The position numbers and the translations under genes are program-made. Of a DNA stretch of 64,000 nt, positions 1 to 64,000 are shown piece after piece (the stretch's first letter is position 1; each line of letters begins with the position of its first letter). Source of the stretch: Desulfolutivibrio sulfodismutans DSM 3696 (GTDB taxonomy: Bacteria > Desulfobacterota > Desulfovibrionia > Desulfovibrionales > Desulfovibrionaceae); NCBI RefSeq assembly GCF_013376455.1, contig NZ_CP045504.1:3369001-3433000 (forward strand). Reading direction: 5' to 3'. Below the pieces are notes generated by a model, which was not told where the DNA came from, did not search any database, and saw nothing but the letters and a program-made list of their open reading frames with translations.

Positions 1-1603
1 GTACGGCCCCGGACTCCATGTTGGCCAGTTCGATGAGGTTGTCCACGATGGACAGGAGCTTTTTGGCCGACTGGAAGGTGATGTCCCAGCATTCGGCCTG
101 ATCGGGCGGCAGGGAGGTCGTCTGGGCCAGTTGGGACATGCCGAAGATGGCGTTTAAGGGGGTGCGCAGTTCGTGGCTCATGTTGGCCAGAAACTGGGTT
201 TTGGCCTGGTTGGCCTGTTCGGCCTGCTTTTTGGCCTCGGCCATGGACTGTTCGGCCAGTGTGCGGAAGGTGGTGTCCAGGACCGTGGCCACCAGCACGT
301 TGTGCCCCGGAACCGGGAAGCTGGCGATGGTGACGTGGCGGCGTTCGCCCTTGGCCGTGGTTATGGGCAGATCCTTCCAGGACATGCGGCCCGGTTCGCC
401 GCTTTGCACGTCGGATAAGATGCGTTCCCGGATGGCGGTTCTCTCCCGGGGATCGGGAAAGAGGCTGCCGAAATAGCCGTCCAGGGTGGCCAGGGCCTCG
501 GGCGGCCAGCCGAGAATCTCGGAATAGCGGGGGTTTTGGAAGGTGGCCAGGCCTGAGTCCAGGAGGCGCACGCTTACGCCGATGGGCAGGCTGGTCAGGA
601 CGACCTCCATGAATCGGCGGCGTTTGAGCAGTTCCTCTTCGGCCAGCTTGCGGTCGCTGATGTCCCGGGCCACGGAGAAGATGCGCTGCTGCTCGGGCAG
701 GGGATGGGAGGCGAACGACAGCCAGGCGTAAGAACCGTCTTTTGTGCGGTAGCGGGCCTCGAAGTTGCGCACGGGGGAGCCTTCCACCAGCCGTTCCCCC
801 ATGGCCAGGAAGGCCGACAGATCGTCCGGGTGGACCAGCTCCACCACCGGACGGCCCACAAGGGCCTGGCTGGAATAGCCCAGGGTCCGGGTCCAGGCCG
901 GGTTCACCTGCTGCAGGACGCCCGCGTAATCGGTGATGCTCAAAAGATCCATGGAGTGGTTGAACAGCCGGTCCCGCTCCCGGGCCAACTCCCGGGCGGC
1001 GGTCACGTCGGAGGCCATGAACAAAACACCCGTGAGCTCGCCGTGGCCATCGTCGATGGGGGCGGCGTGCAGGCTGACTTCCAGGAGGGAGCCGTCCCGG
1101 CGCATCCGGACCACGTCCAGGTTGGCGGGAGGGGCCTTGGCAAAGGCCCGGGCCAGGATGGCCTCGAATTCAGCCTTGTGCTGTTCCGGCACCGTGGGCA
1201 GCGGCCGTCCCATGACCTCGGCCTCCTTCCAGCCGAAGAGCCGCTCGGCCGCCGGGTTCCAGAGGCTGACGCGGCCTTCCCGGTCCAGGAGGTAAATGGC
1301 CAGGGGCGCGGCGTTGACGACGGAGGCCAACCGGTCCCCGGCCGCCGCAATCTCCCGCCTGGCTGCGAACAGGCTGTCCGTGTGTCCCCGCTGGCCCGCC
1401 TCCACCCGGCGCAGCAGCGCGTACAACAGCAGGCTGGTGGCCATCACGAAGAACCAGCCCTTGAAGGTCTGCATGTCGGCGATGGACTGGGGATCGCGGA
1501 AAAGCGCCGTGACGGCCAGGTCGGAGAATAGAATCCAGGCCCCGGCGGCCAGGAAATAGACGGCAGGGATGAGAAGGACGTATCTGTTGCCCGGCTTGAA
1601 CAT
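1..1603 (-). CDS. PAS-domain sensor histidine kinase, 3' part cut by window edge
   Basis: The frame is open from an ATG at 1603 to the left edge (about 534 codons), so the kinase catalytic domain lies outside. The N-terminus has two membrane segments (about residues 8-28 and 48-66) separated by a short loop that ends in FKGWFF, an arrangement common in bacterial sensor kinases. Three PAS-type domains follow, at about residues 90-215, 216-340 and 350-470, the first two with the typical LFGWKEAEVMG and TLGYSS signatures. A coiled linker leads to the H-box MSHELRTPLNA, which carries the phospho-accepting histidine, near residue 515. A receiver domain may follow outside. The gene is divergent from the GTPase at 1798. 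The ligand is unknown; PAS domains suggest a cytosolic redox or small-molecule signal. Family confidence is high. Confidence 0.88.
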   Translation of the reverse strand, partial: MFKPGNRYVLLIPAVYFLAAGAWILFSDLAVTALFRDPQSIADMQTFKGWFFVMATSLLLYALLRRVEAGQRGHTDSLFAARREIAAAGDRLASVVNAAPLAIYLLDREGRVSLWNPAAERLFGWKEAEVMGRPLPTVPEQHKAEFEAILARAFAKAPPANLDVVRMRRDGSLLEVSLHAAPIDDGHGELTGVLFMASDVTAARELARERDRLFNHSMDLLSITDYAGVLQQVNPAWTRTLGYSSQALVGRPVVELVHPDDLSAFLAMGERLVEGSPVRNFEARYRTKDGSYAWLSFASHPLPEQQRIFSVARDISDRKLAEEELLKRRRFMEVVLTSLPIGVSVRLLDSGLATFQNPRYSEILGWPPEALATLDGYFGSLFPDPRERTAIRERILSDVQSGEPGRMSWKDLPITTAKGERRHVTIASFPVPGHNVLVATVLDTTFRTLAEQSMAEAKKQAEQANQAKTQFLANMSHELRTPLNAIFGMSQLAQTTSLPPDQAECWDITFQSAKKLLSIVDNLIELANMESGAV

Positions 1604-1797
1604 GGGGGCGTCCAGGGCCGAAGTGTTTTTCGTATCTAAACAAAGATATCCCAGGGGTGGGGAGAAGACAAGATGAAGGGCGGCAGAAGGGATACGGGCG
1701 GCATGGCGGGTGGCCCTACCGCCGGGCAGGGTCGCCGTCACGGCGGCTCGATTTTTGTCCGGGGATGCGCTAGTCCTGTCCAAACGACGGAGACGGC

Positions 1798-3264
1798 ATG
1801 GAAAATCACGATCACGCCCCGGATTTGAAAAATCTCGAAGAGCAGTTGCGCCGGGAAAATCCCCTTCTGGTGGACGCGGTGGCCTCTTTTCGAAAGCTCG
1901 ACTTCGTGGGGCGGCGGCTCGGGCTTTTGCCCAAGGGGGGCTCCTTTGCCGCGCGCATCGCCTGGTGGCCGCTGGTCGCCGTGCTGGGGCCGTTTTCGGC
2001 GGGCAAATCCACCTTCATCAACAACTATCTGGGCCACTCCCTGCAACACACCGGCACCCACGCCGTGGACGACAAATTCACGGTCATCTGCTACACCACC
2101 GAGCCCTCGTCCCGGGTCTTGCCCGGCGTGGCCCTGGACGCCGACCTGCGCTTTCCCTTCTACAAAATGAGCCAGGAGCTGGAAAAGGTGGAGGCCGGGG
2201 AGGGCGGCCGCATCGACGCCTATCTGCAACTCAAGACCTGCCCGGGCGAGCGGGCCAAGGGGCTCATCCTCATCGACTCCCCGGGGTTCGACGCCGACGC
2301 CCAGCGCACGGCCACGCTGCGCATCACCGACTACATCATGGACCTCTCGGATCTGGTGCTGGTCCTTTTCGACGCCAACCGCCCCGAGCCCGGGGCCATG
2401 CGCGACACCCTGCGCCATCTGGTGGCCGGGACCGTGAACCGCAAGGACTCAAGCAAGTTCCTCTATGTCTTAAACCGCATGGACGTGACCGCCCGGGAGG
2501 ACAATCCCGAGGAGGTGGTGGGGGCCTGGCAGCGGTCGCTGGCCCAGCATGGGCTCACGGCCGGGAGGTTCTACCGGGTCTACAGCCCCGAGGCGGCCCT
2601 GCCCATCGCGGACGAGGCCCTGGCCAGGCGGTTTGCGGCCAAACGGGACAAGGATCTGGCGGAAATCCACGGCCGCATGGCCCAGGTGCGGGTGGAGCGG
2701 GCCTACCGCATCGTGGGGGCCCTGGAGAAGATGGCCCGGGAGATCGAAGACGATTTCGTGCCCCGCATCCGGGCGCTTGCGGGGCGTTGGCGCACAAGCG
2801 TGTTGCGCTTCGATGCGCTTTTTTTCGGAATCGCCGCCGCCCTGTGCGTTGCGGCCTCGTTTGCCTCCGGGCCTGCCGCCGGGGGGAGTTTCCTGCCCGG
2901 GTGGCTGGACTGGATCTTTTCCGCCTCCTGGCGGGCCTGGCCCTTTGCGGCCCTGGTCCTGGCCGGGGCTGGATTCGTCCATTTCAAGGCCCGGGGGCTG
3001 GCCGAGGGCCGCCTGCGCCGGGCCCTTGCCCGGGAGAATCCGCCCGGGGCCCTGCGCGAGGCCCTGGAGCGGGCCATGGACAAAAATACCGCATGGTGGC
3101 GCAGCATTTTCGCCTCGGAACCGGCCGGGTGGGGCAACGCCTCGCGGCGGCGCGTCCGGGAGGCCATCGCCGGGGCCGAGTCCCTGGTGCAGGCCCTAAA
3201 CGACCGCTACGCCCAACCCTCGGGGCCCCGCCCCGAGCCGTCCGACACCCCAACCACCCTATGA
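1798..3264 (+). CDS. dynamin-like GTPase with C-terminal membrane segments
   Basis: This 488-residue protein has a dynamin-family GTPase domain: P-loop GPFSAGKST at about residues 63-71, G3 motif DSPGFD near 160, and G4 motif NRMD near 226. Two hydrophobic segments (about 340-358 and 380-396) follow, suggesting membrane anchoring instead of a full dynamin stalk. Bacterial dynamin-like proteins remodel or protect membranes, but this one lacks the second dynamin gene often paired in tandem. The start ATG at 1798 is preceded by a GGAGACGG stretch. The stop overlaps the start of the aminotransferase (ATGA), so the two are translationally coupled although no functional link is obvious. The GTPase call is firm; the cellular role is not known. 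Confidence 0.85.
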   Translation: MENHDHAPDLKNLEEQLRRENPLLVDAVASFRKLDFVGRRLGLLPKGGSFAARIAWWPLVAVLGPFSAGKSTFINNYLGHSLQHTGTHAVDDKFTVICYTTEPSSRVLPGVALDADLRFPFYKMSQELEKVEAGEGGRIDAYLQLKTCPGERAKGLILIDSPGFDADAQRTATLRITDYIMDLSDLVLVLFDANRPEPGAMRDTLRHLVAGTVNRKDSSKFLYVLNRMDVTAREDNPEEVVGAWQRSLAQHGLTAGRFYRVYSPEAALPIADEALARRFAAKRDKDLAEIHGRMAQVRVERAYRIVGALEKMAREIEDDFVPRIRALAGRWRTSVLRFDALFFGIAAALCVAASFASGPAAGGSFLPGWLDWIFSASWRAWPFAALVLAGAGFVHFKARGLAEGRLRRALARENPPGALREALERAMDKNTAWWRSIFASEPAGWGNASRRRVREAIAGAESLVQALNDRYAQPSGPRPEPSDTPTTL

Positions 3265-4415
3265 AGACACGAAAAATCATGAATCCCGCCTGCAAGGACA
3301 TCACCTCGTTTCTGGTCATGGACATCCTGGAAAAGGCCCAGGGCCTGGAGCGCCAGGGCCATCACGTCATCCACCTGGAGATCGGCGAGCCCGATTTCGA
3401 CACCCCGGACTGCGTCAAGGAGGCCGCCTGCCGGGCCATCCGCGACGGCAAGACCCACTACAGCCACAGCCTGGGCCTGATCGAACTGCGCGAGGCCATC
3501 TGCCGCCACTACGCCGCCGAATACGGGGTCACGGTCAAGCCGCAAAACATCGTGGTCACGGGCGGCACCTCGGCAGCCCTGTTTCTCCTGTTCGCCGCCT
3601 TCGCCAAGCCCGGCCAGGACATCTTCCTGACCGACCCGGGCTATGCCTGCTATCCGAACTTCATCCGCTTCACCGGGGCCAACCCGGCCTACATTCCGGT
3701 CACCGAGGAGGACGGCTTCCAGTTCAACCCGGACGTCCTGGCCGCGCGCGTCAACGAAAAGACCCGGGCCATCCTGGTCAATTCGCCCGGCAACCCGTCC
3801 GGGACGGTGATCAGCCGGGAGAACATGCGGCGCATCTGCGGGCTTGGCCCGGCGATTATCTCGGACGAAATCTACCATGGCCTGGTCTACGAGGGGAAAG
3901 CCAGCAGCGCCCTGGAATTTACGGACAACTGCTTTGTCCTAAACGGCTTTTCCAAGCTGCACGCCATGACCGGGTTTCGCCTGGGCTATCTCATCGCGCC
4001 GGAAAAGTACCTGTGCCTTCTTCAGAAGTTGCAGCAGAACTTTTTCATCTGCGCCTCGTCCGTGGCCCAGTGGGCCGGGATCGCGGCCCTGACCGAGGCC
4101 GGGCCGGACATCGAGCGCATGCGCAAAATCTATGACGAGCGGCGCAGGTTTCTCGTAGCGGGATTGCGGGAGCTGGGGTTTGCGATCCGGGTGGAGCCCA
4201 CGGGGGCGTTTTACGTGCTGGTCAACGCCCGGCATCTGGGCCCGGACTCCCTGGCCCTGGCCCACGACATCCTGGACAGGGTCCACCTCGGGGTGACCCC
4301 GGGCATCGACTTCGGCTCGGGCGGCGAGGGGCATCTGCGGTTCTCCTACGCCAATTCCCTGGAGAACATCGCCGAGGGCCTGGCCCGGCTGAAAAGGTAT
4401 ATCGCGGGACGGTGA
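3261..4415 (+). CDS. class I/II PLP-dependent aminotransferase
   Basis: This 384-residue fold-type I aminotransferase shows the family marks: GEPDFDTP near the N-terminus, GGTSAA for cofactor phosphate binding, SPGNPSG near residue 175, the DEIYHGL strand, and the PLP-binding lysine in GFSKLHAMTGFRLGY near residue 231. The frame stays open for 517 codons upstream, inside the GTPase gene, but the ATG at 3261 overlaps the GTPase stop and gives a protein of normal family length, so I chose it. An alternative start is the second Met (codon 7). The enzymes of this branch act on aspartate, alanine or aromatic amino acids; the substrate cannot be read from sequence alone. Confidence 0.88.
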   Translation: MKTRKIMNPACKDITSFLVMDILEKAQGLERQGHHVIHLEIGEPDFDTPDCVKEAACRAIRDGKTHYSHSLGLIELREAICRHYAAEYGVTVKPQNIVVTGGTSAALFLLFAAFAKPGQDIFLTDPGYACYPNFIRFTGANPAYIPVTEEDGFQFNPDVLAARVNEKTRAILVNSPGNPSGTVISRENMRRICGLGPAIISDEIYHGLVYEGKASSALEFTDNCFVLNGFSKLHAMTGFRLGYLIAPEKYLCLLQKLQQNFFICASSVAQWAGIAALTEAGPDIERMRKIYDERRRFLVAGLRELGFAIRVEPTGAFYVLVNARHLGPDSLALAHDILDRVHLGVTPGIDFGSGGEGHLRFSYANSLENIAEGLARLKRYIAGR

Positions 4416-4546
4416 GGATATCGGCGCACAGGGGCGGCGGATGTCGGCCCCGGGGCCATGTCCCGCGTGAGGGCGGACGTGATCCGAACGGGTTGCCGGA
4501 GGCCGGGTGAAAGGCCCGCAAAAATGTCGGAGGAAGGGGGGGCAAG

Positions 4547-5857
4547 ATGGTCGGACGCACGCTTCGGGCGGTTTTTTGTACGGCATGTTGCGTCCTGGCG
4601 GGGGTTGCGGCCCATGCCGCCCCGCCGGGCCCGAACGCGCCAGGAGCGCCAATTGCGCCAATTGCGGACGCCGCCACGAAATTCGACGCCCACGCCACCG
4701 CCTTCCACTATTTTTTTACGGAAGGGGACATGGATTTCCACTTCGGGAATCTGGTTCTCGGCTCGGCCGTCAACGGCGGGGTGGAGATCGGCGAGGCCTT
4801 TTACGCCGCCTCGCACATCGCTGACGGCGACGCCGCCAGTTGGCAGACCCAGTGGGCCGAACTGGCCGGGCGTCTCGCGGCCCGGGGCGACGCCTCCCTG
4901 GCCGCCGGGCACAAGGTGAGCGCCCGGGAACAGTATCTGCGCGCCGCCTACGCCTGGCGCATCTCCCTGGTCTCCATGCTGCCGGACAATCCCGGATTCA
5001 AGGAGCGGGGGGCCAGGGTCCGGGAGCTCATGCGTAAAGCCGGGCCGCTTTTCGATCCGCCCCTGGACTATTTCGAGGTTCCCTTTGCGGGCACGGTGCT
5101 GCCGGGCTACTTCCGGGCCGTCCCGGGCCCGGGGCCGCACAAGACCCTGTTTATGATCGGCGGCGGCGAGACCTTTGCTGAGGATCTGTATTTCTACATC
5201 GCCCCCCAGGCCTTTGCCCGGGGCTACAACTTCGTCACCGTGGATCTACCCGGCCAGGGACTTATGCCCCTGGAGGGACAGGTCTTTCGCACGGACACGT
5301 ACGTTCCCCTGAAGGCGGCGACGGATGCCATCCTGGCCCGCCCCGAGGTCGATCCCGCCCGTTTCGCGGCCTACGGCATCAGCGGCGGCGGGTTGTTCGC
5401 GCCCCAGGCCGCCCAGCACGACCTGCGCATCAGGGCCGTGGCCATGAACTCCGCCGTGGTGGACGCCCATGCCCTGTTTTCCACCATGCCCGCCGCAAAG
5501 ACGACGGCCCAGGACATGGCCTCCTGGTCGTCGTTCCACAGCGGCGTGGTGCAATCCATCTGCTGGCGTTACGGCGTGGCCATGGACAATCCGGCCGGGC
5601 TGGTGGCGGCCAATGCGGGCAATGCGTTCGACCCGGCGAAGATCGCCGTACCGGCGCTGATCATTGTCGGCGAGGGGGAATACGCCAGCCAGGAGGTGCA
5701 GCGGCAGCAAAAAATCGCTCTGGACGGGTTTCCCCATCCCGCCAAAAAGATGGTCGTCACCCCGGCCGACGAGGGGGCGTCCAACCACTGCATCATGGAA
5801 AACCGCAGCCTGGTGGGGGTGGTGCTCTTCGACTGGCTGGATGCGGTGCTCAAATAG
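4547..5857 (+). CDS. secreted alpha/beta hydrolase
   Basis: The protein has 436 residues. It begins with a basic N-terminus and hydrophobic stretch ending in VAAHAA, a good Sec signal peptide (cleavage near residue 24), so it likely acts in the periplasm. A helical cap-like region of about 150 residues precedes the hydrolase core. The nucleophile elbow is GISGGG (serine near 279), a candidate acid residue sits in VGEGEYAS, and a candidate histidine lies in SNHCIME near 413. This layout (long N-terminal helical part, then core) resembles FrsA-like and 2,6-dihydropseudooxynicotine-hydrolase-like enzymes. It lies alone, with 14 bp between its stop and that of the convergent glycosyltransferase gene. 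Substrate unknown. Confidence 0.8.
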   Translation: MVGRTLRAVFCTACCVLAGVAAHAAPPGPNAPGAPIAPIADAATKFDAHATAFHYFFTEGDMDFHFGNLVLGSAVNGGVEIGEAFYAASHIADGDAASWQTQWAELAGRLAARGDASLAAGHKVSAREQYLRAAYAWRISLVSMLPDNPGFKERGARVRELMRKAGPLFDPPLDYFEVPFAGTVLPGYFRAVPGPGPHKTLFMIGGGETFAEDLYFYIAPQAFARGYNFVTVDLPGQGLMPLEGQVFRTDTYVPLKAATDAILARPEVDPARFAAYGISGGGLFAPQAAQHDLRIRAVAMNSAVVDAHALFSTMPAAKTTAQDMASWSSFHSGVVQSICWRYGVAMDNPAGLVAANAGNAFDPAKIAVPALIIVGEGEYASQEVQRQQKIALDGFPHPAKKMVVTPADEGASNHCIMENRSLVGVVLFDWLDAVLK

Positions 5858-5871
5858 GCCAAATGCGGCGT

Positions 5872-7650
5872 TCACAAAGAAGAAAAACCTGGCCATGGGA
5901 GACGCAGCAGATCCTCTATGCAACAGACATGGTCGCATGGCAGCAATGAAAGGAGATAATCATATGCATCCATGTATTGCGAACTGGCCAGGATTACGGG
6001 GTGGGAGCCGATAAATTCCGGTATCTTGCGAGACGAAAGAAAAAACCAGTTTGGATTTTCCGTTCTCCCCAAAGAGTAATGACGTTTCCACGCCCCACGA
6101 GGAAATCGAGCCGAAAGGCGGGCGCTTATATCCTCCATCTCATCGGTTAAAGCCAATACCGGTATCTCTTGTCCCTCGGAAGCCATATCATTCAGGCGTT
6201 GCAGGGTTTCTGCCCGGGAGGCGGCTTTGTGATATTTCTCCACCAGCTTCAGGCACAACTGCAGGCCATCCTTCGGCGACTGGAGGGGATGCAGGAAGGT
6301 AATGAGCTTTCCGGCCGAAAGAAGCTGGGTGGCGGCCGGAGAGTCGGGAGGCCCGGAGACGATCATTCGCGCCTGGGGAAGGAGCGCCTCACTGCGTTGC
6401 GTGTGGAGGCGGATATACTTCCTTACGGAGACCGAGTGGATTTCCTGGCGGTTGTGGCGGGCTTTTTCCATGGCCTCCCGCAAGACTCGACGGTCGAGCA
6501 ACGGCTCCTGAAGAAAATCTTCAGGAGCGGCGGTGGCGAAGATACTTGGATCCAGAATTCCCGAGCCGGTTACATTGAAAAAGGCTGTACGGTTTTTCCT
6601 GCTGATTTCCTGGGCAACGGTTTCCGCCTCATTGGCTGTTGCCATAAATTGGAGTGTGGTCTCGCCCACTTGACCGTCAATCATTCGTACAGGAAAGTGG
6701 CCGTTACGGACTGCCGCTATTTCGGTGAAGTGGTCGAAATTGACAGGTTTGACATGGGAGGCGTTCTGGAGGCCGCCATTGAAATATTTCGAACCCGAGT
6801 AGGATAAGTCGGCGCCAGCCAGCAAAACAGTTTTTGGACAAAACAACTCCACAGCGCCAAGAGTCGGGATAAGGGAGCTGAGCCAGGAACAGCGCATGTC
6901 GTACGCTTCTTTGAAGGCTTGAGGGAGAAATGTGTCGATAGCGAAAGCCCCGGCGAATCGGGAGGCGTATTTTTTAACCGGTGCGCTTGAAAGCATCAGC
7001 AGCCAAGAATGAGAGAAGTCCATCTCTGGTTTATAAAAGGTGGCCTGCTCCGGGTGGGTGTCGAGTTGGACGACCACGTCCGGAACCACGCCGCAAAAAT
7101 GGCAGAACTCCAGGGAGCGGGAAATGCACACGACCAGGAAGCGCGCTGCAAGTTCCGCGAAATGCGGGCGCAGGCCGACCAGGGACGGGCCGGGGGAAAG
7201 GGCCAAAACCGGACAAGACAAACCCATATCCTGAATGGCCTTGGCCCTGGGGTATGCCATGAGAAACGGAAGGTTCTCCAAGACATTACACCGGTAGGCC
7301 AGGTCGGCAAGCGGTCCCTTGTCATGCCCTAAATCGAAAGGGTCAGGGGTGGACGTGTCCTGCTTGGGAAACCAGACGTATTTTGTGTAGTTGAAGACGA
7401 GACTTTTTTGGATTTGGCGGACCCAAAAAAAAGCTTCCCTCACGAAGTGTGAAGAGACGAGCAGGGTGACGCCATGACGCATGAGGAAAGGGTTGAGGCG
7501 ACTGATGACGGAGAGCGAGGCCCCATCGACCTCGGAAAAGCGTAAGATATTCTCGGCGGGTACTTCGGCGCCCGGGTCGCATGCCCCGAGCATGACAACG
7601 AGGGATGCGCCGTCATAATTGTCCAATACGTCTAATTTCGTGGTAAACAT
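5872..7650 (-). CDS. MptE-like (DUF115) motility-associated glycosyltransferase
   Basis: The 592-residue protein has the core of the MptE-like/DUF115 family, with SPGPSL followed by a strand reading VVCISRSLEF and then DVVVQLDTHPEQ. This is the family often annotated as motility-associated factor glycosyltransferase and linked to flagellin glycosylation. The frame extends upstream to 7872, but the Met at 7650 starts the recognisable sequence and has AGAGGG about 13 bases upstream. Base composition is visibly lower in GC than the neighbours, with many A/T-ending codons, suggesting transfer. No flagellin or sugar-biosynthesis gene is adjacent. The function is inferred from the family only. Confidence 0.75.
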   Translation of the reverse strand: MFTTKLDVLDNYDGASLVVMLGACDPGAEVPAENILRFSEVDGASLSVISRLNPFLMRHGVTLLVSSHFVREAFFWVRQIQKSLVFNYTKYVWFPKQDTSTPDPFDLGHDKGPLADLAYRCNVLENLPFLMAYPRAKAIQDMGLSCPVLALSPGPSLVGLRPHFAELAARFLVVCISRSLEFCHFCGVVPDVVVQLDTHPEQATFYKPEMDFSHSWLLMLSSAPVKKYASRFAGAFAIDTFLPQAFKEAYDMRCSWLSSLIPTLGAVELFCPKTVLLAGADLSYSGSKYFNGGLQNASHVKPVNFDHFTEIAAVRNGHFPVRMIDGQVGETTLQFMATANEAETVAQEISRKNRTAFFNVTGSGILDPSIFATAAPEDFLQEPLLDRRVLREAMEKARHNRQEIHSVSVRKYIRLHTQRSEALLPQARMIVSGPPDSPAATQLLSAGKLITFLHPLQSPKDGLQLCLKLVEKYHKAASRAETLQRLNDMASEGQEIPVLALTDEMEDISARLSARFPRGAWKRHYSLGRTENPNWFFLSSRKIPEFIGSHPVILASSQYMDAYDYLLSLLPCDHVCCIEDLLRLPWPGFSSL

Positions 7651-7912
7651 ATACGCGTCATGGCCCTCTGATCCACCTCGAGTAGTGTCTGTTTCCCTGG
7701 CGCCAGAACCCATTGGCCACGCCTCTTGCGCCAGTGGAGTATGCCAGAACCTTGGGATTTTACAACGGGCAGTTCCGGGCGCCTGTCTGCCGGGCGACCC
7801 CGTGGCGCATCCCTTGCCTGGCGGGCTTTTCTCCTGCGCCCCTTGACTTCGCCCCTTCTCGCGGGCAAGCAATCCCGACGCCTATACCACCCCCCGAGAG
7901 AGGAACGCGAGC

Positions 7913-9826
7913 ATGGCTGAAAACATCACCCGAAAGATCATCGCCGCCCATCTGGTGAGCGGCGACATGGTTCCCGGCAGCGAGATAGGTCTGCGCATCG
8001 ACCAGACCCTGACCCAGGACGCCACCGGCACCATGGCCTACCTCCAGTTCGAGGCCATCGGCATCGACCGGGTGGCCACGGAGCTTTCCGTCAGCTACGT
8101 GGACCACAACACCCTGCAGATGGGCTTTCGCAATCCCGACGACCATCAATATCTGCGCACCGTGGCCGCGCGCTACGGCATCATCTATTCCCCCCCGGGC
8201 ACCGGCATCTGCCACCAGCTGCACCTGGAAAACTTCGCCAAACCCGGCAAGACCCTGGTCGGCTCGGACAGCCATACCCCCACGGCCGGAGGCATCGGTT
8301 CCCTGGCCATGGGCGCGGGCGGCCTGTCCGTGGCCCTGGCCATGGCCGGGCAGGCCTATTTCCTGCCCATGCCCAAGGTCGTGCGCATCTGGCTCGACGG
8401 CCGGCTTACCGGCTGGGCCACGGCCAAGGACGTGATCCTGCACCTGCTGGGCCTTTTGACGGTCAAGGGCGGCGTGGGCAAGGTCATGGAATACGCCGGG
8501 CCGGGCGTGGCCACCCTGTCCGTGCCCGAGCGGGCGGTGATCACCAACATGGGCGCGGAGCTTGGGGCCACCACCTCGATTTTTCCCAGCGACGCCGTGA
8601 CCCGCGATTTCCTGGCCCGCATGGGCCGCCCGGGAGACTTCAGCGAGCTTGTGGCCGACGATGGCGCGGCCTACGACGACGAGGTCGTTATCGACCTGTC
8701 GACGCTGGTTCCCCTGGCCGCCGCGCCGCATATGCCCGACCGCATGACCCCGATAAAGGCCCTGGACGGCATGAAGGTCCATCAGGCGGCCATCGGCTCC
8801 TGCACCAACTCCTCCTACGCCGACCTCAAAACCGTGGCGCTTCTGCTCAAGGGCAGGCGCATCCATCCCGAGACCGACCTCATGATCTCGCCGGGCTCCA
8901 AACAGGTGCTGTCCATGCTGGCCGCCGAGGGCCTTTTGGCCCACATCATCGACAGCGGGGCCAGGCTTCTCGAGTGTACCTGCGGCCCGTGCATCGGCAT
9001 GGGCGGCTCACCCACCTCGGGCGGGGTGAGCGCACGCACCTTCAATCGCAACTTCGAGGGCCGAAGCGGCACCCAGGACGCCCAGGTCTATCTGGTCAGC
9101 CCGCAGACGGCGGCCATGGCCGCCCTGCGCGGGGCCTTCACCGACCCGGCCACCTGGGGCGACGCCCCGGCCAGGGTGGAACTGCCGGACAGCGTGCCCA
9201 GCATCACAGACCTCTTCCTCTTTCCGCCCGTCGACGGGGCAGCGGTCGAGATCGTGCGCGGCCCCAACATCAAGGCCCTGGAGAAGTTCGCGGCCATGCC
9301 CGAGGTGATCGAGGCCGCCGTGGCCTTAAAGGTCGGCGACGACATCACCACGGACCACATCCTTCCGGCCGGGGCCCAGATCACGGCGCTGCGCTCCAAC
9401 ATCCCGGCCATCAGCGAGTTCATCTTCAGCCGGGTGGACGCGGGCTTCGTGGCCCGCATCAAGGAACTGGGGCAGGGGATCATCCTTGGCGGCGAGAACT
9501 ACGGCCAGGGCTCGAGCCGCGAGCATGCCGCCCTGGGGCCAAGGCATCTGGGCGTCAAGGCGGTCATCGCCAAGTCCCTGGCCCGCATCCATCGGGCCAA
9601 CCTGGTCAACTTCGGCATCCTGCCGCTGATTCTGGCGGACAAGGCCGACTACGACCGCATCGCCCAGGGCGCGGTCCTGCGCCTTGCCACCGCCGACATC
9701 CGTCCCGGCGAGGCCGCAGCCGTCGCGGTCGAGGGCGGCGAGCCGGTCATGGTCACAAATGATTTGACCCGGAAGGAACTGGACATTATTTTGTCCGGCG
9801 GCCTGCTCAATACCGTCAGGCGGTAG
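7913..9826 (+). CDS. acn: aconitate hydratase
   Basis: This 637-residue protein has the full aconitase layout: the N-terminal three-domain core with VGSDSHTPTAGGIG, the cluster-binding cysteines in GSCTNSS (near 296) and CTCGPC (near 355-360), then a C-terminal swivel domain with GENYGQGSSREHAA. It converts citrate to isocitrate through cis-aconitate with a [4Fe-4S] cluster, in the cytosol. The length fits the short, mitochondrial-like form instead of the 890-residue AcnA/AcnB proteins. The ATG at 7913 is preceded by GAGAGAGGA. It appears monocistronic. Isopropylmalate dehydratase is a related family, but the large and swivel domains are fused here, as in aconitase. Confidence 0.93.
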   Translation: MAENITRKIIAAHLVSGDMVPGSEIGLRIDQTLTQDATGTMAYLQFEAIGIDRVATELSVSYVDHNTLQMGFRNPDDHQYLRTVAARYGIIYSPPGTGICHQLHLENFAKPGKTLVGSDSHTPTAGGIGSLAMGAGGLSVALAMAGQAYFLPMPKVVRIWLDGRLTGWATAKDVILHLLGLLTVKGGVGKVMEYAGPGVATLSVPERAVITNMGAELGATTSIFPSDAVTRDFLARMGRPGDFSELVADDGAAYDDEVVIDLSTLVPLAAAPHMPDRMTPIKALDGMKVHQAAIGSCTNSSYADLKTVALLLKGRRIHPETDLMISPGSKQVLSMLAAEGLLAHIIDSGARLLECTCGPCIGMGGSPTSGGVSARTFNRNFEGRSGTQDAQVYLVSPQTAAMAALRGAFTDPATWGDAPARVELPDSVPSITDLFLFPPVDGAAVEIVRGPNIKALEKFAAMPEVIEAAVALKVGDDITTDHILPAGAQITALRSNIPAISEFIFSRVDAGFVARIKELGQGIILGGENYGQGSSREHAALGPRHLGVKAVIAKSLARIHRANLVNFGILPLILADKADYDRIAQGAVLRLATADIRPGEAAAVAVEGGEPVMVTNDLTRKELDIILSGGLLNTVRR

Positions 9827-10057
9827 GAGCCCGGCCACATCACGAAGGAAGGCCCCGGCCGCCGCATCTCAGGCGACCACGGCGGCGGGGCTTCACTGCG
9901 GCAAGCGCACCCGCCGCGTCCCCACGGCTCTCCGGCCTTGAGCCGGGGTGGGGCTTGGCGGGCGCGCGTTGCGATTTTTTTTCGCCAGGCCGGTTCGACG
10001 CGCCGTTTTTTTTGCGCCTTTCCACGCCGCAAGCGTATCCCTTTTAAGGAGAAACCC

Positions 10058-11998
10058 ATGCTCGACGCCATGCGCCAAAATGCCCAATCCTGGGGCGTCA
10101 AAATTGTCTTCGGAGTCATCATCGTGGTCTTCGTGTTCTGGGGGGTCGGCAAGTTCGGCAACGACACCGCCTCGGTGGTGGCCTACGTGGATGACCGCCC
10201 CATCCTGGTCAAGGAATACGAGAAGACCTTCGAGGAAAGCCTGCGGATGGTGCATAACCAGAATCCCAACGTCACCGACAAGGAACTGGCCGAAGGCGGC
10301 TTCCGCTGGCAGGTCTTCAGCCAGATGCTCACCCAGACCATGCTGGCCGCCCAGGCCGCCAAGCTCAATCTCTCCGTCTCCGACGCCGAACTGCGCCGGG
10401 AGATCGCCCGGGTTCCGGCCTTCGCGGGCGAGGACGGCAAGTTCGACGCCAAACGCTACGAGGAGCTGCTCAAGGCCAATGGCTTAAATCCCGCCGAATT
10501 CGAGACGGACATGCGCCAGAACCTCACCCTGGAAAAGCTCGGCAGCTACCTCGCCCTGCCCGCCCAGGTCACCGAGGCCGAGGCCCGGTCCCTCTACGAC
10601 TTCAGCCGGGAACAGGCCGTCATCGAATACATCCCCTTCACCTCCGACGCGTTTTCCCAGGGCATCACCCCGACTGAGGAGGCCATCAAGGCCTTCTACG
10701 ACGCAAGCGGCGACAAGTTCAAAACCCCGGCCCAGATCAAGGTCGATTACCTGGATCTGTCCCCCCAGACCCTGGCCAAGCCCGACGAAATCACCGACCA
10801 GGACATGGAGGCCTACTACAAGGCCAACCCCAAGGCCTTCGAGCGCCCCGAATCCGTCGAGGTTCGCCACCTCCTGGTCATGCTGCCTCCCGACGCCTCC
10901 GCCGACGAGGTCAAGGCCGCCGAGAAAAGGATGGCCGAGCTGGCCGAACGGCTGCGCAAGGGCGAGGATTTCGCCTCACTTCTGCCGAAAAATCCCACCC
11001 AGGGCGACAACCTTATGGGCGAGGACTACGCCTGGCTGTCGCGCGGCGCGTTGCCCAAGGAATTCAAGTCCTTCGAGGATGCCGCGTTCGGACTGGAAAA
11101 GGGCAAGGTCAGCGACCCCCTGCGCACCACCGTGGGCCTGCATGTCCTTGAGATCCGGGAAAAACGCCCCGCCGGAGTCGCCCCCCTGGCCGACGTCAAG
11201 GACGAGGTCCGGGGCATCCTGGCCGAAGAGCGCGCCGCCGACCGGCTGGCCAAGGTCATGGACGCCGTGCAGGACAAGATCGTGGCCGGCGTCGAGCTGG
11301 CCAAGGCCGCCGAAGAGGAAGGCCTGGCCATCGGACAGACGCCGCTTTTCTCCAAGGACATGCCCCCCGCGAATCTCAAGATCGCCCCCCAGGGCCTGGA
11401 AACCCTCTTCGCCTTGACCCAGGGTGAAACAACCGACACCCCCCTGACCACCGAGGACGGTTTCCTCCTGGCCAAGGTCGTGGAGGTCAAACCGGCCTCC
11501 GTGGCCCCCCTGGCCGACGTCAAAGACCGCATCGTGGCCGAGTTGGTGGAAAAGCAAGCCCTGGCCACGGCCAAGGAAAAGGCCGAGGCCGCCGCCACGG
11601 AAATGAAAACCCCCGAGGGACTGGCCAAGGTGCTGGCCGAATACAAAGACAAGATCACCCTGTCCCAGCCCTTTACCCGCCAGGGCTTCATCCCGGGCCT
11701 GGGCATGGTGCCGCCGCTGGTCAAGGTCGCCTTTGAACAAAAATCCAAGGACTGGCAGCCGCAGGTGTTCTCCGTCTCCGATGGCTACGTCCTGGCCCGG
11801 CCCGAAAAACGCATCGAGCCCGACCCCGCCGCCTGGAACGCCGATAAGGACAAATGGATGCAGTCGCTTCTTCAATCCAAACAAAGCGAGCTGTTCCGCG
11901 CCTACCTGACCACCATCCAGGAGCAGGCCAAGATCGAGATGGTCAACGTCGATATCCTCGGGCCCCGCCCCGGCGGCGACGCCGCTGCGGCGCAGTAG
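10058..11998 (+). CDS. PpiD/SurA-type membrane-anchored peptidyl-prolyl isomerase
   Basis: This 646-residue protein has a short cytosolic N-terminus, one membrane segment (about 14-33, IVFGVIIVVFVFWGVGKFG) and a large periplasmic part, the topology of PpiD. A SurA-N-like chaperone domain (about 35-230) is followed by a parvulin domain starting near VRHLLVMLPP (residue 268) and a second parvulin-like segment near 430-540. It helps fold proteins leaving the Sec translocon. The ATG at 10058 has AAGGAG 7 bases upstream; the frame is open further up but that part is T-run rich and not protein-like. It is followed by a palindrome-rich gap. Confidence 0.88.
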   Translation: MLDAMRQNAQSWGVKIVFGVIIVVFVFWGVGKFGNDTASVVAYVDDRPILVKEYEKTFEESLRMVHNQNPNVTDKELAEGGFRWQVFSQMLTQTMLAAQAAKLNLSVSDAELRREIARVPAFAGEDGKFDAKRYEELLKANGLNPAEFETDMRQNLTLEKLGSYLALPAQVTEAEARSLYDFSREQAVIEYIPFTSDAFSQGITPTEEAIKAFYDASGDKFKTPAQIKVDYLDLSPQTLAKPDEITDQDMEAYYKANPKAFERPESVEVRHLLVMLPPDASADEVKAAEKRMAELAERLRKGEDFASLLPKNPTQGDNLMGEDYAWLSRGALPKEFKSFEDAAFGLEKGKVSDPLRTTVGLHVLEIREKRPAGVAPLADVKDEVRGILAEERAADRLAKVMDAVQDKIVAGVELAKAAEEEGLAIGQTPLFSKDMPPANLKIAPQGLETLFALTQGETTDTPLTTEDGFLLAKVVEVKPASVAPLADVKDRIVAELVEKQALATAKEKAEAAATEMKTPEGLAKVLAEYKDKITLSQPFTRQGFIPGLGMVPPLVKVAFEQKSKDWQPQVFSVSDGYVLARPEKRIEPDPAAWNADKDKWMQSLLQSKQSELFRAYLTTIQEQAKIEMVNVDILGPRPGGDAAAAQ

Positions 11999-12000
11999 GG

Positions 12001-12525
12001 CGACATGGTGTGGGGGGCGCTGCCCCCCACGCCCCCCGGCAGGGGGCTAAGCCCCCTGCACCCCATATATGCGGCCCCCTGGCCGACGCGAATGCGTCGG
12101 CCAGGGGGCCGCAATGATTTGGGCGCAGCGGCTTGCCGCCTGGACTTCCGGGCGCTCGTCTCTGGCGCATCGCGCCAGAAACGAGCGCCCGAGGCCAGGG
12201 GGTCCGGGGGGAATGATTCCCCCCGGGCGGGGTCCGGGGCGGCAGCCCCGGGTGGGTGGGGAGATCGGAATGCGATGCGTTTAGGGATGAAAAGGATTTT
12301 CAACAAGAAAATACGCTGTGGGCAAAAATTGTGGAAACCGGGGGTTTGCGTGTGATTTCTTGGGTGTGGCGGCTCATGTTGTGCAGAACTCACTGATGGA
12401 GGCGCTGTGAGCGTCTATACAAACTATCGGGGCGGGACTATAAAGCTGGCGGTAATGGACGTGGCCGTGGGGAGTCGGCGCGGGCCGCATTTTTCCTGTC
12501 TTCTCAATATATTCGAGATACGCCT
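12001..12525. repeat. 527-bp gap with a cluster of GC-rich perfect inverted repeats
   Basis: No gene is supported here. Five hairpins lie in the first 230 bp: 12011-12029 (7-bp arms), 12039-12059 (9-bp arms, loop TAA), 12071-12112 (19-bp perfect arms, loop GAAT), 12149-12191 (19-bp arms with one mismatch, loop ATC) and 12204-12226 (11-bp arms, 1-base loop). None ends in a T run, so they are not simple intrinsic terminators; they look like an intergenic palindromic element of the REP type. The remaining part (12230-12525) is more AT-rich and probably holds the nrdG promoter; I see no clear -35/-10 pair. Confidence 0.7.
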
Positions 12526-13299
12526 GTGAACGAAAATTCCGTTTGGAACCAGATTCGGGGTCTGGAGCCTTTGTCCATGTGCGACTGGCCGGGGCGCATG
12601 AGCGCGGTCATCTTTCTGGGCGGTTGCAATTTGCGCTGCCCGCACTGCCACAACGCCGGATTGGCCTGGCGTCCCGACCGCTATCCGCCCATTGAGCCCG
12701 CCGATCTGGGGAAGTTCTTTTCGGCCCGGGGGGCGTGGCTGGACGGCATTGTGGTCACCGGCGGCGAACCCACCCTGGCGGAGGATCTGCCGGAACTGGT
12801 GGCGGCGCTTACGGCCTTTGGGCCGCCGGTGAAGGTGGACACCAACGGCATGCGCCCGGAGATGGTGGCGGCGGTGTTGGCCCATGCCCCGGGGACGCGG
12901 TTTTCCGTGGACCTGAAGGCGCCGTATGAAAAATATCCCCTGGTGACCGGAGGCGCCGTGACGGCGGAGGCGGCCCGGGAGAAGATGAGCGGAATTTTTG
13001 AGGTGGCCATGGGGCATCCGGAGGCATTCATGTTCCGGACGACCCTTGTGCCGGAGCTTTGCGAGGCGGACGTGCAGGAGATCAGGGAGGTGATTCTGCC
13101 GTCCGGTTTTCCATTGACTGTTCAAGCATACGTGCCGCCCAAGGCGCGTGGGGAGGAGAAGGTTTATGCCCACTCGGATAAAAAAACGCGACGGCTGCCA
13201 GGAAACCTGGTCCACGGAGCGCATCGCCCTGGCCATCTTGAAGGCGCTCAAGGCCAGCGGCATCCAGGATCCCCTTTTGGCCAGGCGGTTGGCGCATAA
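12526..13299 (+). CDS. nrdG: anaerobic ribonucleotide reductase activating protein (radical SAM)
   Basis: The N-terminal two thirds is a clear radical SAM activase: CNLRCPHC gives the CxxxCxxC cluster motif at Cys34, Cys38 and Cys41, followed by GGEPTL near residue 83 and the strand VKVDTNG. It cleaves S-adenosylmethionine to install the glycyl radical on NrdD. The start is GTG at 12526. The last 40 or so codons overlap nrdD in another frame and read like a shadow (basic, low complexity), so the functional protein may effectively end near residue 215. The 134-nt overlap with nrdD is unusual and may reflect stop-codon loss or a sequence error near the A7 run at 13181-13187. Confidence 0.85.
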   Translation: MNENSVWNQIRGLEPLSMCDWPGRMSAVIFLGGCNLRCPHCHNAGLAWRPDRYPPIEPADLGKFFSARGAWLDGIVVTGGEPTLAEDLPELVAALTAFGPPVKVDTNGMRPEMVAAVLAHAPGTRFSVDLKAPYEKYPLVTGGAVTAEAAREKMSGIFEVAMGHPEAFMFRTTLVPELCEADVQEIREVILPSGFPLTVQAYVPPKARGEEKVYAHSDKKTRRLPGNLVHGAHRPGHLEGAQGQRHPGSPFGQAVGA

Positions 13300-15229
13300 G
13301 GTCGAGCACAAGCTCGAGGAGCTCGAGGTTCCGGAACAGGAGCAGGTGCAGGATCAGGTGGAGCAGGTGCTCATGGAGTCGCGCCTTTTCGGCGTGGCCA
13401 AGCGCTACATCATTTATCGCGAGAAGCGCCGGGAGTTGCGCGAGCAAAAAGCCGCCTACCTGGACATAAAAGACGTCATCGACAACTACCTGAGCAAGGC
13501 CGACTGGCGCGTGGCCGAGAACGCCAACATGTGCCATTCGTTCCAGGGGCTCATGCTGCACCTGTCGGGCACGGTCCAGGCCAGATACGCCCTGGAGAAG
13601 TATCCCGAGGAGGTCCGGGCGGCCCACGAGCACGGCTATTTCCACATCCACGACCTGTCGTTCGGACTGGCCGGGTATTGCGCCGGATGGAGCCTCAAGG
13701 ATCTCTTGCTTGAGGGCTTCAACCTGGAAGGCCGCTCCTGCGCGGGCCCGGCCCGGCACTTTGATTCCGCCCTGGGGCAGATGGTCAATTTCCTGGGCAC
13801 GCTGCAAAACGAATGGGCCGGGGCCCAGGCCTTCAACAACGTGGACACCTATCTGGCCCCGTTCATCCGCCACGACAAACTGACGTACAAGCAGGTGCGC
13901 CAGGCCGTGCAGAAGTTCGTGTTCAACTTGAACACCACCTCGCGCTGGGGCGGCCAGAGCCCGTTCACCAACCTGACCTTCGACCTGGCCCCGCCCAAGC
14001 ATCTGGCCAATGAGGCGGTGATCATCGGCGGCAAGCTCCTGGACAGCGTGCATGGCGACTACGCCGTGGAGATGGAGATGTTCAACCGGGCCTTCCTGGA
14101 GGTCATGTCCCAGGGGGACTACCACGGCCGCATTTTCTCCTTCCCCATCCCCACCTACAACATCACCAAGGATTTTCCCTGGGAGACGCCCATCGGCACG
14201 AAGCTTTTGGAGCTGACGGCCAAGTACGGCGCGCCGTATTTCCAGAACTTCATCAATTCCGATTTGAGCCCCGAGGACGTGCGGTCCATGTGCTGCCGGT
14301 TGCAGATGGATTTGCGCGAGCTACGCAAAAAGGTCGGCGGGCTTTTCGGCGCGGGCGACCTGACCGGATCGGTTGGCGTGGTGACGCTCAACCTGCCCAA
14401 GCTGGCCTTTCTGGCCCAGGGCGAGGAGGATTTTCTCGATCTGGTTACGGAATATGCCGATCTGGCCAAGACGGCCCTGGAATTCAAGCGCAAGCTCATC
14501 AACGACAACCTGGAGCGGGGCATGTTCCCGTGGACCAGGCGCTACCTCAAAAACGGCTTCAAGGGCCATTTCTCCACCATCGGCCTGGTGGGCGGGCATG
14601 AGGCCTGCCTGAACCTTTTGGGCAAGGGCATCGAGACCGACGCCGGGGTGAGGCTCATGACCCGGACGCTCAACCACCTGCGCGAGCTGACTTCGGGCTA
14701 CCAGGAGGAGACCGGCAGCCTTTACAACCTGGAGGCCACCCCGGCCGAGGGCACCAGCTACCGGCTGGCCAAGATCGACAAGTCGCTGTATTCGGACATC
14801 CGGGCCTCGGGCAACGGCACGCCGTATTATACGAACTCCACCACCCTGCCCGTGGGGCTGTCGACGGACGTCATCTATTCCCTGGAGCACCAGAACAAGC
14901 TTCAGCCGCTCTACACCGGCGGCACGGTGTTCCACACCTACCTGGGCGAGGCTGCGACCGATCTGGAGGCCCTGCGGTCGTTTATCATCAAGGCCTTCAC
15001 CATGACCAAGATCCCCTACCTGTCGATTACACCGACGTTTTCCATTTGCAAGAAGCACGGCTATATCCATGGCGAACACTTCGAATGCCCGGATTGCGGT
15101 GAGCCCGCCGAGGTCTATACCCGCATCGTGGGCTACTACCGGCCCGTGTCCCAGTGGAACAAGGGCAAGCAGGCGGAATACGTGGACCGGGTGATGTTCG
15201 AGGGAGTCGATTGCATGTGCGGAAGCTAG
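13166..15229 (+). CDS. nrdD: anaerobic ribonucleoside-triphosphate reductase
   Basis: The 687-residue protein begins with an ATP-cone domain (about residues 1-95), the allosteric nucleotide sensor, followed by the ten-stranded barrel with the substrate cysteine region NANMCHSFQG. Near the C-terminus are zinc-binding cysteines (CKKHGY, CPDCG at about 628-643) and the glycyl-radical site in RIVGYYRPV (Gly near 655), ending in CMCGS. It makes deoxyribonucleotides without oxygen, as expected for a strict anaerobe. GGAGGAG sits just upstream of the ATG at 13166, inside nrdG, so the pair is co-translated. A terminator follows at 15254. Confidence 0.95.
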   Translation: MPTRIKKRDGCQETWSTERIALAILKALKASGIQDPLLARRLAHKVEHKLEELEVPEQEQVQDQVEQVLMESRLFGVAKRYIIYREKRRELREQKAAYLDIKDVIDNYLSKADWRVAENANMCHSFQGLMLHLSGTVQARYALEKYPEEVRAAHEHGYFHIHDLSFGLAGYCAGWSLKDLLLEGFNLEGRSCAGPARHFDSALGQMVNFLGTLQNEWAGAQAFNNVDTYLAPFIRHDKLTYKQVRQAVQKFVFNLNTTSRWGGQSPFTNLTFDLAPPKHLANEAVIIGGKLLDSVHGDYAVEMEMFNRAFLEVMSQGDYHGRIFSFPIPTYNITKDFPWETPIGTKLLELTAKYGAPYFQNFINSDLSPEDVRSMCCRLQMDLRELRKKVGGLFGAGDLTGSVGVVTLNLPKLAFLAQGEEDFLDLVTEYADLAKTALEFKRKLINDNLERGMFPWTRRYLKNGFKGHFSTIGLVGGHEACLNLLGKGIETDAGVRLMTRTLNHLRELTSGYQEETGSLYNLEATPAEGTSYRLAKIDKSLYSDIRASGNGTPYYTNSTTLPVGLSTDVIYSLEHQNKLQPLYTGGTVFHTYLGEAATDLEALRSFIIKAFTMTKIPYLSITPTFSICKKHGYIHGEHFECPDCGEPAEVYTRIVGYYRPVSQWNKGKQAEYVDRVMFEGVDCMCGS

Positions 15230-15253
15230 GCCGCCGCCGAGCAGAAAATCCTG

Positions 15254-15290
15254 TAGCGGGGGAGGGCGTCGGTCCTCCCCTGTTTTTTTT
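15254..15290 (+). terminator. intrinsic terminator of nrdG-nrdD
   Basis: A 7-bp GC-rich stem (15259-15265 with 15274-15280, GGGGAGG/CCTCCCC) is followed by eight T residues (15283-15290), 25 bases after the nrdD stop. Confidence 0.9.
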
Positions 15291-15302
15291 CGTCCGGGGA
15301 CC

Positions 15303-15348
15303 TAATCGCTTCACGATATGAAGCGATTACGGCGGCGAATCGCTTCAT
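15303..15348. repeat. triple decamer repeat AATCGCTTCA, possible operator
   Basis: The decamer AATCGCTTCA occurs at 15304-15313, as an inverted copy at 15319-15328, and again in direct orientation at 15338-15347. The first two form an 11-bp perfect inverted repeat with a 5-base spacer. There is no T run, so a terminator is unlikely. It lies 125-170 bp upstream of the EamA transporter gene and could be a repressor-binding site for it. The rest of the 15349-15472 gap shows nothing I recognise. Confidence 0.5.
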
Positions 15349-15472
15349 CTTCAAGAGAGAACTCCTGTCCGGCAGGACGGCCCGCGCGCCATCCCGGATG
15401 CCCCGGGCGACACCTTGTGCGGCCGGGCCGTCTCGGCTAGGGTGCCGGGCAAAGGATCATCCGCCAAACACC

Positions 15473-16363
15473 ATGCCCGATCAGCGCAAAGCCACCCTCC
15501 ACGCCCTTTTGGCCGTGCTCATGTGGTCCACGGTGGCCTCGGCCTTCAAGCTGTCGCTGCGCCACATGGACCCGGCGCAACTGCTGTTCTATTCCAGCCT
15601 GGCCTCCACCCTGTGCCTGGGCGCGATATTGGCCGTGCAGGGCCGCCTGGGGCTGGTTGTGGCCATGACCCGGCGTCAGTACGTCCGGTCGGCGCTTTTG
15701 GGGGCGCTCAATCCCTTCCTGTATTACCTGATCCTGTTTGCGGCCTACGACCGCCTGCCCGCCCAACTGGCCCAGCCCATCAACTACACCTGGGCCATCA
15801 CGCTGACGCTTCTGTCCATCCCGCTTCTCAAACAGAAAATCGGCCGCCGCGACTTCCTGGCGGTTTTCGTGGGCTATGCCGGGGTGCTGGTCATCTCGAC
15901 GAGGGGCGATGTGGCCGGAATGAACATGGAAAGCCCGCTCGGCGTGGGGCTGGCCCTTTTGTCCACCATCCTGTGGGCCCTTTTCTGGATTCTCGGGGCC
16001 AGGGACGACCGCGACCCCGTGCCCGGGCTTCTGCTCAATTTCGCGGCCTCCCTGCCCATGACGCTGGCCGTGTGCCTTGCGACCACGGGCCTTGTCCCGG
16101 CAAGCCCCCTGGGCTATCTGGGCGCGGCCTACGTGGGGGTTTTCGAGATGGGGCTGGCCTTTGCCCTGTGGCTGTCGGCCATGAAAAACGCCGCCAACAC
16201 GGCCCGCATCGCCAACCTCATTTTCCTGTCGCCTTTTTTGTCCCTGGTGTTCATCCATTTCGTGGTGGGCGAGGAGATTCTGCCCTCCACCTTCGCGGGA
16301 CTAATGTTGATCATGGCCGGATTGGCCGTCCAGCGCACGGCCAAGACCCAAAAGCCCGCCTAA
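15473..16363 (+). CDS. EamA/DMT-family transporter
   Basis: This 296-residue integral membrane protein has about ten hydrophobic segments arranged as two five-helix EamA repeats (about 8-140 and 155-290), the standard DMT-superfamily length and layout. These inner-membrane proteins export or import small metabolites such as amino acids. I chose the Met at 15473 because the 25 upstream codons are not hydrophobic or conserved-looking and the family usually starts a few residues before the first helix. It is followed after 22 bp by the peptidase gene. The substrate is unknown; the repeated decamer upstream may regulate it. Confidence 0.88.
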   Translation: MPDQRKATLHALLAVLMWSTVASAFKLSLRHMDPAQLLFYSSLASTLCLGAILAVQGRLGLVVAMTRRQYVRSALLGALNPFLYYLILFAAYDRLPAQLAQPINYTWAITLTLLSIPLLKQKIGRRDFLAVFVGYAGVLVISTRGDVAGMNMESPLGVGLALLSTILWALFWILGARDDRDPVPGLLLNFAASLPMTLAVCLATTGLVPASPLGYLGAAYVGVFEMGLAFALWLSAMKNAANTARIANLIFLSPFLSLVFIHFVVGEEILPSTFAGLMLIMAGLAVQRTAKTQKPA

Positions 16364-16385
16364 CCCTTTTGCCATAGAAAGACCC

Positions 16386-17660
16386 ATGCCCCCCAAAAAA
16401 GCCTATCAGTGTTCCATCCTCCCCGGCGGCCCAGCCGTGGTCACCGAACGCATGCCCGCCGTGCGCACCGTCAGCCTGGGCATCTGGATTCCCTCCGGAT
16501 CGCGCCATGAGACCCGCGCCCAGGAGGGCATGGCCCATTTCTGGGAGCATATGGCCTTTAAGGGCACAGCCAGCCGCACGGCCCGCCAGATCGCCCTGGA
16601 GCTGGATCTCCTGGGCGGGCTGGCCGACGCCTACACCTCCCGGGAGCATACCTGCTTCTCCATCCGGGTGGCCGCCGACCATCTGCCGTTGGCCTGGGAC
16701 ATCCTGGCCGACATCGCGCTTCGGCCCTGCCTTCCCCCGGAGGAGATGGAGCGGGAGAAGGACGTCATCCTCCAGGAGATCGGCATGGTGGAGGACACCC
16801 CCGACGACAAGCTCCTGGAATCCCTTTGGGAGGCGGCCTGGGACGACCGGGCCATGGGCCATCCCATCACCGGCCCGGCCGAGGGCGTGGCCGCCTTTTC
16901 CGAGGCGGGCCTGTGGGAGTGGCGGGCCGCCAACTACCGCCCCGGGGCCATGGTGGTGGCGGCGGCCGGGGCCGTGGACCATGCCGCCCTGGCGGACATG
17001 ATCGGCCGTTTTTTCGCCGGATTGCCGCCGGTCCCGGCCGGTTCGCCCAATACCGCGCCGGTTCCGGCCTTTCGGCCCGGCTCGCTGTCCCTGCCCCGGG
17101 AGGTGGAGCAGACCCATGTGGCCATGGGGTTTCCCGTGCCGGGCAACGCTGATGGCGGCCGCTTCGCCCGGGCCGCCTTGACCACGGTCCTTGGCGGCAA
17201 CATGTCCTCGCGGCTTTTTCAGGAGGTTCGCGAGAAGCGGGGGCTGGCTTACGTCGTGTCCAGCGACTTAAACACCCTGGCCGACGCCGGGCTTTTGGAG
17301 ATCCACGCCGCCGTGGACCCGGGCCGGGTGGAGGAGCTTTTGGACGTGGTGCGCCGGGAGCTTGCGGCCATGGCCGCAGGCGGCGTGACCCGCCAGGAAC
17401 TGGAGCATGTGCGCGAGCATCTGCGCGGGCTGTTGCTTCTGGGGGCTGAGTCCACGGAAAACCGCATGGTGCGGCTGGCCAAGAACCACCTCCTCTTCGG
17501 ACGCCATGTGCCCCTGTCCGAGACGGCGGCCAAAATCGCACGCCTGTCCCGGGACGAGATCGGCCAGGCCGCTGCGGCCATCCTGGACCCCGCCCGGGCC
17601 GTCGTCGGCATCCTTGGCCCCCAGATCGAACCCTCCTGGCTGGAAGGAGCCGCGTCATGA
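16386..17660 (+). CDS. M16 (insulinase-like) zinc peptidase
   Basis: The 424-residue protein shows the inverted zinc motif HFWEH (HxxEH) near residue 51 with the third ligand glutamate in the following helix region (EMEREKDVILQE), and the family motif REHTCF. The C-terminal M16 half contains GGNMSSRLFQEVREKRGLAY, the usual second-half signature. It matches single-chain bacterial processing-peptidase-like proteins (PqqL/YmxG type). No signal peptide is seen, so it is probably cytosolic. Its stop overlaps the start of the macro-domain gene (ATGA), and hslVU follow closely, hinting at a protein quality-control neighbourhood. Confidence 0.9.
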   Translation: MPPKKAYQCSILPGGPAVVTERMPAVRTVSLGIWIPSGSRHETRAQEGMAHFWEHMAFKGTASRTARQIALELDLLGGLADAYTSREHTCFSIRVAADHLPLAWDILADIALRPCLPPEEMEREKDVILQEIGMVEDTPDDKLLESLWEAAWDDRAMGHPITGPAEGVAAFSEAGLWEWRAANYRPGAMVVAAAGAVDHAALADMIGRFFAGLPPVPAGSPNTAPVPAFRPGSLSLPREVEQTHVAMGFPVPGNADGGRFARAALTTVLGGNMSSRLFQEVREKRGLAYVVSSDLNTLADAGLLEIHAAVDPGRVEELLDVVRRELAAMAAGGVTRQELEHVREHLRGLLLLGAESTENRMVRLAKNHLLFGRHVPLSETAAKIARLSRDEIGQAAAAILDPARAVVGILGPQIEPSWLEGAAS

Positions 17661-18217
17661 CCGCCCATGCCTTTGCCGTCGGCCCGGGCCATCTGCATCT
17701 CGTCGTCGCCGACATCACCACGCTCAGCGTGGACGCCATCGTCAACGCCGCCAATCCCTCCCTGGCCGGTGGCGGCGGGGTGGACGGGGCCATCCATCGG
17801 GCCGCCGGGCCGCGCCTTCTGGCCGCCTGCCTGGACATCGTGCGTGGGAGCGGTCCCCTGCCCACGGGACAGGCCGTGGCCACGCCCGGATTCAATCTTC
17901 CCGCCGCCCACGTCATTCATACGGTCGGCCCCATCTGGCGCGGCGGGGCCAACAACGAACCGTCCCTTTTGGCCTCGGCCTACCGCGAGAGCCTGCTGGC
18001 GGCCCAGGCCCTTGGCCTCGGCCGCGTGGCCTTTCCGGCCATCAGTTGCGGGGTCTACGGATTTCCCGAGGAGTTGGCGGCGCGCACGGCCTTGCAGACC
18101 CTGCGGCAAGGACTTATGGATGCCCTGGTGGCCGAGGTCACCATGTGCCTTTTTTCCGGCCGCGCCCTGGACGCGTGGCGCGAGGCCGCCGGTACGGTGC
18201 TGAGCGACGAGACGTAA
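17657..18217 (+). CDS. macro-domain protein (ADP-ribose / O-acetyl-ADP-ribose hydrolase type)
   Basis: This 186-residue protein is a single macro domain: [19 protein letters not shown] near the start and the later [10 protein letters not shown] loop, both of which contact ADP-ribose in the MacroD/YmdB group. Members remove ADP-ribose from proteins or hydrolyse O-acetyl-ADP-ribose. It is of typical stand-alone length and overlaps the M16 peptidase by 4 bp; hslV follows 10 bp later, so it is likely in one transcript with them. No ADP-ribosyltransferase gene is visible nearby. Confidence 0.92.
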
Positions 18218-18227
18218 GGGAGACGAC

Positions 18228-18770
18228 ATGGACATACGAGGAACGACGATCTTGGCGGTGCGCGACGCGCATGGCGTGGCCGTGGCCGGCGACGGCCAGG
18301 TGACCATGGGGCAGGCCGTGGCCATGAAGCATGGCGCGAAGAAGGTGCGGCGGCTCTACAAGGACCGGGTGATCGTGGGTTTTGCCGGGGCCACGGCGGA
18401 CGCGTTCACGCTTTTTGAGCGTTTCGAGGCCAAGCTTGAGGAATATGGCGGCAACCTGCTGCGCTCGAGCGTGGAGCTGGCCAAGGAATGGCGCAAGGAC
18501 AAATATTTGCGGCGGCTTGAGGCCATGATCATTGTAGCCGACGCTGAAAACGTGCTGGTCTTAAGCGGCACGGGAGACGTGATCGAGCCCGACGACGGCC
18601 TGACGGCGATAGGTTCCGGCGGGCCGTATGCCTTGGCGGCGGCCCGGGCCCTGGCCCGGGAGACGAAGCTGTCCGCGAGGGAGATTGTCGAAAAGGCCAT
18701 GGCCATTGCGGCGGAGTTGTGCGTGTACACCAACGACCGGGTGACCATTGAGACGTTGGAGAAGAAGTAA
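18228..18770 (+). CDS. hslV: HslV peptidase subunit of the HslUV protease
   Basis: The 180-residue protein matches HslV throughout. The catalytic threonine is Thr6 in GTTILAVRD, implying a five-residue propeptide, and GDGQVTMG and [11 protein letters not shown] are conserved. Twelve subunits form the two-ring chamber fed by the HslU ATPase in the cytosol. A good ribosome-binding site (AAGGGAG) precedes the ATG. hslU follows after 109 bp. Confidence 0.96.
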
Positions 18771-18879
18771 GTCGCGCGGCCCGTCGCGCGTTTCCCGGAG
18801 AAAGGCCCTTTACGACGCGCTTGTGGCGCGGCTTGTGGGCAAGACAGGTCAGGCCGCAGAACCCGGCCGTGGAGAGACG

Positions 18880-20265
18880 ATGGAGAACATGACCCCTCGC
18901 GAGATCGTGGCGGAGTTGGACAAATACATCATCGGCCAGGACCAGGCCAAGCGCATGGTGGCCATCGCCATGCGCAACCGGTGGCGCAGGCGGCGCATCG
19001 ACCCGGCGCTGCGCGACGAGATCGCGCCGAAAAATATCCTGATGATCGGGCCAACCGGCGTGGGCAAGACCGAGATCGCCCGCAGATTGGCCAAGCTTGC
19101 CGGATCGCCCTTTTTCAAGGTCGAGGCCACCAAGTTCACGGAGGTCGGCTATGTGGGCCGCGACGTGGAGTCCATGGTCCGCGACCTCATGGAGATCGGG
19201 GTGAACCTGGTGCGCCGGGAGGAGATGGAGCGGGTCAAGGAGCGGGCCGAGAAGAATGCCGAGGAGCGGCTTTTGGACCTGCTTTTGCCCAAGCCAGGGC
19301 CGCGCTATTCCCCCTCCGGGGCCATGGAGATGCCCGAGGCCCTGGATGCGGGCGACGAGGAACGGCCCGCGTCCGCCGACGGCCCGAGTTCGTCCACCCG
19401 GGAGAAGTTGCGCAGGCTGTTTCGGGATGGCGCGCTGGACGACCGCACGGTGCCGGTGGAGGTCTCCGCGCCCTCGCCCCAGGTGGAGATCATGGCCATG
19501 CCGGGCATGGAGGACATGGGGGTGCAGTTCAAGGACATGCTGGGCAAGATGTTTCCGTCCCGCAAGAAGACCCGGAATATGCGGGTGCGTGAGGCCTACG
19601 AGATCCTTTTGCAGGAGGAGAGCGAGCGTCTGGTGGACATGGACAAGGTCACCGAGGCGGCCAAGGAGCGGGTGGAGCAGACGGGTATCATCTTCATCGA
19701 CGAGATCGACAAGATCTGCGGCGGCCGCCAGGGTTCGGGCCCGGACGTGTCCCGGGAGGGCGTGCAGCGCGACCTGTTGCCCGTGGTCGAGGGCTGCACG
19801 GTCAATACGAAATACGGCATGGTGCGTTCGGACCATATCCTTTTCATCGCGGCCGGGGCCTTTCATTTCTCCAAGCCGTCGGATCTGGTGCCGGAGCTAC
19901 AGGGGCGGTTTCCGCTTCGCGTGGAGCTGACGGCGCTTTCGGCCGAGGATTTTCACCGCATCCTGACCGAGCCCAAAAACGCGCTCACGGTGCAGTATAC
20001 GGCGCTGCTCAAGACCGAGGGCGTGGCCTTGAGCTTTTCCCCCGAGGCGCTTTTGGAGGTGGCGGACTTTGCCCGCAAGGTCAACGAGGAGACGGAGAAC
20101 ATCGGGGCCAGGCGGCTGTATACCATCATGGAACGTATCTTAAACGACCTGTCGTTTGAGGCCTCGGAGTTGTCCGGAACGGCCGTGGCGGTGGACCGGG
20201 ACTATGTACGGGACAAGCTGTCGGACGTGTCCGAGGACCGGGATCTTTCCAGGTACATCCTGTAG
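18880..20265 (+). CDS. hslU: HslU ATPase subunit of the HslUV protease
   Basis: The 461-residue AAA+ protein starts [19 protein letters not shown], as in HslU. Walker A is GPTGVGKT (about 57-64), Walker B FIDEID (about 271-276), with the inserted I-domain between about 110 and 240 and the sensor-2 [10 protein letters not shown] near the end. It unfolds substrates for HslV. The frame is open 44 codons upstream, into the hslV end, but the ATG at 18880 has GGAGAG upstream and matches the family N-terminus. argB starts 10 bp after. Confidence 0.96.
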
Positions 20266-20274
20266 GGGGATATC

Positions 20275-21183
20275 ATGATCTGCGACAGCGAACACGAAAA
20301 GGCCAGGCTTTTGTTGGAGGCCCTGCCGTACATCCGCGACTTCTACGGCAAGACCATCGTCATCAAATACGGCGGCCACGCCATGGTGGACGAGGATCTG
20401 AAAAGGGCCTTTGCCCTGAACGTCATCCTGCTCAAGTACGTGGGCATCAATCCGGTCATCGTGCATGGCGGCGGGCCGCAGATCGGCAAGATGCTCGACC
20501 AGCTGGGCATCGCCTGCCAGTTCCGACAGGGGCTGCGCATCACGGACACGGCCACCATGGACGTGGTGGAGATGGTGCTGGCGGGCAAGATCAACAAGCA
20601 GATCGTGAGCCTCATAAACCGGCACGGTGGCATGAGCGTGGGGCTTTCGGGCAAGGACGGCAACCTGATCCAGGCCCGGAAGCTGGAGATGGTGCTGGAG
20701 CGCAAGGACGCCCCGCCGGAGATCATCGACCTGGGCAAGGTGGGCGAGGTCACGGGCATCAACGCCACGCTCATCAACACCCTGAAGGGCCAGGGGTTTA
20801 TCCCGGTGATTGCGCCGGTGGGCGTGGACGAGGAGGGCGAGACCTACAACATCAACGCCGACGCCGTGGCCGGGGCCGTGGCCGTGGCCCTTTCGGCCAA
20901 GCGGCTGGTGCTTTTGACCGACGTGGCCGGGGTTTTGGACGCCTCGGGGCAGCTCATTTCGTCGCTCGATCTGCGCGAGGCCTCGGTGGCCATCGAGGAA
21001 GGCACGGTCAAGGGCGGCATGATCCCCAAGATGAAGTGCTGCATGGAGGCCGTGGACGGCGGGGTGGAGAAGGCCCATGTTCTTGACGGCCGGGTGGAGA
21101 ACTCGATCATTTTGGAGCTTTTTACGACATCTGGCATCGGCACGGAGATCGTGCATCGCAGAAAGCGGGAGAATCGGATTTAG
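20275..21183 (+). CDS. argB: acetylglutamate kinase
   Basis: The 302-residue amino-acid kinase has KYGGHAM near residue 26, HGGGPQIG near 64, and the late strand KGGMIPKM, the marks of ArgB. It phosphorylates N-acetyl-L-glutamate in arginine biosynthesis. The C-terminal GIGTEI motif near residue 290 is present; in the family the N-terminal helix and C-terminal region relate to arginine feedback control. It lies directly behind hslU and probably shares its transcript, although the pathways are unrelated. Confidence 0.94.
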
Positions 21184-21201
21184 CGCGGCTCTCCGCTGGT
21201 C

Positions 21202-21393
21202 GGCCGGGCTCGGGGCCTGCGCGCGGCGCGGCGTCAGGCCATGCGTCGCTTCGCTCGGGCCTGCCTGCCGCGCCGCGCGCAAGCCCCTCGCCCGGCCTGA
21301 TCGTTTAGGTCTTTCGCAGGAAACCGCCGGAAGAGGGCTGCTCGGACGTTCTCTCCCCGTTCGGGGATTCCCAAGGGGGCCTGCCCCCTTGGG
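21202..21393. repeat. long inverted repeat between convergent argB and pyrR
   Basis: Arms at 21202-21232 and 21267-21297 (31 bp each, three mismatches) enclose a 34-base loop that itself contains a CAGGCC/GGCCTG pair. A second perfect hairpin follows at 21370-21393 (11-bp arms, loop CT). The gap separates two convergent genes, so this may serve as a two-way transcription barrier, but there is no T run on either side. The remaining gap bases show nothing else. Confidence 0.7.
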
Positions 21394-21420
21394 CCGCCGG
21401 AGGCCTCTGCCCCTGCCCAA

Positions 21421-21954
21421 TTACCGCACCAGGTAGGCGTTGTCCTCGCCGTCGAGCTCGGCTAGGTGGACGTCCACATGTTCGCCCAGGGCGGTCTGGA
21501 CCTTTTTCCCCACATAGTCGGCCTGGATGGGCAGTTCCCGGTGCCCCCGGTCGATCAAGACCAGAAGCTCCACCTTGCGCGGCCGGCCGTAGTCCAGGAT
21601 GGCCTCCAGGGCGGCCCGGATGGTGCGGCCGGAGAAGAGCACGTCATCCACCAGGACGATTTTCTTGTCGTTGATGTCGAAGGGGATGTCGGTCTCGCCG
21701 ATATGCGGCTGGTTGTCGGAGTGGGTCCAGTCGTCGCGGTAGAGGTTGATGTCCAGCTTGCCCGACAGGATGTCGCAGCCCAGGCGGCCTTCCAAAACCT
21801 TTTTCAGGCGCTGGGCCAGCTCCACGCCCCGGCGCTGGATGCCGATAAACGCCAGGCCGCAGCCTTGGTCGTGGCGTTCGATGATCTCGAAGGCCAGCCG
21901 TTCGATGGTCCGGACCATGTCTTCAGCCGAGAGAATGCGGCGCTGTCGTTTCAT
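21421..21954 (-). CDS. pyrR: PyrR: pyrimidine regulator / uracil phosphoribosyltransferase
   Basis: The 177-residue protein contains the PRPP-binding motif VLVDDVLFSGRTIRAA and the PyrR-typical RRGVELA and DINLYRDDW segments. In Bacillus PyrR binds pyr leader RNA and has uracil phosphoribosyltransferase activity; in deltaproteobacteria the RNA role is less certain. I chose the ATG at 21954 (AGGG upstream); the frame is open to 22044. No pyr gene or PyrR-binding leader is visible here. Confidence 0.92.
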   Translation of the reverse strand: MKRQRRILSAEDMVRTIERLAFEIIERHDQGCGLAFIGIQRRGVELAQRLKKVLEGRLGCDILSGKLDINLYRDDWTHSDNQPHIGETDIPFDINDKKIVLVDDVLFSGRTIRAALEAILDYGRPRKVELLVLIDRGHRELPIQADYVGKKVQTALGEHVDVHLAELDGEDNAYLVR

Positions 21955-22099
21955 GGCGATCCCTGTGGGCGTGCTGTGCTGTGTCATGACGCCGACCCTA
22001 GCGGAAAAGGCCAAAGCGGGCAATGTCCGGGGTCGAACCGGCATTTCGGGAGGGTTGGCGAGGCGCTTTGGGCCTTGTGGGGTGGGTCGTTTCTCCTGT

Positions 22100-22128
22100 T
22101 TGACAAAGCCCCGGGCCGTGCTTACTTA
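22100..22128 (+). promoter_or_regulatory. possible promoter for the HesB-like pair
   Basis: A perfect TTGACA box (22100-22105) is followed 17 bases later by TACTTA, a poor -10. It lies 40 bp before the first HesB-like gene. Confidence 0.3.
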
Positions 22129-22166
22129 CGGGCCTCAGCCAATTTCTCCCCAGGAGGTCGACAGAC

Positions 22167-22511
22167 ATGGTCGAAATTACCGAGGCCGCCCGCCGCGAAT
22201 TGGACGGGTATTTCGCGGACAAGGAAAAAGCCCCCATTCGGATTTATCTTTCCGCCGGAGGGTGCTCCGGCCCCCGCCTGGCCCTGGCCCTTGACGAGGC
22301 CAAGGACACGGATGATCAGTTCGATGTGGAGGGCTACAATTTCATCGTCGACAAGGAACTGGCCGCCCAGGCCGCTCCCATGCGCGTGGACATGTCCTAT
22401 ATGGGGTTCACCGTGCAGTCGAGCCTGGAGCTTGGCGACGGCGGTTGCGGCTGCTCCGGCGGATCATGCTCCTCCGGTTCGTGCAGCACGCCCGGTTCCT
22501 GCTGCTCATAG
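22167..22511 (+). CDS. HesB/IscA-like protein with Cys-rich tail (cysteine form)
   Basis: The 114-residue protein resembles the A-type iron-sulfur carrier fold: an N-terminal helix (TEAARRELDGYFADKE), then IRIYLSAGGCSGP with the first conserved cysteine, and a C-terminal cysteine-rich tail containing CGCSGGSCSS. It differs from classic IscA in having a longer Gly/Ser/Cys tail with repeated CS units. It probably binds an Fe-S cluster or metal in the cytosol. It is followed after 65 bp by a close paralogue whose matching cysteine codon is UGA. Both have strong AGGAG-type ribosome-binding sites. Confidence 0.85.
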   Translation: MVEITEAARRELDGYFADKEKAPIRIYLSAGGCSGPRLALALDEAKDTDDQFDVEGYNFIVDKELAAQAAPMRVDMSYMGFTVQSSLELGDGGCGCSGGSCSSGSCSTPGSCCS

Positions 22512-22576
22512 ATTCTGATCGTTACAGGGGGCCGTTCGTGAGGGCGGCCCTACTACACCTCCCAGGAGATACAGAT

Positions 22577-22897
22577 ATGGTCGAGCTCACCGAGGCCGCC
22601 CGCCAACAATTGGACGGGTATTTCGCCGACAAGGAAAAAAATCCCATCCGCATCTATCTCGCAACCGGCGGTTGAGCCGGTCCCAAGTTGTCTTTGGCTC
22701 TGGACGAGCCGAAGGATTCCGACGAAAAATTCGACACCAACGGGTACGTGTTTCTTGTGGACAAGGAATTGTCCCAGCAGGCCGGCCCCATGAAGGTGGA
22801 CATGACGTACATGGGCTTCACCGTGCAGTCAGGCCTTGAGCTTGGCGGCGGCGGGTGCGGGGGCTCGTGCTCGTCCGGTTCGTCGTGCTCCTGCTGA
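22577..22897 (+). CDS. HesB-like selenoprotein, UGA read as selenocysteine
   Basis: This is a tandem paralogue of the preceding gene (106 residues including Sec). The frame is MVELTEAARQQLDGYF and onward, with an in-frame TGA at 22673-22675 exactly where the first copy has the conserved TGC (GG-Cys-SGP versus GG-UGA-AGP). The frame continues unbroken to the stop at 22895-22897, with the same tail (GGCGGSCSSGSSC), so the gene is not decayed. A 9-bp hairpin with a GG-containing loop follows the UGA. HesB-like selenoproteins are a known family and Desulfovibrio-type bacteria make selenoproteins. An automated call would split this into two fragments (22577-22675 and from 22688). A terminator follows at 22925. 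Confidence 0.85.
22692..22714 (+). promoter_or_regulatory. candidate bacterial SECIS element
   Basis: Seventeen bases after the UGA, CUUUGGCUC (22692-22700) pairs with GAGCCGAAG (22706-22714): nine pairs including one U-G, closing a 5-base loop UGGAC. The loop Gs lie 27-28 bases after the UGA. Position and a G in the apical loop fit the bacterial SECIS rule for SelB binding. Confidence 0.75.
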
Positions 22898-22924
22898 AAA
22901 CGCCGACGTGACGACCTCCTCTTT

Positions 22925-22959
22925 CAGGCGATATCCGTATGGATATCGCCTGTTTTTTT
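22925..22959 (+). terminator. intrinsic terminator of the HesB-like genes
   Basis: A perfect 12-bp stem (22925-22936 with 22941-22952), loop GTAT, is followed by seven T residues. Confidence 0.95.
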
Positions 22960-22987
22960 GACAAAGGACGAATATTCGGACTAAGGT
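22958..22987 (+). promoter_or_regulatory. possible promoter for the response regulator gene
   Basis: TTGACA (22958-22963) lies in the T tract of the preceding terminator; 18 bases later TAAGGT matches three of six -10 positions. It would drive the gene at 23071. Confidence 0.35.
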
Positions 22988-23070
22988 GCTCAAGGCAGCT
23001 TCATGCGGTTTCGTTACCCAGCCGGAATCGGCCTGACGCGCGATGGCCGGTTTTTTTAAAGGAGTGCCCG

Positions 23071-23457
23071 ATGCCCGGTAAGATTTTGATCGTCGACGAC
23101 GAGGTTCATATCCGCATGCTCCTGGAGCAAACCCTGGAAGAGCTGGAAGAAGAGCATGGCGTGACGATTTTATCCGCTTCCAACGGCGAAGAAGGATTGT
23201 CGCTTATCCGGGGGGAGAAGCCGGATGTGGTCTTTTTGGACATCATGATGCCCAAGCTCAACGGCTATGAGGTCTGCCAGCGGGTCAAAGAAGACGGCGA
23301 GACTCAGGGATGCAGCATCGTCCTTTTGACCGCCAAGGGTCAGGAGGTGGACCGCAAGCAGGGACTTGAGATGGGCGCCGCCATGTATATGACCAAGCCC
23401 TTCGATCCGGACGAAGTCTTGAAGGTAGCCAGGGATCTCCTGGGATTGACGGCATAA
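23071..23457 (+). CDS. stand-alone CheY-like response regulator
   Basis: The 128-residue protein is one receiver domain: acidic pair in IVDDE (residues 9-10), phospho-accepting Asp57 in VVFLDIMMP, Thr88 in LLTAKG and the lysine in TKPF near 106. No output domain follows. GGAG lies 8 bases before the ATG at 23071. The HD-GYP protein gene starts 25 bp after its stop, so the regulator probably acts with it or with an unlinked kinase. Confidence 0.93.
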   Translation: MPGKILIVDDEVHIRMLLEQTLEELEEEHGVTILSASNGEEGLSLIRGEKPDVVFLDIMMPKLNGYEVCQRVKEDGETQGCSIVLLTAKGQEVDRKQGLEMGAAMYMTKPFDPDEVLKVARDLLGLTA

Positions 23458-23482
23458 CCCGCCGCGCGTCTTCGGATCAGCC

Positions 23483-25243
23483 ATGGCCATTCTCGCGAGG
23501 CTTTTGCGCAAACAAAACCTGGATACGCTCCAGCGCCGGGCGACCGATCTTCTCGGTTCCGGCTGGCGTATTCTGGTTTCGGACATGGAGGGCCGGATCG
23601 TCCACCCGCCCGGGGGCGGGCACGCCCCCTTGTCGGACATGGGCCTTTTGACCTTGCCCCTGCACCTGGACAAAGTCCCGGTCGGGCAGGCCATCCTGGC
23701 GCCGCCGCCCGATGCGTTGCCGGAGGCGGCAGGCGTCGCCAAAAAGGTGTTGGCCTTTTTTTCCACGTCCGTGGAAGAGATCCTGACCCGGGAGAACATC
23801 CGACGGGTGCTGGCCGCCGAAACCTTGCAGAAATACCGTGAGTTGTCCCTGCTGCATCGAGCCACCCTGACCCTCAACCAGTCGCTACGCCCCCGCGACG
23901 TGGCCCAGGCCCTTCTGGCCGAGTTCCTTTCTGGAGACATTCCGGCCGACGGCGGCATCATCTATCTGCGTAAGGCCGGAACCACCCAATTTCTTCCACA
24001 GCGTTCCTTCGGGGCTTCCAGAAAATGCGGCATGGAGCAGATTGCCGGAAGCACGCTTTTTCTGGATGTCGTGAAAAGCGGCAAGCCCGAGATCATAAAC
24101 GATCTGGCTTCGGATAAAAGGTGGCACGGGGAGGCCCCGGGATTGACGGCCATGCTCATCGCCCCGCTTCTTTCCGCCAGCCAATGCGTCGGCGTCCTGG
24201 TGCTGGGGGCCTGCGGCGCGCCGCGCTTCGACGCCAATCATCTCCAGTATGTCGGCACCATCGCCTCGGTGGCCGGCATCGCCATGGGCAATGCGCTTCA
24301 CTTCGAGAGCGTGCAGCTCCTCATCAAGTCCCTCATGCAGGCCCTGGCCACGGCCATTGATGCCCGGGATCCCTTCACCGCCGGGCATTCCCAGCGTGTG
24401 GCCAGGCTTTCGGTGGCCCTGGCCAAGGCGGTGCATGAAAATCAGGATATCTTTCCAAATGTGCGGTTCACGGACAACGACCTCCAGGAAATCATCTACG
24501 CCGGACTCCTGCATGATGTGGGCAAAATCGGCATCCGCGAGCAGGTGCTCACCAAATCGTCCCGGTTGCCCAAGGATCGCCTGGACATCATCGGCCAGCG
24601 CCTGGCCCTGTGGAGCGATGTCACCGGGGGGGCGTGGCGCGAGGATTTCGCGGCGCTGGCGCGTATCAACGGTTCGGATGGCATCACCCGGGACGATGCG
24701 GCCTTGATCGGGCGCATCGCCAAAAACGAAATCGTGACTAACGGCCGGGTGTTGCCCATGCTGACGGACGAGGAGATGCAAACCCTGCTCATCCCGCGCG
24801 GCAACCTGACCCAGGAGGAACGGCGGGAGATCGAGCGGCATCCCTCCGAAAGCTATCGCATCCTGCAACACATTCCCTTTCCCGAAAACATGCGGCGGCT
24901 TTTGACCATCATTTCCCAGCACCATGAGCGGCTGGACGGCTCGGGATATCCTTCCGGACTACGCGGGGATGATATCCTTCTGCAAAGCCGCATTATCGCC
25001 ATTGTGGACATCTACGACGCCATCACCATGGAACGGCACTACAAACCCGCCCTGCCGCGCAACAAGGCCCTGGCCGTGCTGCGGCACGAGGCGGCCGAAG
25101 GCAAGATCGATTCCGATCTGGTTCGCCTGTTCGCCGAGAAAAACGACGAGATTGAGGAAGACGCCATGCGCATGGCCATGCACACGGACAACGAGGACTA
25201 TCTGCCCGAGACGCCGGGCCATGCCGAGGAAGAATGCTCCTGA
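23483..25243 (+). CDS. GAF and HD-GYP domain protein (cyclic-di-GMP phosphodiesterase type)
   Basis: The 586-residue protein has an N-terminal sensory region (1-130), a GAF domain (about 130-275) and an HD-GYP domain with HDVGKIG (His/Asp near 344-345) and HHERLDGSGYP near 480-490. HD-GYP enzymes hydrolyse cyclic-di-GMP. An insertion of about 85 residues between the HDVGKIG and HHERLDGSGYP parts is longer than usual. No membrane segment is seen. With the CheY-like neighbour it likely forms a small signalling pair. All key metal ligands I can check are present, so activity is plausible. Confidence 0.9.
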   Translation: MAILARLLRKQNLDTLQRRATDLLGSGWRILVSDMEGRIVHPPGGGHAPLSDMGLLTLPLHLDKVPVGQAILAPPPDALPEAAGVAKKVLAFFSTSVEEILTRENIRRVLAAETLQKYRELSLLHRATLTLNQSLRPRDVAQALLAEFLSGDIPADGGIIYLRKAGTTQFLPQRSFGASRKCGMEQIAGSTLFLDVVKSGKPEIINDLASDKRWHGEAPGLTAMLIAPLLSASQCVGVLVLGACGAPRFDANHLQYVGTIASVAGIAMGNALHFESVQLLIKSLMQALATAIDARDPFTAGHSQRVARLSVALAKAVHENQDIFPNVRFTDNDLQEIIYAGLLHDVGKIGIREQVLTKSSRLPKDRLDIIGQRLALWSDVTGGAWREDFAALARINGSDGITRDDAALIGRIAKNEIVTNGRVLPMLTDEEMQTLLIPRGNLTQEERREIERHPSESYRILQHIPFPENMRRLLTIISQHHERLDGSGYPSGLRGDDILLQSRIIAIVDIYDAITMERHYKPALPRNKALAVLRHEAAEGKIDSDLVRLFAEKNDEIEEDAMRMAMHTDNEDYLPETPGHAEEECS

Positions 25244-25439
25244 GAGAACCGGACGGGGTGTCTTCGATCGCCAAGAACCGCCAGAGCGGCGCCTGCCCGA
25301 AAGAATCTGCCTGCGGCGTACCTGCCTGAGAGAATCCGCCCGAGGGAATCCGCCCGAGGGCATTACCGGTGTCCAAAAAAGCGGCGGCGCAGTCGCGGCC
25401 TGCCCGCCCGTGTGCCAGCGATGGCTGGGGTGAGGCGCG

Positions 25440-25904
25440 TTACAGGGCCGAACGCTCCACAACGGCGGCGCTCAGATCTGCCTCGGCCACCTTGCGCCCA
25501 TCCACCTCGGCCATGGCCCGCATCTTCCAGAGATTGAACTTGCGGCGGGCCTCGGTGCAGGTCAGCACCAACTGGTCGCCCGGAACCACGGGCTTGCGGA
25601 AGCGCACGTTGTCCATGCCGGAAAAAAGAAACACCCGGTCCCCCAGGGGCTCGTCCTGGCTTTGGCCGATGAACAGTCCGCCCGTCTGGGCCATGGCCTC
25701 AAGGATCAGCACCCCCGGCATGACCGGCAGCCCGGGGAAATGCCCCTGAAAAAACGGCTCATTGATGGTGACGTTCTTGATGGCCCGCAACAAAACCCCA
25801 GGCTGAAACTCGATCACCCGGTCCACCATCAGGAAGGGATAACGGTGCGGCAGCAGGGTAAAGATGTCCCGGATGTTTGGAAGGGGACGGACGGTATCGC
25901 TCAT
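25440..25904 (-). CDS. fabZ: 3-hydroxyacyl-ACP dehydratase
   Basis: The 154-residue hotdog-fold enzyme has the catalytic histidine His55 in GHFPGLPVMPG and Glu69 in LILEAMAQ, the FabZ signature. It dehydrates 3-hydroxyacyl-ACP in fatty-acid synthesis and supplies the lipid A branch. It is the last gene visible in the minus-strand envelope operon, separated from skp by a 30-nt palindrome. Confidence 0.96.
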   Translation of the reverse strand: MSDTVRPLPNIRDIFTLLPHRYPFLMVDRVIEFQPGVLLRAIKNVTINEPFFQGHFPGLPVMPGVLILEAMAQTGGLFIGQSQDEPLGDRVFLFSGMDNVRFRKPVVPGDQLVLTCTEARRKFNLWKMRAMAEVDGRKVAEADLSAAVVERSAL

Positions 25905-25922
25905 GGAGTTCCTTGCGCAAAT

Positions 25923-25952
25923 GCCCGAAAGGCCGCTAGCGGCCTTTCGGGC
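25923..25952. repeat. 30-nt perfect palindrome between skp and fabZ
   Basis: Arms of 15 bp meet without a spacer at 25937/25938 (GCCCGAAAGGCCGCT and its complement). No T run follows on the minus strand, so it may slow or process the transcript instead of ending it. Confidence 0.6.
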
Positions 25953-25990
25953 GTTCTTCTCGTGTGGCCGGGCCGAACGACGGCCCGGGA

Positions 25991-26500
25991 TTACTTGGAT
26001 TTGTCGAATTCCTGACGCAGGGCGGCGGTGATGTCCAGAGCAGAGTCGAAATACGGCACGCTGCGGGCTTCCACAACCACGGTGTAGCCGTTTTTCTTGG
26101 CGTAGTCGGTCATGACCTTCTGCAGGCGGGTCAGAAGCGGCTGCAGGATCTGCTGCTGGGTCTCCTGCTCTTCCTGCTGCAGCTTGTTGCGCTCGTCCAT
26201 GTACTTCTTGGCCTTGGCCTCGAAGTCAGCGACCTGGGAACGCATGGCGTCCTGGGACAGGGCCACGCTCTTTTTCTGCAGGTCTTCCTGCATCTTCTTC
26301 AAATCTTCACCCTGCTGTCCCAGAGCCTTTTCCCGAGCCTCGAACTTGGTTTTCAGCTGCGAAAGGGCAGCTTTGCCAGCCTGGGAGGAAGCCAGGGCCT
26401 CGTCCAGGTTGACGACCGCGATTTTGCCCTCGGCCGCCGCTGCAAGCGGCAGGGCCAGGATGGCGGCCACGATGCAAAGCGTCCGAAAAATACCGACCAT
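25991..26500 (-). CDS. skp: Skp/OmpH-family periplasmic chaperone
   Basis: The 169-residue protein has a signal peptide (cleavage near LAAAAEG, residue 23), then the conserved KIAVVNLDEAL strand and a long charged coiled coil (about 45-140) typical of the Skp tentacles, ending in a short strand. Skp holds unfolded outer-membrane proteins on their way to BamA, whose gene lies just upstream in the same operon. I chose the ATG at 26500, which starts the signal peptide; the frame is open further upstream but inside bamA. Confidence 0.93.
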   Translation of the reverse strand: MVGIFRTLCIVAAILALPLAAAAEGKIAVVNLDEALASSQAGKAALSQLKTKFEAREKALGQQGEDLKKMQEDLQKKSVALSQDAMRSQVADFEAKAKKYMDERNKLQQEEQETQQQILQPLLTRLQKVMTDYAKKNGYTVVVEARSVPYFDSALDITAALRQEFDKSK

Positions 26501-26564
26501 GATGTATCTCCTTGCACTGTTTGTTGTCAGAAAAAACGCGTACCCCGCCAGTCTCCTGCTCTCG

Positions 26565-29216
26565 TTAGAACGACTGTCCCATGCTGAAGCCAATCTGGTG
26601 CGGCCAGAGGTTTTGGCGATCCGCATCCAGGCCGTAGCCGTATTCCACCCGGATAAGTCCCATGGGCGAATACCAGCGGATTCCCGCGCCCACGGCCTTG
26701 TACAGATCCCAGTCCATATCCGTATGCTCAGCCCAGGAATTACCGGCGTCAAAGAACACCAGACCCCAGATGCCGTTGGACTTGCTGATGGGATAGATGG
26801 TCTCGATGTTGGTGAAGAACATGGCCCGGCCGCCGATACGCTCTCCGGTACGGGGATCCTGCGGCGAGATCTTGTTTTGCTCGTAACCGCGCACGTTCTC
26901 GATGCCGCCCAGGTAGAAGCGCTCAAAGACCGGGATGTCGCCGCCGCCGTTGTTGAACAGGACGCTCGCGCTGCCGCGCCAATGGAAGACCAGGTCCCAG
27001 GGCAGGGGGTGGAAGTAGTTGGACGTGATCGTGGGCCGGATGAAGTCGTCGCTGCCCTGCAGGATGCCGCCGGCGTATTCCAGGGACAGGGTGTTTTTCG
27101 TGCCCTTGGTGGGGCGGGTGGAGCTGTCGGTGGTGTCGCGGTCGATTTCAGCCGTCAGCGAACTGCTCCAGTGGGTGCCCTCGGAGTTGGCGATGACGCT
27201 GGAGGGATACCAGTTGGTGTTGAAGATGCGGTAGCGATCCAGGCGATAGGCCCAGGACAGAAGCGTGTATTCGCCCAGGGGATAGCCGAAGGTCAGCTTG
27301 CCGCCGACGGTTTCCTTGCTGTAGTCGTCGTACTTTTTATAGAGGTTGTACAGGGAGATGCCCGTGGTCAGGTTGGTGTCGTTGAACCGGGGATTCATGA
27401 GCGACAGGATGAACCGGCTGGACGTGCCGCTCAACATACCCTGGAACTTGGCGTTGTAGCCTTTCCCGAAGAGGTTGCGCTCCTCGACGGACCCGCCGAA
27501 GAACACGCTGTCGTAGGTCGAATACCCCGCGCCCAGGCTGAAGGCGCCGGTGTTTTTGTCCTTGACCTTGACCTTGAGATCCACCTCGGTGGGGTTCTCG
27601 GTGGGCACGGTCTCGATATCCACCTTCTCAAAGTAGTCCAGCCTGTCCAGACGCTCGTTGGAGCGACGGACCTTGTTGCCGCTGAACAGGTCGCCGTCGG
27701 CCAGGCGCATTTCCCGGCGGATGACGTTGTCCCGGGTCTTGTCGTTGCCTTCGATCTGCACCCGGCGGATGTAGACCCGGCGGCCTTTGTTGATCGTGTA
27801 GGCCACGTCGATGGATTTCTCGGCGTCGTTTTTCATGAGATCCACGTCGGCCTGGGCAAAGGCGTAGCCGAGGTCGCCGTAGATTTCCGTAAGCAGGTTC
27901 AGGTCGTCGCGGACAACGGAGCGGTCGAAGTAGGCGCCTTCCTCGGCCAGTTGGTCAAGCTTGATGATCTGCAGCAGGGCGTCGTTGTCCATGAGCAGAT
28001 CGCCGCTGAAGGTCACCTTGCCGACCTTGTAGCGGTCGCCCTCGTTGACCCGGAACACGACCGTGATGCCGTCGTCGCCGTATTCCACATCGGGCTGGCC
28101 GACCTTGATGTCCACATAGCCCCGGTTGGCGTAGAAATTCTCGATGGCCGCCGCGTCGCGCTCGAGCATCTCCTCTTTCAGGACGCCGCTGCCCGTGACC
28201 CAGGACCAGAAACGCCGCTCGGAGGTGGACAACTCGTCATGCAGCTCGTCGGCGTCCACCTTGCTGACGCCCTCGATTTTAACCTCGCGGATGTAGAGCT
28301 TTTTGGGCTCCTTGACGATGATGTTCAAGCGGGCGATGCGCGGATCGGTCTGCTCCAGCTCGTAGTTGACCTCGGTCTTGTAGAAGCCGTCCTTGCGGTA
28401 GAGCTCGCGAATCTTTTCCAGATCCTCGGCCAGAACCTTGAGGTTCAGGATGGAGCCGGCCTTGGTGCTCATGGTCTCCAGAATCTTGTCCTGGTCCACC
28501 TCGCCCGAGCCGATGACCCCGATGGCCTGGATGCGCGGTTTTTCCTTGACCACGAAGACCAGTTTCTTGCCGCCGGGGACGTTTTCCAGACGGATCTGCA
28601 CGTCGTCGAAATATCCGGTTTCAAAGAGGCGTTTGAGATCGTCGTTGACGGATTTGGGATCGTAGGGCTGGCCCACCTGGGTCTTGGCCTTGAGGATGAT
28701 GACATCCTTGTCCAGGATCTGGTTGCCTTCCACGGCCACATCCACGATGGCGTCGCCGGTCACCAGGAGCCCCCGGACCTTGCCGGCCAATTCCTTGGCG
28801 GCGGGTTCGAGCTGCATGACCTCCTTGGCCTGGGCGAACACCGACAGGGGCGCGCCGTCGGAGGCGGGGACCAGACGGCCGTCGATGCTTAAGGTCTCGC
28901 CGATCTGGGAGACGCTGCCGTACAGGGCATGGGTGGCCTTGGCCGCCGCGGCGAGCTTGCGGGCCGTCTGATCATCCATGGGCCCGGTGGGTTTCTCCGT
29001 GGCCACGGCAATGCCTTCCCGACGCAGATTCTCGGCCAGGATGCCCGGCAGACTGGCGGCGATCCCCTTCTGGTCGGAGGCGGTGTTGACCGCAAACGGC
29101 AAAACAAGAATCTTGGTTCCCGATTGTCCGGACTGGGCATGGGACGGGAGGGTGAAGGCCAAAACTGCCAAAATGGCGTAAAGAGCCGCCCGCCCCGTGG
29201 ATTTAAGTCCGTGCAT
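26565..29216 (-). CDS. bamA: outer-membrane assembly factor BamA with an extra N-terminal domain
   Basis: The 883-residue protein starts with a signal peptide ending near SHAQS. Residues about 30-130 form an additional alpha/beta domain (KILVLPFAVN, LYGSVSQIG) resembling TolB-N/CsgG-like domains. Five POTRA repeats follow (about 150-500), then the 16-strand barrel with the lid-lock motif VRGYEQ near 772 and a C-terminal phenylalanine. BamA inserts beta-barrel proteins into the outer membrane. The ATG at 29216 is preceded by GGAG; a GTG at 29228 is an alternative. It overlaps the lolD end by 14 bp. Confidence 0.95.
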   Translation of the reverse strand: MHGLKSTGRAALYAILAVLAFTLPSHAQSGQSGTKILVLPFAVNTASDQKGIAASLPGILAENLRREGIAVATEKPTGPMDDQTARKLAAAAKATHALYGSVSQIGETLSIDGRLVPASDGAPLSVFAQAKEVMQLEPAAKELAGKVRGLLVTGDAIVDVAVEGNQILDKDVIILKAKTQVGQPYDPKSVNDDLKRLFETGYFDDVQIRLENVPGGKKLVFVVKEKPRIQAIGVIGSGEVDQDKILETMSTKAGSILNLKVLAEDLEKIRELYRKDGFYKTEVNYELEQTDPRIARLNIIVKEPKKLYIREVKIEGVSKVDADELHDELSTSERRFWSWVTGSGVLKEEMLERDAAAIENFYANRGYVDIKVGQPDVEYGDDGITVVFRVNEGDRYKVGKVTFSGDLLMDNDALLQIIKLDQLAEEGAYFDRSVVRDDLNLLTEIYGDLGYAFAQADVDLMKNDAEKSIDVAYTINKGRRVYIRRVQIEGNDKTRDNVIRREMRLADGDLFSGNKVRRSNERLDRLDYFEKVDIETVPTENPTEVDLKVKVKDKNTGAFSLGAGYSTYDSVFFGGSVEERNLFGKGYNAKFQGMLSGTSSRFILSLMNPRFNDTNLTTGISLYNLYKKYDDYSKETVGGKLTFGYPLGEYTLLSWAYRLDRYRIFNTNWYPSSVIANSEGTHWSSSLTAEIDRDTTDSSTRPTKGTKNTLSLEYAGGILQGSDDFIRPTITSNYFHPLPWDLVFHWRGSASVLFNNGGGDIPVFERFYLGGIENVRGYEQNKISPQDPRTGERIGGRAMFFTNIETIYPISKSNGIWGLVFFDAGNSWAEHTDMDWDLYKAVGAGIRWYSPMGLIRVEYGYGLDADRQNLWPHQIGFSMGQSF

Positions 29217-29886
29217 AGAGTTCTCCACCGTGAAGTTCCAACCTTCGGCCCATGAGCGCGGCCAGGCTGTGGTTGTGGGTGACCACCACCAACGTCATGC
29301 CAAGTTCCTCGTTGAGGCGCGATAAGGCCTCTCCGACCCGGGAACCGGTATGTTCGTCCAGATTGCCGGTGGGTTCGTCGGCCAAAAGCAGTTTCGGCCG
29401 CATAAGAACGGCCCTGGCAATGGCCGCCCGCTGCCTCTCTCCCCCGGACAGTGTTGTTACCCTGTGTCCGGCCCTTTCATCAAGCCCCACGAGCGCCAGG
29501 GCGTCAGCGGCCAGGGACAGGGCCCCGGCATGGGGTAACCCTGCTATAAACCCAGGCATGGCAACGTTTTCCAAGGTTGTGAACTCCGGCAAAAGGTGGT
29601 GAAACTGGAAAACGAAGCCGATATCTTTGTTACGAATTTTTGCGGCCTGGGCCGGTTGCAGCGCGCCCATGTCGTTGCCGAGAAAAAAAATGTCGCCCGA
29701 GGTGGGAAGATCGAGTGCCCCCATGACATGCAACAGGGTGGTTTTGCCCGAGCCCGACGAGCCCAGAATGGCCATGGACTCACCGGCCTGGATGGTCAGG
29801 CTCACGTTTTTGAGCACGTCGATGCGTTCGGACGGTCCATGGTATTGCTTGGACACCCCGCGAAGCTCCATGAGCGCGTCATTCAT
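29203..29886 (-). CDS. lolD: lipoprotein-release ATPase LolD
   Basis: The 227-residue ABC ATPase has Walker A GSSGSGKTT (42-50), signature LSGGERQR near 144 and Walker B LLLADEPT near 163, with the LolD/MacB-type sequence FQFHHLLPEFT. With the LolC/E membrane subunit next to it, it extracts lipoproteins from the inner membrane. It overlaps lolC by 8 bp (ATGAATGA) and bamA by 14 bp. Confidence 0.95.
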   Translation of the reverse strand: MNDALMELRGVSKQYHGPSERIDVLKNVSLTIQAGESMAILGSSGSGKTTLLHVMGALDLPTSGDIFFLGNDMGALQPAQAAKIRNKDIGFVFQFHHLLPEFTTLENVAMPGFIAGLPHAGALSLAADALALVGLDERAGHRVTTLSGGERQRAAIARAVLMRPKLLLADEPTGNLDEHTGSRVGEALSRLNEELGMTLVVVTHNHSLAALMGRRLELHGGELYART

Positions 29887-31108
29887 GGCGCAACGCCTCC
29901 GCAGGCTTGAGCCTGGCGGCCTGGCGGGCCGGATACAGGGTGGCCAGAAAGCACATGGCCAGGGCCGTGGCCCCCACCAGGAGCACATCGCTTGCGGCCA
30001 GCCGGATGGGCAGGTAATCCATGGGGTAGACGTCGCTTGGAATCTTGATGAACTGGTAGCGGCCAAGGGCCCAGCTCACGGGCAGCCCCAGGGCGTAGCC
30101 CAGGGCCGTGCCCACCGCGCCGATGATGGCCCCCTGGAGCATGAACACCCGGCGGATGTTCTCGGCCGTGGCCCCCATGGACATGAGGATGGCGATGTCC
30201 TTGGTTTTTTCCATGACCAGCATGACCAGGGTGGTGATGATGCTAAACGATCCCACCAGGACGATCATGAGCAAGATGATGAACATGGCCGTCTTTTCCA
30301 GTTGCAGGGCCTTGAAAAGATTGCCGTTCATGTCGATCCAGGTGCGCACGTAGACCGGCATGCCCCCCAGGGCCTCGCGCACCTCCTGCGCCAGGGCGTC
30401 CACGGCGTAGACGTCGTCCACCCGAAGCTCGATGCCCGTGACCAGGTCGTGCTTGAAGCCCAGAAGATCCTGGGACGCGGCCAGATTCACGTAGGCCAGG
30501 GAGGTGTCGTATTCGAACATGCCGGAGCGGAAGATGCCGCGCACCACGAAGGTCTTGACCTTGGGGGTGAACCCGGCGGCGGACTGCCGTCCCGAGGGCG
30601 ACAGGATGTTCACGGCGCTGCCCACCGTGACCCCGGTGCGCTCGGCCAGCTCCTTGCCCAGGATGATGCCCGGGAACGATCCGGGGGCGTCCAGGTCGGA
30701 CAACTGGCCCTGCACCATGTCCCTGGGCAGGCTCAAGACCTCTCCGGCCGTGGCCGGGTCGATGCCGCGCAGGATCACGCCTTTGACCCCGCCGGAACTG
30801 CTGAGCATCACCTCCGTGTACACGAACGGGGTGGCTCCCAGGATGCCCGGGAGGGCGTCCAGCTTTTCGATGTTCACGCGGTAGTCGCGCATGGCCCCGC
30901 CCATGACCCCGGCCACCATGTGGGCGTTGACCCCCAGGATCTTGTCGCGCAGGTCCGTGGAGAACCCGTTCATGACGCCCAGGACCACGATCAAGGCGGC
31001 CACCCCCAGGCCCACCCCCAGGATGGAGATGAGCGAGATGACCGAGATGAACGACTGTTTGCGCCGGGCCGCCAGATAGCGCAGGGCGATGAACAGCTCG
31101 AATTTCAT
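29879..31108 (-). CDS. lolC: lipoprotein-releasing permease (LolC/LolE family)
   Basis: The 409-residue protein begins MKFELFIALRYL, has one N-terminal membrane helix (about 22-45), a periplasmic MacB-like domain and three C-terminal helices (about 270-400), the LolC/E layout. Only one permease gene is present, so it probably works as a homodimer (LolF-like) with LolD. ATG at 31108 is chosen over the longer frame that runs into lysS; GGAGG lies just upstream. Confidence 0.93.
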   Translation of the reverse strand: MKFELFIALRYLAARRKQSFISVISLISILGVGLGVAALIVVLGVMNGFSTDLRDKILGVNAHMVAGVMGGAMRDYRVNIEKLDALPGILGATPFVYTEVMLSSSGGVKGVILRGIDPATAGEVLSLPRDMVQGQLSDLDAPGSFPGIILGKELAERTGVTVGSAVNILSPSGRQSAAGFTPKVKTFVVRGIFRSGMFEYDTSLAYVNLAASQDLLGFKHDLVTGIELRVDDVYAVDALAQEVREALGGMPVYVRTWIDMNGNLFKALQLEKTAMFIILLMIVLVGSFSIITTLVMLVMEKTKDIAILMSMGATAENIRRVFMLQGAIIGAVGTALGYALGLPVSWALGRYQFIKIPSDVYPMDYLPIRLAASDVLLVGATALAMCFLATLYPARQAARLKPAEALRHE

Positions 31109-31110
31109 GA

Positions 31111-32700
31111 TCAGGAGGAGACCTCGGGGCGCAACAGCGGAAACAGGATGACCTCGCGGATGGAGGACTGGTCGGTCAAGAGCATGACCAGGCGGTCGAT
31201 GCCGATGCCCTGTCCGGCGGTCGGCGGCATGCCGTATTCCAGGGCCCGGATGTAATCTTCGTCCATGCGGTGGGCCTCGTCGTCGCCGGCCTCTTTCTCG
31301 CGCACCTGCTCTTCGAATCGCAGCCGCTGGTCCACGGGGTCGTTGAGCTCGGAAAAGGCGTTGGCCATCTCCCGCCCGGCGATAAAAAGCTCGAAGCGGT
31401 CGGTGATGTCCGGGTTGTCCTTGTTGCGCCGCGACAGGGGCGAGATGTCCGTGGGATAGTGGTAGATGAAATGGGGCTGGATGAGCCTGGGCTCGACAAA
31501 GATGTCGAAGAGCTTGGCCTGGACCTTGCCGAGCTTTTCGCCCTTGAGCACCTTTTCCCCGTTTTTCTCCACATGGGCCTTGGCCGCGTCGAAATCCAAA
31601 TACATCTCCGGGGACAGGCCGCCGATCTCCTCCAGGGACTGGTGGAAGGTCATGCGGGTCCAGTGCCCGGGCGTCAGGTCGATCTCCCGGCCCTGGTAAT
31701 CGACGACCGTTTTGCCGCAGACCTTTTCGGCGATGCGGGCGAAAAGGGCCTCGGTCAGGTCCATGAGATCCGTGAACCGGGCGTAGGCCCAATAGAACTC
31801 ACACATGGTGAATTCGGGGTTGTGCTGGGTGGAGATGCCCTCGTTGCGGAAATTGCGCCCGATCTCGTAGACCCGGTCGAAGCCGCCCACCACCAGGCGC
31901 TTCAGATACAGCTCCGGGGCGATGCGCATGTAAAGATCCATGTCCAGGGCGTTGTGGTGGGTCTCGAAGGGCTTGGCCGTGGCCCCGCCGGGGACGGCCT
32001 GCATCATGGGGGTCTCCACCTCGAGAAAACCGCGCTCGTTGAGGAAGCGGCGCATCTCGCCCACGATCAGGGTCCGCTTGCGGAAGATCTCCGAGGTCTT
32101 GGGGGTGACGATGAGATCCACATAGCGCTGGCGATAGCGTGTCTCCACGTCTTTTAACCCATGATACTTCTCGGGCAGGGGCCGAAACGACTTGGACAGC
32201 AGGCGTATTTCCGAACAGTGCAGCGTCAGCTCGCCGGTCTTGGTGCGAAACAGGGTTCCGGTCACGCCCACGATGTCGCCGATGTCGTATTTCTTGAACC
32301 GGGTGTAGGCGTCGGCGCCCATGTCATCGCGGGAGGCGAAACACTGGAGCCGTTCGGAGGCGTCCTGGAGGTTGAAAAAGGTGACCTTGCCGAAGGAGCG
32401 CAGGGAAACCATGCGTCCGGCGACCACGAAGCTGCGTCCGAGGTCGGCCAGGGCGGTTTCGTCGGCCGTTTCGTAATGGGCAAGGATATCCGGCAGGCTG
32501 TCGGATTTGACGAAGTCGTTGGGATAGATCTCACAGCCTTCGTCAAGGAGCTGGCAGGCCTTGGCGATGCGGTTTTTGAGCACTTCGTTGAGTTCGCCCC
32601 CTTTGTCGAGGGCCTCAAGCAGTGGTCGGAAATCTTCCACCCGGTCGGACTTCACCGGGAGTTTGAATGGCTTGCGCTTGGCGCGGTCGTCGGTACCCAA
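31111..32700 (-). CDS. lysS: lysyl-tRNA synthetase (class II)
   Basis: The protein (529 residues from the chosen start) has the OB-fold anticodon domain (GRMVSLRSFGKVTF) and class II core motifs: FLEVETPMM, the motif 2 loop FRNEGIS..HNPEFT, and motif 3 GIGIDRLVML. It charges tRNA-Lys. The start is uncertain: a TTG at 32700 has GGAG nine bases upstream and I prefer it; GTG codons at 32652 and 32640 are alternatives, and the frame reaches 32928 through the divergent tRNA gene, which cannot be coding. It heads the lysS-lolC-lolD-bamA-skp-fabZ operon. Confidence 0.92.
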   Translation of the reverse strand: MGTDDRAKRKPFKLPVKSDRVEDFRPLLEALDKGGELNEVLKNRIAKACQLLDEGCEIYPNDFVKSDSLPDILAHYETADETALADLGRSFVVAGRMVSLRSFGKVTFFNLQDASERLQCFASRDDMGADAYTRFKKYDIGDIVGVTGTLFRTKTGELTLHCSEIRLLSKSFRPLPEKYHGLKDVETRYRQRYVDLIVTPKTSEIFRKRTLIVGEMRRFLNERGFLEVETPMMQAVPGGATAKPFETHHNALDMDLYMRIAPELYLKRLVVGGFDRVYEIGRNFRNEGISTQHNPEFTMCEFYWAYARFTDLMDLTEALFARIAEKVCGKTVVDYQGREIDLTPGHWTRMTFHQSLEEIGGLSPEMYLDFDAAKAHVEKNGEKVLKGEKLGKVQAKLFDIFVEPRLIQPHFIYHYPTDISPLSRRNKDNPDITDRFELFIAGREMANAFSELNDPVDQRLRFEEQVREKEAGDDEAHRMDEDYIRALEYGMPPTAGQGIGIDRLVMLLTDQSSIREVILFPLLRPEVSS

Positions 32701-32865
32701 CTTGCGCGGCTCCAGTGTGTAAACGTGTCGGTCAAGCGGGTATGGGTACGAGAAATACGGCCAGCCGTCAAGGAAGGCCGTCAGGAAAAGCGGGCTGGGC
32801 GAAAAACGGGGTTGACGGATGACCTGTCGCTGGTTTAAGAAGCTCCCTCGCTTTTGACGAATTGT

Positions 32866-32941
32866 TCCCCGGTAGCTCAACCGGCAGAGCGGGTGGCTGT
32901 TAACCACTAGGTCGGGTGTTCGAATCACCCCCGGGGAGCCA
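32866..32941 (+). tRNA. tRNA-Asn (anticodon GTT)
   Basis: The acceptor arms TCCCCGG and CCGGGGA pair perfectly; D arm GCTC/GAGC, anticodon loop CTGTTAA (GTT), T arm GGGTG-TTCGAAT-CACCC, discriminator G and encoded CCA are all present in 76 bases. It is divergent from lysS. Confidence 0.98.
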
Positions 32942-32950
32942 GCAAATTCA

Positions 32951-32983
32951 AAGGGTTAGGTCGATACGGCCTAACCCTTTTTT
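32951..32983 (+). terminator. terminator of tRNA-Asn
   Basis: AAGGGTTAGG (32951-32960) pairs with 32970-32979 across a nine-base loop and runs into six Ts. Confidence 0.9.
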
Positions 32984-33013
32984 GCGTGGTGGCGGAGGTG
33001 TTCGCTATCCAGG

Positions 33014-33057
33014 TGTACCGCGCCACCTAGTTTTGTGTACAACGACGTTTAGTTTTG
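33014..33057. other. prophage terminus with two contiguous 22-bp transposase-binding-like repeats
   Basis: Units 33014-33035 and 33036-33057 share 16 of 22 positions: both begin TGTAC and end TAGTTTTG. MuA-type sites are 22 bp and lie back to back at the right end. CCAGG (33009-33013) is the candidate 5-bp target duplication. The mom stop lies inside the second unit. Confidence 0.7.
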
Positions 33058-33822
33058 ACCATCCTCCGGCTTCGGGTAGGGGAGCACGGGCAGCCGCAGT
33101 CGCTTGCGCCAACCAGGCTTGAGGAAGAACACATACCGGAACTGGCGGAAGGTGAGCCGGAGCGCCCGGTCGAGGCCCTCGCGGATAACCTTGCTCCTCC
33201 CTCCGCTCGTCCGGTGGGCCGTCACCAGCAAGTCATGGTAATAGTCACAATCCAGAAAGAGAAATTGCGACTTGTGGCTGCCGACGTAGAGGAAATTGGC
33301 CGCCTGGTAGACGACGCCCCAGCGGCCGCACCGTTCATCCGCAAAGCTCTGCACCCACCCGATCCACGGCATGACCTGCCGGATGTACCGGAACGAATAG
33401 GCGATGGCCATGCTCTCGGAGTTGCGGGGGCAGACGTCCGCCAGCCACATGCGGTTCAACTCCAGATATTCCGTGGTCCCCGTTCCCTCCACCACCTTCC
33501 CGGCCCGGGCAGGCTGTAGCGCATAGCCGAACGACAGCACCCCGGCCAGATTCCGGCGGAAGTAAACGCCGAGGTGGACATAGGAATTATTGACTACCCG
33601 GTGAGAGTAGTGGTGGCGCGTGACCAGCTCACGCGCCATAGCCGCTGGAATCGCCGCTACATAGAAATCGCGGCCGCCAAAACCAGCCACCGCCCATGCC
33701 CCCTTGATAAACCCCTTGTCCGTAGACGTGGGCGGATCGTAAACCCCCGGGTCTGGGGGATGGTGCGGCGGCCGCTTGGCGCGCCTTAACGCTCTGTCTC
33801 GGTTGTCAATGATCTCGGCCAT
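33049..33822 (-). CDS. mom: Mom-like DNA adenine modification protein
   Basis: This 257-residue protein matches Mom-type GNAT-fold proteins: VTRHHYSHRVVNNSYVHLG (conserved HHYS), then LELNRMWLAD, SMAIAYSFRYIR and YVGSHKS. Mom of phage Mu modifies adenines in phage DNA so that host restriction enzymes cannot cut. It lies at the very end of the prophage and its start overlaps com by 37 nt, as in Mu. ATG at 33822 with AGAGGAAC upstream is chosen; the longer frame starts inside com. Family identity is from pattern and position. Confidence 0.85.
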   Translation of the reverse strand: MAEIIDNRDRALRRAKRPPHHPPDPGVYDPPTSTDKGFIKGAWAVAGFGGRDFYVAAIPAAMARELVTRHHYSHRVVNNSYVHLGVYFRRNLAGVLSFGYALQPARAGKVVEGTGTTEYLELNRMWLADVCPRNSESMAIAYSFRYIRQVMPWIGWVQSFADERCGRWGVVYQAANFLYVGSHKSQFLFLDCDYYHDLLVTAHRTSGGRSKVIREGLDRALRLTFRQFRYVFFLKPGWRKRLRLPVLPYPKPEDGQN

Positions 33823-33983
33823 GGATGTTCCTCTTTCGAGGCTCCATGGCCTTCTGTGCCGGGGCTCGCGGCCCTCACGTGATTCACGGTCCCGCACCGG
33901 GGACACTTGATTGAGAGGCGGATCGCCTCCCCCTTACCCAGCAACCTCCCGCATTCTCCGCATCTGATCTCCTGCACGTCCAA
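33786..33983 (-). CDS. com: Com-like zinc-finger translational regulator
   Basis: The 65-residue protein has two CxxC pairs (Cys8/Cys11 and Cys27/Cys30) in IRCGECGRLL and IKCPRCGTVNH, the Com pattern. In Mu, Com binds the mom mRNA and opens its ribosome-binding site. The start is TTG at 33983, with GTG at 33977 as an alternative. It overlaps mom by 37 nt, which supports the same control. The 140 bp upstream hold no gene I can support. Confidence 0.85.
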   Translation of the reverse strand: MDVQEIRCGECGRLLGKGEAIRLSIKCPRCGTVNHVRAASPGTEGHGASKEEHPWPRSLTTETER

Positions 33984-34123
33984 CGCCTTTACAGGTTGCG
34001 CCTGCGCCTGCTACGCCCTGGTCACCCTTGGTCCCCCAGGGGAGGGAGCAGCCAGCGCAAGCTGGTGGTCCGGTGTTCCTGCACCGGGCCAGTGGGACGG
34101 CTCCACCCGTCCCGCCTGCTCCA

Positions 34124-34798
34124 CTATAAATGCTCGGCCAACTCTGGCCAGACGACGCCAGCCAGCACCACGGCCACATCCAGGGGCGTGGCCGCCTCAT
34201 CGATAGCCAGCTTGGCTCCGCGACGGGCGGCCTTGACGGCCGCGCCGTAGGCCAGCCACGTGGCCCGCTGGTAGACCACCAGATCCACGACCTGGCGCAG
34301 TGTCAGGGCCACGTCCACCCGGGCCAGGGCCGTCTGCTCGGCCACCAAAAACGGATAGGCTGCCGGGGTCAGCGGGTCCGGCGCGGTATCGGCCCGGGCC
34401 GCGTCATGCGCCGTATGTTGATATTCCAGGGTCTGCCCGTCGCCCGGCGTCAACACCATGAGCCGCCGCCGCTCGGCCTCGGCGTCGATGGCTGCGCAGG
34501 CCACCGCCTTGGCCGTCTCCAGATTTTCGGATGCGCCACCGGCCGGGACGGGGGCATTTTCCGGCCGCGAGACGATTGCGGTCCCGGCTGGAAACACCGC
34601 TGCCTGAACGGCCAGGGCCAGGGCGTCATCCAGGCAGCACAGGGCCACGGTCACCCCCCCGTCATCTGTCTCGATCAGATCCATCAGGTTGTGCCGATGG
34701 CTGGAGTATGCCAGATCTCCATCCACGGTCAGCCCCAGGGGGGCGAGGTCTGTCGCCAGGGCTTGGCGCGTGGGGGCGTGCAGAAACATATCGATCAT
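34124..34798 (-). CDS. phage tail-region protein of unknown function
   Basis: The 224-residue protein follows the two tail-tip paralogues. The first part resembles small phage baseplate-type proteins (LAYSSHRHNLMDLIETDDGG), the middle is alpha-helical and Ala-rich, and the end (PLDVAVVLAGVVWPELAEHL) has no recognised motif. No signal peptide or membrane helix is clear. Position between the tail-tip proteins and com suggests a structural or assembly role for the tail end. I do not recognise a family with confidence. Confidence 0.6.
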   Translation of the reverse strand: MIDMFLHAPTRQALATDLAPLGLTVDGDLAYSSHRHNLMDLIETDDGGVTVALCCLDDALALAVQAAVFPAGTAIVSRPENAPVPAGGASENLETAKAVACAAIDAEAERRRLMVLTPGDGQTLEYQHTAHDAARADTAPDPLTPAAYPFLVAEQTALARVDVALTLRQVVDLVVYQRATWLAYGAAVKAARRGAKLAIDEAATPLDVAVVLAGVVWPELAEHL

Positions 34799-34807
34799 AG
34801 GGCCTCC

Positions 34808-36280
34808 TTACAACGTGATGGCGCGGAGTTGCGCGGCGGTCAGGGCTCTGGGAAAATATGTAAAATGGCGTAGAGCTCCACACATCGGCTGCACCCCGCC
34901 GAGTGTATGCCCCACGCGTAATGTCGAGAGCGGCGACGGCATTGCTCCGGATGTATCCGAAACGGCTTGGCCGCCATTTACAACGAGTTGATAGTTATTA
35001 TTTCGGAAGGAGAATGCCGCCCTATACACAGTGTTTACAGCAACAGTTAATGATGCCTCTGTATAGACCACGGCTGTCCCGCCGGAGTTGACCGCCATTG
35101 TAATTTTATTGCTTGCCGAAACAAACAACGACAAAACGTTTGTATTGCCATTGTTATCCAGATAAAAAATCCGTTGCGGAACAGACACCCCAGCAACACG
35201 AAACTCACAATAAATCGTCCCCTCTGCCGCGTTGAAATCGATGTCGGACAGCGCCACGGTCGCCACGTCCGCCGCCCGGGCCACGGCCGATCCCTCGCCC
35301 AGGATCGGCGAGGTGGCGAATGGCCCGGCCTCCACCTGGAGGTGTTGCACCGTCCCGGAGGGGGCCAGCGTCAACGTCCCGGCCGTGGGCGTGAATGTCA
35401 GACTGCGCCGAACATTGTAGCCTATTCCTTCAATGGGAGGTATTGCGCCAGAATAAGCACCTGACAAAGTTAACGATCCACCGCCATAATACGATACGGT
35501 GTACGCCACGGCCGAGACCGAGACGTTTTCCGGGGCCGTGGGCGCGGCGGCGATGGTGTTTAAGCGCGTGGCCGCGCCTTCGATGCGCAGGCCGAGCAGA
35601 TTGCCCGATGCGTCGTAATCGAAGCGCGGCACGCCCACGGCCGCTTCGCGCAGGCTTCCGGCCGCACCCAGACGCCAGGCCGACGAGGCCCGGGAGAACG
35701 CCACCGTGCCCGGAAGGGCCAGATCCGGCGCGAAAATCTGGAAAGCGGGAGGGACGACGCCCACAAACTGGCCCACGTCATCGCGCAGACGGCGGGCCAC
35801 CCCCCCTACGGAAACCGGCGCGGCCGTGAAATGCCCGCCCGACAGGTCGACCTGGGCCGCCACAAGGGGCACAACAAATACGGCCCAAACGGCGTACGTC
35901 CCAGCCCCGACCGTGTCGGCCACATCGACCGTCAGGCTGCCGGTTACCGTATTGTACGCCGTGACCCGGCCGAGCATCCCCGCCTGTCCCGCCTCGGTCC
36001 ACAGCACCACGTATTGCCCCGCAACGAGCCCCTTGCCTGTGCTAATCGTCAATGTCCTGGCCCCCGTCCCCACCATAAGCGAGGTGGCGGACGCGGCCGT
36101 GATACCGGAGCCCCCGGCGGCCAGGGCACCTTGCACGTGGGCCGAGACGGCCCCGGTCAGGGCGTTGACGTCGCGCACGACACCGGGAAGATCGCCCCAA
36201 TACGCGACGGCGCGCGTGCGAAAACGTGTCATGTCCTCCGGGGAGGGCGGAATCTGTGGCGACCTGACAGCAGGGAACAT
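34808..36280 (-). CDS. tail-tip/receptor-binding-like protein with LamG-like C-terminus (copy 2)
   Basis: This 490-residue protein is a diverged paralogue of the protein encoded just upstream: both have TIxxGxGLVAGQYVVLW-like and ARADxVATVALSDIDF-like stretches, a central FSRAS...R(F/W)DYDA segment, and a C-terminal LamG-like part (IYCEFRVAG, VYRAAFSFRNNNYQLVVNGG, LSTLRVGHTLGG). Such concanavalin-like folds bind sugars and occur in phage adhesins. The middle (Gly/Ser-rich, 35200-35480 region) has lower GC than the rest, suggesting recombination. It may set host range. Confidence 0.7.
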   Translation of the reverse strand: MFPAVRSPQIPPSPEDMTRFRTRAVAYWGDLPGVVRDVNALTGAVSAHVQGALAAGGSGITAASATSLMVGTGARTLTISTGKGLVAGQYVVLWTEAGQAGMLGRVTAYNTVTGSLTVDVADTVGAGTYAVWAVFVVPLVAAQVDLSGGHFTAAPVSVGGVARRLRDDVGQFVGVVPPAFQIFAPDLALPGTVAFSRASSAWRLGAAGSLREAAVGVPRFDYDASGNLLGLRIEGAATRLNTIAAAPTAPENVSVSAVAYTVSYYGGGSLTLSGAYSGAIPPIEGIGYNVRRSLTFTPTAGTLTLAPSGTVQHLQVEAGPFATSPILGEGSAVARAADVATVALSDIDFNAAEGTIYCEFRVAGVSVPQRIFYLDNNGNTNVLSLFVSASNKITMAVNSGGTAVVYTEASLTVAVNTVYRAAFSFRNNNYQLVVNGGQAVSDTSGAMPSPLSTLRVGHTLGGVQPMCGALRHFTYFPRALTAAQLRAITL

Positions 36281-36283
36281 ATG

Positions 36284-38011
36284 TTACGCCTCCACGGTGA
36301 CGGCCCACATGTCCGCCTCGTCCAGGGGGACGGCGAACAGGGCCAGATGGTTGATAGTTCCGCACAATTCGTGTCCGGATAGATCACGGCCAACGCGCAG
36401 GGTGGTCAGGCTGGCGGGAGCGGCCCCCGACGTGTCCACGGCCGCTGTCGCGGCATTGAGCACGGCCCGGAAATCGTTCGCCCGCCACGAAAACGCCACC
36501 CGGAAATCGGCCCCGTCCGACACCACGCCCAGGGACAGGTCGGCCTGGACCACCCCGGCCGCGACCACCGTGCAGGTCAAGCGGCGATCCGGCTGCCGGG
36601 CCACCACAATGCGATTGTTCACGGTGCCGTCATCCAGGCAGACGGCCGTTTGCGCTGCATCGCCCACGCCCGGCGCGGCGCGCCCGGACACGAACAGCGC
36701 CCCCTGCGCAGGGACAAAATCGAGCCCGGCCAGACCGGCCGTGGCCACGTCCGCCATGCGCAGTCCCGACACCCACTGCATTGCGGTCAACCGGATCAGG
36801 GAGAGAGATCCGGCCACAGTAAACGTGATGGTCTGCTGGTCTGCCAGGGTAAACGAGACGGGATTATCTTCTGTCGCCACCATGCCAAAGGCCACCTCCC
36901 CCACTCTCACGGCGAACGACAGCCCGCCAGCCCCGGAAACAGACACGGCATAGGTGCCAGCCGGAAGCGTCAGGGCTTGCGTGGCAGGCGAATCCGGATT
37001 CGTAAAAAGATTGGCGGCAGTCGGCAGCACCGGCGAGGTGGCGACCCGCCCGGCCTCGCACTGGATCGCATCCGGTGTCCGGACAGGCACCAGTCGATAG
37101 AGAGCCGTCTGGGTCACCGTCAGGATCACAGGGGCTCCGGGCGTGGCCCGGCCGTGATGCACCGCAGGGAGCATATCATCATACACGTCAACACCGCAGG
37201 CTTCAGGGCCGGACACGGAGACGGCAAACGGACCCGGCTCCAGTTGTACCTCCTTGACCGTCGGGGCCTGGGGATCGGTCACGAGATTTTGTGCGCTCCC
37301 CTCGATCAACAGTCCCAGCAGATCCCCCGTCGCATCGTAATGCCAACGAGGGATGGTGTTGGCCACTGTCGCCAGATACCCGGCCGCCGTGCGCCGCGTG
37401 CCGGTCGAGGCCCTGGTAAACGTGACCCCGCCCGGCAGGGTGCGACCCGGCGACCACAGGGACCACACGGGCCGGACGCCGGAGAACCGGCCGGTGGCCT
37501 CCCGGACGATGGCGTCGGCGCGGGCGGCCGTAATGGGGAGCAGCATCGCCAGCGGCCCGGACACGGCTTCTATATGCGGCACGGGGAAAACCACCCACGA
37601 CCCGTCGCCGGACTGGCCGCGCACGGCGGTCACCGCGACGGTCATCTCGGCCACGACCCCTTTGCGGGACACGGCCGCATATCCGGTGACCTCGCCCCAC
37701 AGGGCGGCCTGGGTGGCCTCGCACCACAAGCAAACGTGCTGCCCCGGGGCAAACACCCCGTAGGCCCGCATCAGCTTGATCGTCCGCGTGCCCAGGGCCA
37801 GGGACAGCCCTCCGGACACGACGCCCATGGTTTCCAGCCCGGCCCCGTAGGCCGCCGTGGCTTGGCCGACGACATCCTCGCCCCAGGTTTGCAACTCGTC
37901 GCGCAGGGTGGGCATGGCCCCCAGCCAAGCCAGCACCTCATCAAAATAGGTGTCCGAGCCAATGACCGGAACGGGCGGAAGGGCGGAAACAGATTGGATC
38001 GCATCCATCAT
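36284..38011 (-). CDS. tail-tip/receptor-binding-like protein with LamG-like C-terminus (copy 1)
   Basis: The 575-residue protein has an N-terminal helical region (VLAWLGAMPTLRDELQTWG), a beta-rich part with GQHVCLWCEA, then FTRASTGTRRTAAGYL and a C-terminal LamG-like region ending LTTLRVGRDLSGHELCGT. It starts with overlap (ATGA) on the stop of the tail protein at 38008, and the next paralogue begins 3 nt after its stop. Two copies in tandem suggest adhesin duplication. The exact tail location is inferred from order only. Confidence 0.7.
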   Translation of the reverse strand: MMDAIQSVSALPPVPVIGSDTYFDEVLAWLGAMPTLRDELQTWGEDVVGQATAAYGAGLETMGVVSGGLSLALGTRTIKLMRAYGVFAPGQHVCLWCEATQAALWGEVTGYAAVSRKGVVAEMTVAVTAVRGQSGDGSWVVFPVPHIEAVSGPLAMLLPITAARADAIVREATGRFSGVRPVWSLWSPGRTLPGGVTFTRASTGTRRTAAGYLATVANTIPRWHYDATGDLLGLLIEGSAQNLVTDPQAPTVKEVQLEPGPFAVSVSGPEACGVDVYDDMLPAVHHGRATPGAPVILTVTQTALYRLVPVRTPDAIQCEAGRVATSPVLPTAANLFTNPDSPATQALTLPAGTYAVSVSGAGGLSFAVRVGEVAFGMVATEDNPVSFTLADQQTITFTVAGSLSLIRLTAMQWVSGLRMADVATAGLAGLDFVPAQGALFVSGRAAPGVGDAAQTAVCLDDGTVNNRIVVARQPDRRLTCTVVAAGVVQADLSLGVVSDGADFRVAFSWRANDFRAVLNAATAAVDTSGAAPASLTTLRVGRDLSGHELCGTINHLALFAVPLDEADMWAVTVEA

Positions 38012-38933
38012 ACCACCCCCTCGATTGACAGCTTATATTCGGCATCCCAGGCCACGGAGATTGTCAGACTGGAGTAGTATCCCAGGACAAAATAGGTCAG
38101 CAGTGATCCCTCCAGAGTGTCCTGGTCATCGGTCAGGTTGTCGACCATCCAGACGCACGCCCGGCCTCGCAGGGTGGTCAATATCCGCCGCACCTTGTCC
38201 ACCGCGCCGGTCGGGAGAACCAAACTGAAATCCAACAGATCGGCATACAGCCCCTGGGCAATTCGTGTGCGCCCCTTCTCGTCCGTGGTCTTTTCGGAAA
38301 AGTCCAAAATCCCAGGGTTGACGGGCAGCAGCGTCTGGCCCAACACACGTTCCATGCCATAGCGCACATCGCCCAGGCGCGCGCCCCCCCGGGCAGGTTG
38401 ATCCGGATTCGCAGCGTCCCGGCCGCTGTAAACGGATATTGCCAGTAAACGCGGTCGCCAAGTTCCGGCTCGGTGAAACACACGTCGTACCAGTCCAGGC
38501 AGTCATCCACCATTAGGTCGATGGATCGTTCGGCCACCACCGCCCCGGCGGCGTCCAGCAATGTAAAATCCACACTCGTGCCGCGCACCCCGAACAGGGC
38601 CACGGAGGTGGTCAGCGCGCTCTCCAGATCCTTCTCAATATACCCCAGCCCCTCCAGATCCTCGGAAAACGTGTTGACGTATTCGTCATTCCAGCGGCCT
38701 CGGTTTGTTGCGCCCACAGCCACCCAATGCCCCGGGCTGTCGGGCGGGTAGTGACCCACATTGCCCGCCGTCAGGGATTGATAGATGCGGTCAGTCGCGG
38801 CCACCATGCATTGCTGATCCGCAATATACGTCCGGGCCGGGTCATATTCCTCGGGCTCGCTGGCGTGCCTGGCCGGAAGCGACGTGGCCTTGATGCGGGC
38901 CGGGGTGATTTCGCGGGGCACGATCACCTTCAT
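38008..38933 (-). CDS. phage tail protein requiring a -1 shift at a G7 run
   Basis: The first frame (from ATG 38933) reads a plausible tail protein through RIRINLPGGA and then turns into an unlikely Trp/Cys-rich tail that stops at 38178. The -1 frame after the seven-G run (minus-strand G run, 38390-38384) continues RLGDVRYGMERVLGQ and reads on cleanly to the stop at 38008, giving about 308 residues. Both frame phases check arithmetically. It follows the tape measure (ATGA overlap), so it is a distal-tail-type protein. The cause may be a one-base sequence error, a real mutation, or slippage; see findings. Confidence 0.7.
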
Positions 38934-41900
38934 GCCGGGCTGACCGTCCTTTCCGCATATCTGGCGCGGCGGGCCTCATCGGCCGAGGTGGCGGTGTTGC
39001 GCGCCACCTCGCGGGTAAGTCCCGTCATGTTCGTGAGGTGGCGCTCAAAAGAGGCGTTGAGCCGCTCCAGGACCGCCCAGAACTGATCCAGCGGCACCAC
39101 GGCCTCCTGCTGCCGCCCCCCCTTGCCCTCGCCGATCAGGGCGTAGGTGGGCCGGGTGGTAATGCCGCCCTCGGCCAGTCCCGGCACCTGCGGTTCGTAG
39201 CCGATCCAGTATTCGAGTTCGGACACCAGGGCCGCGATCTTGGCGTTGATGCGGTCCACTTCCTGGAGGTGCATCATGGCCGCCATGGGCACCCCCATTG
39301 CTATGGCCTGTATGGCCATCTGCTGATACGTGCTGGCCTGGGACCGCAGATCCGCGATGGTGGCGGAAAGTGTCTCGATCTGGGTCTGTTTGAGCAGATA
39401 GTCGGAAATGCCAGCGAAATAGGCCTCCATCTGCTCCTGGGCCTCCAATTGCTGTTCCTGGAGCGCGTACAGCCTGTCCGCCTCGGCCCGGCGCTCTTCG
39501 ATGTTGCGCTCCAGCCATTCCAGGTATTCGGCCTGTCCGGCTTCGATGGCCTCGACCACGGACGCCCACTGATCCTGCCCCAGGGTCTCCGAGGCCAGGG
39601 CGTCCAGGGCGCGCAAGGTCAGGGCGGAAGCGTCGTACTGCTGGCCCGTGGCCTCGCCCAGCACCTGCATGGCGTCGTAGGCCGACAGGAGCAGTTTGGC
39701 TTGGTCGGCGGTCAGGCTCTGCACGTCCAGGGTGCCGCCCAGCAGTTCCGCCAGCCCCGTGGTGCGCATCAGATCGTCAACGGTCGACGCGGCCAGGGCG
39801 CGCACGTCGCCCGACGTGGCCCGGCCCTCGGCGGCCAGACCGGACAGGTCGGTAAACGCCTGCATCCGGGACAGCATCTCCGTGGCGGCGGCCAGAAAAT
39901 CCGCGTCCGGAACGTCTCCCGACGTCTCGTCGTAGAGCCGGTCGAGCAATCCGGATTGCGCCGAGGCCATGCCGCCCTCCAACCCCTGGTAGGTATCCTG
40001 GCGTTCGCTGTACGCGGCCGCGCTGCCCAAACGGGCGATGATGGACGCCCGAAGCGAATCGTAATCGTAGGTCGACCGGCCGGACTCCCACAGATCCGAG
40101 GCAGCCCCGGCCAGTTGCCCGGCGGCCTCGGTGTCGCCGCGCATGGTGCGCCGGTACAGATCGGCAAATTCCCGGGACGCCCGGGCCGCCGTCACGGCCG
40201 GGTCCGCATCCAGCCCCAGCATATCGTCCAGGGTGTCGCGCAGACTCTTCGAGGCGGCCCCGAAGGCCGATGATGCGGCCAGGGCCGACGCGGCCAGGGA
40301 TTGGGCGGCGCTGGTTTGATAGGCCACGGCGTCCTTGAGGTCTTCGATGTATTCGCCCAGGCTGTCGGCCTCGTCCTCAATCCCCAGCAACCGGTCCCGT
40401 TCCCGCTCCAGCTCGTACGCCTGGGTTTCGGCCAGGGCGGCCTGTTGGGCGTACGTCGCGCCGTTTTTGCGGGCGTCCGCCAGCTCCTGTTCCTGGGCGA
40501 TGGCGCGTCGGGTCATCTCGGCCGCAGAATCCTGACCGTCCGCCGTCTGGCGGCGGGCCAGCAGATCCTGGTCCCAGGCCCGCTCGGCCAGATCGATGTC
40601 CGCCAGGGCGTCCTGGAAATCCTGTAGATTGGACACGATGCCCGAGAGGTCCGCCCACCACTCGAACGCGCTCGGCGGCATGGGCTGTTCCATCGCGGCC
40701 CGGTACGCCGACCAGAACGCGCCCGGGTTGTCCATGACACTATCCACGTCGAAATCCGGAAAATGTTCCGAGGCCCCGGACAGCTTGTCCCGGAACTCGC
40801 TGCGGTAGTAGTTTACGGACGCCTCGGTGCGGTCCCGGTCCTCGTAGGCCCGTTCGGCGAAGGTGGAAATGACCTGGTTGAAATTGTCCTCGCCGCCCAC
40901 GACGTCAACAAGCTGCTCGGAATACGACGCCAGAGCCAAATTTTGCAATTGTTGGCGGTATTGCTCCAAATACCGCACCACCTCGGCCCCGGCCTCGCCC
41001 GCCGCCAGAAACCGTTCCGTCAGTTCCTCAGTGGATTCGGCCTGGTCCTCCTGGGCCTGGCGCAGGATGGCCGACCCGGCGTTGTAGCCCGTGGCCAGGC
41101 TGGCCAGGGACAGCAACGTGGCGTCCGTGACCCCGCCCATGCGCGCGAAATCGATCCCCAGCGGCTTGACCTGGTTGGCCACGGTCCCGAAGGCCTCGCC
41201 CAGACGGATCAACGTATCGTGCAGGCCCTCCAGGCCCTCGGCAAAAAGCTGGGCCGCCGGTGACAACTCGCCCAGCACCTGCCCGGCGGCCGTGCTGTAC
41301 ATCAGGCGTTCGACCAACCCGGCCAATTCCTCGGCCACCGGCGGAAAGAAGAAACTGAAATCCCGGTCCCAGTTGCGGTCGAAATCAATTTCCAATGTCT
41401 TGGCGGCCGCGTTGATGTCCTTGACGGTCTCAGCAAACTGCTGCCGCTCGGCTTCCATCTCCATGGGGTCCAGCGCGGTCATTTTGTAGGAGCCGTCGGA
41501 CATCTGGGTATAGCCGATGCCGCCCATGGCCCCGCCGGAATACATCACGGCCTGGCCGGACCAGACCTCTTGCGGCGGTTGTTCCTTCTTCTCTTCGCCA
41601 AAAAGCGACCCCAGAAGCCCCAGCCCAGCGCCGATGATGGTGCCCACGATAGGCAGCACCAGGGAGCCCATACCGGCCCCGGCCGCCGCTCCCGCGCCCG
41701 CTCCGGCCCACGGCGCGCCAGCCACGCCCGCGCCCATCATCCCCTCCAGGAGCGACGACCCCAGACCAAAACCGCCGGTCGTGACGCCGGTCGTGACCGC
41801 AGACGCGCCGCCCTGGAACAGGGTGGAGACGCCGCCCTTGAGCAGGTCGCCCACCAGACCCGTAGCCAGGGAGGCGATGCCGCCGCCCCCGCCCGAGACG

Positions 41901-44869
41901 CCGCCGGGGGAGAGCCCGGACAGGCCCTGGGACAGGGCGCTGGCGTCGTCAAAAATCAGGCCCATGATATTGCGCTTGAGCCATTCGGCCATGATGTCTT
42001 CGAAAAGCGAAATGAACATGTCCCCCAGGCGGCCCACCACGGCGCCGACCGGCCCCAACATCTCCACCAGCTTGTTGACCCCTTGCCGGGCCATGTCGCC
42101 GAACCCCTGGGCGACGCCGCTGGACAGGTCGTCCGTCAGCCGCAGCATGCGCTGGGTGGTGTCGCGCCAGTCGTCCTGCGCCCGGCCGAAAGATGTCTTG
42201 TACGAGCCGGATTCCAGGGCGAACGCGGAGGACATGGCCTCGCCGAGGGACGTGGGGTTGTCGCGGGCGGCCTCCAGGCGACGCCGGTTGAAATCGTCCA
42301 CTTCCTTGGCCGCATACATTTTATAGGCGACCTCATCGTCCGTCTTGGACTTGACCATTTTCAGGCGCTGTTCGAGCAGGGCCTTTTCAGCCTCCCAATA
42401 CGCCGATGATCCGTCGCCCATTTTGGCGTAGGCGTCGCGCTGCGCCTCAAGGCGCTTCGCCTGATAGCCCCGTTCCAGTCCCTCCAGCAGGGAAAGACGT
42501 CTGTTTTCGTCTTCAACGTTCTGGTTGATGAGCTGTTTGTTTCGCTCATACCAGGCCTCGGCCTCGGAGAGGCCCGCTTGATACGCGAGGTCTGGATCAC
42601 CCGTGGCGTCGGCAATTTCAGACATGAGGCCGGAAAGTTTTTGTAGTGATTCCACCATGGCCTGGGCCTGGACGGCTTGTTTTTCCAGTCCCCGGCCCCG
42701 GCCGATACGTTCCATGGCTTCAGCGGCCTGTTCCGCCGAAAGCTTTCCAGCAACAAGGCCAGACTCAACCCGTCTGGCGAAGTCGTTCCACTTTTTGTCA
42801 ACCTGGGACAATTTGGTTTGCAGCGTATCGCCCGACAAGGCGGCCTCGGCTGATGCGATCTGGTCATCAAGTGAGGCAAGGAAATTCGTCGCCTCCTGGG
42901 CTGCCCGGGCGGCGGCCCCTCCGGAACGGGAAGCGGCCTTGGCGATATCGTCAAAAGCCTTGGCAACCCCGGCGTCGGCCAGATCCTTCATGGCCTGCGC
43001 CCGGCTCAACAACTCCGCATCCCCTTCCTTCTGGGCGAAGGCCATGGCCTTTTCAGCCTGAATCCGTTCCTCCTGCCACTTTTGGGTGGCGGCCTGACGC
43101 TTCTGTTCGGCGGATAAGGCGGCGGCATTGCCGGATTCGATGCCTTTGAGGTTGGCAAGGTGCTTGGCGAGTTCCTGGTTCCGGCCCTTTTCGATCACGA
43201 CATCAAGGGCGGCCACCCGGTCGCGATCCGCACGGAACAGATCGACAGCGGATGTATTCGTTTGCGCCGGGGTAGGGTTATAGGCCGCCTTGAGAGCCGG
43301 GAACGGCGTGGGATGATATTTTGTAACGATCTTGGCGAGGTTATTCTCAAAATCTTCGACCGTGGCGTAGTTTTTGGCTGCAAGCTGTTCCAGATTTGCC
43401 ACGGTCTCGGCATCGATCAGTTTACTACCGATGCTCGTCTTGCCGATGGCGGCGATGGCGCTTTGCACGTCGGCCAGGGGGCCGAGCAGCCCGGCGACGA
43501 TGGCCGTCGAAACGCCCCAGAAGGCCACTTCGACGTAGCCCACAAGCTCGTTGATGACTGTGACAGCGGCCTTCACCAAATCCAGGGCCAGCCCGAGCCG
43601 ACCGGTGGCCATTTCCATCTGCGCGAAAGACTGGACGGCGCTCCCCAGGGAACCCAGGATGTCCAGGAACTGCGATCCGATGGACTTAAGGGTTTCGTAC
43701 ATCCCGGCCAGACGATCCCTATTCTCGCCGATCCACCTGTCCAACTCACGGATTTTTTCGACCAGGGCCTGTGCGCCGGACACCACCAGGCCGCCGATAT
43801 CGTCGCCGACGCCCCGGATGGCCGCCGCGATGTTCTGGATGTCCTGCCCGAGCCCGAGATTCTTGGTGTCGATGAGCAACCCGAGGATCTCCGACGTGGC
43901 CTTTTTCGCGTCCTCGAACAACCCTTCGGTGGCATGTCCGGCGAGCACGTCAAACGCCTCGGCCAAGTTCGAGGTCAGGCCTTCCCAGGTCTGTGCCGTG
44001 GCGTCGCCAGCGGTGCGAAAGGCCTCCAGCTTTTCATTCAACTTTTCAACGTAGACCCCCTGGCGCTGCCATTCCAACACCAGTTCCTTGGTGATTCCCA
44101 AAAAACCGGCCAGCCGGTCCTGCCCCAGCTTGATATCCCCATCGAAAAGGGACCGCGCCTCCGCGCTCAATTGTTCCAACGGGATGCCCAGCGCCCCGAA
44201 GGCCTGGACAATGCCCACCAGCGTCTGCTTGGTCTGGTCGAGATTAAGACCCGCCTGACCGGCCGGTCCCAGAACCATCTGAAACCCTTCCACCAGATCC
44301 TTGGTGGTCGCCGTCGTCTGCAACCCCATAATCTGGATGTCTTTCATCAGATCGCGGCTCACAGACTGCGCCGCATTCAGCTTGTCGACGCCCTGCAATC
44401 GCCGTCCCTCTGCGGTGATCAATTCATTGGTGGCGGACAGGATCGACGCGATGCCCAGCTTTGATGTTTCCATGGTCCGGTTGAAATCAAACCCCCTGGA
44501 CACGACCGTCGACATCGCGTCCATAGCGGCCCGCAAAGAGAGGAAGGCCCCGACTGCCCCCATCACAGCCGGGCCGAGCCGGGTGACCGCGCCCCCAAGC
44601 GCAGAGATGTTGGTCATGGCGACCTTGGCCCCGCCAGCCCCGGATTGCGCTGCCGGGCCAAGGTCTTGCAGCTTCTTTCCCGTTTCGTTGACGGCGGCCG
44701 TGGTCTTTTTGGCCTCGGACGTTGTGGACCCCAGGGCCGTCTTGGCACCTGACGCGCCGGTCTGGGCCTTGGGGCCGAGGCCGTTGAGGCCTCGGCCCAG
44801 GGCTTCGACAGCGGTCTGGGCCTGCCGCCCATCCGCCTCGATAACGATCCTGACCCTGTTTTCCGCCAC
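38930..44869 (-). CDS. tail tape measure protein
   Basis: The 1979-residue protein is by far the longest in the prophage. It starts MAENRVRIVIEADGRQAQTA, has long Ala/Gln/Glu-rich helices, hydrophobic segments near 85-110, 340-480 and a glycine-rich one around 1035-1125 (GAGMGSLVLPIVGTIIGAG), and C-terminal coiled coils. Tape measures set tail length; 1979 residues would predict a tail close to 300 nm by the usual helix rule. It follows the frameshifted chaperone, as in long-tailed phages, and overlaps the next gene by 4 nt. Confidence 0.93.
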   Translation of the reverse strand: MAENRVRIVIEADGRQAQTAVEALGRGLNGLGPKAQTGASGAKTALGSTTSEAKKTTAAVNETGKKLQDLGPAAQSGAGGAKVAMTNISALGGAVTRLGPAVMGAVGAFLSLRAAMDAMSTVVSRGFDFNRTMETSKLGIASILSATNELITAEGRRLQGVDKLNAAQSVSRDLMKDIQIMGLQTTATTKDLVEGFQMVLGPAGQAGLNLDQTKQTLVGIVQAFGALGIPLEQLSAEARSLFDGDIKLGQDRLAGFLGITKELVLEWQRQGVYVEKLNEKLEAFRTAGDATAQTWEGLTSNLAEAFDVLAGHATEGLFEDAKKATSEILGLLIDTKNLGLGQDIQNIAAAIRGVGDDIGGLVVSGAQALVEKIRELDRWIGENRDRLAGMYETLKSIGSQFLDILGSLGSAVQSFAQMEMATGRLGLALDLVKAAVTVINELVGYVEVAFWGVSTAIVAGLLGPLADVQSAIAAIGKTSIGSKLIDAETVANLEQLAAKNYATVEDFENNLAKIVTKYHPTPFPALKAAYNPTPAQTNTSAVDLFRADRDRVAALDVVIEKGRNQELAKHLANLKGIESGNAAALSAEQKRQAATQKWQEERIQAEKAMAFAQKEGDAELLSRAQAMKDLADAGVAKAFDDIAKAASRSGGAAARAAQEATNFLASLDDQIASAEAALSGDTLQTKLSQVDKKWNDFARRVESGLVAGKLSAEQAAEAMERIGRGRGLEKQAVQAQAMVESLQKLSGLMSEIADATGDPDLAYQAGLSEAEAWYERNKQLINQNVEDENRRLSLLEGLERGYQAKRLEAQRDAYAKMGDGSSAYWEAEKALLEQRLKMVKSKTDDEVAYKMYAAKEVDDFNRRRLEAARDNPTSLGEAMSSAFALESGSYKTSFGRAQDDWRDTTQRMLRLTDDLSSGVAQGFGDMARQGVNKLVEMLGPVGAVVGRLGDMFISLFEDIMAEWLKRNIMGLIFDDASALSQGLSGLSPGGVSGGGGGIASLATGLVGDLLKGGVSTLFQGGASAVTTGVTTGGFGLGSSLLEGMMGAGVAGAPWAGAGAGAAAGAGMGSLVLPIVGTIIGAGLGLLGSLFGEEKKEQPPQEVWSGQAVMYSGGAMGGIGYTQMSDGSYKMTALDPMEMEAERQQFAETVKDINAAAKTLEIDFDRNWDRDFSFFFPPVAEELAGLVERLMYSTAAGQVLGELSPAAQLFAEGLEGLHDTLIRLGEAFGTVANQVKPLGIDFARMGGVTDATLLSLASLATGYNAGSAILRQAQEDQAESTEELTERFLAAGEAGAEVVRYLEQYRQQLQNLALASYSEQLVDVVGGEDNFNQVISTFAERAYEDRDRTEASVNYYRSEFRDKLSGASEHFPDFDVDSVMDNPGAFWSAYRAAMEQPMPPSAFEWWADLSGIVSNLQDFQDALADIDLAERAWDQDLLARRQTADGQDSAAEMTRRAIAQEQELADARKNGATYAQQAALAETQAYELERERDRLLGIEDEADSLGEYIEDLKDAVAYQTSAAQSLAASALAASSAFGAASKSLRDTLDDMLGLDADPAVTAARASREFADLYRRTMRGDTEAAGQLAGAASDLWESGRSTYDYDSLRASIIARLGSAAAYSERQDTYQGLEGGMASAQSGLLDRLYDETSGDVPDADFLAAATEMLSRMQAFTDLSGLAAEGRATSGDVRALAASTVDDLMRTTGLAELLGGTLDVQSLTADQAKLLLSAYDAMQVLGEATGQQYDASALTLRALDALASETLGQDQWASVVEAIEAGQAEYLEWLERNIEERRAEADRLYALQEQQLEAQEQMEAYFAGISDYLLKQTQIETLSATIADLRSQASTYQQMAIQAIAMGVPMAAMMHLQEVDRINAKIAALVSELEYWIGYEPQVPGLAEGGITTRPTYALIGEGKGGRQQEAVVPLDQFWAVLERLNASFERHLTNMTGLTREVARNTATSADEARRARYAERTVSPA

Positions 44870-44894
44870 GTCCGTGCCTTATCCTTTTATATGA

Positions 44895-45580
44895 TCAAAA
44901 CAGCCTGGGCCGTTTGGCGTCGAAGTAGAGTTCCAGTTCGCCCAAATCGGCCCAGGTTTCCAATTCCAGGTCATCCGCCGCAAATGGGTAGCCCCCCATC
45001 CGCAGCGTCCGCAGGTGCAGCAACCGGCTCACCCACGGCGACGGCTTCGCCCCCCGCCGGGGGCAGCGTTTGCACGCTGCCGCCAGCCACGGCCCGTTGG
45101 CCGCTAGACACTCGGGGCGTTTTCCGTCGCATCCGGAGAGGTGCCGGTCGACGGCGTCGGCAAAGGGCCGTCCAGCTCCTCCACAAACTCCAGGCCGCCG
45201 TCATCCAGGTCACGGGCCACGGTGGCCGCGCTCATCACGCGCTGGCAGACAAGCGCCAGGGCGTCCGGGCAGGCCTCCTCCATCAGCTCCCGCCATTCCG
45301 GGTAGTAGCCTTCGGCCTCCGGATCGGAGCTGACGGGCTTTCCCTCCACCGTGAACGCCCCGTCCGGAAACCCGGTCACGAACGCCTTCCCGTACCGGAC
45401 CTGGAGGGGATAGGGGTTTTGCACCATGAGCACCTTTTTGCCTTCCCGGCGCATGGTGGCGTTGGAATAGGCCAGCCGCTCCTTGGGCTTGGCCGGGCGG
45501 TAGTAGAGGTCGATATCCTCGCCCGTGGCCGCGAAATGCACGGTCAGGACGTGGCGGGTGGGTTTCAGTTCAAAAGCCAT
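44895..45580 (-). CDS. tail assembly chaperone, with -1 frameshift extension (gp41/gp42-like)
   Basis: The zero-frame product runs from ATG 45580 to a stop at 45104 (158 residues: VLTVHFAATGEDIDLYYRP at the start, acidic C-terminus). In the -1 frame, 90 open codons run from the slippery site at 45167 to the stop at 44895, encoding a Cys-containing segment (CDGKRPEC, ACKRCP) and ending MGGYPFAADDLELETW. The extended product would have about 228 residues. The gene pair between tube protein and tape measure with a -1 shift is the lambda G/GT arrangement, found also in Mu. The two products normally bind the tape measure during tail assembly. Confidence 0.85.
45161..45167 (-). other. -1 ribosomal slippery site CCCTTTG
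   Basis: On the minus strand the heptamer is in the correct zero-frame phase (C-CCT-TTG; pattern X XXY YYZ). After a -1 slip the frame is open for 90 codons. Confidence 0.8.
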
Positions 45581-45593
45581 GTGTCATGCTCCT

Positions 45594-46742
45594 TTAGAAG
45601 AAGGTGATGCGCCATTCATCGTCGCCGTCGCGGTCGATGCTGGCCACGAACGGCTGCTGGTAGGTGGCCAGGCCGTTGCGTTCGCCATATTTGAGATCCT
45701 CGTTGGCCGCCTGGGGCACCTCCAGCCGGATGCGGTTGCCGGGCACATTGCCGATGGTGGCCGCGATGCGGGCCGGGGTGGCGTCTTTCCAGGCCACCCA
45801 GGGATTGTATGCGGCCAGAGCGTCCACCTCGGGATCCAGGCTGCCCGTGGACCGGCGACCCGAGATGTACTGCGCCAGCAGGCCGTCCGCGCCGTTGGCG
45901 CTGACGCGCTCGGCGATGGTGTTGCCGATGTCCAGGGACAGAGCGGAGATGATGGGCTCATACGCGCCGATCACCACCCCGGCATTGACGAACACCGGCC
46001 CGGACAGATCGGTCAGGTCCGGGTTGGGCAGCACGGCTGCCGCCGGATCGGCCCACAGGCCGGTCAGGGTCCATTTGATGGTGGGAATCTTGCCCACCTG
46101 GCAGTCGATGACCGCCGTGCCCCGCGCGCCGACGATCTGATGCAGGATGCTGTCCTTGTGGTACTTGACGCAGGCGCTTTTCTGAACCTCCACGCGGGCG
46201 GTGACGGGCCGGTACTCCAGGCCCGGCGCGACGCCGCCAGCCGCCACGGTGGCCGTGGCCCCCTGCAAGCCGCCGGTGACGATCTCCGCCTCCGCAAACG
46301 TCCCTTCCACCCCGGACAGCACCAGCGTCCGGGCGTCGATGTGGTGCAGAGTGCCCGTGGCCGTGCCGCTGGTAATGGCCTCGCCGATTGCAAACTTGCC
46401 CCCGTCGTCGTCGGTCAGCGTGAGCCGGACCACGGCCGTGGCTTGCATCCCGCAGGCCAGCAGGAACGGGGCATAGTCCGGCGGCAGCACCTCGCCGCCC
46501 ACGCCCAGGCCGCCGCCGCGCAGTTCGGTGGTGACCGTGAGCTGTTGCCGCTTCGCGCCCATTTTCGACGCGGCCGGGGAAAATGTACTCCGCACGGTAT
46601 CCCGTTCGATTTTGTCGCCGGTCGGGGAGATCTCCGATCCGGAGTTGCACAGGATGCCCTTGAATTGGTCGGCGGCCGGGGCCACGCCGTAAGTGGCCTC
46701 GGTTGCGGCCAACAGGGCCATAACACGGGTTAGCAGGGCCAT
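45594..46742 (-). CDS. major tail tube protein (siphovirus type)
   Basis: The 382-residue protein begins MALLTRVMALLAATEATYG, a start common in tail tube proteins, and is beta-rich. Between about 115 and 185 it carries an inserted repeat-like beta domain (GEAITSGTATGTLHHIDA), similar to immunoglobulin-like decorations. The later KWTLTGLWADP and GYEPIISALSLDIGN-like parts match tube subunits of the long-tailed transposable phages. Position just before the frameshifted chaperone supports the call. Confidence 0.8.
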   Translation of the reverse strand: MALLTRVMALLAATEATYGVAPAADQFKGILCNSGSEISPTGDKIERDTVRSTFSPAASKMGAKRQQLTVTTELRGGGLGVGGEVLPPDYAPFLLACGMQATAVVRLTLTDDDGGKFAIGEAITSGTATGTLHHIDARTLVLSGVEGTFAEAEIVTGGLQGATATVAAGGVAPGLEYRPVTARVEVQKSACVKYHKDSILHQIVGARGTAVIDCQVGKIPTIKWTLTGLWADPAAAVLPNPDLTDLSGPVFVNAGVVIGAYEPIISALSLDIGNTIAERVSANGADGLLAQYISGRRSTGSLDPEVDALAAYNPWVAWKDATPARIAATIGNVPGNRIRLEVPQAANEDLKYGERNGLATYQQPFVASIDRDGDDEWRITFF

Positions 46743-46751
46743 CGTAACCTC

Positions 46752-47213
46752 CTAGCCAGCCACCAGATAGGGCTGGTCGATTTCGATTTGCAGAGAATAG
46801 ACGCTCATGCCGCCGCCCTGGAGTTCGCTGGCCACGCCCGTCACCGCGACCGGGAACATCCCCGGCAGCAACGTCTTGCCCTCCAGGAGCGCCGACGCGG
46901 CCCGAAGCAGCGGATAGCTGCCCGGGCTGCCGGTGCCGCCGCGCCGGGCCTTGGCCTGGTCCCCGGCGTGCTTGGCGCACACCAGCACCACGAATCCCAT
47001 GGTTTCGATGCGCCGCTGGCCCAGGTCGGCGCGCGGGCCGCCGACATAAAACGTGAGTAGGGCGGGCCACTGCTGCACGGCCGCCGCCAGGCGTTCCGGG
47101 TCCAGGTCGCCGTTGTACGGCTCCACCTGGCGCACGCCGTGGCTGGCCCGCAGGGGGGCCAGTGCGGCCAGGATAGTGTCCTCCACGGCCGTGATCTCGT
47201 AGGGCGTGCTCAC
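46752..47213 (-). CDS. Mu gp37-like (DUF1834) neck/tail protein
   Basis: The 153-residue protein has the start TAVEDTILAALAPL, YNGDLDPERLAAAVQQWPALLTFYVG and the end YSLQIEIDQPYLV, matching the DUF1834/gp37 family. The start is GTG at 47213, overlapping the stop of the gene upstream (GTGA). Mu gp37 sits between gp36 and the tail genes, as here (with a gpG-type gene in between). Role: probably tail completion. Confidence 0.8.
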   Translation of the reverse strand: MSTPYEITAVEDTILAALAPLRASHGVRQVEPYNGDLDPERLAAAVQQWPALLTFYVGGPRADLGQRRIETMGFVVLVCAKHAGDQAKARRGGTGSPGSYPLLRAASALLEGKTLLPGMFPVAVTGVASELQGGGMSVYSLQIEIDQPYLVAG

Positions 47214-47788
47214 GGGGCGACCTCCAGATACGTGCGCAGGATGCCCAGCACCGCCGCGATCCACGGATCGGGCAGCGTGCCCGAGGCCGTGAACAGGTAC
47301 GGCCGGGCCGGGATGGTGACCGCCCCGGCCCGGAAGGTCACATCCTGCTCGAAGTTAGCTTTGGACTGTTTGGCGAACCGGGATTTCCCCGTCTCCATGT
47401 TCACCTTGAAACGCAACACGCCCCGGCGCTCGGGCCGCGACACCTGGCCGCCGAATTGGTGGATAGCCGCGTAAGGCTTGTTGCTGCCGATCTCCAGGCG
47501 GCCGTCGCCCGCCTGATAGGTGATGGACCTAAACAACTCGCCGCTCACCCGCAGCATGGGACCGGGCCAGTGCCCGGCCCGCCTACGGCTGCGGATAGTG
47601 GCCGGGGCCAGCTTTTTCCAGGCCCGGCCGTCCGGGCTCTGTTCCCGCTGGTATCCCTCTTGAATCTGGGACAGCAGGGCCGTGCCCATGGCGTCCATGA
47701 TGTCCCGGGTACCACCAGCCTGCCGCCCCAGCTTGTGCAGCAGTTCCTGGACCTGGGCGTCCTCGACGCGGACAGTAAACCCGTCCAT
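47210..47788 (-). CDS. phage virion morphogenesis protein (gpG / tail S-like)
   Basis: The 192-residue protein contains GGTRDIMDAMGTALLSQIQEGY, the SPDGRAWKKLAPATI motif and SGELFRSITY...AIHQFGG, all typical of the phage virion morphogenesis family (tail completion S / Mu gpG). ATG 47788 lies 2 nt after the gp36 stop. It helps join head and tail. Confidence 0.9.
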   Translation of the reverse strand: MDGFTVRVEDAQVQELLHKLGRQAGGTRDIMDAMGTALLSQIQEGYQREQSPDGRAWKKLAPATIRSRRRAGHWPGPMLRVSGELFRSITYQAGDGRLEIGSNKPYAAIHQFGGQVSRPERRGVLRFKVNMETGKSRFAKQSKANFEQDVTFRAGAVTIPARPYLFTASGTLPDPWIAAVLGILRTYLEVAP

Positions 47789-47790
47789 GC

Positions 47791-48218
47791 CTAAAACCCC
47801 CTCATGGAGTCGCCGGTAAACGTGCGTCCGGCCCCGTCCAGGAGCACGGTGCCGCCGCCGTCGGCCACGGGGGCGGCCACGCCCGCCGCCTGGAGCACCA
47901 CCACGCCCCGGGCCAAGTCCTTGAGCTGGGCGACGGCGGCCTTGTAGTCCTCGGCCACCTTCTCGGGCGCGGCGTCGCGGTAGAGCAGATACAGGGCGAT
48001 GTCGCCCTGCCAGCGGACCACCATGTCCGGGGCGGCCGCAAACGGCACCTGATAGCCCCCGGCCCGGGCGTAGCCGTGGATGACGTTGGCCGCGTCGGCC
48101 AGGGCCAGGTCCAGCACGGCGTCCACGACCCCCCCGTGGGAGGGTCATGGATGTCCGTGAGCTGAATGAGCCGGTCCTGGCCGTAGCGGTCGACCATCCC
48201 CTGCCGCGTGGCGTACAT
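47791..48218 (-). CDS. Mu gp36-like (DUF1320) protein requiring a -1 shift at a G7 run
   Basis: The start MYATRQGMVDRYGQDRLIQLTD is the DUF1320/gp36 N-terminus. The frame is lost at the seven-G run (minus strand, 48135-48129); in the -1 frame the expected continuation VVDAVLDLALADAANVIHGYA follows and reads to the stop at 47791. The full product would be 142 residues. The run sits in the exact phase of a G GGG GGG slippery heptamer. Alternatives are a missing base in the sequence or a real frameshift mutation. Confidence 0.85.
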
Positions 48219-48452
48219 TTACTGGCCTTCCCCGGCCGGGGTTTCGGCCTTGCCGGGCTTGGCCTTTTTCCCGGATTCGGGCTCGGGGTCCGGCACGTCC
48301 AGTTCCTGGACCACGAGCATGGGCTCGGATTTCAGGGCCTCCACCTCTTCCGGGGTGAAGGCGTCAACGGGATGATCCACGGCGTGGTCCGGGTGGGCAA
48401 GCCCGGCCCGGCGGAAGCCGGACTTCTTGGCGATGATGCGCAGGATCTTCAT
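48219..48452 (-). CDS. small head-region protein (Mu gp35-like)
   Basis: The 77-residue protein starts MKILRIIAKKSGFRRAGL, contains FTPEEVEALKSEPMLVVQEL, and ends in a Lys/Pro/Glu tail. That matches the small HI1506/gp35-type proteins found right after gpT in Mu-like phages. It is directly followed by gp36. Confidence 0.75.
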   Translation of the reverse strand: MKILRIIAKKSGFRRAGLAHPDHAVDHPVDAFTPEEVEALKSEPMLVVQELDVPDPEPESGKKAKPGKAETPAGEGQ

Positions 48453-48465
48453 GGGGTCGCCTCCT

Positions 48466-49356
48466 TTAGGCCAGCCACGGCGTGACCAGCAGTTGCGCCG
48501 TGTCGCGATAGACGTTGGTCGCGCCGTTGGCGTCGCGCTCGGCCTTGAGCACCTCCAGGGCCGCCTTCTCCAGGCTGGGCGGGGTCACCAACAGCGTGGG
48601 CCGGATGCCCAGGGGCTTGCCGTTGTCGCCCTTGAAGCTGCTCATGGCCGTCCTGGCCGCCGCGTAGCTGTCCGCGTCCAGGGTCTGCTTGCTGCCGTAG
48701 GCCAGTTGCCACAACCCCAGGCCCACGTTGACCCGGGCGTCCACGCCGTAGCGGAAGAGCTTGCGGGTGAACACGGACTCGTCGTCGGGCCTGTCCATGG
48801 CCACGAAGGAATAATCCCGCCGCTTCTGGAAGATGAGCGGCTTGACGGCCCGGGTCATGTCCATGAGGAACCAGGGGGTGCCGGAGCCGCCGCCATGGTT
48901 GCTGACGCTGACCTCGGCGCCGCCAGAAAGCACGGGATGGTCGGTGTCGAAGAAGTTCTGGCCGTCGTAGCACAGGGTGGTGAACCCGGCCGCCAGCAGG
49001 GCGAACACAAGCTGGTCCGGATGCTGTTTGGCGTCGATGCCGAGCTGGGAAATCATGGGAGCGTAGACGCCCAACGAATCGTCTTCCATGTCGTCCCGGT
49101 CCACGCCGACGGTGTTCTCGAAGCTCTTGTTGCGGATGCTGAAGTCGTGAGCCATGAGGTTCTGGATCACGCGGTCGCCGACCCATTCCCGGAATCCGGT
49201 GGTCTTCCCCAGCCAGGGATAGACCTCGACGGCCTTGGTGGAGGGCACCACCATGGCGATCTTCTCGAAGTCGCTCGGCGCGCCCGCGAACGCATTCTGA
49301 AAAAGGGTCTTGAACCCGGTGTACGCGGCGGCCAGGCTGGCCTGATTGATGATCAT
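48466..49356 (-). CDS. major capsid protein, Mu gpT-like
   Basis: The 296-residue protein starts MIINQASLAAAYTGFKTLFQNAF and contains VPSTKAVEVYPWLG, RDDMEDDSLGVYAPM and the end TNVYRDTAQLLVTPWL, which match the gpT family along its whole length. It forms the icosahedral head with the scaffold/protease and cement proteins encoded upstream. The length is normal for the family. Confidence 0.95.
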   Translation of the reverse strand: MIINQASLAAAYTGFKTLFQNAFAGAPSDFEKIAMVVPSTKAVEVYPWLGKTTGFREWVGDRVIQNLMAHDFSIRNKSFENTVGVDRDDMEDDSLGVYAPMISQLGIDAKQHPDQLVFALLAAGFTTLCYDGQNFFDTDHPVLSGGAEVSVSNHGGGSGTPWFLMDMTRAVKPLIFQKRRDYSFVAMDRPDDESVFTRKLFRYGVDARVNVGLGLWQLAYGSKQTLDADSYAAARTAMSSFKGDNGKPLGIRPTLLVTPPSLEKAALEVLKAERDANGATNVYRDTAQLLVTPWLA

Positions 49357-49368
49357 GAAACGCCTCCT

Positions 49369-49767
49369 TTAGAACTCGACCCAGACGCCGTGGGCGTCCA
49401 GGTCGCGAATGGTTCCCACGGCGCTGCGGGTGCCCGTGCCGTCCGTGGCGGCCACGGTCTGGTCATCCACGGCGTAGGCCGTCCCGCCGATGTGCTGCCG
49501 GGTGATGTCGCCGGAATTGGCGAAGGCGAAGCAGCCGCGCGCCACGGTGACCACCTCCTCGCCGTCCGCGCCCTCGGCGTTGTCCGCATGATGTTCGGCC
49601 CGGCCCAGGCCCTTGAGGCCCGTGGCCGTGACGGCCGGGGTGGCGTAGCCCGTGGCCGACAGGGCCACCAGCGACCCGGCGTAAATGACCTTTCCCGCCG
49701 CCACGGGATGCCCGACGAGCTTGCCGTCCTGTTCGGGGGTGTTGCGGTCCTTGGTCAGAGCGGCCAT
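49369..49767 (-). CDS. capsid decoration (cement)-like protein
   Basis: The 132-residue, beta-rich protein with GKVIYAGSLVALSATGYA and EEVVTVARGCFAF resembles the small proteins that decorate the head surface between scaffold and major capsid genes (DUF2190-like). Its ATG follows the stop of the scaffold gene with no gap. The call rests on position and composition. Confidence 0.65.
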   Translation of the reverse strand: MAALTKDRNTPEQDGKLVGHPVAAGKVIYAGSLVALSATGYATPAVTATGLKGLGRAEHHADNAEGADGEEVVTVARGCFAFANSGDITRQHIGGTAYAVDDQTVAATDGTGTRSAVGTIRDLDAHGVWVEF

Positions 49768-50955
49768 CTATTTGCCCTCCTGCTGCATGTGCTTCTTGTA
49801 GGCGTCCTCGCCCAGGCCGAGCTGGGCGCACACCGCCCGATCCACGTCGGTCAGGCCGCCGGATGTGGGCGGCAGCCCGCCCACCGGCCCCGTGGCCCCC
49901 GGGGCCACCACGACAGGCGCGGCGTTCACCCAGGCCTCAAATCCCGACAGATCCTTGGAGGCGTAGGCCGTGGCCCATTCCTCCATGGCCGGGGCCAGCT
50001 TGCCCGTCTGCTTGGCATGGGCCACCACGGCCTCAACCCGCTCCCGGGTCCGATCCGTCTCCAGGACGGACAGGCGACCGGCCACGGCCTGGAACTGCTC
50101 CATGGGCACGTACCGGGTGGGGTCCAAGACGCCTCCGGCCCCCTGGGCCGTAAGCGTCTTGGCATGGGCGGCAACGGCCTCGGGTTTGGCGTCCGCCGCC
50201 AGCCCGAAGTCCTTGACCAGCCCGGTGAACAGCCCCGACAGGGCCGTGCCCTGGGCCGTAAGCGTCTTGGCATGGGCGACAACGGCCTCGGGTTTGGCGT
50301 CCGCCGCCAGCCCCAGATCCTTGGCCAGACCGGCGAAAAGCCCCGCCATGGCCGCCTGTCTCTCCGCCAGAGCCTTGGCGTGGGCGGCCACGCCGTCGGC
50401 CGTGGGCATGCCGGACAGGCCGAACAGGCCCGCCAGCATTGCCAGAAATTGGTTCAAATCCATGTCCTCGCCTCCGTCGTTGTCGAGCTGCGACGCCAGC
50501 GCCGTCAGCTCCAGGTTGGGGATGTTGGTCAGAGCCGCGCATTCGATGCGCGTCACCGTGCCGTCGTGCTTGAGATAGCGGTAGACCGGGGAGAGATAGC
50601 GGTATTCCCGGGCCGCCAGCCGCGCGGCCGCCGCCTCGGTCCATTCCACGCGGCCCCAGATGCCGTCCTCGCGGACGTCCAGGTCCGTGATCCACCCGGC
50701 GGCCGGGGCGGGCCTGCCGTTTTTTTCCGAATAGAGAAGCTGGTGGTCGTAATCGATGGGCAGGGGAACGCCCCGCTGATGGGCCGTGGTGGCCGCGATT
50801 ACGCCCTGCGGATCGTCCAGGCGGTACGGCCCCCGGCCGTCCCGGCAGGCGATGTCCCCCAGGGGCAGCAGATGCACCCATTCCGGAACGGGACGGGACG
50901 TTCCCAGGTCCAGGGCGTGAGCGGCACGGGCGGTTCGGGCGGTTCGCGTTTTCAT
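49768..50955 (-). CDS. Mu-like head maturation protease (gpI) with scaffold domain
   Basis: The 395-residue protein has an N-terminal protease part (WVHLLPLGDI, LPIDYDHQLLY, YLSPVY; the region to about residue 160) and a helical scaffold part. An internal ATG at 50463 with GGAGGCGAGGAC upstream could start a separate scaffold protein, as gpZ does in Mu. Two tandem 36-residue repeats (108 bp each, starting at 50141 and 50249) with AHAKTLTAQG and KPEAV lie in the scaffold part. Upstream is the hairpin at 50981. Confidence 0.88.
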   Translation of the reverse strand: MKTRTARTARAAHALDLGTSRPVPEWVHLLPLGDIACRDGRGPYRLDDPQGVIAATTAHQRGVPLPIDYDHQLLYSEKNGRPAPAAGWITDLDVREDGIWGRVEWTEAAAARLAAREYRYLSPVYRYLKHDGTVTRIECAALTNIPNLELTALASQLDNDGGEDMDLNQFLAMLAGLFGLSGMPTADGVAAHAKALAERQAAMAGLFAGLAKDLGLAADAKPEAVVAHAKTLTAQGTALSGLFTGLVKDFGLAADAKPEAVAAHAKTLTAQGAGGVLDPTRYVPMEQFQAVAGRLSVLETDRTRERVEAVVAHAKQTGKLAPAMEEWATAYASKDLSGFEAWVNAAPVVVAPGATGPVGGLPPTSGGLTDVDRAVCAQLGLGEDAYKKHMQQEGK

Positions 50956-50980
50956 GACGCCCGTCCTAGCGCACGACAAA

Positions 50981-51019
50981 AGCCCCCGTGCCCCGGACAG
51001 GTGTCCGGGGCAGGGGGCT
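50981..51019 (-). terminator. hairpin before the protease/scaffold gene (element copy 1)
   Basis: Arms 50981-50999 and 51002-51019 form 18 pairs with a one-base bulge, followed on the minus strand by TTTTG. The gap 50956-51336 holds also an ORF (50952-51176, 74 codons) whose stop overlaps the protease start as ATGA. A similar element lies at 59340. It separates portal/MuF genes from head genes. Confidence 0.65.
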
Positions 51020-51336
51020 TGCCTGCGAATGCGTTTTGCTGGTGGTGGCCATGAGGTACTCCAATTCCGGCGTTCCGGGCAAGGGGTGGGTGGGTGGTCC
51101 GTGCCCGCGCCCGGGACATGCCCCGTATGCGCACGGAGGGGCGTTTACTTGCGCGTTTACTGGGTTTTGGCGACATCGCCCCGCCCCGGGGCTTGCCAAA
51201 CGCCCCAGGGCGGCTTATTTACTCTTCACCCTTGGCCGCTCGGAGAGTCCGGGAATGTCGCTACCGGACGGGGCTGCCCTGCCCTGGCAGCAGCGGAGTC
51301 CCCCCGTGGAGGTTGCGCACCACCCGGGCGGCCATC

Positions 51337-52650
51337 TTAAAAGATTCGCTCAAACATCCCCGTGTTTTCCATGTCCTTGGGATCAATCACCCGCCCCGAC
51401 CACAGATCGTTCGTGACGACCGTCTGTTTCGTCAGTTCCTCGCCCGGGGCCGCCACCCGCATCCGCACGGCGTGGTTGACCCGCACCACCAGCTTGCCCG
51501 CGCCGTCACCGGCATCGATCAGGTACAGCAGGGCCGGGTTGGCCTTGTCCCAATAGACCGCCTCCGGCTCCCACAGGGCGTCCACCACCCGGGCGATGGT
51601 CTCCCGGGACAGCCCCACGCCGCTGGCCTGCTTGCCCTCGCGGTACAGGTGGGCGATGCCCTTATCCGACAAGGTGATGGCCCCGCACTCCGGCGGCGCC
51701 TTTTTTTCGCGCATGAAGTCGATGACCTTCTGATCCAGCGCCCCCACCACCCGCCGTTCTCCGGCCGAGATCGGCGCGCCGGTCTCCATGGCCGTCAGCT
51801 TACCCTGCACCCATTCGGACAGGTCATGCTTGAGCGCAGGCACCACGAACCGGGCCGAGGCCGCCTGGGCCGCCGCCAGATCGGCCGAGGCCTGCGGCAG
51901 CTTGTCCAGCATGGCCCGGGCCGCGTGGTTTTCCAGGGCGGCCTGCCCGGGGTTGTAGGCAAAGCCGGGGTCGATGCCCTTGGGCACATAGATTTCCTGA
52001 CCCGTGCGGGGGTTGACGTACTTTTCCATCTCGATGACCAGATCGGGGCTGATTTCGTATCCAAGCTCTCTGAGCTGCGCTTCGGAAAGCTGGATGACGA
52101 CACACCGGCAATGCCAGCCGTTTGGGGGGAAGTGCATTTTCCACCAGGGATGGTCCCCTCGTAATACGATGCCGTGCCATGCGCGGTGCTCGGGCCGCGT
52201 CTTGCCGTCCAGGATGGCCACGTACCGCAGATAGGGAGCTATATGTTTGGTGCGCTCGTAGCGCGCCCAGGTTCCGGCCGCGTGGGCCGTGCGCATGTTG
52301 GTGTCGTAGATGATCTGCAAACGCCGGGGAGAACCGAGCTGCGCCCGCACCACCTGCCCGGTGTCCGGGTGCGTCATGTCTTTTTTGCCCCACCAGCCCT
52401 TGGCCTGGAGGATCGGCGTCAGCTCGGCGGCGAACTGTTTGAGGGTGCGGCCTTCGGACTTGGCCCGCAGCACGGCCTGTTCGATGTCCTTGAGCACATC
52501 GAACCCGGCGCTTTTCGCCACGGTAAACGCCCGGGTGTGTTCGCCCTGCCACATCTCGCGCCAGTCGAACGTCGGGGTGAGCACGTGGCCCCGGGCCTCC
52601 AGGTAGGCCACGGATTCGGCGGGCGCGACGGCCTTGAATTCAATCGCCAA
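51337..52650 (-). CDS. MuF-type minor head protein (gp30) with C-terminal nuclease-like domain
   Basis: The N-terminal two thirds match phage head morphogenesis (MuF) proteins: YDTNMRTAHAAGTWAR, DGKTRPEHRAWHGIV and WHCRCVVIQLS. From about residue 310, KAPPECGAITLSDKGIAHL through YWDKANPALLYLIDAG to VRVNHAVRMR resembles the barnase/EndoU/colicin-type (PBECR) nuclease domains often fused to MuF. The start is uncertain; a TTG at 52650 overlaps the portal gene by 11 nt. It would be injected or sits at the portal vertex. Confidence 0.82.
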   Translation of the reverse strand: MAIEFKAVAPAESVAYLEARGHVLTPTFDWREMWQGEHTRAFTVAKSAGFDVLKDIEQAVLRAKSEGRTLKQFAAELTPILQAKGWWGKKDMTHPDTGQVVRAQLGSPRRLQIIYDTNMRTAHAAGTWARYERTKHIAPYLRYVAILDGKTRPEHRAWHGIVLRGDHPWWKMHFPPNGWHCRCVVIQLSEAQLRELGYEISPDLVIEMEKYVNPRTGQEIYVPKGIDPGFAYNPGQAALENHAARAMLDKLPQASADLAAAQAASARFVVPALKHDLSEWVQGKLTAMETGAPISAGERRVVGALDQKVIDFMREKKAPPECGAITLSDKGIAHLYREGKQASGVGLSRETIARVVDALWEPEAVYWDKANPALLYLIDAGDGAGKLVVRVNHAVRMRVAAPGEELTKQTVVTNDLWSGRVIDPKDMENTGMFERIF

Positions 52651-54232
52651 GGCCCGCCCCCGTCTCGCCCGCCAGGCGGGCCGCAAAGGTTAGCTTTGCC
52701 AGGTGTTCGGTCAACGCGGCCACGTCCTGCCCGGCCACGGCCTCGGGCAGCCGCCGCAAAAACTCGTCCAGGTCCGCACATTCGGCCAACAGCCGCCGCA
52801 CAGGCTCAATCAGCGGGTCCACCAGCGGTTGCCATTCGGCCAACTCCTCGGCCACGGCCACGTCCACCGCGTCCCGGGGCTGCGGCTCGGCCGCCCCGGC
52901 CAAGCCCCCGGCCAACTCCCGGGTGTGCGCCGCCCTGGGCGATCCGGTGGCCACTGGCGCGCCCATCGCGCCAGTCGCGGCCGTTTCGGCCGTTTCCCCG
53001 GGGGCGCGCAGGCACACCGCGTCCGGAGGCGGATCGGGCAACCCCAGCTTGTCCCGGATGATCGACGCCTCGACCTGGAGCCCAAGCGGCACCAGCTTCA
53101 CCAGCCGGTCGGCCAGCTTGTCCATGTCCTCTTCGTCCGGCCGGAATACCTTAATGCGCGGATAGAGGCGGCGCGGCCCCAGGTTGAGGTCGACCACCGG
53201 CCGGGCGACGTCTCGGGTAAGCGCGATGGACAATTGCCGGGCGTCGGCGGCCTCGATGTCGCCGCGCACCCGCTCATGGGCGTCCGCCGTGCCCACGTGC
53301 TGGCCCACGTCCGTGGTGCCGGTCTGGCCCAGAACGGCCTTGCTGGTCTGACGGTCCAAGAATTCGGAGAGTTCCCGAAAAAGGGTTACGTTGCCCGAGA
53401 GCTTGGCCTCGATGAACTCGATGCCCATGGACTCCGGGATGATAGCCGCCGCGTCCGTGGAAATGTTCCTGACGGCGCGCAAAAGCGTGGCCTTTTCGCT
53501 CTCCGTCGCGCCCGGGCCGTAGCGGCCGACGCGTAGCGGAACCCCGAAGATCTCCGCGAACTGCACCCACGACTTGATGTCGAAGTTTTTGAACAGGTAG
53601 CCCCAGGCCACGGGCCGGGCCAGGCCGCCGCGAATGGGCAGGCCCGATTTGCTCTTATGGATATGGGCCACGTACTTGTAGGGGGAAAGCGGCACGAGCT
53701 GCCCGCCCTCGCTGCGCAAAAGCGGCGTGCGGCCGTCCTCGCGGGCAAAGGCGAACCAGCGCGGATCGCGCCATTCCAGGCGCTGCGGCGTCCACTGCCT
53801 GCCTTCCACGTCCCAGATGATTTCCGTGAGCGAAAACCCCTTGCCCACGGCGTCCAGCACGTCGAAAAGCTCGTCCCGCAATTCGTCCCGGGTCAGCACG
53901 TCGCGCACCAGGTCGGCGGCCCGCTGGTCTTCGGCCGCGTCCGTGGCCGCCTCCACCGTGATCTCCAGGCCCGACACCTGCAATTTGCGCGTGCCCAATA
54001 CGCTCCGGTAGTGGCAGTCCTTTTCCTCCATCTCTTCGGCCAGCTCCAGATAGGCCGTGGGGTCGCCGTCTTCGGCGTCGCGCAAAAGCCGCGCCAGCCG
54101 AACCGGCGTCAGGCCCTGAGCCGGATGGCCGGACATGACCTGGCGCACGCCGGTCAGCGTCGGCCCGGCCTCCTCCTCGCGCAGGCGGCCCAGGTCCACC
54201 GGCCGCCCCAGATGGTCAAATAGCGTCGGCAT
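52640..54232 (-). CDS. portal protein, Mu gp29-like (DUF935)
   Basis: The 530-residue protein contains the DUF935 marks YLELAEEMEEKDCHYRSVLGTRK, GFSLTEIIWD and FGVPLRVGRYG, and a Pro/Ala/Thr-rich linker before its C-terminal helices. It forms the DNA entry portal. The ATG at 54232 overlaps the terminase stop (TAATG); it lies between terminase and MuF genes as in Mu. Confidence 0.93.
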   Translation of the reverse strand: MPTLFDHLGRPVDLGRLREEEAGPTLTGVRQVMSGHPAQGLTPVRLARLLRDAEDGDPTAYLELAEEMEEKDCHYRSVLGTRKLQVSGLEITVEAATDAAEDQRAADLVRDVLTRDELRDELFDVLDAVGKGFSLTEIIWDVEGRQWTPQRLEWRDPRWFAFAREDGRTPLLRSEGGQLVPLSPYKYVAHIHKSKSGLPIRGGLARPVAWGYLFKNFDIKSWVQFAEIFGVPLRVGRYGPGATESEKATLLRAVRNISTDAAAIIPESMGIEFIEAKLSGNVTLFRELSEFLDRQTSKAVLGQTGTTDVGQHVGTADAHERVRGDIEAADARQLSIALTRDVARPVVDLNLGPRRLYPRIKVFRPDEEDMDKLADRLVKLVPLGLQVEASIIRDKLGLPDPPPDAVCLRAPGETAETAATGAMGAPVATGSPRAAHTRELAGGLAGAAEPQPRDAVDVAVAEELAEWQPLVDPLIEPVRRLLAECADLDEFLRRLPEAVAGQDVAALTEHLAKLTFAARLAGETGAGLGD

Positions 54233-55827
54233 TACCACGCCCCCTGTTGCGGCCAGCGGCCGCTGTCGTCGTCGATGTCGGAGTGGCCATTCCGGCTAGG
54301 GACAGAGCCGGACGGCTCGGCCGGGGTGTAGCCATATTCGGTGCGCTTCTGACAGGTGGCGAAATATGCCAGCACGCCAGCAACGGCCGAATCCCCGTGC
54401 CGGTATTGGCCGTCAGATCCCTTGACCCGGGCACCGGATATCCCCGGCCGCCCCTGGACCATCACCACCATACGGTGGTCTGCAATCACGTCCTCGTTGG
54501 CATCCAGACGCAACAGATCCCCTTCCATGGCCTGCTTGTACTTCGGGAACCACTCGGCATACCAAGGGGCCGAAAACATGACGCACTCCACCCGGCCCTG
54601 TCCGTATTTCTGCAATGCTGCCTCGGCATGGCTCTGACCGTTCCCGCGCGCGTCAAAGGCCGCCTTTTGAAAAAGCGGGATGTTGTCCAGGATGTAAAAC
54701 GTGATGAGCTGCTGCACGTCGAAAGGGATATTGCGCAACTCCACGCCGAACGACTGTCGCCAACGTCCAGGCCGTTCCTCGTGCCAGACCCAGTTTACCG
54801 ACAAGTCTCCAGAACGCCCGAAATCCTGACTGTAAACCGTGCGCCTACCCGTAGGCATGGCGTCGATGAGCGGCTTCAGGTGGTCCTGTATCCATGTGGA
54901 AGCGATTTCCAAGCGGTCAGGTTCAATCACAAATTCGGCGGGTTGCTGCCAACGCAAACGAGGAATTCCCTCGCCATGGCAGTGCTCCAAAAGGAGTCGG
55001 GTAAAAAACGCCCCCGACCCGCGTTTCGCGATGCAATCCAGTTCCTCGTTCGCGTCCTCTGGCGTGGGATAATCCGCGTAGATCTCTTCCCGGTATTTCT
55101 CTTCCGCCGTAAGGCTGTATTCCTTGTCCGTGACGAGGCACACCCGCTGATAAAAGCCCTGGGCCAAGGCGTCGTCGAAAGTGACCTTATGGAGCGAGTA
55201 GGGGAGCTTTCCCGCCTCCACGTCCTTGCAAAGCACCGTGAAGGGGTTGTCCTCTCCGTTCAAGGTGGAAACGATGTCTATACGCCCGCCCCACATGCGG
55301 AAGGCCAAGGCCCCCTTGATGACCTCCTGAAGGTTTTCGTGGAATGCTGCCTCGTCGATGCGGGCATGTCCCTGGCGGGACCGCCAGTTATAGGGGCAGG
55401 ATGACAACGCCTCGATCTTGAATCCGCTGGCAAGCTGGATCTTGTATGTGACGATGTCGCGCTTCTCGTCTTTCAGCAGGGTGACGCCGATCTGACTGGC
55501 CGCCAGTTGGTAGGCTCGGGCGAAGAAGGCGCAGTCACCGATAAACTCGGCGGCCATGGCCATGTTGTAGCCCATATAAAACTGGTCCATCCCCTTGGCC
55601 AAGGCGGCCTCCAGGGCCGCTTCGGCAGCCAGCGAACCCCACGAAAAACCGATACGCCGGGACTTTTTGCAGAGCCGCACCGGCGATTCATCGCGATGCC
55701 ACGCGGCTTGATACGGCAGCAGGATCTTCGGGACTTCGGTCGGGGTCAGCCGCCGTGTCGCTCGCATGCGTTGGATGTCCTCAACGAGTTGGAGGGCTTC
55801 CTCGCGTTCGGACGTGGTCATGCTCAT
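54232..55827 (-). CDS. terminase large subunit, Mu gp28-like
   Basis: The 531-residue protein has an ATPase part with a Walker A-like CKKSRRIGFSWGS (about 53-65), Walker B-like ARIDEAAF near 160, and a nuclease part with QDFGRSGDLSVNW near 330. It packages DNA into the procapsid. ATG overlaps the small subunit stop (ATGA). Confidence 0.93.
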   Translation of the reverse strand: MSMTTSEREEALQLVEDIQRMRATRRLTPTEVPKILLPYQAAWHRDESPVRLCKKSRRIGFSWGSLAAEAALEAALAKGMDQFYMGYNMAMAAEFIGDCAFFARAYQLAASQIGVTLLKDEKRDIVTYKIQLASGFKIEALSSCPYNWRSRQGHARIDEAAFHENLQEVIKGALAFRMWGGRIDIVSTLNGEDNPFTVLCKDVEAGKLPYSLHKVTFDDALAQGFYQRVCLVTDKEYSLTAEEKYREEIYADYPTPEDANEELDCIAKRGSGAFFTRLLLEHCHGEGIPRLRWQQPAEFVIEPDRLEIASTWIQDHLKPLIDAMPTGRRTVYSQDFGRSGDLSVNWVWHEERPGRWRQSFGVELRNIPFDVQQLITFYILDNIPLFQKAAFDARGNGQSHAEAALQKYGQGRVECVMFSAPWYAEWFPKYKQAMEGDLLRLDANEDVIADHRMVVMVQGRPGISGARVKGSDGQYRHGDSAVAGVLAYFATCQKRTEYGYTPAEPSGSVPSRNGHSDIDDDSGRWPQQGAW

Positions 55828-56378
55828 GCGGGCTCAACCTCAACGCCAAGGATTTGCGCCCGGATAAGCCCCCACTGCTCGGGGGTGAGCCCGGCCTGAT
55901 CCGCCGCGCCCTGGGCCGCCTCGGCGGCCTTGGCCAGGGCCTCCTTGCGGGCCTGCTCACGGATTTTGATCTCGGTGTCCACGCCGATCTTGGACCCGGC
56001 AGCCAAGTCCTTGATCGCCTTGGCCAAGCGCGCGGCGTCAACGGCATCAATGGCGTCCCCATCGCGCAACTTCGCCAAGCTGGCCTTAAACACCAGCCGA
56101 TGCACGATTTCGATGAGCACTCGCCCCATGTCGCCATCCGGCACCTCGCCCAACTCGCGGGCAAACGAGGACGCGATTTCGCGGCTTTCCCGGATGTGCG
56201 CGGCAACTTCCTCGAAATCCTGTGAATATCTGCCCACCGCAGATCGTGAGACAGGCGCGCCCAACTGCCGCAGATGCGCAACGATTTGATCCAGCGTGTG
56301 CGCGCCCTCGGTCAACAGGCGGTCAAGCTCCTTTCGGATCGGCGCAGGGAGCGCCTTGACGGTAGACTTTCGCGGCAT
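55824..56378 (-). CDS. small terminase subunit, Mu gp27-like (DUF3486)
   Basis: The 184-residue protein begins MPRKSTVKALPAPIRKELDR, has a helix-turn-helix-like stretch (VSRSAVGRYSQDFEEV) and a long C-terminal helix, as DUF3486. It recognises phage DNA for packaging. Confidence 0.9.
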   Translation of the reverse strand: MPRKSTVKALPAPIRKELDRLLTEGAHTLDQIVAHLRQLGAPVSRSAVGRYSQDFEEVAAHIRESREIASSFARELGEVPDGDMGRVLIEIVHRLVFKASLAKLRDGDAIDAVDAARLAKAIKDLAAGSKIGVDTEIKIREQARKEALAKAAEAAQGAADQAGLTPEQWGLIRAQILGVEVEPA

Positions 56379-56380
56379 GG

Positions 56381-56677
56381 CTACCTCGGGCTCGGGCGTT
56401 TGACGCCGGGCACAACAGCCCGCCCCGTGGCCACGTCCGCGCCCCGGGCGGTCAGCCGCACCACGCGCACGTTGCCCACGGTCTCGATCTCGACCAGCCC
56501 CGTTTCCGCCAGCCAGGCCGCGTCCGTCTCCACCTGGTCCCGGGACGCGCTGTGCCCCACGGCGTCCAGGGCCGTCTGCAACACGGACGTGTTCAGCTTG
56601 TAATCCGGGTCTTCATGCAGGAAACGCAGGATCACCAGGCGGCGGTCCTCGGTCACCAGACGCGCGAAGCTGTTCAT
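56381..56677 (-). CDS. small phage winged-helix-like protein (VpaChn25 family type)
   Basis: The 98-residue protein starts MNSFARLVTEDRRLVILRFL, contains SRDQVETDAAWLAE and ends PGVKRPSPR, a widespread small protein in Mu-like phages. The layout suggests a winged helix DNA-binding fold. Its start overlaps the upstream stop by ATGA. Confidence 0.82.
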   Translation of the reverse strand: MNSFARLVTEDRRLVILRFLHEDPDYKLNTSVLQTALDAVGHSASRDQVETDAAWLAETGLVEIETVGNVRVVRLTARGADVATGRAVVPGVKRPSPR

Positions 56678-57102
56678 TTCCGCCCCCTGATGTGATGCTC
56701 CATGAGCAGATCGTTTTGCTTTTCCATGCGGGAAAGCCCGTCGCGGACGCCGGAGATCATGGCCTTGACCTCCTTGACGTCGCCCCGGACGGCCTCCAGA
56801 TCCGTGCCCAAGGCCGCCACGTCGGCGGACAGCCCGTCCAGGCTTCCGGTAAGACGTTCGACCTCCGAGGGAGATGGGGCATCGGCCAGGGCCGCGTGCG
56901 CGGCGCATACCCGGCCGTCCACCCCGGCAACCCGGTCCGCGACGGCCTTGTCGCTCCTGGCCCGGTCTGCGTCACGACTGGCCCGTGTTGCTTCGCAGTG
57001 TTCCCGGGTCACGAATTTCCGGGCCAGGGACCACATGATCCATCCGAAAAACGCCTGAAACAGGAACATGGCCACCGGCCACCACTTGAGAATATCCTCC
57101 AC
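56674..57102 (-). CDS. membrane-anchored coiled-coil protein (DUF2730-like)
   Basis: The 142-residue protein has one N-terminal membrane segment (WWPVAMFLFQAFFGWIMWSL) and a long coiled coil (about 75-130). GTG 57102 is chosen with GGGAGG six bases upstream. Such proteins in the lysis group of Mu-like phages may act as i-spanin-like partners, but this is inference. Confidence 0.7.
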   Translation of the reverse strand: MEDILKWWPVAMFLFQAFFGWIMWSLARKFVTREHCEATRASRDADRARSDKAVADRVAGVDGRVCAAHAALADAPSPSEVERLTGSLDGLSADVAALGTDLEAVRGDVKEVKAMISGVRDGLSRMEKQNDLLMEHHIRGRK

Positions 57103-57116
57103 GTCAGCCTCCCGGG

Positions 57117-57812
57117 TCAGATCATCGCGCCCACGACGGCTACCGCGCGAAGGGCCACCCCCGCCCAGGCGGCGTAGTTGGCCACCTGCGACTTCGTCCC
57201 GGCGTCGGCCTGCGAGGCCTCCACAACGGCGGCGATGCGCCGGATCAATTCGTGCAACTTGTCCACGGTCAGGGGATCGGAGGTGTCCACGGTCCCGATG
57301 GCCGAAGCCGTGGCCTTGGCCAGCGTGGCGTATTCGGCGATCCGCTCCTTTGTCTGGGCGTCCACCGGAGCGGTCAGGGCCACGTCGGCCAGGGCCTCGA
57401 CCACACCCGGGAGCTGGGCCGCCACGGCCTGATACCGGCTTGCGTCCACCGTGCCCGGGTCGGTCTGGGCCCGCGTTCCCACGCACCCGGCCAGAAGCAG
57501 CGCCGGAACGGCCACGGCCAGGGCCAGCAACCCCTTGATGGTGGACGGGCCGCCGGTCCCGGGCGTGGCAATCTTGGTTTCGGCTTTGATGCGGCCCCAC
57601 ACGGCCAAGCCGCCGCCCGCCACCCCGGCGATGCCCAGGATCAATTCCACGATGTCGCCCTGCACGCCCTCGGACAGGCTGTAGCCCAGCGCGGCCGCGA
57701 TACCGGCCAGCATGGCCACCACGCCGCCCCAGACGCCCCGGGACAGCCACCATTTCTTTTCGATCACGCCGATTTCAGCCGTGACCTGTCTGCCTTCGTT
57801 TTTTTCGTCCAC
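57117..57812 (-). CDS. holin-like protein fused to a lipobox-containing domain
   Basis: The 231-residue protein starts with a holin-like half (KKWWLSRGVWGGVVAMLAG and GIAGVAGGGLAVWGRIKA; about 15-75). From about 90 it has a second hydrophobic stretch ending in a lipobox LLLAGC, then an alpha-helical domain (residues 115-231). Separate holin and lipoprotein genes would be the usual state, so this could be a fusion or an internal start yielding a free lipoprotein. GTG start at 57812, GGGAG upstream; it lies 2 nt after the transglycosylase stop. Confidence 0.7.
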   Translation of the reverse strand: MDEKNEGRQVTAEIGVIEKKWWLSRGVWGGVVAMLAGIAAALGYSLSEGVQGDIVELILGIAGVAGGGLAVWGRIKAETKIATPGTGGPSTIKGLLALAVAVPALLLAGCVGTRAQTDPGTVDASRYQAVAAQLPGVVEALADVALTAPVDAQTKERIAEYATLAKATASAIGTVDTSDPLTVDKLHELIRRIAAVVEASQADAGTKSQVANYAAWAGVALRAVAVVGAMI

Positions 57813-57814
57813 GA

Positions 57815-58297
57815 TCAGACTCCCTTTTGCGGCCAGCGGCCGCCCAGATGTTTCAGGATTTTCGACGGATAGTCGTTTTCGAGGTTGTGCCGGTTGCCCG
57901 GGCCGCCGTTGTAGGCCCGGCACACCACGTCCCAGCCCTCGTGGCCGTAGCGGTCCGCCAGCCGCCGCAGATACCGGCAGCCCCAGGCCAGCCCAATCGC
58001 CGGGACACACAGCTCCGGAAACCAGCCCTGGAAACCGAGGGTCCGGGCCGTCTCGCCCATGATCTGCATCAGGCCCCAAGACATGGCCCGGCCGACCTCT
58101 TCCGTGGCCTGGCTGCATCCCGGCGGGATAAAACCGCCGGGCGCGCGGTGGTAGCGGAAGTCGAACCCCGGCTCGTAGCGGATCGCATACGTACCCCCCC
58201 CGACCGACTCGTGTTCGACCACCGCCCGCACCAGCTCGAAAGGCAGCTTGAACTCGTCCGCCGCCGCCAGGATCGCCTTCAGGATTTCTTCAGTCAT
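57815..58297 (-). CDS. SLT-type lytic transglycosylase (phage endolysin)
   Basis: The 160-residue protein contains VRAVVEHES (catalytic glutamate Glu30), the GLMQIM motif and AYNGGPGNRHNLENDYP near the end, the order of an SLT domain. No signal peptide is seen, so it needs the holin to reach the peptidoglycan. It opens the lysis group. Confidence 0.9.
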   Translation of the reverse strand: MTEEILKAILAAADEFKLPFELVRAVVEHESVGGGTYAIRYEPGFDFRYHRAPGGFIPPGCSQATEEVGRAMSWGLMQIMGETARTLGFQGWFPELCVPAIGLAWGCRYLRRLADRYGHEGWDVVCRAYNGGPGNRHNLENDYPSKILKHLGGRWPQKGV

Positions 58298-58372
58298 TTC
58301 CTGTTCCCTTTATTTGCCATTTTCTATCTGGTACGGTTTGGCATCTTTTCCCCGGACCAAAAGGAGATGTTT

Positions 58373-58633
58373 ATGGAGAAATGGCAATGCGCCCTGATTA
58401 ATGAACAAGGTGTTTCGTTTGCCGTTATGCTGGTGAAGCCTCGTATCCTCTCCTCCCAGGGCGAAAGAGACCGGGTTGCCGAAGCCCTGTCTATTCGCCT
58501 GGGTGTGCCTGTGGTTTTGGCTGCGGAAAACAACCGGCATGGCCTTGACTATTGGGGCAGGAAAGACCTTGTGGGCTTCCTGGCAAACGTCCCTCCCCAA
58601 CGCCTTCCGTGGCGCGAGGTGACGTTTTCTTGA
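58373..58633 (+). CDS. small plus-strand gene inside the prophage, unknown function
   Basis: The 86-residue protein (MEKWQCALINEQGVSFAVML, later VVLAAENNRHGLDYWGRKDLVGFLANV) resembles a widespread family of short proteins found near mobile elements, known to me only as hypothetical. AAAAGGAG lies just ahead of ATG 58373. It is the only supported plus-strand gene in the prophage and overlaps the end of the minus-strand small gene (58491-58799) by 143 bp. Its own transcript and role are unknown; it may be a cargo gene. Confidence 0.75.
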   Translation: MEKWQCALINEQGVSFAVMLVKPRILSSQGERDRVAEALSIRLGVPVVLAAENNRHGLDYWGRKDLVGFLANVPPQRLPWREVTFS

Positions 58634-58799
58634 GCCATTCCGCTGCGCCCTCCAGGTGTTCCAGCGCCTGGGGGGCGTGTGCATGCCCCTGGCTGAAAAA
58701 AACATTCCCGTCCGAGTCGTAGGCATAAATGAGCTTCCCTCCGATGCGGACTTCCACCACGATTTCGTTCGGATCGCTCACAGCCACCTCCTTTGGCAT
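58491..58799 (-). CDS. small phage protein of unknown function
   Basis: The 102-residue frame has a plausible first half (NEIVVEVRIGGKLIYAYDSDGNVFFSQGH; about 1-62). The last 40 codons overlap the plus-strand gene antisense and look like shadow sequence, so the original stop may have been lost when that gene was inserted. ATG 58799 overlaps the nuclease stop (TGATG). Confidence 0.6.
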   Translation of the reverse strand: MPKEVAVSDPNEIVVEVRIGGKLIYAYDSDGNVFFSQGHAHAPQALEHLEGAAEWLKKTSPRATEGVGEGRLPGSPQGLSCPNSQGHAGCFPQPKPQAHPGE

Positions 58800-59311
58800 C
58801 ACCACGGCGCGTCCCCGCGCCCGTTCCACGGTCGGGCCAGCCCGCGCCGCACCAGCTCGTCGCCCAGATCCACGCCGTCTTCGGTCACCACCCGGGCCGA
58901 CAGCCGGGACAGGCTGCCGAGATACGCGTCGCGCAGGATGACCACGCTTCCCACCCGGCACCGGGACCGGGTCCATTCCCGGGCCAATTCGGCCAGGGCC
59001 TGGATATGGGGCCGCGTGTCGCGCAGCTCCGGCGTGTCGATTCCGGCGATGCGCACGCCGATGGTGGCCACGGCCGGATGCCAGTCCGGGATGGTGACGG
59101 TGAGGGTGTCGCCGTCGCGCACCTTGGCCACCACGGCCCGGATGTCCGTAAGGCCCGGACGCGGCGTCACCAAAGGCGCGGCCGTCGCGTCGGCCTCGTT
59201 CTGTTGCGGGGTTGCCACAGGGACGGCCCGGGTCGCAGCGGCCACCGGGGGGATGGCCGTCGCAACCAGCAGGCACAGGACCAGGAAAAGCGATATCGGA
59301 TGGCGTTTCAT
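58799..59311 (-). CDS. secreted thermonuclease-like (SNase) nuclease
   Basis: The 170-residue protein has a signal peptide (hydrophobic stretch SLFLVLCLLVATAI, cleavage near AAATRA) and an SNase domain: VRDGDTLTVTIPD, GIDTPELRD and YLGSLSRLSARVVTEDG. Such phage nucleases could cut host or competing DNA outside the cytoplasm, or be released at lysis. The chosen ATG at 59311 overlaps the end of a 22-codon ORF (ATGA). Confidence 0.85.
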   Translation of the reverse strand: MKRHPISLFLVLCLLVATAIPPVAAATRAVPVATPQQNEADATAAPLVTPRPGLTDIRAVVAKVRDGDTLTVTIPDWHPAVATIGVRIAGIDTPELRDTRPHIQALAELAREWTRSRCRVGSVVILRDAYLGSLSRLSARVVTEDGVDLGDELVRRGLARPWNGRGDAPW

Positions 59312-59339
59312 GACGCCCGGTCTACGCCGGGCGAAAAGC

Positions 59340-59373
59340 AAGAGGCCCCCGGACAGTTGTCCGGGGGCCTCTT
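59340..59373 (-). terminator. hairpin before the nuclease gene (element copy 2)
   Basis: A perfect 16-bp stem (59340-59355 with 59358-59373, loop GT) is followed on the minus strand by GCTTTTC. It shares the core CCGGACA-TGTCCGG and arrangement with the hairpin at 50981. Confidence 0.7.
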
Positions 59374-59396
59374 CATGGGGATGTTGCGGGTTTGTG

Positions 59397-59618
59397 TCAC
59401 GACCCCGGGGGAGGCGTCAAGTCCGTCATCTCCCGGGCCAGTTCGTGCGCCGCCCCGGCCAAAAGCTGGAGCAGCACGGCCAGCCCCTCCACGGCCTCGC
59501 GGGACGGTTCCGTCTCCAGGCTCCAGGCCGGGATCGATTCGCTCAGATAGTCCGCCACGCAGCCCATGCGGCGGATGGCGTCGGCCGGGTGCTCTCCGGG
59601 CCGCACCAGCCCGGTCAT
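59397..59618 (-). CDS. small phage protein of unknown function
   Basis: The 73-residue protein (MTGLVRPGEHPADAIRRMG at the start, helix-rich, ending EMTDLTPPPGS) overlaps the rha stop by 4 nt, so it is translationally coupled to it. Similar small helical proteins sit next to Rha genes in phages. No motif is visible. Confidence 0.65.
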   Translation of the reverse strand: MTGLVRPGEHPADAIRRMGCVADYLSESIPAWSLETEPSREAVEGLAVLLQLLAGAAHELAREMTDLTPPPGS

Positions 59619-60229
59619 TGCGCCAGCCCCCGCGCCGCGCGGGACGCGGCCGCCGGGCCAGACGTCGGGCCGGACGCCGGAAGCAGGCCCAGGGTGCGGG
59701 CCTGGCGCACCAGCCTCCAGACCACATCCCTGGACACATCCAGGAGCTTGCCGATCTCGATGCAATTGAGGCCCTTTTGATGGTAGCGCACGGCCTGGTT
59801 GATGCGGTGCAGCCGCTCCGGCGGCACGGCCAGGGCCGCCCGCGCCCCGTCGGCCAGGGCCTCGCTGCGGGCGTTTTCCAGGGCCGCCCGCTCCAGGCTG
59901 TTGAAGGCCTCGATGTAGCGGAGCTTCCATTCCATGGCCCGGGTGGAGTTCCAGCCCATCACCAGGAGCGTGAAGGCGTCGCGGGTGAGGAGGTAGGCGC
60001 GATCATTCCGGACAGCGCCGTTCCCGATTTCCACCGGGATGGACATGGGCTCAAAGTTGAGCCGATGAAACGATTCCGGCAGCTTGCGGGTCAAATCGTC
60101 GATGTCCCGCAGCACATTCTTGTGCTTCAGGCCGAAATGTTGGGCCAGCTCCACGGAACGGACGGCCGGGCGCTCCCCGGGCAGGAATTCGACGGTCACC
60201 GGAACGGAAGGGGTTTGAGAAAGGGACAT
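59615..60229 (-). CDS. Rha-family phage regulator / antirepressor-like protein
   Basis: The 204-residue protein has the Rha domain (VRSVELAQHFGLKHKNVLRDID, DRAYLLTRDAFTLLVMGWNSTRA) and a C-terminal helix-turn-helix-like part (LNCIEIGKLLDVSRDVVWRLVR). ATG 60229 has GAGG upstream, and that segment pairs with an antisense loop encoded 50 bp upstream (see the C4-like RNA). In P1-type phages such a protein (Ant) counteracts repressors or alters regulation. Confidence 0.88.
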   Translation of the reverse strand: MSLSQTPSVPVTVEFLPGERPAVRSVELAQHFGLKHKNVLRDIDDLTRKLPESFHRLNFEPMSIPVEIGNGAVRNDRAYLLTRDAFTLLVMGWNSTRAMEWKLRYIEAFNSLERAALENARSEALADGARAALAVPPERLHRINQAVRYHQKGLNCIEIGKLLDVSRDVVWRLVRQARTLGLLPASGPTSGPAAASRAARGLAQ

Positions 60230-60450
60230 GCTGCACCTCGTAAGGTTGGGGTTTGGAAATAAAAAAGGCGGCATGACGTTCCCCTGCCTTACGAGCAGCC
60301 GGGGCCTCGCGGACACCCGGACGTCATGCCGCCGATTCGAGCCTTTCCCAAAGGGAAACGCGAAGGCGACAAAACAAAAAACCCGCTCTTTCGCGCCGGA
60401 TGGGAACCGGAGCAGAGGCGGCAGGACGCCTCGTAAGGTTGGGACTTTCC
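60230..60450 (-). ncRNA. C4-type antisense RNA candidate and leader of rha
   Basis: On the minus strand a hairpin with 13-bp perfect arms (60333-60321 with 60279-60267) ends in six Us (60266-60261), an intrinsic terminator shape. Inside its loop a small stem CUGC/GCAG (60298-60284) presents UCGUAAG. The nine bases CUCGUAAGG (60295-60287) are fully complementary to CCUUACGAG at 60244-60236, which covers the rha ribosome-binding site, and to a second copy of that site at 60437-60429. Structured antisense within the leader that blocks translation of the next gene is the C4 arrangement of phages P1/P7. The exact RNA ends are not known. Confidence 0.75.
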
Positions 60451-60490
60451 GGTTAGGATTTCCGGCCGGGGTTGTCAAGAGCCGTGGCCA

Positions 60491-61081
60491 TTAGAACTTG
60501 CTCTTTTCCTTTTTCTCATTTTCCTTTTTCAGCAAGTCTATGAACTCTTTTGAGTCATAGATAACTTTTAGCTGGACGTTGAAGTTTTCACCGTCCAAGA
60601 CGCACGCAATACGTGTTGTCGGAGTCTCCCAGATTGATATCATTTCGAGATATCCTAACGAGATGGCTTGTCCATAGAATTCTTTATCTTTTGCATAAAG
60701 TTCATTTTTCCACAGCACTCTTGAATCCTTTGGAGTGCCATATTTTGAGTCAAGCGTTTCCTTGAACACATCATAATCATCTATGTAGTCATTTTTGTTT
60801 GTGTGCTCATCGGCAAGAAAATACATTGCTTTGCATAACTTGCTGTCAGCAAAAATATACATAACATGGATTTGATTTCCGAAGAGCGTGTCCTTGAAAA
60901 CAAGCATGTTGTCTTTATCAAGAATTGGTTTTTTCCCTTCGGATTTGACAACATCTTCCCTGCTCATCCCCCATTTCACACTGCGGAGATCGTACGCGTC
61001 CTCAGCAGCCAGCAGGGAAGGGACTGCGAGAGTGAGCATCAGCAACCACGCCCCGGCCGACATCAAAGCCCTTATCCGCAT
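60491..61081 (-). CDS. low-GC secreted protein, likely prophage cargo
   Basis: The 196-residue protein has a signal peptide (MRIRALMSAGAWLLMLTLAV, cleavage near LLAAEDA) and a mature part beginning YDLRSVKWGMSREDVVKSE, a pattern seen in small secreted/periplasmic proteins with a WGMS-type motif. The end is Lys/Glu-rich. Codon use is far more AT-rich than the phage genes on both sides, a strong sign of recent transfer. It is placed between the Rha leader and early genes with its own ribosome-binding site (GGAGG), so it may be expressed from the prophage. Function unknown; I chose ATG 61081 over GTG 61084. Confidence 0.78.
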   Translation of the reverse strand: MRIRALMSAGAWLLMLTLAVPSLLAAEDAYDLRSVKWGMSREDVVKSEGKKPILDKDNMLVFKDTLFGNQIHVMYIFADSKLCKAMYFLADEHTNKNDYIDDYDVFKETLDSKYGTPKDSRVLWKNELYAKDKEFYGQAISLGYLEMISIWETPTTRIACVLDGENFNVQLKVIYDSKEFIDLLKKENEKKEKSKF

Positions 61082-61135
61082 CACACGCCTCCTTGTTTCC
61101 GAAGGGATATCAACCCTCCCGCATCCAGTAAACGC

Positions 61136-61441
61136 CTATTGCCTTGTCTCCGTCTCCGGCGCGGGAATGTCGCCAGCCCCGGCCCCGGGCGCGGGCGTGG
61201 CCGCCTTCGCGATCCGTCCCAGGGTTCCCAGGATGCCCTCCAGGGTCTGGTTGGCCATCATGGTTTCACCGAGGCTCAGGAACGCCCCCGCATCGGTCAA
61301 GGTTGAGATGCCGGGGATCTTGACAGTGACAAGCATCGCCACACCCGCCAATCGGGCGGACAGGTGCGTCAAAAGCTCCACCTGCCGCCGTTTCTGACGT
61401 TTCAACTCGTCCCGTACGCCAGCCGACGTTTTCTTTTTCAC
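61136..61441 (-). CDS. small early phage protein, unknown
   Basis: The 101-residue protein starts with a basic helix (KKKTSAGVRDELKRQKRR) and has a hydrophobic stretch (LAGVAMLVTVKI), ending in Pro/Ala/Thr-rich sequence. GTG 61441 overlaps the upstream stop (GTGA). No family recognised. Confidence 0.6.
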   Translation of the reverse strand: MKKKTSAGVRDELKRQKRRQVELLTHLSARLAGVAMLVTVKIPGISTLTDAGAFLSLGETMMANQTLEGILGTLGRIAKAATPAPGAGAGDIPAPETETRQ

Positions 61442-61884
61442 GCTTCCTCCTCGATCCGTTCACATTCCGACAGCAGCACCGGCTCCCGGCGGCCCACCAC
61501 AAACACCCGCCAGCGGCCGTCAATCCCCAGAAACGCCGGAGTCTTGGCGATCACCCGGTCAAAGACCGGGCGGCCGTCCTCGAAAAATTGCCCGTTCGGC
61601 ACGGACAGCCGCGTCCCAGCCGCGATGCGCCGTCCGGACGCCGGGGCTGGCGTGTCGTCCTCGCCCCGCAGCGCCCTGGCCAGGGCGAATCCCAGCCCCT
61701 CCAGTGTCACGAACGCATATTTCTCGTCGCCAGCCGCCAGCCAGCGGCCATCCACCCGCAGCCGCACCGTGCCCGGTTCCGGCCGTTCCCCGGGCCACTG
61801 CGCCGCGTCGAACAGCTCTATCAGCGTCGTTTTGCCGGAAATTTTGAGCAAAACAGACCCCAATTTCGTGCGTGTTTCCGCCAT
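61438..61884 (-). CDS. phage protein of unknown function
   Basis: The 148-residue protein (LLKISGKTTLIELFDAAQWP; then IAAGTRLSVPNGQFFEDGRPVF) is alpha/beta-like without a known motif. It overlaps the next gene by 4 nt and follows the Mor-like gene after 15 nt, so it is likely a first target of middle transcription. Confidence 0.6.
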   Translation of the reverse strand: MAETRTKLGSVLLKISGKTTLIELFDAAQWPGERPEPGTVRLRVDGRWLAAGDEKYAFVTLEGLGFALARALRGEDDTPAPASGRRIAAGTRLSVPNGQFFEDGRPVFDRVIAKTPAFLGIDGRWRVFVVGRREPVLLSECERIEEEA

Positions 61885-61899
61885 GATTCTCCGGCATCC

Positions 61900-62295
61900 T
61901 TACAGCAAACTGTGTTGATCCGGCCGCCCGTCGCCACCGGCCCGGTGCCGCCGCACGGTGCGCCCTGCCACCCCGGCCAGGCGGGCGATCTCGTTTTCGC
62001 TTTTCCCGGCCTTGATGCCCTCGCGGATGGCCCGCCACACCCTGGACCGGTTCCCGGCCAGCGGTCCCAGCGGGATCGTCAGGTTCTCGCCCTGGGCCAT
62101 CCAGGCGATCTTTTCCGCCGCCGCCCGGCCCACGGCCGCCACCAGCCAATGGTCCGGCGTGAGCGTCTCGGGGCGCGGGATGTAGACCGTCGTGCCGCCC
62201 TTGGCTTCGGCCAGGCGGTACGCCGCCACAGGCCCCACCAGGTCGGCGATGGCCGCCAACGTGGGCGGCAGGTCCGCGTCAAACGCCCCGGACAT
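61900..62295 (-). CDS. Mor-like middle transcription activator
   Basis: The 131-residue protein has the Mor layout: an N-terminal helical dimerisation part, the YIP strand (TTVYIPRPE), a C-terminal helix-turn-helix (SENEIARLAGVAGRTVRRHR) and the ending HSLL similar to Mu Mor. In Mu, Mor activates the middle promoter. Its start follows the GemA stop by 2 nt. Confidence 0.8.
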   Translation of the reverse strand: MSGAFDADLPPTLAAIADLVGPVAAYRLAEAKGGTTVYIPRPETLTPDHWLVAAVGRAAAEKIAWMAQGENLTIPLGPLAGNRSRVWRAIREGIKAGKSENEIARLAGVAGRTVRRHRAGGDGRPDQHSLL

Positions 62296-62297
62296 GT

Positions 62298-62768
62298 TTA
62301 CTCCCCGCCCTCGGTAAACGCGGCGTCCTGCTGATCCTTGCGCCGCAGGTTCTTGCCCAGGGCCGCGATCACGGCCTGGAGCTGCTTGGTGGTGGCCCAT
62401 TCCAGCTTTTCCGGGCCGCCCTGGCGTTTGAGGATGGCCAGGGCGTAGTCCCAGGGCACGAACCGGCCCTGGACGTTGGCCGTTTCGGCAAGTAAGGCCT
62501 CGATTTTGCCCATGAGCGCCGAGCGGTCGTAGTCGCGCTGCGCGGGCGCGGCCCGGTCGCCACGGCGCCGGGCAGGGGCCTGGAAGCCCCGCCGCGACAG
62601 GAACCGCAGCAGATCGTCAAGCTGCTTCATATCCAGTGTGCCCGCCGATTCCGCGCCGTAGCGGCCGTCCAGCATGGCCCGGTAGTCCGGGTCATCCATG
62701 CCGAGCTGCTTCTTGGCGATGTGGATTTTGGCCAGCATGCCCTGGCGGCGGGAGGTCGAGCGGTTCAT
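62298..62768 (-). CDS. GemA / Mu gp16-like protein (DUF1018)
   Basis: The 156-residue protein begins MNRSTSRRQGMLAKIHIAKK, contains LGMDDPDYRAML and the end GPEKLEWATTKQLQAVIAAL, matching DUF1018. In Mu, gemA affects host gene expression and DNA topology. ATG 62768 overlaps the upstream stop (ATGA). Confidence 0.88.
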   Translation of the reverse strand: MNRSTSRRQGMLAKIHIAKKQLGMDDPDYRAMLDGRYGAESAGTLDMKQLDDLLRFLSRRGFQAPARRRGDRAAPAQRDYDRSALMGKIEALLAETANVQGRFVPWDYALAILKRQGGPEKLEWATTKQLQAVIAALGKNLRRKDQQDAAFTEGGE

Positions 62769-62974
62769 GCCCGCCTCCGTAGCGCCACGTCCTCGCACCC
62801 CGGCAAGAGCGGCCGTTCCGCGACGATGTCGCCCGGGAAAAGGCACACCTCGCGGTCTGCCAATGCGCCGTCAGCACATATCTTGCGGCCAACGCCGCCG
62901 CCTCGCGAATACGTGACCATCATCACGATGCGGCCTTTGTGGCGCTTGGACATGACGTAGGGTTGGCAGGGCAT
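62765..62974 (-). CDS. small early phage protein, unknown
   Basis: The 69-residue basic protein (SKRHKGRIVMMVTYSRGGG) starts 1 nt after the stop of the upstream gene. Operon position is the main support. Confidence 0.55.
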   Translation of the reverse strand: MPCQPYVMSKRHKGRIVMMVTYSRGGGVGRKICADGALADREVCLFPGDIVAERPLLPGCEDVALRRRA

Positions 62975-62975
62975 G

Positions 62976-63164
62976 TCATTCTCCCTGTTTTGCGGCCCGG
63001 GCCGCGATCTCGTTGAGACGTTCGGCGCAAATGGCCGCGATGCGCTCGGCCGCGTCCGGCTTGTCCGGATCGGCCAGGAAAAATCCCACCAGCCGCCCGC
63101 GCGCCGTGTCGCGGATGGCGGCCCGGCCGGGGATGGCGGTGGTATCGACGGCGAAGCGGGGCAT
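62976..63164 (-). CDS. small early phage protein, unknown
   Basis: The 62-residue protein starts MPRFAVDTTAIPGRAAIRD and has a helical end (AERIAAICAERLNEIAARA). Its ATG overlaps the upstream stop (TGATG), so it is translationally coupled. The longer frame start at 63254 lies inside the upstream gene. Confidence 0.6.
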   Translation of the reverse strand: MPRFAVDTTAIPGRAAIRDTARGRLVGFFLADPDKPDAAERIAAICAERLNEIAARAAKQGE

Positions 63165-63565
63165 CACGCATCCCCCCGGACCAGCGTGATGTCCGTGTTG
63201 TTGCGGATCAGGTGGCGGCGCAACGGCCCAAAGCTCGGCCAATAGGGAAGCCACGCGGTAAATGTCTCTTTATGACGGCTGGGGCGTTTCGCGAGGCGAG
63301 CGATCTTTTTTTCCTGCTCCTGTTGTTTCCTGTTCAATATCGGACGCGTCGAAGGCCGGTAAAACCGCCGTCTCTCCTCGCAATCCTCAAAAAGCCACTG
63401 CCCCTTGAAGTACCCATTGACAAAGGGGACGATGGCATACTTGAGCGTACCTACCGACTCTACTTTCAAGCCAAGCGTAAACCCGTCGCACATCAACTGC
63501 ACATGTCCGTAGGGATGGCTGCACCCCCTCTCAACATAGTCCCAGTCTTCTTTTGTCATCGTCAT
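63164..63565 (-). CDS. early phage protein, unknown
   Basis: The 133-residue protein has an aromatic-rich first part (CSHPYGHVQLMCDGFTLGLKV, YFKGQWL) and a basic second half (KQQEQEKKIARLAKRP). No family recognised. GC is lower than in the head genes. ATG overlaps the upstream stop (ATGA). Confidence 0.6.
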   Translation of the reverse strand: MTMTKEDWDYVERGCSHPYGHVQLMCDGFTLGLKVESVGTLKYAIVPFVNGYFKGQWLFEDCEERRRFYRPSTRPILNRKQQEQEKKIARLAKRPSRHKETFTAWLPYWPSFGPLRRHLIRNNTDITLVRGDA

Positions 63566-64000
63566 ATCGCCACCATGTACACCTGAAGTTCCGCCTCCAG
63601 TTCCGCCACCAGCCGCTTGAGCTGCCTGTTTTCGCCTTTCAGAATCGCGTTTTCTTCGGTCATCGTCGCGTCGGTTGTCCGGTGTACACGCTTGGCGCGC
63701 GAATCAAGGGCATCAAGTATTTCTCGCAACCGATCAATCTCGCATTGCTTATCCTCGATTTCGCATTCCAATTCCTCTTTTTCGCGCTCAAGCGCCGCGC
63801 ACCTGTTGTCGTCCGACTCGGCAGGGGCGGGGATGGCCAGGGGAGGGAGTTCCGGGCGGGGAGCCTTTATTGGCTTGGACTCCGACCCGCCCTCGCGGGG
63901 TCCGAAAGCCTGCTCAACCAGCTCAAACGGATAAAAATATCTCCGCTGTTTCCCGTCCCACAGCCCGTAGCGGCGGCCGCTTTTCCCGAGCTGATACCCG
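63562..64000 (-). CDS. early phage protein with C-terminal coiled coil, 5' end beyond window
   Basis: The frame is open from the right edge to 63562 (about 145 codons). The visible N-terminal part (RRYGLWDGKQRRYFYPFEL) looks like a small DNA- or ligand-binding region; a Pro-rich linker follows, then a coiled coil (CAALEREKEELECEIEDK and ENRQLKRLVAELEAEL). No start is in the window. Confidence 0.65.
   Translation of the reverse strand, partial: GYQLGKSGRRYGLWDGKQRRYFYPFELVEQAFGPREGGSESKPIKAPRPELPPLAIPAPAESDDNRCAALEREKEELECEIEDKQCEIDRLREILDALDSRAKRVHRTTDATMTEENAILKGENRQLKRLVAELEAELQVYMVAI

Follow-up and report, generated by a model that had tools for sequence, protein, structure and literature searches.

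A predicted HesB-like selenoprotein gene in tandem with its cysteine-type paralogue in Desulfolutivibrio sulfodismutans and related genomes

The stretch of DNA analysed here (the window; 64,000 nucleotides, G000:C1:3369001-3433000, from a genome of 4.44 Mb) contains two HesB-like genes in head-to-tail arrangement (22167-22511 and 22577-22897, separated by a gap of 65 bp). Judged by comparison among related genomes, the second of them is a genuine selenoprotein gene, because its TGA is conserved, the codons of its SECIS hairpin are frozen, the selenocysteine (Sec) machinery is present, and the TGA+SECIS pattern co-occurs with selA. Taken together, the pair would be explained by tandem A-type proteins with Sec at position 33 of copy 2, inserted by way of the SECIS element, and Cys at position 33 of copy 1, a reading to which a probability of about 0.88 is assigned.

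Organization of the tandem gene pair

The features of the region are the following (window coordinates):

21421-22044, minus strand: pyrR, divergent neighbour (NF003549 PyrR, 230.6 bits, cut-off 138); context, not part of the recoding
22100-22105, plus strand: TTGACA, -35-like hexamer without a good -10 partner, read from the sequence
22152-22157, plus strand: AGGAGG, ribosome-binding-type site of the Cys gene, read from the sequence
22167-22511, plus strand: copy 1, Cys-type HesB-like gene, 114 aa, stop TAG, C33 encoded by TGC at 22263-22265
22528-22551, plus strand: intercistronic hairpin without T run, possible processing site, from the fold of the 65-base gap
22564-22569, plus strand: AGGAGA, ribosome-binding-type site of the Sec gene, read from the sequence
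22577-22897, plus strand: copy 2, predicted Sec-type HesB-like gene, 106 aa, Sec33, stop TGA at 22895-22897
22673-22675, plus strand: in-frame TGA, predicted to be read as Sec at position 33 (aligned Cys in the paralogue; TGA kept in the genus)
22691-22715, plus strand: predicted SECIS hairpin, 10 pairs in the window, apical part GGCUC-UGGAC-GAGCC at 22696-22710
22925-22959, plus strand: intrinsic terminator 3' of the Sec gene, 12-pair stem and T run, fold z -4.19

A promoter scan upstream of the Cys gene found none, and a terminator scan found none between the Cys and Sec genes of the window. That a strong terminator follows the Sec gene, while none was found between the two genes, suggests a single transcript in the window genus, and the tandem genes are probably transcribed together as far as 22925-22959. 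The 65-base intergenic gap folds at -24 kcal/mol (shuffle z -2.08), and a GC-rich stretch like that at 22528-22551 is present by eye in the other two genomes of the genus. In other genera, T-run terminators (L032, L036, L043, L046, and L049) and TTGACA hexamers (L032, L033, L036, L045, and L049), both found by eye between the twins, suggest that the two genes may be controlled separately there.

The in-frame UGA at codon 33

The sole earlier in-frame stop of copy 2 is the TGA at 22673-22675 (codon 33), situated opposite the TGC of copy 1 at 22263-22265, and the frame runs past it into conserved sequence and remains open until the stop at 22895, just as the first-pass annotation had described. 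The mark by which a selenoprotein gene is recognized, i.e., an in-frame UGA opposite the Cys of homologues with a frame conserved beyond it, is found here. In all three genomes of the genus (window genome included), one copy carries the TGA and its neighbour is free of a stop.

Gene finding under the standard code splits copy 2 into two fragments (22445-22675 and 22688-22897), as would befit a pseudogene cut at codon 33, resulting from a nonsense mutation, a sequencing error, or the decay of a paralogue. This is extremely improbable: it is contradicted by the conservation of the TGA, which is found at the same codon in 97 unique copies of the family, and by the frozen codons of the hairpin described below; furthermore, the C-terminal half is conserved, and the TGA+SECIS pattern is absent where selA is absent among the family genomes drawn.

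The SECIS hairpin

Concerning the hairpin, bases 19-28 (the T of the TGA being base 1) can pair with bases 34-43 around the loop UGGAC, such that the placement originally proposed holds, whereas ten pairs can form instead of the nine claimed, which extend from +17 to +39 beyond the codon. Bacterial SECIS elements are hairpins situated soon after the UGA whose apical loop has a G as its first or second base, and the loop UGGAY of all 97 Sec copies conforms to this rule.

These copies derive from 200 unique family proteins of the fetched loci, of which 167 (97 Sec, 70 Cys) were analysed for codons and shuffles; the 33 dropped either exceeded an E-value of 1e-20 or lacked the motif [UC]xG[PTQ] where it was expected, and among them are the three divergent TGA copies of L029-L031, Cys-less paralogues, and Cys copies with, e.g., CxGM. 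Pairing and alignment refer to a subset of 49 of the 97 Sec rows and 34 of the 70 Cys rows, hand-picked to thin near-copies. Counting from the Sec codon, codons +8 to +11 are GCT CTG GAY GAG in every one of the 97 Sec copies and in none of the 70 Cys copies, many of these rows being close relatives, such that the counts do not represent independent events. The corresponding peptide ALDE is also encoded by 53 of the 70 Cys copies, none of which uses the four codons (GCT occurs in two), so that the amino acids alone cannot explain the frozen core. The 12-base core occurs a single time in the 64-kb window when both strands are searched. A Cys copy of another locus (L063, 3542-3604) reads GCTCTGGATGAA, one base off the SECIS core, and might constitute a remnant or a recent partial conversion.

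The core of the hairpin (GGCUC-UGGAY-GAGCC) consists of a five-pair stem and the UGGAY loop, and its five apical pairs form in all 49 Sec rows examined. All ten pairs of the window hairpin, in contrast, form in only 4 of the 49 (the three genus genomes and L068), the lower stem being mostly unpaired outside the window genus. Of the hairpin as first drawn, the apical part and the loop are thus general, whereas the full length is nearly confined to the genus.

The stability of the window hairpin is unimpressive (32 of 200 dinucleotide shuffles fold as well), and the dinucleotide-shuffle z of -0.89 rules out stability as a stand-alone proof of a SECIS element; synonymous-codon shuffles of the window are as stable in 4.5% of cases. 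Across the family, the mean synonymous-shuffle z is -1.62 for the 97 Sec copies versus -0.33 for the 70 Cys copies, and p<=0.05 is reached by 48 of 97 versus 5 of 70, which is weaker evidence than that of the codons. Formal covariation was set aside as support, being weak and not clearly above the controls: the score of 0.078 (shuffled mean 0.070) is reached by 15 of 500 shuffles, and one pair (2 cells) is changed on both sides, which is below the shuffled mean of 2.4 and below all six slid versions. An Rfam scan of 22500-23000 returned no SECIS match, a result taken as uninformative since, to our knowledge, bacterial SECIS elements in coding regions are not modelled in Rfam.

Selenocysteine machinery and its co-occurrence with the pattern

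All components for which the first-pass annotation had asked are present in the window genome, namely selA (602.9 bits, over cut-off), selB (372.8 bits, cut-off 242.25), selD (339.3 bits, over cut-off), and tRNA-Sec, the product of selC (84.2 bits, over cut-off; anticodon tca according to ARAGORN). The selD gene (L018 1501-2427) itself exhibits a single in-frame TGA, which fits a SelD that contains Sec.

A 36-base TGA+SECIS pattern was searched for in 199 genomes of the order and found in 167, whereas selA was matched in 180 (179 over cut-off). Pattern and selA occur together in 162 genomes, the pattern alone in 5, selA alone in 18, and neither in 14; for the 139 genomes drawn from the family, the corresponding numbers are 121, 0, 9, and 9, i.e., none of the nine family genomes without selA carries the pattern. 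The genomes with the pattern and without selA (G015, G025, G048, G060, and G069) are each at most 94% complete, and the 18 selA-positive genomes without the exact pattern include G066, whose selA match is weak (E 1.9e-6). Fisher tests of the association give p = 3e-9 and 1e-9, values that ignore relatedness. Two matches to the pattern are found in one genome (G138:C5 and G138:C14).

With this machinery, Sec33 would be inserted at the UGA at 22673 by SelB acting on the apical hairpin, which begins about 20 nt downstream, within the coding sequence. The coding use of the UGA and the constraint on the SECIS element follow from the comparison of copies, whereas the binding of SelB is a step that we infer.

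Protein family and predicted function

Both copies exceed the cut-offs of NF038090 IscA_HesB_Se (Sec copy 123.1 bits, Cys copy 121.2 bits, cut-off 85) and of PF01521 (34.9 and 31 bits, cut-off 26.3). The scores to TIGR01911 HesB_rel_seleno (35.3 and 29.8 bits) lie under the cut-off of 66.35, and those of the Sec copy to the IscA, SufA, and ErpA equivalog models (28.3, 23, and 22.7 bits) lie under the cut-offs of 150.6, 136.2, and 117, respectively. The AlphaFold2 model of the Sec copy has a mean pLDDT of 80.1, with residues 91-106 under 50; searched with Foldseek, the predicted fold matched IscA and SufA (best E 1.0e-06), and Sec33 aligns with the first conserved Cys of the HesB-type proteins 1nwb and 2apn. 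C94 and C98 are invariant across 56 aligned proteins. Copy 1 ends in a Cys-rich CGC...C tail, and the tails of the twins differ, with CGC in the window Cys copy and CGGSC in the window Sec copy. The three-Cys signature of IscA and SufA is C...CxC; the Cys copy possesses C33...CGC, whereas the Sec copy (U33...C94GGSC98) departs from the signature.

Because the predicted fold matches, Sec33 lies at the first conserved Cys, and C94 and C98 are invariant, the best guess is a role in Fe-S or other soft-metal or sulfur handling, in which Sec33 might serve as ligand or nucleophile. In the most likely working, residue 33 and the Cys-rich tail would bind or pass on a metal, an Fe-S cluster, or a sulfur or selenium adduct, the Sec form presumably being the more reactive of the two, produced under selenium supply, and the Cys form providing a selenium-independent activity.

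Instead of such a selenium-dependent and selenium-independent backup pair, the two copies might be specialists with different partners or metals, or members of a mixed dimer, for which the odds are put somewhat short of even. Many lineages retain both types, the tails differ as described (CGC versus CGGSC), and the T-run terminators between the genes in five loci would allow separate control. The window Sec copy shares, however, 77, 76, and 72% identity with the Cys copies of the three genus genomes (G000, G001, and G002, respectively), and the likely co-transcription in the window genus would be equally compatible with isoforms that are in part redundant.

Distribution and origin of the twins

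Matches to NF038090 are found in 194 of the 199 genomes of the order (183 over cut-off). One family genome (G187) contains nine of them, an unusual expansion. The pairing of a Cys and a Sec copy side by side, pointed out initially for the window, recurs in all three genus genomes and more widely in at least 36 of 103 genomes, taking one copy with TGA and one free of stops at most 5 kb apart on one strand among the matches listed (150 matches in 103 genomes, such that pair counts are lower bounds). Within these at least 36 genomes, the Sec copy is situated upstream in 29 and the Cys copy, as in the window, in 7. Among the 89 Sec-anchored loci (L078-L166), two or more family matches (E<=1e-12) lie within about 6.3 kb in 66, some of them representing further paralogues.

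Of these 89 loci, 71 contain a PyrR-like match, which in every one of the 71 is divergent with respect to the HesB-like gene closest to it (median gap 168 bases); pyrR adjoins the Sec copy in 55 loci and a TGA-free copy in 16. For the other neighbours tested from the window, matches were obtained in 16, 10, 16, 16, and 4 of the 89 loci. The divergent PyrR-like gene indicates that most of these loci represent one old site; the adjacency has no obvious functional link, and the site may simply be old. In the window, homology of pyrR starts at residue 31, and the true start lies probably near 21954.

A tree of 177 rows (97 Sec and 80 scored as Cys, a few of the latter, e.g., L122_Cq, without a clear Cys motif) requires at least 17 changes between the Sec and Cys labels, of which starred branches force 6 or more; based on 110 columns and with 80 open forks, it is not firm. 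The nearest rows outside the own clade of each window copy are those of the other type from the same genus. Since the 97 Sec copies share a homologous SECIS core, the Sec type is probably ancestral, and the Cys sisters would have arisen by repeated duplication with a change from Sec to Cys. For HesB-like proteins, the available part of a 2006 survey (PMC1794560, Table 1) lists two Sec-to-Cys and no Cys-to-Sec events.

The likeness of the twins within a genus could also stem from a single old Sec/Cys pair kept alike by gene conversion, without repeated duplication, an account that is a live alternative although judged less likely than not. The fraction of identical codons between the twins of the window genus is 52/74 for codons 1-32, 47/64 for codons 51-84, and 12/36 for codons 33-50, which comprise the SECIS element, and this pattern looks as if a SECIS island had been spared; the Cys copy of L063, one base from the SECIS core, points in the same direction, and the common site beside divergent pyrR (71/89) fits one old pair equally well as repeated tandem duplication. 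However, the three genomes of the window genus are not independent, gene order varies by lineage (Cys first in 7 and Sec first in 29, among the matches listed), and Sec-Cys similarity within genomes is hardly above that across genomes in the five groups tested, which argues for little ongoing conversion; the largest excess is 0.75 versus 0.71 nucleotide identity (window genus, codons 51-84). Ongoing conversion between the twins was rejected on account of the little sign of it in these five groups.

Going beyond repeated duplication from a Sec ancestor, it is conceivable, though on present evidence unlikely, that the entire order exhibits repeated Sec/Cys pairing, mostly at the pyrR site, in which the Cys twin sheds its SECIS element and a selenium-tuned pair or mixed dimer acts in Fe-S or sulfur/selenium handling. 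If true, this pairing would amount to an experiment, repeated by nature, on the benefit of a single selenium atom.

Further HesB-like paralogues

A third, divergent HesB-like gene of the window genome (G000:C1:2383752-2384102; L031 1417-1767) carries a TGA at the position of the UxGP motif, as it does in the two other genomes of the genus (L029 and L030), to which it is 65-69% identical; the next matches are at about 28-42% (among the matches listed for 149 family genomes). Its product has no Pfam match at E<=1, and a piece of 88 residues reaches 33.4 bits to NF038090, below the cut-off of 85. The accompanying hairpin (GGUUC-UGGAY-GAACC) keeps the loop and has a C-G pair swapped for U-A. The gene is flanked by that of a Crp/Fnr-type regulator, located on the opposite strand, and by that of a 4Fe-4S protein, which starts with MKRRAFLK (Tat-like by eye) and has HmcB, below cut-off, as its best model.

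In L045 (about 1982-2284), a HesB-like frame without the Cys (E, D, or A at this place) keeps a GGxCGGxC tail, and such frames are also found in the Solidesulfovibrio-like loci L047, L049, L051, L052, L055, L063-L065, L097, and L111. Another type, with S for Cys and no Cys-rich tail, lies beside the Sec copy in L089, L115, L116, L125, and L132 (about 2270-2760 on the reverse complement of each locus). Two Sec-type copies are situated near each other in L073 (1083-1145 and 1891-1953).

Comparison with known systems

Publications on HesB-like selenoproteins date back to at least 2005-2006, and we know of no settled function for these proteins. According to the parts available of the respective publications, they form an established family (PMC1794560, PMC1914089, PMC13188914) and were reported in Desulfovibrio in 2006-2007 (PMC1794560, PMC1914089), with one each in D. 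vulgaris and D. desulfuricans (PMC1794560, Table 3) and DVU_1382 as a named example (PMC1914089). A HesB-like selenoprotein with UGA and SECIS element is an already known kind, for which the NCBIfam model NF038090 exists. In the open-licence literature searched, no description was found of a recurrent tandem Sec/Cys HesB pairing beside a divergent pyrR. With a Sec twin and its matched Cys counterpart adjacent in one genome, the HesB-like function becomes accessible to deletion of either or both genes at a defined selenium supply, and the frozen codons provide a simple, searchable signature for the HesB-like Sec family.

The reported Desulfovibrio proteins, likened here by name and description, share with copy 2 the family name, the TGA as Sec, and the origin from related organisms; unlike for the window pair, the available parts of both reports (PMC1794560, PMC1914089) mention no Cys twin. 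From NF038090 IscA_HesB_Se, whose name carries 'Se', no essential difference was found, and both copies score over its cut-off; the model describes single proteins and says nothing on the tandem Sec/Cys arrangement. TIGR01911 HesB_rel_seleno, given as the family of HesB-like selenoproteins with the motif UxGP in the available part of PMC13188914, shares this motif with the Sec copy (UAGP), whose score lies below the cut-off. With the A-type carriers IscA and SufA (PDB 1x0g, 1s98, 2d2a), the Sec copy has in common the predicted fold and the position of the first conserved Cys, whereas Sec would replace this Cys, and its tail is C-x3-C compared with C-x-C in IscA.
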